IMG/VR virus record: IMGVR_UViG_3300050821_013159
Coordinates: 1-21,002 of that record
DNA: 21,002 nucleotides
Source: a virus
Direction: 5' to 3' (one strand)
The notes below the pieces were generated by a model, which worked only from the letters and a program-made list of their open reading frames with translations, searched no databases and was not told the origin of the DNA. Position 1 is the first letter of the stretch; each line of letters begins with the position of its first letter. Made by a program: the position numbers and the translations under genes. Shown piece after piece: positions 1-21,002 of this stretch.

Positions 1-1584
1 TACTGTGTTGCCGCCCGGGGCTCCATATATTGTTATCTTGACATCGTTCGGGTTGATACTATTCTTAGAGTTCTCGTGGTGCGCAATCGCCGCAATGAGC
101 TTGGACATCGTCTCCTGGTCGTTCAGGTCCAGGCGTTGGTTGGCCGCGAACCCGGTCCGGTGAGAGACATCTCCAATGTAGGACCTAGTGTCGTTCTCGT
201 TAGGAGGTGCCCACTTGCTGACTATCTGCTCTATGGTGTCGAGGTGGTCGCGGTTCTGGTACAGCGCGAGCTGCCGGGCCATGGCCCGATATCCCTCCTC
301 CGGAGAAGAGAAGCTTTGGAAGCCAGTAGATGAGCCAGGCGGCCGGAGGTTGCCCGGATTATTGCTTGTTGAGGGTATGGGGTAGCCGAGCGAGTTGTAG
401 GAGCCACCGCCCCCGCCCGCGAACGACTTAGTCAAGTTGCCGGCCGCCGCCGGGGTCCCGCCTACCCAACCCGCTACCTTGATAACGTAGTCCGCGATGA
501 CCCCCAGCCCGTCTACAAAGGCCACGACCTTGTCCTGGAAGTCCTGGGAGCCGAGGTACTTGGCCCCCTTCTCCAGACCAACAGCTAGGTCCTCAATCCA
601 CTCCTTTAGCTTGGGGGCGGTTAGGAAGGCGGAGACGGCCTTGGTAGCCCCTACGGAGAGGTCATTCAGGGACGGTATCAGGGGCTGTAGACCCTTGACA
701 AACGTATTTTCAATGGTGGAGCCCGCCCGTTCCATCTGGGTAGAGAAGTCCTGCCAGATTTTCGCGTTGCCTGGGGACAGACCTAGCGTGTTCTGGTCCG
801 CACCAAACCCCGCCTGGAGCTGCTTCAGTTCCGCCGGGCTCGTGTTGCGCAGGCGCTGGGCGTCCTGTAGACTGAGAAACTGATTTAGACCACGAGCCTG
901 GAGCACCTGGGCTAGCTGGGCCTCGGGGGTACTGTCCACGATCTTCTTGAGTTGGGTCAGTAGCTGAGAGCCGACCTGTGCACTGTTCTGGTTATCGATA
1001 TCACGATTGCTGAGACCCGCTCCATATAGGGCGCTCCTCTTGGTGACGTCGTGTTGGGCCTCGTTCACCGCCCCGAGGAATGAGCCCGGGTCTACGAGAC
1101 GACCGAAGTTGAGCCCGAAGGCCGCCTGCTGCCCATAGCTGATGCCTGTGCCGAGAGACGACCGGCGGCCGGAGGCGACACCCTCGGCCAGCCGCTCAAT
1201 GCCGAATAGGCCTCCGGCTCCGAGGAGACCGGAGAACACGCTGGTCAGGGCAGTCCACTTCAGGAGCGAGGACGTGATGGCCGCGACCTTGCCCACTGCC
1301 TCACCTGTGGAGCGGTTGATATCTCTCCATACGTCCGCGTTGGAGCGTAGCAGGCGGTTGGCGGCCTGGTGGGCCTCGTTGAGTAGCTTCTGTTTCCCGA
1401 TGGAGGCTGCCTGCTGGAGGACGAGGTCCCTGAAGCCCTTGACGCCCTGCTGCTGAGCCTCAGCCATCTTCTTCCAGTCCATGGGGGTGGACTTGAGCGC
1501 GGTCTGATACTGCTGGAACATCTTGTTAAAGCGGGTGAACGCCGTGTCATTAACGTCGATGTCTATGATAGATCGGACCGGCAC
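1..1584 (-). CDS. Tail tape measure protein with C-terminal peptidoglycan-hydrolase-like domain (partial, runs off left edge)
   Basis: The frame is open from a GTG at 1584 to base 1 (528 codons) without a stop; the true end lies outside the window. The GTG follows an AGGGGA ribosome binding site and lies 5 bases past the stop of the frameshifted chaperone frame; an in-frame TAA just upstream rules out a longer start. The N-terminal part is helical and Gln/Ala-rich, followed by a hydrophobic Gly/Ala stretch (roughly residues 115-140), as usual in tape measures. From about residue 408 a distinct domain starts with NNPGNLRPPG, followed by FQSFSSPEEGYRAMARQL and WAPPNENDT. This resembles the peptidoglycan-degrading domain of phage virion proteins, so the protein may both set tail length and open the cell wall during DNA entry. 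The position after the chaperones supports the tape measure call. The hydrolase activity is inferred from motif similarity only. Confidence 0.82.
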   Translation of the reverse strand, partial: MPVRSIIDIDVNDTAFTRFNKMFQQYQTALKSTPMDWKKMAEAQQQGVKGFRDLVLQQAASIGKQKLLNEAHQAANRLLRSNADVWRDINRSTGEAVGKVAAITSSLLKWTALTSVFSGLLGAGGLFGIERLAEGVASGRRSSLGTGISYGQQAAFGLNFGRLVDPGSFLGAVNEAQHDVTKRSALYGAGLSNRDIDNQNSAQVGSQLLTQLKKIVDSTPEAQLAQVLQARGLNQFLSLQDAQRLRNTSPAELKQLQAGFGADQNTLGLSPGNAKIWQDFSTQMERAGSTIENTFVKGLQPLIPSLNDLSVGATKAVSAFLTAPKLKEWIEDLAVGLEKGAKYLGSQDFQDKVVAFVDGLGVIADYVIKVAGWVGGTPAAAGNLTKSFAGGGGGSYNSLGYPIPSTSNNPGNLRPPGSSTGFQSFSSPEEGYRAMARQLALYQNRDHLDTIEQIVSKWAPPNENDTRSYIGDVSHRTGFAANQRLDLNDQETMSKLIAAIAHHENSKNSINPNDVKITIYGAPGGNTV

Positions 1585-1588
1585 GATG

Positions 1589-1903
1589 TCACTTTCCCCT
1601 GATTAAGGCTAATAGCTTTATTAGGTCTCGTTGTCGGTACTGGTGAGCCGAGGAGTAGTGGAACTCCTCGTTGTCCGACTGCTTCATGTAGTCCGCAAAA
1701 CCCTCCGTTGAGGCCCAATCAAGTATCCAGGAAACTATGCCACCTTGACCGTCACGCCAGAATTGACGGCAGTTGTCAATTTCGGCAAGGAAGCGACGAA
1801 CTCCGAACAGGTTGATAATGTAGTTTGCGCATCCCAAAGTCTTGCAGCCCCGCCAATCATCGCCTCCCTCGTCCCCCCGCGATGCATGGACCAGGTCACA
1901 GTA
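1589..1903 (-). CDS. Tail assembly chaperone, -1 frameshift extension (GT-type second frame)
   Basis: This frame has no good start of its own (a TTG at 1837 is the first possibility) but is open upstream to the T7 slippery site at 1903-1909. Entry by a -1 slip gives a 245-residue fusion: 141 residues from the upstream frame plus 104 from this one, beginning YCDLVHASRGDEG and ending LLALIRGK. This is the arrangement of lambda gpG/gpGT and of equivalent myophage genes, where a minor frameshifted product helps load tail tube subunits onto the tape measure protein. The frame ends 5 bases before the tape measure start, exactly where a GT-type product belongs. Function comes from position and architecture; I do not recognise a sequence motif in the extension. 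Confidence 0.8.
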   Translation of the reverse strand, partial: YCDLVHASRGDEGGDDWRGCKTLGCANYIINLFGVRRFLAEIDNCRQFWRDGQGGIVSWILDWASTEGFADYMKQSDNEEFHYSSAHQYRQRDLIKLLALIRGK

Positions 1904-2325
1904 AAAAAAGTCAGGATGTTCTCAACCTCGTCCATGTCCTCGGCCGAGAGAAGATTAGCCTTCAGGGCGTCGTCCAGCATGAGCTGCTGCCAGCCCTTGC
2001 CCTCTACCGGGTGGATGACGTAGGAGAGGCGCTTCAGCTCTCCGAAAACTCCCAGCTCCACCTCGTCCTGCAGGCCATGAGTAGTCGCAAACTCCCTCAT
2101 AGCCATCGCAGCTATGCGTGGACCAGCCATCATGGTCAGGTTCTCGTTGTAGATTGTAGCGAAGGTCTTGGAGAAGATCAGCCAGTAGCGCTTGAACACC
2201 TCGGGCGGGAGAGGCTGGCTATAGACGTAGTGAACCCGGTCGCCCACGTCCAACGGTAGGACAAGGGCGAGCTGCTTGTTGATCTTCTTGACCTGCTGTG
2301 GTAGTGCCAGCTGCGGGTTATCCAT
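1735..2325 (-). CDS. Tail assembly chaperone, unshifted product (G-type)
   Basis: A 196-residue protein starting at ATG 2325, one base after the stop of the tail tube gene, with a GGGA ribosome binding site inside that gene's end. It lies between tail tube and tape measure, the canonical chaperone position. Near residue 140 the reading passes through ILTFFTV, encoded over a T7 run that is a phased -1 slippery heptamer. Beyond it this frame continues another 55 residues to TVKVA and stop, overlapping the shifted frame. It is expected to be the major product and to bind tail proteins during assembly without entering the virion. The family is divergent; the call rests on order, size and the frameshift signal. 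Confidence 0.82.
   Translation of the reverse strand: MDNPQLALPQQVKKINKQLALVLPLDVGDRVHYVYSQPLPPEVFKRYWLIFSKTFATIYNENLTMMAGPRIAAMAMREFATTHGLQDEVELGVFGELKRLSYVIHPVEGKGWQQLMLDDALKANLLSAEDMDEVENILTFFTVTWSMHRGGTREAMIGGAARLWDAQTTLSTCSEFVASLPKLTTAVNSGVTVKVA
1903..1909 (-). promoter_or_regulatory. Programmed -1 ribosomal frameshift site (T TTT TTT)
   Basis: On the minus strand the seven T residues are read in frame 0 as (AC)T TTT TTT, matching X_XXY_YYZ with perfect phasing. After a -1 slip the next codon is TAC and the frame is open for 104 codons to 1589. The location inside the gene between tail tube and tape measure matches the widely conserved tail chaperone frameshift. I found only weak pairing downstream (GTCC with GGAC about 13 bases apart), so a stimulatory stem is not established. 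Confidence 0.85.
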
Positions 2326-2326
2326 G

Positions 2327-2767
2327 CTAGTCCCAGAGGTTGGCGTTGATTAGGTAGTACCCAGAGAACACGACCACATATGCCTCGCTCTCGCCCGAAT
2401 ATTCCTGAGCCTCCACGTTCTGGATGGAGCAGTTCAAGATCGGGTAGGGCGATAGGATGGTGCTGTCTGGTCGGACGGTGCAGTTGCCCAGAAGGGCGGT
2501 GGCCTCCTGCTGGCGCTTATATGCGTCCGCGAGGGCCTGTGCCTTGATCAAGCTAGCCCTGATCTCACACATCTGATAGGCCTCCGGGGACTGAACGAGG
2601 CCGGTCATGGTCTCGATGCCCTTGGAGGCGACTCCCTGGAGGGCTAGGCGTATGGCCTGTCGCCCGAGGTAGGAGGCGGTGATGTTGAGCGCAGGAAAAT
2701 CGTCCCAAGAGATGGATGCCTTGAGACGATTAAGCTGGCCCTGGGCGACTAGGGGATTGCCGGCCAT
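2327..2767 (-). CDS. Tail tube protein
   Basis: A 146-residue protein starting MAGNPLVAQGQLNRL with an AAGGAG ribosome binding site upstream of the ATG. It sits directly between the sheath gene and the chaperone gene, the standard tube position in contractile-tailed phages, and its length is typical of tube monomers. The C-terminal half (ILSPYPILNCSIQNVEAQEY) has the alternating pattern expected of the tube beta-barrel. No signal peptide or membrane segment. It would polymerise as the inner tail channel around the tape measure protein. The assignment is from order, size and family resemblance, not a catalytic motif. Confidence 0.8.
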   Translation of the reverse strand: MAGNPLVAQGQLNRLKASISWDDFPALNITASYLGRQAIRLALQGVASKGIETMTGLVQSPEAYQMCEIRASLIKAQALADAYKRQQEATALLGNCTVRPDSTILSPYPILNCSIQNVEAQEYSGESEAYVVVFSGYYLINANLWD

Positions 2768-2787
2768 GGTGATCTAGCTCCTTGAGG

Positions 2788-4167
2788 TTACTGTGACGGG
2801 AGGTCCGTCACGTTGACAACGAATAGGATGGAGATGAACCCGCGCTGCATGACCATCAGCACCGCAAAGCCGTTATAGGTGCCCACCGGGAAGTCGCTCG
2901 GGTTAGTGGCCACATAGTCTACGAACGGGATGGCGTTGATGACCGCCATCCCCGCGTAGACCCCGGTGTTGATATTGTTGTTGAAGGTCTGGGCGTCTAA
3001 CCCCACGGACTGGACCGTCCCATTGATCATCCCGAAGGTGACCCCGTCCGTCAGCACCCCATAGGCGACCTGCTGGAGCTGATCGATGCCCGACTGATCA
3101 TAATACAGGGGATTGATGGGGTTATTCGACCCGTTGATCACAGCGGCCGAGACCCGTATGTCAATGTTGATCTGGACCCAGTCCACACCGTACCAGAACG
3201 AGCCATCCCGGCCGTCCATAGTAGTGCCGTAGAACAGGATGATATTGGTTAGCTGACCCTCGGCTCCGGTTCCGGCCCAGTTGACGCCCGCCGCCTTGAG
3301 CGCGGTGAACAGGGCGTTATTGCCCGCGACCGGGTAAGGCGTGATATTGAACCCGAACGCAAATGCGGTGGGCGTCACCTTATTCGTTGGGGCAGGAGAG
3401 AGGTTGAGCAAGACAGCAAACATCCAGGCCGTGCCGTATTCAGTCGCGGGGACATTCGGGGCGTCCATGTAGGTAACCGCCCACTTCATATTCGCAAAGT
3501 TGGTGTAGTTCTCCTGGTTAACCTTGATGTGAAAGTAGGTCTTGGAGTTAGTCTTGGCGAACGTGTTTCCGAAGGGCGGGAAGGTCACCTCGGAGGCCCA
3601 CTCGGTCGGGACAATATAGCGATAGAACGGCTGAGTGGGCTGGGCCTCAATGTAGGTGTTCAGGGCCGTTACCCCGTCCGCAGGGTTACCCTCTCCCAAC
3701 TCCAGAATGGAGATTGCCACCGTCACCGGCTGACTAAAGTAGGTCACCACCGCCGCATTCAGCTCCGCCTCGTCCCCCGGTATCCAGGCCCCGGGAACCG
3801 TCTCAGAGCCCGGGTTGTTGGTCAGCGGGTAGGTGAAGGTGCTGGCCCCCGTTATCGTGCAGGCGAACCCCCCGTTATACGCGGCCGGGGTTGCCCCGGA
3901 TATGACTAGGTCAATTGTCTCTCCGTCCGGGAGACCGTGAGGTGCTGCGGTAGTCGCGGTGACCACACCGCCGGACCAAGTCAGGCTAGTGATGGGTGAG
4001 GCATTCGCCGCGATAGCCGTAAAGTCTGAGGGCTGAGTGATCAGGGCGGTCTTGCCCGCCGCTAACGTCGTGCCCCCCTGCGAGACAATCGCCCCTTTCT
4101 GCTGTAGCGTGCTAGGAGCCGGGGCAGCCAGTATGTTCAAGTTGACGGTAACAATCGGGTTGACCAT
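2788..4167 (-). CDS. Tail sheath protein (contractile), with an inserted beta-sandwich-like domain
   Basis: A 459-residue protein starting MVNPIVTVNLNILAA with an AGGGA ribosome binding site. It resembles DUF3383-type myophage sheath proteins: an N-terminal segment with an ALITQPSDFTAI-like stretch, a central body with DGRDGSFWYGVDWVQINID, and a C-terminal beta-rich region ending VVNVTDLPS. Sheath subunits form the outer contractile cylinder that drives the tube through the envelope. Residues about 58-128 form a separate block (APHGLPDGETIDLVISG, then AYNGG and TFTYPL) that looks like an inserted surface domain; a related block occurs in the cement-like protein at 8241-9125. The gene lies directly upstream of the tube gene. 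Its presence makes the phage a myovirus. Confidence 0.85.
   Translation of the reverse strand: MVNPIVTVNLNILAAPAPSTLQQKGAIVSQGGTTLAAGKTALITQPSDFTAIAANASPITSLTWSGGVVTATTAAPHGLPDGETIDLVISGATPAAYNGGFACTITGASTFTYPLTNNPGSETVPGAWIPGDEAELNAAVVTYFSQPVTVAISILELGEGNPADGVTALNTYIEAQPTQPFYRYIVPTEWASEVTFPPFGNTFAKTNSKTYFHIKVNQENYTNFANMKWAVTYMDAPNVPATEYGTAWMFAVLLNLSPAPTNKVTPTAFAFGFNITPYPVAGNNALFTALKAAGVNWAGTGAEGQLTNIILFYGTTMDGRDGSFWYGVDWVQINIDIRVSAAVINGSNNPINPLYYDQSGIDQLQQVAYGVLTDGVTFGMINGTVQSVGLDAQTFNNNINTGVYAGMAVINAIPFVDYVATNPSDFPVGTYNGFAVLMVMQRGFISILFVVNVTDLPSQ
3784..3996 (-). other. Inserted HGL/YNG-type domain within the tail sheath
   Basis: Sheath residues about 58-128 carry the pattern T-x-x-x-HGL, two residues, G, then I-S-G-A-x-P-x-x-YNG and x-x-T-F-x-Y. 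The same ordered pattern recurs in the cement-like protein at 8364-8600. Such blocks occur in various phage surface proteins as decorations. Boundaries are estimates from the pattern. Confidence 0.6.
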
Positions 4168-4178
4168 TGGATCTGTCC

Positions 4179-5219
4179 CTAGTTAAGAGGAATGATGTAG
4201 GTGGGTATCACGGTCTTTATCAGCTGCCGTGACATCTGCCTCGCCCGGTGCTGGTGGTAGTTGATCTCAAAGGTAGCCGTCTTGCGCTGGGCGGAGATGC
4301 CCAGCTCCGGCTGCGTTCTCAACTTCTCGTCCCGGATGGTCGGGATGTTGCGCAGCCCAAACGCCTCCGTGTCTAGCGTGAACTGATTGACGAAGTCCAT
4401 GAAGTCCAGCGCCGCGTTGTTGCGGACCCCGGAGAACGTGACCCGGACCGTCTCCGAGCAGAACTGACTGTGAGACAAGTCAGAAGATAGCCGGGGGGCG
4501 GAGGCAGTACCTTGGGTGGTCTCCGGGACGACGTGGACCGCTCCGAACGGCGGGACGAGGTTGAACGGCAGCTGCATCGACGGGTAGAGCGGGATCCCGG
4601 CGGACCGGAAGCCGTAGAAGGTGCTGTAGCTGTTGAACCCCAGCCAGATGGGGAGTGAGTTGGAGACGACCTGCTGGCCTAGATCGGCCAGGCCCGCGTT
4701 GTCCACGACCTGAGTGAGGAGGTCCGAGTAGACCGCCGTGCCCCGGTAGTGAAACAGGTCTGCCTTCTTGTAGAAGTAGCCCTGGCTGCCGAACGCGAAC
4801 GTCATACCCTTCGAGGTGCAGATGTAGGCCGTGCCCGGGGCCACGTCACGGAGGTCGTTGACCTCGGTGAGCGAGGTGAACACCGCCTCCACCGCCGTGT
4901 ATTCCAGCGCCTCCTCCTGGCGCTTCACGGCGTTGTAGTGGAAGGAGCCCGAGACCGTGATGGAGTTCGACCCCCCTGAGAGTATCTTCCCGGCCTGGTT
5001 TAGGTTGACGTTGTTCAGCTTCAGGGCACCCACTAGAGCGGACTTGGACAGCATCGTCGCCTTGACGTAGAACACAAACCCATCCGCCGGGAGGACGGTG
5101 CGGACGTAGAGGTCAAAGACCAGCTCCTGGTCGTCGGACAGGACCTGAACCCCCGTCGCGGCGTTCGCGGCAAAGCTGGAGTTCTTCGGGTTCTCCAGGA
5201 CCTCGTCCAGCGTCGGCAT
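4179..5219 (-). CDS. Phage structural protein of the neck/tail region, function unknown
   Basis: A 346-residue protein if it starts at the ATG at 5219 (MPTLDEVLENPKNSSF), whose A overlaps the TGA stop of the upstream gene (TGATG). A GTG at 5231 would add four residues but lacks a clear ribosome binding site. The protein has no membrane segment, and is rich in aromatic and beta-prone stretches (e.g. FVFYVKATML, YICTSKGMTFAFGSQGYFY). It lies between a gp10-like head-tail protein and the sheath, so a tail terminator, neck or tail-associated virion role is likely. I do not recognise the family. Confidence 0.7.
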   Translation of the reverse strand: MPTLDEVLENPKNSSFAANAATGVQVLSDDQELVFDLYVRTVLPADGFVFYVKATMLSKSALVGALKLNNVNLNQAGKILSGGSNSITVSGSFHYNAVKRQEEALEYTAVEAVFTSLTEVNDLRDVAPGTAYICTSKGMTFAFGSQGYFYKKADLFHYRGTAVYSDLLTQVVDNAGLADLGQQVVSNSLPIWLGFNSYSTFYGFRSAGIPLYPSMQLPFNLVPPFGAVHVVPETTQGTASAPRLSSDLSHSQFCSETVRVTFSGVRNNAALDFMDFVNQFTLDTEAFGLRNIPTIRDEKLRTQPELGISAQRKTATFEINYHQHRARQMSRQLIKTVIPTYIIPLN

Positions 5220-5650
5220 CAGTTCACCCACATGCGGAAGGAGTTCTGATATAGCCCCGTGTCGATGAACGAGGGCCGGGGCGGGCGCTTCTTGTAGGGG
5301 CGCTTGAAGCGGTGGGAGACGCCCTTCAGCGCGGCCTGGGTCGGGACCCCGGCAATTCCGTAGCTCTCAATCTCCTTCCGGTCCAGGAAGTCCCGGAAGG
5401 TCTGCTCGCCCTTCGAGGTCCCGGAGCCGTAGGGGTCAATCGTGGGCGGAGCCCCCATAAGAGTGCTCTCTAGAACGCCCAACATGCCCTCCGCGAGGTC
5501 GTCCGCGATCTGCTGCTGGTGGTGATCGTAGAACTGCTGCATGACCTCGTACTTGGCCTCTAGTATCTCCGCCACATCCCCGGTAGTCATGGCCTTGTCA
5601 CCGTAGTTATACGGCAACTCCGTGACCCCGAGGTGTAGCGTGAGCGTCAT
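5219..5650 (-). CDS. Head-tail joining / tail completion protein (HK97 gp10-like), tentative
   Basis: A 143-residue protein whose ATG overlaps the preceding stop (ATGA at 5647-5650), implying translational coupling. The middle is helical (EVMQQFYDHHQQQIADDLAE), and the C-terminus is basic and ends FIDTGLYQNSFRMWV. A late 'DTG-x-x-x-x-S' segment after a basic region is typical of gp10-like joining proteins that sit at the head-tail interface. Position between connector proteins and sheath agrees. The family call is by resemblance and context. Confidence 0.6.
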   Translation of the reverse strand: MTLTLHLGVTELPYNYGDKAMTTGDVAEILEAKYEVMQQFYDHHQQQIADDLAEGMLGVLESTLMGAPPTIDPYGSGTSKGEQTFRDFLDRKEIESYGIAGVPTQAALKGVSHRFKRPYKKRPPRPSFIDTGLYQNSFRMWVN

Positions 5651-6021
5651 GCTCCAGACGCTCCCAGGCCATAGTAATTGACGTTCAGCGTGCTGTTCGC
5701 TCCGAGGCCGATGGCCTGGAACTCCGCGAAGTCCGCTTCCCCTACCGTCAGGGGAGTATTAGCAGGCTGAGCGATGCCCGCCGCACCAGTCGGGGCGGCT
5801 CCGTCTGCCCTCCAGTTGAAGGCGACGGGAGAGGACACGACCGCGTAGGCGGCACCGTCGGGCACCGCTCCGTTGCCCGGGAGCGGGATGGCCGCCGCGT
5901 TCGTAATCGCCGCTGAGTCAAACCCGAGGGATTGGGAGGACACGCCCCCGGGTCCTACGAGATAGACCGGGATGGCCGAGAGCGGGTTGTCTCGCTCAAA
6001 GGGTGGGTTCTGCGTCGCCAT
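5647..6021 (-). CDS. Small virion protein, Ala/Gly/Pro-rich, function unknown
   Basis: A 124-residue protein with a strong AAGGAG ribosome binding site before ATG 6021. It has low charge, is rich in Ala, Gly and Pro, and is probably all-beta; it ends NSTLNVNYYGLGASGA. There is no signal peptide or transmembrane helix. Neighbours are a connector-like gene upstream and a gp10-like gene downstream overlapping by 4 bases, so a decoration or neck role is plausible. I do not recognise the family. Confidence 0.65.
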   Translation of the reverse strand: MATQNPPFERDNPLSAIPVYLVGPGGVSSQSLGFDSAAITNAAAIPLPGNGAVPDGAAYAVVSSPVAFNWRADGAAPTGAAGIAQPANTPLTVGEADFAEFQAIGLGANSTLNVNYYGLGASGA

Positions 6022-6030
6022 GTCGTCTCC

Positions 6031-6507
6031 TTAACTGAGGCCCCAATCAGAGCCGACTGCCTGAGCAATGCCGAGGTACTTCTGACCCCACGGTGTCTTC
6101 ACCAGCTGGAGGTCCGCCAGCGTCATATTCTTGACCCAGTCCGGGACCACCATGCTCTCGCTCGTCCCCTCGTCCGAGGTAGAGCTGATCACGCCGGTGA
6201 CGAACGAGTTGAGGTTTAGCCTCCGCCGGGTCCAGGCGAAGAAGGGGAGGGGAGGCTTGGAGTTCGGAACCGCCGGGGCGTCCGGCTCGTCCTGAGCTAT
6301 GTTGACCAGGGTGTCCCCCGCCAGGTTGTATACCGCGAGGAGATACTGGAGGGGCACAACCCTGATCTGGTGATTCACCAGACTTATGGCCTGATTGAAC
6401 GCCCACGTTATCCACTGCGACCCGTCCGGGAGAACAGAGGTGGGTATGCCCATCTCGTTTCGAACGAAGGTCGTGAAGCCGGTTAACGTGGGCCTGGGGT
6501 ACGGCAC
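6031..6507 (-). CDS. Head-tail connector/adaptor-like protein, tentative
   Basis: A 158-residue protein starting at GTG 6507, 6 bases after the previous stop. The N-terminus (PYPRPTLTGFTTFVRNEMGI) followed by a helix (WITWAFNQAISLVNHQI) looks like small adaptor proteins that bind under the portal. The middle has a Pro-rich segment and a motif LPFFAWTRRRLNLNSFV; the C-terminus ends VKTPWGQKYLGIAQ. Position after the capsid gene and before the tail genes supports a connector role. No specific family is proven. Confidence 0.6.
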   Translation of the reverse strand: MPYPRPTLTGFTTFVRNEMGIPTSVLPDGSQWITWAFNQAISLVNHQIRVVPLQYLLAVYNLAGDTLVNIAQDEPDAPAVPNSKPPLPFFAWTRRRLNLNSFVTGVISSTSDEGTSESMVVPDWVKNMTLADLQLVKTPWGQKYLGIAQAVGSDWGLS

Positions 6508-6513
6508 GAGAAG

Positions 6514-7050
6514 CTAATCTTCCCGACTACGGGACTTGCCGCGACCCGGCTTGGTTCCCTTGCCGCCGGTCTCCTCCAGGTCAGGCGTGACGCGCACACC
6601 CTCGGCGAAGTCTGTATCCGGCTTGCCCTCGGTCGGGACCTCCTCCACAGACATCTCCAGGGCCTTGAGGGCATTACCGCCTGAGCTCTCGTTGATCTGC
6701 TCCATGGTGGCCACCGCCGCCTGCTGGCGCTGGGTCTTACCGCGCTCGGCAAGGACACCCTGATTATGGAGCCACTGTCTCTTGAGGCGCTCCACTGAGA
6801 TGGGCTTCTCTGACCAGCACATGCCCGCATAGGGCCGGGTGCGATCAATCTCTGAGACGTGAATCAGCCCGTACTTGGCGTGCTGCTTCAGGATCATCTC
6901 AATGTCCGGGGCCTGGAGGTCTCCGCTGATCTTGATTTGACGCCCAATCGGAATATTCTGCATGCGCGGCGCAGGCGTTCGGGGCATGCGGTAGATGAAG
7001 TCCACGTTCTGGGACGAACAGTTGGCGATGTACATATTAACATTAGTCAC
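6514..7050 (-). CDS. Conserved virion-region protein downstream of the capsid gene, function unknown
   Basis: The frame is open further upstream (to 7113), but GTG 7050 is preceded by AAGGGAG at good spacing and gives a natural N-terminus, TNVNMYIANCSSQNVDFIYRM. An upstream start would place the beginning in the hairpin region. The 178-residue product has a compact N-terminal half (Cys11, the RMP repeat, IPIGRQIKISGDL) and a charged, probably disordered C-terminus ending KGTKPGRGKSRSRED. Similar short proteins sit next to capsid genes in myophages; role unknown, perhaps head completion. Confidence 0.65.
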   Translation of the reverse strand: MTNVNMYIANCSSQNVDFIYRMPRTPAPRMQNIPIGRQIKISGDLQAPDIEMILKQHAKYGLIHVSEIDRTRPYAGMCWSEKPISVERLKRQWLHNQGVLAERGKTQRQQAAVATMEQINESSGGNALKALEMSVEEVPTEGKPDTDFAEGVRVTPDLEETGGKGTKPGRGKSRSRED

Positions 7051-7082
7051 GGCTAGTCTCCCTTGTATATCTGAACCCCCTC

Positions 7083-7110
7083 CCTCCCCCCGGTTGTAAC
7101 CGGGGGGAGG
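7083..7110 (-). terminator. Long GC-rich hairpin downstream of the major capsid gene
   Basis: A perfect 13-bp inverted repeat (CCTCCCCCCGGTT / AACCGGGGGGAGG) with a 2-base centre, lying 69 bases past the capsid stop and 33 bases before the next gene. No U-tract follows on the minus strand, so a classic intrinsic terminator is not proven. A partial terminator, RNA-processing or 3'-stabilising element for capsid mRNA are alternatives. Confidence 0.6.
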
Positions 7111-7178
7111 CAACTGCGAGCGGGGTGGGGGACCCGAGCGCAGACAATACTCGCGGGACGTGGGGGGCGGTTACGCCC

Positions 7179-8201
7179 TTACGAGTACTGCATTGAGATG
7201 ATGGTGATGGTCTCCGGACGAACGCCCCACCCAGAGGTGATGCGCCATTCCGAGAGGACGTCAATCGCGCCGCCGGGCAGGGGCGTCGGGATTTCACGCG
7301 GAGCCGCCATGTCGCAGTACATGAGAGTGCAGGCCTCCATGCCGGGGGCCAGCTTGGCGAACTCGTTGGTGTTGATCTTCGAGCCCTGGGGCTTCTTCAC
7401 CTCGGGCATGACGATCAGGACTGCGTCGTGGCCGCCCTGACCCTTGCCAATCAGGGTGTCGTCGTATACCCAGATCACGGTGTCGTCGTTCATGGCCAGG
7501 ACATCCTTGACCATGCCGGCGGTGCTGGTAGAACCGGCACCCTCCCGCTGGAAGTCGGTGACCTGGACGATGCCCTGGTACTCGAAGGTGGACAACACGC
7601 GCTGCGGGCCGAGGATGGTGAACTCGTGACCGATGCCGAGCTGATTTGTCCGGGTCTTGAGCGAGCTGATCTGCGACAGCAGGAAGATGCCCATCTGTCC
7701 GGGGTCGTAGGTGACCACGGTGTCGTGCATGTTGCTGTCGGCCGGGAGAGCCACCGCCGTCGCGCCCTGGGTGTAGACGAGACCCTCTCCGTTCTGCGGT
7801 TGGAAGCCGTAGAGGAGCGCCTGTCTGGCGAGCTGGAAGTGACCCTGGCGCATGCCGAGGCGCTGGGCCTCGACAATCGAGACGCCCCAGCGGTTCATAG
7901 CCGCCGTGTCGTGGTGGTCGTACTCGCCACGAACCCGGAGCAGGTACGACGGGGTGCTGATCATCGACAGCGTGGTGCTGATCGAGGGCAGCAGGTTGTA
8001 GGCCGACTGACCGGCGGAGACCTTCGTGCGGACATCAATGCGCTTGATGTACACGTAGAGGTCGCCCTCGGAGAGGCGGACGAGCGGCTCACCCTCAGCG
8101 AGGGTGTCGAACGCTCCGGACGCCTGCGTGTAGGGCAGGATGATGTCCGGAGCAATGTATGACGGGTTCACCGTCACAAAGGCGGGCGAGATATTCGCCA
8201 T
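7179..8201 (-). CDS. Major capsid protein (DUF2184-like)
   Basis: A 340-residue protein starting MANISPAFVTVNPSYIAP with an AAGGAG ribosome binding site. It resembles the DUF2184 group of HK97-fold capsid proteins: an N-terminal arm, the helical segment WGVSIVEAQRLGMRQGHF, the stretch HEFTILGPQRVLSTFEYQGI and a C-terminal EWRITSGWGVRPETI typical of these subunits. It is preceded by the cement-like and protease/scaffold genes, as expected of a head module, and followed by a strong hairpin. It would build the icosahedral shell. Confidence 0.88.
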   Translation of the reverse strand: MANISPAFVTVNPSYIAPDIILPYTQASGAFDTLAEGEPLVRLSEGDLYVYIKRIDVRTKVSAGQSAYNLLPSISTTLSMISTPSYLLRVRGEYDHHDTAAMNRWGVSIVEAQRLGMRQGHFQLARQALLYGFQPQNGEGLVYTQGATAVALPADSNMHDTVVTYDPGQMGIFLLSQISSLKTRTNQLGIGHEFTILGPQRVLSTFEYQGIVQVTDFQREGAGSTSTAGMVKDVLAMNDDTVIWVYDDTLIGKGQGGHDAVLIVMPEVKKPQGSKINTNEFAKLAPGMEACTLMYCDMAAPREIPTPLPGGAIDVLSEWRITSGWGVRPETITIISMQYS

Positions 8202-8240
8202 GGTCTACTTCTCCTTCTGTGATGTCTGACCGATGGCGGT

Positions 8241-9125
8241 TCAGATCAGGATGATGGCGCAGGAGCCGCTGCGGTTCCAGGTGGCGAAGCCGCTGACCGG
8301 GTCGTAGACGACGGTCATGGAGTTGCCGATGTTGACGTCCAGCACCCGGACCGGGAGCAGGCCGCCTCCCGCCACGATGTGGCCAGCAGTCGTCGCGGGA
8401 GAGACCCCGCCCGGTTCCACGGCCAGAGCGTAGATGAAGTGGGTGTTGTCGGCCGTCGCGGTGACGATTACGTCCCCGTTGTAGCCCGCCGGGACCGCGC
8501 CTGCGATGACCGCGTGGTCACCAACCGCGAGGTTGTGCGCCGCTGCGGTGACGACCGCCACCTGGCCTCCGCCCGTGTTGGACCAGGTCTGCGAGGTGAT
8601 CGCAATCTGAGCCTCGGACGCCTCGAAGGGGACCAGGGCCTGGATGTCGAAGTCCCAGGAGACCTGCTGGGTGATAATGTTGCCTTCGAGGTCCACCAGC
8701 GACGGGTCGCAGGCGACCGCAATGCGGGCTCCCGTCCCGAGCCGGTAGAAGTTGACCCCCATGCCCGAGGTCGCCAGCGGGACGGGCGACTGTGGGGTGT
8801 TGATCATGGAGTGATCCTGATCGAACACGGTGAAGCCGGTGATGTCGCCCGCCGCCGGAGTAGACCCTGCGACCTGGGTGGCGTGAACGAGCGCTCCCCC
8901 GAGCGAAGGATGCGGGGTGGCCGCGCTCGGAGCCGTCGGGATATTCTCCGAGATGGCCACACCGCCCCAGAAGGGCTCGGGATCGGTTAGCGCGGCGTAG
9001 CCGCCCGCCAGCTGGTTGCGGATGGCAGGGTCGTTCAGGGCGGTGCCCTGGATGTAGCCCTCCGAGGAGGTGTTGAACGAACCCGGGGCGTTGGTCGTGA
9101 TCACCGGGTTAAATGCGATGGACAT
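8241..9125 (-). CDS. Capsid cement/decoration-like structural protein
   Basis: A 294-residue protein with an AAGGAA ribosome binding site before ATG 9125, between the protease-scaffold gene and the capsid gene, where structural cement proteins are usual. The middle, IAVACDPSLVDLEG followed by QQVSWDFDIQALVPF, resembles phage cement proteins with a 'G-x-x-V-x-W' step. Residues about 176-254 form an extra block (AHNLAVGD, AGYNGD, HFIYAL) like the one inserted in the sheath. The C-terminus is hydrophobic and short (GSCAIILI). Decoration function is inferred. Confidence 0.65.
   Translation of the reverse strand: MSIAFNPVITTNAPGSFNTSSEGYIQGTALNDPAIRNQLAGGYAALTDPEPFWGGVAISENIPTAPSAATPHPSLGGALVHATQVAGSTPAAGDITGFTVFDQDHSMINTPQSPVPLATSGMGVNFYRLGTGARIAVACDPSLVDLEGNIITQQVSWDFDIQALVPFEASEAQIAITSQTWSNTGGGQVAVVTAAAHNLAVGDHAVIAGAVPAGYNGDVIVTATADNTHFIYALAVEPGGVSPATTAGHIVAGGGLLPVRVLDVNIGNSMTVVYDPVSGFATWNRSGSCAIILI
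8364..8600 (-). other. HGL/YNG-type domain in the cement-like protein
   Basis: Residues about 176-254 repeat the ordered pattern seen in the sheath insert: H-N-L, two residues, G-D, then I-A-G-A-V-P-A-G-YNG and, about ten residues on, HFIYAL. The flanking protein reads through continuously, so this is a domain insertion rather than a separate gene. Confidence 0.6.
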
Positions 9126-9165
9126 GTGGGACTTCCTTATGTCTGGTGAAGCGATTTACAAAGGG

Positions 9166-9188
9166 GCGAGGGGCGGGAACCCCCTCGC
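9166..9188 (-). terminator. Hairpin between scaffold/protease and cement genes
   Basis: Inverted repeat GCGAGGGG / CCCCTCGC (8 bp, 7-base loop), just past the protease-scaffold stop at 9198 in the 72-base gap before the cement gene. On the minus strand the right arm is followed by CCCTTTG, a poor U-tract. It could be a weak terminator or a processing/stability element. Confidence 0.5.
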
Positions 9189-9197
9189 ACTTCGTAA

Positions 9198-10016
9198 TCA
9201 GGCGTTGCGGATGCCGAGCAGCTTGCGCTTGGTGTGGTTCCCCTTCATCCAGGCCCCGGGGCGACCCTGGAACGTGGTGATCTGGCGCCCAGTGACGTCG
9301 CGTCGGGTAATCGGCCGGAGCACATCCACCGGGATGTCCACCGGGTTGTTGCCGGCGGCCTCCGCGTCCGCGTAAATCATGCTCTCCACGTTCTCGAAGG
9401 CGCTATCATGGATGACCGCGAGGTCAATGTCCTTCCACTTCGGGCTGAAGGCCTTGAGGGCCGAGGCGGACCGGCGGCGGTAGGAGATGGGGGTCTCCCC
9501 CGGCAGCGGACGGGAGGCGGACTGACCGTGGAGAGACATGACGCTGTCCGCCCGCATCTGGCAGTCGGCTAGGGTGTTGAGGTCCTCATCCGTCTGGGGC
9601 TTGGGCAGGGCGTCCTGGACAGCCTTGATCGCCGCACGAACGTCCTCGCTGTCCTTGCGGGACTTCTCCTCCGCGTCCTTGCGGTCCTTCTCAGACTTCT
9701 CCATGGCCATCTTCTCGTCCGCGTCCTTCTTGGCCTTGTCCATGGCGATCTGCTTTTCATCGCCCGCCTTGCGCTTCTCCTCTGCCTCGGCGTCGGCGCG
9801 GGCCTTCTCCTTCTCGTCGTAGGCGTCCATGCGCTTGGAGACGCTGTCGAGACAGGTCAGGACCTTGTCCCGCTTCTCACCCGCCTCTGCGTCGGCCTTC
9901 TTGCGCTCGGCCTCCTCGGCGTCCTTCTTAGCCTTGTCCTGAAGGGCCTGGGTCTCCGCGTCCTTCTTCTCCTGCGCGGCCTTTGCCTCTGCAGTCTTCT
10001 TTTCTTCGTCAGTCAT
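9198..10016 (-). CDS. Internal scaffold protein (nested in-frame start)
   Basis: Inside the fusion gene an ATG at 10016 (Met360, MTDEEKKTAEAK) is preceded by TTGGAG with 8 bases of spacing, a better ribosome binding site than most in this window. It separates the protease domain from the coiled-coil scaffold segment exactly. Translation from it would give a 272-residue scaffold without protease, like lambda Nu3 within gene C. Residues 1-130 of the product are almost entirely charged helix. Production of the separate protein is inferred from the start signal and domain boundary. Confidence 0.65.
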   Translation of the reverse strand: MTDEEKKTAEAKAAQEKKDAETQALQDKAKKDAEEAERKKADAEAGEKRDKVLTCLDSVSKRMDAYDEKEKARADAEAEEKRKAGDEKQIAMDKAKKDADEKMAMEKSEKDRKDAEEKSRKDSEDVRAAIKAVQDALPKPQTDEDLNTLADCQMRADSVMSLHGQSASRPLPGETPISYRRRSASALKAFSPKWKDIDLAVIHDSAFENVESMIYADAEAAGNNPVDIPVDVLRPITRRDVTGRQITTFQGRPGAWMKGNHTKRKLLGIRNA

Positions 10017-11093
10017 GTCACTATCTCCAATGGTTTCAAAAGCTATACCACGCGGCTCCCCGCCCTTGTCCCAGACCCCCTTCGGGCATATAGCCAGGTG
10101 GTCTAGCAGTTGGGGGTCTCCCTCAACGAGCATCACCGAGCCGTCCTCGTGGATCAGCTTGGTGTTGGTCTCGTTGGGATTACGAAACACAACGGACGGG
10201 GAGGTGGAGAGTTGGTTGTCTCTCAACATCTTGACTGTTGCGTCGTCGTAAATCTTAGCGATGCCCCAGACCTCGTCATTGACGATGTAGGGAAGGCAGA
10301 TCACCCCCACCACCCGGTCCTGGAACTCCGCGCTATTCAAATCAGTCTTTTTCGGGTGCTCCATGATGACCGGGAGCCCGTTGCAGCGCTGCAGGAAGCG
10401 CTCGTTGAGGTAGAGGTCCGGCTTGCGCCAGACGTACTCCTTGCGCGCCTTCCGGTAGGCGAGGCCCGTCCCCGTGATTCGCATGGCCACGAGCGTCATG
10501 CCGTGGAATGCCTGACCGGAGACCAGCAGACCGTCGCGGATCATCTCCGCCACGTCTAGCTCGTTGGCATTCAACCGGCGGAGCGATACCGCGACCCCGG
10601 GGTGGAGCGGCATCGGCGGGCTGGAGACTGGTACCCAGGCATAGGCGACGTGCTCCGCGTCCAGCACCGGCTCAAAGGGCTTGTCCACCTTCTGCGCGAA
10701 GGTAGTGAAGTCCACAACATACGGAGCCTCGGCGGCCGGGGCCAAGGGAGGGCCAACCCCGGCCGCTTCAGCCGCAGCCCCCTCGGGGACTACCTCGGAC
10801 GGCACGCCCTCCAGCCGCCGTGTTCGAGTTAGTTCTGAGAGCGGCCCGGCCGGGGCCTTGCCCCCCAACTCCTCCTCGCACTCGCGACGAGCGGCGGCCT
10901 CCAGGTTCTCGCCCTTCTCCACCTTGCCGCCGGGTAGGCACCACTCCCCGCCGTGGTCACCCTCGGACGACCTCTGGAGGAACAAGGCACGATGGTCCTT
11001 TGTGAGGAACATCACACCCGCGCCGACTATGGTGTCTGAGTCAGTCAAGTGGGTTGCCACTCCGCGAGGTCCCTGTGCTGTTCTTATCCACAC
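9198..11093 (-). CDS. Nudix hydrolase + DUF2213-like prohead protease + scaffold fusion
   Basis: A 631-residue protein with three parts. Residues about 20-175 are a Nudix domain: the box runs from Gly56 (KVEKGE) through Arg70-Glu71, Glu74-Glu75 to Gly77, matching Gx5Ex7REUxEExGU; an Ala/Pro/Gly-rich insertion lies at about 100-123. Residues about 185-345 are a DUF2213-type prohead protease, with His246 (IMEHPK) and Ser296-Ser300 (LSTSPSVVF) as candidate catalytic residues. Residues from Met360 are a highly charged Lys/Glu/Ala coiled coil typical of scaffolds, then a Pro/Arg-containing C-terminal domain. The protease would cut scaffold and capsid during head maturation. GTG 11093 follows AGGGG; GTG 11060 and TTG 11048 are other possible starts. 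The N-terminus overlaps the upstream gene by 53 bases. Confidence 0.85.
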   Translation of the reverse strand: MWIRTAQGPRGVATHLTDSDTIVGAGVMFLTKDHRALFLQRSSEGDHGGEWCLPGGKVEKGENLEAAARRECEEELGGKAPAGPLSELTRTRRLEGVPSEVVPEGAAAEAAGVGPPLAPAAEAPYVVDFTTFAQKVDKPFEPVLDAEHVAYAWVPVSSPPMPLHPGVAVSLRRLNANELDVAEMIRDGLLVSGQAFHGMTLVAMRITGTGLAYRKARKEYVWRKPDLYLNERFLQRCNGLPVIMEHPKKTDLNSAEFQDRVVGVICLPYIVNDEVWGIAKIYDDATVKMLRDNQLSTSPSVVFRNPNETNTKLIHEDGSVMLVEGDPQLLDHLAICPKGVWDKGGEPRGIAFETIGDSDMTDEEKKTAEAKAAQEKKDAETQALQDKAKKDAEEAERKKADAEAGEKRDKVLTCLDSVSKRMDAYDEKEKARADAEAEEKRKAGDEKQIAMDKAKKDADEKMAMEKSEKDRKDAEEKSRKDSEDVRAAIKAVQDALPKPQTDEDLNTLADCQMRADSVMSLHGQSASRPLPGETPISYRRRSASALKAFSPKWKDIDLAVIHDSAFENVESMIYADAEAAGNNPVDIPVDVLRPITRRDVTGRQITTFQGRPGAWMKGNHTKRKLLGIRNA

Positions 11094-11913
11094 GCGACCC
11101 CTGGAGGCTCACGAGGTGAGCCCGGGCCTCGGCTAGGCTATCCTTCACTGACTTGCTGTCCTTGGCCTTATCCTCCGCACTCGCCACTGACACCTTATCG
11201 TCCTTCTCCACCGCGCCGCCCTCCAGCTGGGCCAGCGTCTCCTTCGCGGCCTCCAGCTCGGTCTTAATCGCCTCGCCCTTCTCGGCGGCCATCTCATCCA
11301 TCTGCTTCTGGAGGCGTGAGACCTTGCCCCGCGCCTCTACCAGCGCGTGCTCCCGCTTGGACCCGGGGCTCTCATCCGCATCCCGGCGGGCCTCCATACT
11401 GTCCATGTACCTCGCACAGCGGTCCGCGACCCGAACGGCGGCATCACAGACCTTGGAAATCACGTCGCTTCGCATGGCTCTCTCCGCCCTGGCTGTCTCC
11501 CCGTCCGAGCGCGGAGCGGGTACGGTTGTATCGTTCACCCCGACGGGGATGGTGCTATTATCGGCACTATCCCTACGGCTCCCAAAAGCATAAGTGGGAG
11601 TAGAGGGTATGTAATGCTTTTGATGCTCAGCTAGGTCTGACTCAGCCTTAGCTAAACGATTGCGAGCGTTCTGTTGCAGCTTCTCCTCACCCGCCTTCCA
11701 AAACTTATCAATATCCCTCTGAGCTACGTTCCGCTTCTGAAGTAGCTTGGTGTACACCTCATTCCACTCGGCCCAGGATCGATATGGGTTGGCATCCTTA
11801 CGAGCCTCACTATACGCAATCGCCACGGCCTGCTTCTGGGGCTTCCCGGCCGCCATCTCTGTCTTCACGTTCTGTGAGAAGGCGGCTGAAGATTTTCCAG
11901 TCTCAAGCGACAC
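11041..11913 (-). CDS. Coiled-coil protein with GKPQKQAVAIA motif, function unknown
   Basis: A 290-residue protein starting at GTG 11913 behind AAGGAG (8-base spacing), overlapping the ATPase gene by 11 bases. Residues about 6-40 contain SQNVKTEMAAGKPQKQAVAI, a short helical motif that recurs in unrelated phage proteins, often capsid-associated. The middle is low-complexity; residues about 190-275 are Lys/Glu/Ala-rich coiled coil (KVSRLQKQMDEMAAEKGEA). No membrane segment. It sits directly before the protease-scaffold fusion and may be a second scaffold or internal head protein, but this is inference. Confidence 0.7.
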   Translation of the reverse strand: MSLETGKSSAAFSQNVKTEMAAGKPQKQAVAIAYSEARKDANPYRSWAEWNEVYTKLLQKRNVAQRDIDKFWKAGEEKLQQNARNRLAKAESDLAEHQKHYIPSTPTYAFGSRRDSADNSTIPVGVNDTTVPAPRSDGETARAERAMRSDVISKVCDAAVRVADRCARYMDSMEARRDADESPGSKREHALVEARGKVSRLQKQMDEMAAEKGEAIKTELEAAKETLAQLEGGAVEKDDKVSVASAEDKAKDSKSVKDSLAEARAHLVSLQGSRVDKNSTGTSRSGNPLD

Positions 11914-12688
11914 GTGAGGCGCTCCTTACCAGCTTGCCGAGGCCCACGCGGTCGTACTCCGCGCACACGTTCTTCATCCAGTCCCGGACGTAGCCCCGAC
12001 ACATCTTCGAGTAACGGGCATCCAGCCCGAAGGCGTCGAACCCCATGGCCGCCTGCTGGACCTCGATGGCCGCCCGGGTCTCCAGGTGCGGCACCGTGAT
12101 CGTCACCGGCTCTAACGTCGCGAGGACCTTCGCAAAGTGGGGGTCCTTCTCCCACTGCTCGTAGCCGTAGGTGTCGATCAGGTTCTTCACCGGGTAGTAG
12201 TGGCTGCCCTCTCCAAGGGCCGCGATCATGGCCGCGACCTCGTTGAGCGAGGCAACACTCTGCCCTAGGACGTGAACCACGGCCAGGTTCAGCTCTCCCC
12301 CCCGGATATCGTCCAGGAGGCCCGTGCGACCGAATGCGGAGATGAGGTCCGACATCTGACCCGCCTTGATGTCCACCAGCGTAACGCCGTCCACGCTATC
12401 AAAGGCCTTCATCTGGTCATCAACCTTTGTGACGTCGATGATGTCGGCCGCCGGGACAAAGCGCTTCAGGTCACCCTTCGGGTACTCTGTGTCGTAGGTC
12501 TTGTGGAGAGACTTGTAGCGGGCGAGATAGTCCTCCGCCGTCCGGGATACGGTAGTCTTGCCCACCCCACCCTTGTCGGCCCCCACCACGATCACGAGGG
12601 GCCGGGGGGGCGTGGACAACTTGGGCGAGGGGTGGACCCGCTCACGGGTCGTGTCGCCGTGGGTGATCATCTCGTCAACGGTCGGCAT
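11903..12688 (-). CDS. ParA/MinD-type P-loop ATPase in the head operon
   Basis: A 261-residue protein with a short N-terminal extension and then VVGADKGGVGKTTVSR; residues 39-46 (KGGVGKTT) are a deviant Walker A with the signature lysine Lys39. A Walker B/switch-like step LVDIKAGQ lies at residues 104-111 (Asp106), and Asp66 (TYDTEYPKGD) is a switch I candidate. These features define the ParA/MinD/ArsA-type dimerising ATPases; the shape also recalls TraL/VirC1-like proteins of mobile elements. No partner such as ParB is visible. It lies between the small membrane protein gene and the coiled-coil gene, overlapping the latter. Not a packaging ATPase, since the large terminase is separate. What it positions or moves is unknown. 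Confidence 0.8.
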   Translation of the reverse strand: MPTVDEMITHGDTTRERVHPSPKLSTPPRPLVIVVGADKGGVGKTTVSRTAEDYLARYKSLHKTYDTEYPKGDLKRFVPAADIIDVTKVDDQMKAFDSVDGVTLVDIKAGQMSDLISAFGRTGLLDDIRGGELNLAVVHVLGQSVASLNEVAAMIAALGEGSHYYPVKNLIDTYGYEQWEKDPHFAKVLATLEPVTITVPHLETRAAIEVQQAAMGFDAFGLDARYSKMCRGYVRDWMKNVCAEYDRVGLGKLVRSASRVA

Positions 12689-12691
12689 GCC

Positions 12692-12877
12692 TCAGAGCCT
12701 CCCGAGGACGATGAGGATCACGACTATGACTAGCACGAGACCGAGGCCGCCGCCGCCCCAGACCGGCCCCACGCCGTAGTAGGGGCGCTGATTGATGGTC
12801 GTGCCCGGCCAGCCAAGGCCACCGCCCACAAGTGCGAGGATGAGTATGATGACTAGAAGTAAAGTCAGTCCGTGCAT
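12692..12877 (-). CDS. Small two-segment membrane protein, DUF3309-like
   Basis: A 61-residue protein starting MHGLTLLLVIILILALVGGG with AAGGGA upstream. Two hydrophobic helices (about residues 4-20 and 43-60) flank a Gly/Trp/Tyr/Pro loop (GLGWPGTTINQRPYYGVGP), and the end is VILIVLGRL. This matches the DUF3309 pattern of small bacterial membrane proteins (two helices, a W-P loop and a terminal LGR). It is encoded between the MuF-like gene and the ATPase gene, 3 bases from the latter. Holin-like, membrane-anchor and envelope-stress roles are all possible; none is shown. Confidence 0.75.
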   Translation of the reverse strand: MHGLTLLLVIILILALVGGGLGWPGTTINQRPYYGVGPVWGGGGLGLVLVIVVILIVLGRL

Positions 12878-12892
12878 GTTCGTTTCCCTTGA

Positions 12893-13732
12893 TTACGAAG
12901 CGAGGGCGCGGCGGGCCGCCGCCTGCGCCTCCTGGCCCTTGATGGTGATCATGTTCGCAGGTAGCTCCCGAAGGTGATAGAGCCACTGCGCGTTGCAGCG
13001 GCAGAACGGCTCCTCTGCCACCGCAGTGATGCTGTCGTAGTAGCCGCCATCCCCGGGCTTGACGTAGCCCCGATCAGCGGCCCAGCTGTTACGCAATAGG
13101 TACACGACCCCGTCCCGCTCCTTGTGCTCCTCCCGGTAGTTGTACCCGGGCTGCCTCCAGTGGGAGCGCCAGATCAGCGCGATGGCCCCGCCGCCCTCGG
13201 CCAGGACGTGTCCCAGCGAGGCGTTGAGCTTGTGGCCCTGGTCTATCAGGACACGGTTAACCTCAAACTTGTCCTGCTTCATGGCCTTTCGCAGGTCAGC
13301 CTGCACCTCCGGCCGGTCAGTGGACTTCGCGTTGTCCCGACCCGGGAGCGAGGTGGACCAGCCCTGGAACCGCTTCAGGGTCTTGTCAATCGCGTCCTCG
13401 CGGTTGAGCTTGATCAGGTTGGCTGCCGCCATGATCCGCCGATCCAGTTCAGCGCGAAGGGCCGGGCGGACCTTCTCCAGTGTGAACCGGGATACTCCGG
13501 GGTGCTGTCGGAGTATCGTCCCTCCGTCTACCTGCTTACGATAGATTGAGTGGAGGGCGTCAGAGAGCATCTGCTCCAGCCTTAGGGGATCAGCCGAGGC
13601 CCGCTCGGCAGCCAACCTGATCTGCTCTGTCCAGTATCGCACGCGGTCCATAGAGTCAAAGCCGTGGGCGACCATGTCGTTGATCGCCTCGGTGAGGACG
13701 GCGAAGAACTCTTTCTGCGGACCGGGGGCCAC
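12893..13732 (-). CDS. MuF-like minor head / head morphogenesis protein
   Basis: A 279-residue protein starting at GTG 13732, whose G is the last base of the portal stop (TAGTG). The N-terminal half is helical. The C-terminal half carries NRVLIDQGHKLNASLG, a conserved WRQPGYNYREEHKERD block and, at residues 243-246, FCRC, corresponding to the Cys-x-Cys end motif of MuF proteins. MuF-like proteins bind near the portal and are packaged inside the head. Gene order portal then MuF is the rule in such phages. Confidence 0.82.
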   Translation of the reverse strand: MAPGPQKEFFAVLTEAINDMVAHGFDSMDRVRYWTEQIRLAAERASADPLRLEQMLSDALHSIYRKQVDGGTILRQHPGVSRFTLEKVRPALRAELDRRIMAAANLIKLNREDAIDKTLKRFQGWSTSLPGRDNAKSTDRPEVQADLRKAMKQDKFEVNRVLIDQGHKLNASLGHVLAEGGGAIALIWRSHWRQPGYNYREEHKERDGVVYLLRNSWAADRGYVKPGDGGYYDSITAVAEEPFCRCNAQWLYHLRELPANMITIKGQEAQAAARRALAS

Positions 13733-15342
13733 TACTTGCCTCCCGCCGCCTGAGCCGAGCGGACCGCATGGTCCACTAGCTCGTAGATGTTGCTGCCCGA
13801 CCTCGCGGCAATCTTTGCCACCTGCCGTGCCCGGAGGCGTGCCGCTGCCGGGGCCTGTAGCCGAGCCGAGGCCTCCTCGTAGCGAGCCAGCGCGGAATCA
13901 GCGCGGCCAAAGCCGGAGCCCTCGTCCTTGGGCTTGGGCTCCTGACCTTCCTCCCCACCCATGGCGGGCTGAGGCGGCACGTACTCGCGCAGGGCGTCGA
14001 TGTCGAGGATCATGGGGTTGGTGAACAGGAACTTCATGTCATTGATGTTGTCCATCACCCACTCGATGGCGGCGGCCTTGTTCTCCGGGTCCATGCTCGG
14101 GACTAGGGCCTCCAGGATCGCGACCGCCGCCTTCAGCTTCACGTCGTCCACCTTAACCTTCTCGCTGTCCGGCTCGGTGAGCAGAGAGGGCCACTTAGCC
14201 TTGAACGAGTTCTTCCAATCCATGAACGCCTTCTTATAGGGCACGTCCTTGTACTCTGGGAACTCGGCCTGAATGGTCGCGTAGAAAGCCGGGGACCAGT
14301 ACTTGTACATGACGATCTTGTCGAAGAAGTCGTACAGGGGCGACATCTGGACACGGACCCGGTCGATGTACCGCGCGACCGCCTTGGCGTCCTCGGTGCC
14401 GTCCGCAAACCCCTCCGCGAACGTCTCCTGGTTGAGCAGCATCGCAGGCATATCGGCCGCCACCGCAATGTTCTCCAGTATGTTCTTTCGGGCCCAGCCC
14501 CCCGCGCCGTCGATGTTCTGCATGTTGAGGGTGGTGACGTCCTCGTTGTCCTGCGCACTGACCGACAGGACCTCGTTCGTCTCGCCCATCTTAAGCAGGT
14601 TGCGCTTCACACCCGTGACCCGGGCCATGAGGTTGTTGATGGTGCTGCCCGCCTGCTTTAGCTTGGCAATCAGAAGCCCCGCCTTCCGGGCCACCATGTC
14701 GTCCGTGATCATAGTCCGGATGAACGACTTCAGCGGGAACACTGCCCTCTGGTACACCGAGCGCCCCACGTAGCCAAAGGACGAGGAGGTATACCAGATG
14801 TAGATCGGGTCCTCGTTGAGTATCACCACCGTCCGGGAGGGATGATACGCGGTTCCGTTGACTACGACGGGCGAGACCTTCTTCTGGAAGTCCGCCGCGT
14901 TAGGGTCCTGATTTAGAACGATGGAGCCAGCCGTGTTCAGCGGGTCCCACTCGTTGAACTGAATATTCAGCTCAGGCAGGTTCTCATACTTGACCGGCTG
15001 CCGGGGCGGCACGCCCTCCACCATCATACCAAGGGTGGAGACACCGTATACCCGGCTGAGGCGCATGGCGTTGAAGATGTGGCGGTCCGCCATCAACTCT
15101 TTCCAGCCGAATAAGAAGCGCTCCCGGACCCGCTCCTCCGGGCTGTTGGGGACCGTGATCTCCCGCTCCTGAGCCTGGGCCATGTTGATCGGGCTCTCGG
15201 CCATCTTGGCCCCGAGAGGGTGATGCGTGTATATGATCTTGCAGAGCTGATAGCTCGGCTCGTCCCCCGGGATGATCTCCGCCGAGCCCATGAGCTGGTC
15301 CAGAGCGTTCCCGAGTGATGTGCCCGTAGTGATATTGGACAT
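13732..15342 (-). CDS. Portal protein (DUF1073-like)
   Basis: A 536-residue protein starting at ATG 15342 overlapping the upstream stop by one base (TGATG). It resembles DUF1073-type portals: an N-terminal YTHHPLGAKMAESPINMAQ, a central SSSFGYVGRSVYQRAVFPLK region, and the conserved NILENIAVAADMPAMLLNQ followed by AEGFADGTEDAKA. The portal dodecamer sits at one capsid vertex and passes DNA. Length is within the usual range. Some family members carry an extra enzymatic domain; none is seen here, and the C-terminus is a charged tail. Confidence 0.88.
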   Translation of the reverse strand: MSNITTGTSLGNALDQLMGSAEIIPGDEPSYQLCKIIYTHHPLGAKMAESPINMAQAQEREITVPNSPEERVRERFLFGWKELMADRHIFNAMRLSRVYGVSTLGMMVEGVPPRQPVKYENLPELNIQFNEWDPLNTAGSIVLNQDPNAADFQKKVSPVVVNGTAYHPSRTVVILNEDPIYIWYTSSSFGYVGRSVYQRAVFPLKSFIRTMITDDMVARKAGLLIAKLKQAGSTINNLMARVTGVKRNLLKMGETNEVLSVSAQDNEDVTTLNMQNIDGAGGWARKNILENIAVAADMPAMLLNQETFAEGFADGTEDAKAVARYIDRVRVQMSPLYDFFDKIVMYKYWSPAFYATIQAEFPEYKDVPYKKAFMDWKNSFKAKWPSLLTEPDSEKVKVDDVKLKAAVAILEALVPSMDPENKAAAIEWVMDNINDMKFLFTNPMILDIDALREYVPPQPAMGGEEGQEPKPKDEGSGFGRADSALARYEEASARLQAPAAARLRARQVAKIAARSGSNIYELVDHAVRSAQAAGGK

Positions 15343-15626
15343 CAGCGGAACCCGCTCTGGGCTCTCGCCTGCTCGGCCTTAACGTCACCAACCGGGGGAC
15401 GGGCTCGGTGTACGACCGAGGAGGCCGTGACCTGGTGTTGCTTACCCTGACCGAGCTGGCCCCACTCGTTGAAGTCCACATGAAAGGTATAGTCATACTT
15501 GTCCAGGTGAAAGGCGACCAGCCTCCCGTTCTTAAACTCGGGTGTCCCCACGAGGATGAAGGGACCGGGGGCCACCCCGTCCGGCATGCCGGGGTCTACC
15601 CCCACGTTTCCAACTAGCTCTACCAT
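15342..15626 (-). CDS. Small protein between terminase and portal, function unknown
   Basis: A 94-residue protein overlapping the large terminase end by 7 bases and the portal start by 1 base, so certainly embedded in the operon. The core is beta-prone (GPFILVGTPEFKNGRLVAF, then YDYTFHVDFNEWGQLG), and the C-terminus is basic and polar (VKAEQARAQSGFR). No membrane segment. I do not recognise it; a packaging accessory or a small head protein would suit the position. Confidence 0.65.
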   Translation of the reverse strand: MVELVGNVGVDPGMPDGVAPGPFILVGTPEFKNGRLVAFHLDKYDYTFHVDFNEWGQLGQGKQHQVTASSVVHRARPPVGDVKAEQARAQSGFR

Positions 15627-16978
15627 CCGTCAGGGTCTCCCAGCGCGATTGACACGCCATAGGTGAAGGTGTCCAGTAGGTCATCAGCTCGCTTGGCAGC
15701 TTCCTTGTCGCCAATCCGAAAGCCTGTGACCTGGTGAAGGTGGTGGTTACGGGATACTTCCTTGTACACGGTCACCTTGTGGAAGGCGGCCCGGGTGTAC
15801 TTGACCTTTCCCGTATAGACGTAGCCCGAGGCGTTCATGGCGCGCTCGTCCTTGCCCATTGCGGTCAGCTTCGAGTTAATCTCGTGCACGTTCCAGCCGC
15901 GCCGCTTGGCCTGCTGTATCAGGACGGTCCCGGTGGACTTGTCCTCGATGTGCACCCCGAGGGAGCCACCCCTGGCCTTGTGGTCCCTAGCGAGCTGCTC
16001 CAGCTTCAGGAACACACCCTGGAGCCAGGTATCCAACAGCGATCCCTCAATCTGAACTATATCCCAGTCCAGTATCAGGAGCGGGTGGAGCACGTTATTG
16101 ATCAGCGCGTAGTAGGTAACCGCCGTGCCATCATTGTCCTTCCCGGTCTTGGCCGCGCTGTCCACGACCGCGAACACACCATCACACCTTGTCGGGGACG
16201 GGACCGGCTCCCCGTTGACGGTAAGGCTATCCTTTGAGAAGAAGGACACGCCCGAGAAGTCCACGAACTCGGCCAGGTACTCCTGCCGCCACACTAGTGG
16301 GTGCGAGTTGGCCTTCTTGTTCGCCAGGAACTTGGCGGACAGGTAGGGGTTACGGCTGGAGGGGGCGTGGTACTCCTTAAACTGGTACCTCGCCCCTCGC
16401 TTGGCTCCCGGCTTGGGCTTGTCCGCCCCTCCCGGGGAGATGCGGTACAGGAAGTTCTCCTGGTCCACTCCGTTAGTGTTGGAGCAGACAAGCACCTTAC
16501 CGTCGTAGTCCGCCAGCGTGGGCTCAATGGACTTCTCCCACTGGTCCATCATCGTCTCGTTGTTAGTAAAGGCCCCCTCGTCTATAACAATGCGGCCGTA
16601 CTTACGGGACCGGCCCGCGTCCAGGTTTTCTAGCGTCCAGAAGTCTACCCGGCCTCCGCCCACGCACCGTATGATGCCATCCGTCTTGGAGGCGTGTATC
16701 TTAATCGGGTCTAGTATGACCGACAGCTCGTGGTAGACCTCCGACATGATCTTATAGGAGGGGGCGAACCACCCCACCGGCTCCCCGGCCACCACACCAT
16801 CGGTCGCATAATTTCCACCAAAGGCCGTCTTGCCATACCGGCGGCCGCACCTCAGGATGGCGTACTGCTCGTCACAGAGTTCGTCCCAGGCTCTCTGCTG
16901 GTCGTCATAGAGGAGCGGGACCTCCACCGTGAACTCGGGGTTGATCTCTCTCGCCAGGCGTGTCGAGGCCCTAAGCAT
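15620..16978 (-). CDS. terL: Terminase large subunit
   Basis: A 452-residue packaging motor with ATPase and nuclease domains. Start ATG 16978 (MLRASTRLAREINPEF) overlaps the small-subunit stop by 8 bases and has AAGGG upstream; a GTG at 17014 would add 12 poor residues. The Walker A-like P-loop is CGRRYGKT (residues 44-51, Lys50), and Walker B is RIVIDE (Asp133-Glu134). The motor's coupling motif CSNTNG lies at residues 165-170. The RNase H-like nuclease has Asp273 (VVDSAAKTG), Glu345-Asp346 (HIEDKSTG) and Asp432/433/436 (ADDLLDTF). The protein cuts concatemers and drives DNA into the portal. Confidence 0.92.
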   Translation of the reverse strand: MLRASTRLAREINPEFTVEVPLLYDDQQRAWDELCDEQYAILRCGRRYGKTAFGGNYATDGVVAGEPVGWFAPSYKIMSEVYHELSVILDPIKIHASKTDGIIRCVGGGRVDFWTLENLDAGRSRKYGRIVIDEGAFTNNETMMDQWEKSIEPTLADYDGKVLVCSNTNGVDQENFLYRISPGGADKPKPGAKRGARYQFKEYHAPSSRNPYLSAKFLANKKANSHPLVWRQEYLAEFVDFSGVSFFSKDSLTVNGEPVPSPTRCDGVFAVVDSAAKTGKDNDGTAVTYYALINNVLHPLLILDWDIVQIEGSLLDTWLQGVFLKLEQLARDHKARGGSLGVHIEDKSTGTVLIQQAKRRGWNVHEINSKLTAMGKDERAMNASGYVYTGKVKYTRAAFHKVTVYKEVSRNHHLHQVTGFRIGDKEAAKRADDLLDTFTYGVSIALGDPDGW

Positions 16979-17624
16979 TCTCCTCGCCCTTGCGCCTCGG
17001 GAGTGGCATCGCACGGCCCACGACCCGGATGGTCACCTTCTGCTGCGAGGGGTCGATGTCGTCGCCACCCCGGCCACCGCCGTTACCCGTCGGCATGAAC
17101 CCGAGAACTTTGGCCAGCGTCACGAGGCTCTCCACCTTGTTCGCCAGCTTAAACTTGATCTTGTCCGTGCGGCCCACCTGCTCGCGGTCCTCGCCCCGAC
17201 CCTCAAACTCCTTGTACGTGTCCACCGTGATCTCGGAAACGGCAGCCATGCGCTCCTCGGGTATCTCGTCCAGGTTCTTAAAAGTTGGGAGCCCGTTAGC
17301 GTCTACCCCGAGATAGTGTACGATGTTGGAGAACCCTATCTTGGCCAACTCCGCGACAATCTTGTCCATCGTTATGTCGTGCTTCTCGGCCAGCTTGGCG
17401 TCGTGCGCCTCCAGCCACTTCTTTACGTTGGGCCTGCCCAGTATCCAGGAGCCCTGGCTGTCGGCCGAGGCCGCCGGGTATCCCGCAGCAATCGCGGCGG
17501 ACTTAATCGTGGTGTGTCCCTTCCCGGCCTCGGTGTAGGCCTTGAGGAACTTCATGTGCTTGGCCGATATCTTCTGATCCGGGTCCCCGCCCCGGGAGCT
17601 GCTCCTACTCGGCGTGCGGGCCAC
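16971..17624 (-). CDS. terS: Terminase small subunit
   Basis: A 217-residue protein starting GTG 17624, overlapping the upstream gene by 20 bases. The N-terminus (KHMKFLKAYTEAGKGHTTIK, then AAIAAGYPA) is the helix-turn-helix typical of Terminase_2-type small subunits, with a GRPNVKKWLEAH helix next. The middle carries KIGFSNIVHYL, and the end is a Gly-rich linker plus a basic tail (GRAMPLPRRKG). It would recognise the packaging site and load the large subunit. Adjacency to the large subunit and the helix pattern make the call solid. Confidence 0.88.
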   Translation of the reverse strand: MARTPSRSSSRGGDPDQKISAKHMKFLKAYTEAGKGHTTIKSAAIAAGYPAASADSQGSWILGRPNVKKWLEAHDAKLAEKHDITMDKIVAELAKIGFSNIVHYLGVDANGLPTFKNLDEIPEERMAAVSEITVDTYKEFEGRGEDREQVGRTDKIKFKLANKVESLVTLAKVLGFMPTGNGGGRGGDDIDPSQQKVTIRVVGRAMPLPRRKGEENA

Positions 17625-17808
17625 GTGTAGCCTCTACGGCCCGGCGGAGGTCGTCCTCCATCTCCGCCTTTGTCTTGTTGTAGAACGGCAGCCGCATGTT
17701 GCGGGCACTTTGTGCCTTATTACGAGCCTGGACCACATGCGAGCGAAGCTTTCGGTCAGGGTTGTGGCTCTGAATAACATGAGCGGGGTTACGCGACGGT
17801 CGCGGCAT
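17605..17808 (-). CDS. Small basic protein upstream of terS, function unknown
   Basis: The ATG at 17808 (MPRPSRNPAHVIQSHNPD) has AAGGA at 8-9 bases, whereas the longer open frame to 17883 lacks a good ribosome binding site, so a 67-residue product is preferred. It is rich in Arg, Lys, His and Asn (DRKLRSHVVQARNKAQSARN), ending with a charged helix (AEMEDDLRRAVEATRG). A nucleic-acid-binding role is suggested by charge only. It overlaps the small terminase by 20 bases. Confidence 0.55.
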   Translation of the reverse strand: MPRPSRNPAHVIQSHNPDRKLRSHVVQARNKAQSARNMRLPFYNKTKAEMEDDLRRAVEATRGPHAE

Positions 17809-17910
17809 GTGGAAAATCCTTCTGTCTGGGGTCAGGCACGCTACCGCCGGTCCCTTGACTATGGAAGGGCATGCCGATGACAATGATGAGAGACGGGCAA
17901 GCCCCTTCCA

Positions 17911-18411
17911 CTAGGTGGGAAGAGCCGCGAGGTCCTCTTCACGCACCACTAGTGAGACGCCTCGCCCGAGTATGTGGAGTAGCACCTGACAGCGCTGCTC
18001 GGGTAGGTGTCCCTGATAAATGACTGTCTTGCCGTGACAGGACGCGAGCGGCCCGCCATGAAGAAGCTTTACTTGCTGATCGCGGCGAAAGCGGCGCGGC
18101 GGCATCATGCGGGGGAGCCTGACCAGGCCGTCCAACCCCTCCAGCGCCCTAATCTTTCCAATCTCCGCACTGTTAGTCAAGCAAGGTTCGTCCCCCATCT
18201 TAACCACACTGCTCACCCCGCGCGTCCCCTCTATGGAGCGCCAGAATAAGCGGTTCAGCTTGATGAGGATGTAACCTGGGAACAGGTCGGTGACGGTCTT
18301 GACCGCGTCGTCGAAGAACCGGGGGGAGTAGCAGGAGAAGCCCTGCGCTCCCAGGTTGGCCTCTGCCCTGAGGCGGCCCCCAGGCTGAAGTGTAGCTGCG
18401 CACCAATCCAA
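17911..18411 (-). CDS. NusG/RfaH-like transcription elongation factor
   Basis: A 166-residue protein and the first gene of the leftward operon. The start is TTG 18411 (MDWCAATLQPGGRL); an in-frame TAG upstream and no ATG or GTG in between leave only this start, with GGGGA about 9 bases away. The N-terminal domain (NGN) has WCAATLQPGG, then GFSCYSP, LFPGYILIKL and GTRGVSSVVKMG with the conserved order of NusG. The C-terminal KOW part is FRRDQQVKLLHGGPLASCHG. NusG-family proteins bind RNA polymerase and promote elongation; specialised paralogues such as RfaH act on single operons. Being upstream of about 18 kb of late genes suggests antitermination of that operon. Confidence 0.82.
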   Translation of the reverse strand: MDWCAATLQPGGRLRAEANLGAQGFSCYSPRFFDDAVKTVTDLFPGYILIKLNRLFWRSIEGTRGVSSVVKMGDEPCLTNSAEIGKIRALEGLDGLVRLPRMMPPRRFRRDQQVKLLHGGPLASCHGKTVIYQGHLPEQRCQVLLHILGRGVSLVVREEDLAALPT

Positions 18412-18540
18412 TTTCGTGGTCCCCGAGGCGTCACAACGATGAGGGTCCGGTTTCTAGCCGACCCGCACAACCCCGGCAAGCCCCCCTCAGCACGGTCAGC
18501 GGCATATTCCCACATACCCCCTCGTCCCCCGGCCGCCTAT

Positions 18541-18566
18541 CGCGAGGCACGCGAGTATGCCTCGCG
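18541..18566. repeat. Inverted repeat in the divergent region
   Basis: CGCGAGGCA and TGCCTCGCG form a perfect 9-bp stem with an 8-base loop. It lies within 130 bases upstream of the NusG-like gene. It could be an RNA hairpin in the leftward leader or a protein-binding dyad; no U-tract follows. Confidence 0.55.
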
Positions 18567-18607
18567 CGAGAGAAATGACAGTGAGCGCGAGGGGGTACGC
18601 TCGTAAG

Positions 18608-18644
18608 TTCCACCCCCCGTTTAACTTCCACCTCCCATTTAGCT
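18608..18644. repeat. Tandem 18-bp direct repeat (two copies)
   Basis: Two copies of TTCCACCxCCCxTTTAxC start at 18608 and 18626, matching at 15 of 18 positions. They abut without a gap and are followed at once by another repeat pair. Suggestive of binding sites for a regulator or replication protein. Confidence 0.55.
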
Positions 18645-18662
18645 CACGATTGCCTCACGATT
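18643..18662. repeat. Direct repeat CTCACGATT with 11-bp period
   Basis: Two identical 9-mers CTCACGATT at 18643-18651 and 18654-18662, separated by GC. The period of 11 bp is about one helical turn, so both copies face the same side of the DNA, as for cooperative protein binding. Confidence 0.55.
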
Positions 18663-18672
18663 TGATTCCCAC

Positions 18673-18689
18673 ACGAGCGGATGGCTCGT
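18673..18689. repeat. Short inverted repeat
   Basis: ACGAGC and GCTCGT form a 6-bp stem around a 5-base loop, just after the direct-repeat cluster. It could be an operator half-site pair or a small hairpin. Confidence 0.35.
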
Positions 18690-18716
18690 TGAAGGTATGG
18701 CGCTTTTATTACCACA

Positions 18717-18736
18717 CGCCTTAGTTCGCCTTAATT
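18717..18736. repeat. Tandem 10-bp direct repeat
   Basis: CGCCTTAGTT is followed directly by CGCCTTAATT, one mismatch. It is the third tandem pair in a 130-base stretch, and its spacing is again close to one helical turn. Confidence 0.45.
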
Positions 18737-18791
18737 GAAGCCGGGTTCCCGATTAGAACGAGGAGGGAACGGAACGGGTATAAATACAGAT

Positions 18792-18819
18792 TTGATCACT
18801 GCCGTCATTTTGATAATAG
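18792..18819 (+). promoter_or_regulatory. Candidate sigma70-like promoter for the rightward genes
   Basis: TTGATC at 18792-18797 is separated by 16 bases from TAATAG at 18814-18819 (GATAAT overlaps at 18812-18817). It points to the first rightward gene about 110 bases downstream. The match is imperfect, and TATAAAT at 18779-18785 is another -10 candidate without a clear -35. Confidence 0.25.
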
Positions 18820-18840
18820 TGAGCTTGGGAGGGGAACGAA

Positions 18841-18871
18841 TAGGGGGTAAAATAATTTTTTAGAACCCCTA
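18841..18871. promoter_or_regulatory. AT-rich dyad, possible operator
   Basis: TAGGGG at 18841-18846 and CCCCTA at 18866-18871 are inverted around a 19-base core of nearly pure A and T. The sharp change in composition in a GC-rich genome and the symmetry suggest a protein-binding or melting site upstream of the rightward genes. Confidence 0.4.
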
Positions 18872-18890
18872 GACTTGGCCCCTTCTGCGG

Positions 18891-18912
18891 GCCTACGGTG
18901 CTACCCGTAGGC
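18891..18912 (+). promoter_or_regulatory. Leader hairpin just upstream of the first rightward ribosome binding site
   Basis: GCCTACGG and CCGTAGGC form a perfect 8-bp stem with hexaloop TGCTAC, ending 5 bases before AGGAGG (18918-18923). As RNA it would stand at the edge of the ribosome landing site, so it may stabilise the mRNA 5' end or be a protein target for translational control. Confidence 0.5.
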
Positions 18913-18930
18913 AACTCAGGAGGTCACTAC

Positions 18931-19380
18931 ATGCTGGAGCGATACCGCGCCGCAATCGATACGTTCTCCCCGGGGGTCACCCGCGCCATGACCGTCAGGT
19001 TCAATCTTCAGGGGTCTGGCGACCTATTTGACGAGCTACAGCAGTCAGGATACGGCCAGGCCGACCTCTGCCTGGAGCTGCTCCGCCTCAACCTGATCCC
19101 CGAGGTAGAGGTCCTGATAGGCAAGCCCATCCAGAGGGTCCCGGGCTTCTCCCACTGCGTTCCCCTGCCCGTCGTCCCCCGGGTAGAGACCCCGGACGAC
19201 CGCCGCGTCGTCTCGGTCGTGCGCAACCCACGCCTGCCCACCACCCCCTCCTTTCATCGCTTCCAGCTGTTCCGGCCCGGGGTTACGATACGCTCCCTGC
19301 TAAAGCGGGGGGTCACGCGGCGTGATATCCGCGAGGCGGCCCGGGGCGACAAGACCGGACCCTGGGTGGTGTTCGCGTGA
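18931..19380 (+). CDS. Hypothetical protein, first gene of the rightward cassette
   Basis: ATG 18931 follows a perfect AGGAGG with 7-base spacing. The frame is open back to 18898, but that start would lie inside the leader hairpin. The 149-residue product starts MLERYRAAIDTFSPGV and has an acidic/helical N-terminal half (GDLFDELQQSGYGQADLCLE), a Val/Pro-rich middle and a basic C-terminal part (SLLKRGVTRRDIREAARGDK) that could be a helix-turn-helix-like or DNA-contacting region. No family is recognised. It overlaps the next gene by 4 bases (GTGA). Confidence 0.7.
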   Translation: MLERYRAAIDTFSPGVTRAMTVRFNLQGSGDLFDELQQSGYGQADLCLELLRLNLIPEVEVLIGKPIQRVPGFSHCVPLPVVPRVETPDDRRVVSVVRNPRLPTTPSFHRFQLFRPGVTIRSLLKRGVTRRDIREAARGDKTGPWVVFA

Positions 19381-19655
19381 GCGACCCTCACGACGAGGAG
19401 GTGCTCGCCCGGGCTCGGCGCACAGCCTCCGTCTCTCACGAGCGCTTCTCCGAGGACCTGGAGAAGTTTGTGCGCCGCTTTGCGCCCCGGGACCTCGTAG
19501 GTGGTCACGCCTTCCGGCACGAGCTGACGCTCCTATTTTTTCAGGCCATGCGACACCAGAACGATGTATTCGCCTTCTCGGTGACGGAGAGCACGGTCTC
19601 TCGTCTCCGGGAGATATCCCTTCAGCCCCTCGTGTCAATCTTCAAGGAGAAGTAA
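19377..19655 (+). CDS. Hypothetical small protein
   Basis: A 92-residue protein from GTG 19377, overlapping the previous stop (GTGA), which implies coupled translation. The sequence is charged and helical (DEEVLARARRTASVSHERFS, then FRHELTLLFFQAMRHQNDVF), and ends in a basic FKEK. No signal peptide or membrane segment. I do not recognise it. Confidence 0.65.
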   Translation: MSDPHDEEVLARARRTASVSHERFSEDLEKFVRRFAPRDLVGGHAFRHELTLLFFQAMRHQNDVFAFSVTESTVSRLREISLQPLVSIFKEK

Positions 19656-19657
19656 CG

Positions 19658-19948
19658 ATGAATAACCTCAAGAACATGCTGCACGGCACGCCGTGGGTTA
19701 CCCTGACCGCCGTTGTCCCGGACGGGAACCCGGTTCAGGTCAACGTGGATGTGGCCGCCTTCATGCTGACGCTCCGGGACGGGGAGAAGCACTTCACCCG
19801 CATCATGCTCCCCGCCGTAGCCGCCGTGGCCCTGCCCTCGATGCAGCCCAAGTCTCCACCTATGGTGCCCCACTCCATCTACGGCTACGTGGACGTGAAG
19901 GAGACGGCGGAGGAGATATTTGCCATGCGCTACCCGGTCTCGCAGTAG
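19658..19948 (+). CDS. Hypothetical small protein
   Basis: A 96-residue protein. The frame is open much further upstream, but ATG 19658 has AAGGAG 8 bases before it and follows the previous stop by 2 bases, so it is the real start. The product begins MNNLKNMLHGTPWVTLTAVV and looks mostly beta (NPVQVNVDVAAFMLTLRDGE), ending in a short acidic helix (VKETAEEIF). No family recognised. Confidence 0.65.
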   Translation: MNNLKNMLHGTPWVTLTAVVPDGNPVQVNVDVAAFMLTLRDGEKHFTRIMLPAVAAVALPSMQPKSPPMVPHSIYGYVDVKETAEEIFAMRYPVSQ

Positions 19949-20262
19949 TGGCCCTCACCGTATCACCGCAGACCCGGCTCAACCTGCACATGGTAGTCAC
20001 TACCATGTCCTCGGAGACCCGTTACGAACTCGGGCGTGACGGGGTGGCGGCGCTCCGGAGGTTCCAGGCCAAGGACGCGGAGCACCTCACGGTTCGCTGC
20101 TACCTGTTCAACCGGGTCTACGACGCGAAGGAGAACCGGCACACCGACGTTCTCGTGTACGCGCACGAGGACGTGATGCCCCGCTGGGTGACCCTATCCC
20201 GGGATAAGAGGCTGCGGGCCGAGAAGAAGATGGCCGAGGACTTTAAGAGGTCCGGGGTCTGA
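19948..20262 (+). CDS. Hypothetical small protein
   Basis: A 104-residue protein from GTG 19948, whose G is the last base of the preceding TAG (TAGTG). It starts MALTVSPQTRLNLHMVVTTM and has a beta-rich middle (EHLTVRCYLFNRVYDAKENR) and a Lys/Arg-rich C-terminal helix (SRDKRLRAEKKMAEDFKRSG). The frame is open upstream of the start, but coupling favours this one. Function unknown. Confidence 0.65.
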   Translation: MALTVSPQTRLNLHMVVTTMSSETRYELGRDGVAALRRFQAKDAEHLTVRCYLFNRVYDAKENRHTDVLVYAHEDVMPRWVTLSRDKRLRAEKKMAEDFKRSGV

Positions 20263-20306
20263 ACGGCAAACCAATCTAACCACACAAGATTTGGAGCATC
20301 ATCACC

Positions 20307-20522
20307 ATGCTGAAGCAGCTGAACGTGATAGCGGGAGGGCGGGGAGCGGGGAGGGTCCGGCGGATGTTCCGCCAGATCGCCCCGGAGGGCCTCCCCCTCG
20401 GCCGGGACATGATCTATTACTTCACGGATAGCCAGGGCAATCCCCGCCGGGTGCTCTGGAAGATGGATGGAGAGGTCGTCTCCCTGGAGGCCCTCCCGGG
20501 TATAATGGAGGAGGCGTCGTGA
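20307..20522 (+). CDS. Hypothetical small protein
   Basis: A 71-residue protein with GGAG about 11 bases before ATG 20307, after a 44-base gap. The N-terminus is basic (GGRGAGRVRRMFRQIAPEG), and the rest resembles a small beta-hairpin protein (DMIYYFTDSQGNPRRVLWKM). The stop overlaps the next start (TGATG). No family recognised. Confidence 0.6.
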   Translation: MLKQLNVIAGGRGAGRVRRMFRQIAPEGLPLGRDMIYYFTDSQGNPRRVLWKMDGEVVSLEALPGIMEEAS

Positions 20523-20821
20523 TGGATCGCGGCTTGCCCTCGGACAATCCCTCCCCGGAGAGCCCCTACGCCGCTACGGTATCGTGGGTCAACCCCTCCC
20601 GCAGCTACCCCTACCTGGCGATCAGCCGGCACTTCTCTCTCCCCTATGACGTGGTGCTGACCTTCTCGGACTACCTCCAGGGCAGGCTCACCCCCACGCA
20701 GGACATGGCCCTGGAGGACCGACTTAGGTTCTACCTGATTAATGGACCTTCAGAGGATTGGAAGCGAGCGGTTCACGCGGCGCTGCGGGCCTTCCTGAAG
20801 ATACAGCGCGAGGGCATGTGA
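20522..20821 (+). CDS. Hypothetical small protein
   Basis: A 99-residue protein starting ATG 20522 in a TGATG overlap, with GGAGG upstream; a GTG at 20519 is a near-equal alternative. The first 20 residues are Ser/Pro-rich, followed by ISRHFSLPYDVVLTFSDYLQ and a helical C-terminal half (SEDWKRAVHAALRAFLKIQR). Unknown function; coupled to the next gene by another TGATG. Confidence 0.65.
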   Translation: MDRGLPSDNPSPESPYAATVSWVNPSRSYPYLAISRHFSLPYDVVLTFSDYLQGRLTPTQDMALEDRLRFYLINGPSEDWKRAVHAALRAFLKIQREGM

Positions 20822-21002
20822 TGGAACAATGCTACTGCCTCCTCTGGGTCGTTGTCGGGACCCTCTCCCTCGGTGTCCTGCTCTGGGGCGAGTGTCCCGA
20901 GGTCTGGGTCCCCAACCTTTGGTACGTGCGCGGGGAGTACCTGACCCTGGACACTCGGGACTGGCCCCGTCTCACCTACGTCAGATCGAACCCGGTCTGG
21001 GC
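20821..21002 (+). CDS. Small membrane-associated protein (partial, runs off right edge)
   Basis: The frame opens at ATG 20821, overlapping the previous stop, and stays open for 60 codons to the window end. The N-terminus (MEQCYCLLWVVVGTLSLGVL) is a single hydrophobic helix that could be a signal anchor, followed by a Trp- and Tyr-rich segment (EVWVPNLWYVRGEYLTL). Topology would be one membrane segment with the rest outside or inside. No family recognised, and the end is missing. Confidence 0.6.
   Translation, partial: MEQCYCLLWVVVGTLSLGVLLWGECPEVWVPNLWYVRGEYLTLDTRDWPRLTYVRSNPVW

Follow-up and report, generated by a model that had tools for sequence, protein, structure and literature searches.

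An RfaH-like protein gene followed by a perfect ops element heads the late genes of a phage, suggesting an RfaH/ops-type late switch

The window analyzed here is a whole IMG/VR record of 21,002 bases. Since the record is a linear fragment, any size given for its late gene cluster is a lower bound. From position 18411 down to position 1, the gene-like ORFs all lie on the minus strand, the plus-strand genes begin at 18898, and a divergent intergenic region separates the two sets. The first minus-strand gene beside that region encodes an NGN-KOW protein, and the terminase, portal, and capsid genes that follow it run in the same direction for at least 17.8 kb. An earlier note on this DNA had placed a NusG/RfaH-like NGN-KOW gene at 17911-18411, first after the divergent region and heading an 18-kb late operon. 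Both the gene and its place are borne out; of the operon, the co-directional late genes stand as observed (at least 17.8 kb), and they would presumably be carried on a single long transcript from the divergent region. The features are as follows.

18412-18897, no strand assigned: intergenic region between the divergent gene sets, with short repeats and presumably the promoters of the late (minus) and the other (plus) side; blocks conserved with the nearest relative, G006
18515-18597, minus: long, strong hairpin in the leader that precedes the NGN gene (region 18500-18640, z -1.9)
17911-18411, minus: gene for an RfaH-type NGN-KOW protein, 166 aa, TTG start; Pfam, NCBIfam, and PHROG matches and an AlphaFold2 model
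17809-17910, minus: leader from the NGN stop to ATG 17808, the likely start of the next gene; holds ops and a Shine-Dalgarno-like AGAAGGA
17837-17848, minus: ops element GGCGGTAGCGTG, 12 of 12 positions as in E. coli ops, on the non-template strand of the late genes
17605-17883, minus: small ORF past ops, probably starting at ATG 17808; G006 homologue 48% identical
16971-17624, minus: terminase small subunit (Pfam Terminase_2, PHROG 51)
15620-17014, minus: terminase large subunit, TerL (PHROG 2)
13732-15342, minus: portal protein (PHROG 146)
12893-13732, minus: head morphogenesis protein (PHROG 324)
9198-11093, minus: Nudix-domain head protein (PHROG 6216)
9163-9189, minus: hairpin in the gap that follows the Nudix gene (z -3.9), no U-tract
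8241-9125, minus: structural protein (PHROG 6268), order conserved in relatives
7179-8201, minus: major capsid protein, 60% identical to the annotated one of Pantoea phage PdC23
7081-7111, minus: hairpin downstream of the capsid gene (z -2.3), no U-tract

Two ORFs of the head module deserve separate mention. The PHROG 6216 protein carries its Nudix hydrolase domain at the N-terminus and has a capsid-operon position, and a P-loop ATPase-like ORF at 11903-12688 (minus), in mid module, is unmatched in the relatives whose gene order was compared.

The assignment of the first gene draws on several profile collections. Pfam NusG matches residues 1-88 of the 166-aa protein at 32.7 bits (gathering cut-off 22.2), PHROG 6386 ("transcription antiterminator") matches at E 1e-9, and the best curated full-length model is NCBIfam RfaH TIGR01955, at 61.3 bits over residues 9-161. 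The other NCBIfam scores are 29.8 bits for nusG (TIGR00922), 17.9 for UpxY, and 13.4 for LoaP. Neither equivalog level is reached, that for nusG being 135.7 bits and that for TIGR01955 144.5 bits; among 30 cellular loci sampled, 16 also fall under the TIGR01955 cut-off, but at 101-142 bits. A Q protein family was sought for this ORF in Pfam, NCBIfam, and PHROGs, and only NusG/RfaH-type families were returned. The housekeeping secE-nusG-rplK-rplA neighborhood is absent; the neighbors are phage terminase genes. The reading frame has no ATG, GTG, or TTG 5′ of the TTG start, and homology begins at W3, the counterpart of W4 in RfaH, which makes the TTG start plausible. The 47% identical homologue in G006 has ATG at its start, versus TTG in the window.

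Structure prediction of the KOW domain had been proposed as a check on the gene, and it returned a beta-barrel: AlphaFold2 models of the window and G006 proteins, built from shallow alignments and without an RfaH control, each have an NGN domain and a beta-barrel KOW, the autoinhibited helical hairpin KOW of RfaH being absent in both. The top PDB match of the window model, at about 20% identity, is 8phk, which is RfaH recruited at ops-paused polymerase. In both phage proteins the NGN beta-hairpin has a shortened tip.

Immediately past this gene lies GGCGGTAGCGTG, identical over 12 nt to the E. coli ops element. It is 62 nt past the NGN stop and 28 nt ahead of the likely ATG of the next gene, in a gap where about 8e-6 exact copies would be expected by chance, the expectation for the window as a whole being 0.0044. 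The listed frame of the small ORF permits a TTG start at 17883, upstream of ops; ATG 17808 has the good Shine-Dalgarno, AGAAGGA. The nearest relative, G006, whose NGN and capsid proteins are 47% and 87% identical to those of the window, has GGCGGTAGCTTG, matching ops at 11 of 12 positions, 65 nt past its NGN stop. In the alignment of the two leaders, CCGGCGGTAGC and TGCC are invariant, with one base changed between. The role of ops in RfaH action has been described, RfaH contacting the G4-A7 loop of ops, within which element C3 and G8 form a pair (PMC5995543); the G006 deviation falls at ops position 10, outside both the loop and the C3:G8 pair. A count over 72 phage records (about 3 Mb) gave six occurrences of GGCGGTAGCNTG and two of a reversed control; only in the window and G006 does GGCGGTAGCNTG lie between NGN and terminase. 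Other exact ops copies in relatives lie elsewhere, in near chance number.

An RfaH-type DNA element thus exists here, but not where the earlier note had sought it: the repeat cluster upstream of the gene (near 18604-18736) consists of two-copy imperfect repeats only, with no ops-like site. We also considered an RNA hairpin beside ops as a LoaP-like signal and set it aside, as it is modest in the window (z -1.9) and absent in G006. One further site came from a phage contig binned with a gammaproteobacterial MAG (L203; G102:C19, PLUE01000057), in which an NGN gene lies 10 kb upstream of the capsid gene and GCCGGCAGCGTG, 10 of 12 ops positions, is found 65 nt past it.

The same layout is found in cells. 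With up to one mismatch allowed, 10 of 38 cellular rfaH or rfaH-like genes have ops in the 400 nt downstream, and none of 22 nusG and none of 8 upxY genes do; a second sample took the cellular proteins closest to those of the phages, and there the count is 4 of 29 (the samples of 38 and 29 overlap in part). The very 12-mer of the window recurs downstream of cellular rfaH-like genes, and at one cellular locus (L230) identity with the window at ops extends to 18 nt, GGCGGTAGCGTGCCTGAC. The cellular rfaH-like genes with ops that were inspected stand at the head of polysaccharide operons, and several plasmid relatives of the NGN gene do likewise.

Phylogeny, proposed in the earlier note as a check against housekeeping NusG, gives a partial answer. 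In a 74-row tree the window protein groups with those of G006 and G015 outside the NusG clade, among phage and plasmid rows and outside the main RfaH group also, and a tree better sampled for cellular relatives places it on the RfaH side (86/83). The AU test, however, does not reject joining the window trio with NusG (p 0.117), nor does it reject a single clade of nine phage NGN proteins (p 0.315), so that one phage NGN clade is neither supported nor rejected. The tree alone settles neither membership nor the number of captures; ops is the stronger argument. From sequence and layout, the phage NGN-ops pair appears to work like RfaH/ops; the protein is a possible member of RfaH in the strict sense, with a score below the TIGR01955 equivalog cut-off.

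The interpretation that we favor is that this phage probably has a self-contained RfaH/ops cassette controlling its late genes, in the position of a late antiterminator like lambda Q. Observed are the family to which the protein belongs, a perfect ops that one relative also conserves, the order of the genes, and a conserved place by the terminase. These sequence features suggest that a bacterial envelope-operon switch is used by the phage to turn on its structural genes. Polymerase would start in the divergent region and transcribe the NGN gene first, with no need of ops, and early passes would produce the NGN factor before long transcripts become possible. At ops, just past the gene, polymerase would pause; the phage NGN protein would bind the exposed non-template strand and the polymerase and remain attached, and the NGN-bearing complex would resist pausing and Rho across the terminase, head, and tail genes, with the KOW domain possibly recruiting ribosomes. 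As the factor would accumulate ahead of the long transcripts, the outcome would be a delayed late switch, at the position that Q holds in lambda. It is by analogy with RfaH that we infer antitermination by the phage protein, and likewise its binding to ops, anti-Rho action, ribosome coupling, and timing. The operon-specific RfaH-type factor of the earlier note gains support from a perfect ops before the late genes, kept in G006, and from a terminase-side position in many relatives.

The earlier note had also offered the hairpins at 9166 and 7083 as the structures through which the NGN protein would carry polymerase, and this part we abandon. The hairpins are real (z -3.9 and -2.3) and have no U-tract, post-capsid hairpins are common among relatives, including some without detected NGN, and terminator-like sites are not above shuffles, the terminator scan of the window giving fewer sites than in shuffled sequence. 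They were thus rejected as intrinsic terminators and are not specific to NGN-bearing phages. No terminator needing override was found in the window, and an Rfam search of it returned no match. The RfaH/ops model does not require these hairpins.

Does the phage protein itself read the ops beside it? The RfaH residues that contact ops are K10, H20, R23, Q24, T72, and R73 (PMC5995543). The window protein keeps Q24, T72, and R73, and G74 as well, and differs from E. coli RfaH at the other three (K10Q, H20N, R23A); positions 70-74 of the G006 protein read RSTRG, as in many cellular RfaHs. Among cellular proteins with ops downstream, positions 20, 23, and sometimes 73 vary, and position 10 is K or R. 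The three altered contacts could mean that ops serves a host RfaH acting on the late operon, leaving the phage protein another job, such as modulating or competing with host NusG or RfaH; the identity of the element with that of E. coli and the commonness of RfaH or RfaH-like proteins in Proteobacteria speak for this as well. We nevertheless think it unlikely, in that the NGN gene adjoins ops in both phages, as it does in cells where the neighboring rfaH-like gene is the likely partner, and the protein retains Q24, T72, R73, and G74.

Related phages bear on the question from another side. The head module type of the window is shared with Pantoea phage PdC23 and Shewanella phage vB_Sb_QDWS, both without an NGN match. 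Portal and capsid scans collected 107 loci of relatives, and Pfam NusG matches were found in 13 of 50 and 5 of 39 records searched, one of these positives (G087) having been retrieved via its NGN gene. Among 57 TerL-bearing relatives, the 18 Pfam-positive NGN genes are all on the TerL strand: 16 lie 0.4-2.5 kb upstream of the TerL match, one lies 6.3 kb upstream, and the remaining one is at the opposite end of a linear record from TerL. (Near-copies among the NGN-bearing records are G003/G055 and G015/G087.) A profile built from the phage NGN proteins added seven very divergent NGN-KOW proteins missed by Pfam, whose genes are also upstream of the TerL match, 1.2-1.8 kb off, on the opposite strand. 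These seven loci (L262-L268, in G019, G021, G023, G024, G059, G063, and G066) remain near the terminase despite the strand change. In all, 25 of the 57 are NGN-bearing, most with the gene beside the terminase, and NGN went undetected in 23 records having at least 4 kb upstream of TerL. Most relatives' NGN proteins have 16-26% identity with the window protein, and yet the genes keep their place next to the terminase. In NGN-free relatives, no Q-like gene was recognized by eye among the ORFs at the NGN position; in several of them (L270, L271, L279, and L280), ParB-like-looking ORFs, again judged by eye, lie just ahead of the terminase.

The ops element is less widespread than the gene. In the other NGN-bearing phages, nothing above chance-level matches was found within 600 nt downstream of the gene, and ops is present in 2 of the 18 distinct NGN-bearing phages examined; the other members must use another signal or none. 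This scarcity, together with the seven relatives whose NGN gene is on the opposite strand and a KOW domain modeled as a beta-barrel, as in constitutively active NusG, could be taken to mean that the phage protein is a general NusG-like factor for anti-Rho action or polymerase takeover, working genome-wide, and that ops is incidental or a mere pause site. That account seems improbable to us, since chance is very unlikely to account for a perfect ops that two phages keep at the same place and the gene remains beside the terminase instead of settling anywhere in the genome. Close cellular relatives do head polysaccharide operons, several having ops, but a passenger gene (a "moron") acquired together with ops from such an operon, and without a role in late expression, is very hard to credit when NGN beside the terminase recurs across many divergent phages and when two phages with NGN proteins only 47% identical share a conserved NGN-ops leader.

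Returning to an RfaH/ops cassette for the late genes, a broader version can be entertained, although its chances of being right or wrong seem to us about equal: a group of tailed phages may use captured specialized NusG paralogs as Q replacements for the late genes, each recruited through a signal of its own beside the terminase, the signal of the window lineage being the canonical bacterial ops. Searches for the NGN proteins in named phages found no close relatives of the window and G006 proteins, and other phage NGN proteins gave weak or bacterial matches only. Two annotated NusG-like proteins, p27 of Sinorhizobium phage phi3LM21 and gp582 of Bacillus phage G, are further phage-borne NGN proteins; unlike the window gene, neither has an ops found downstream, and no functional test of either was found in the literature searched. 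As in the window, p27 is encoded just ahead of the terminase small subunit, in a phage unrelated to this one. The "nusG" of Microcystis phage MaAM05 was rejected as a phage NGN gene: it sits in a secE-nusG-rplK-rplA block (MW495066.1 34338-42835, L260) and is probably bacterial contamination.

Compared with E. coli RfaH/ops, the phage pair has the same NGN-KOW architecture, the identical 12-nt ops, and RfaH as both best curated model and top structural match, and each has long operons as its actual or presumed target. The differences are a protein about 20% identical (in the structural match), three altered ops-contact residues, a shorter NGN beta-hairpin, and a KOW modeled as a barrel; moreover, E. 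coli RfaH acts in trans on LPS, capsule, or pilus operons, whereas the phage gene heads its own presumed target operon. In this it resembles those proteobacterial rfaH-like genes, chromosomal and plasmid, that have ops: the gene is followed by ops (often 58-132 nt past the stop) and then by the target operon. Those at polysaccharide operons are among the closest cellular sequences to the phage NGN, at 25-33% identity, and differ in that their target is envelope polysaccharide and that of the phage would be virion genes.

Lambda Q is encoded just upstream of the late genes, loads at the promoter-proximal qut site, and lets polymerase run through those genes. The phage NGN gene has the same position, and its product the same expected read-through role; it differs in protein family and in that it should load at the ops pause, not at a qut site. 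Among other specialized NusG paralogs, LoaP, UpxY, TaA, and plasmid-borne proteins, several are encoded within the operon that they control, and rfaH-like genes on prophages receive passing mention (PMC7593976). LoaP and UpxY are set apart from the window protein by low model scores (13.4 and 17.9 bits), and UpxY also by a separate branch in the 74-row tree and by the lack of ops downstream (0 of 8). The open-access literature searched yielded no account of ops in the late operon of a phage.

The known range of RfaH/ops comprises LPS, capsule, pilus, hemolysin, and conjugation operons. If our reading is true, virion genes would join that range through an RfaH that a phage carries together with its ops; the NusG family would then supply a counterpart to lambda Q, and two fields would be linked. 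For in vitro work the locus would offer a compact, self-contained natural RfaH/ops pair. Its diverged variants, with altered ops-contact residues, are material for testing recognition rules, and the locus allows one to ask whether a factor produced next to its target still requires autoinhibition.

The divergent region holds some minor observations of its own. The hairpin at 18515-18597 has an inner perfect 9-bp stem, CGCGAGGCA/TGCCTCGCG. On the late side, TGTATTTATACC is common to the window (18777-18793, minus) and G006 (L138 5891-5907) and may be a promoter or operator. On the plus strand, CCCCTAGACTTGG, within 18841-18885 of the window and by an AT-rich stretch, is conserved in G006 near the plus-strand gene starts, and this block could be an operator or promoter of the plus-strand transcription unit.
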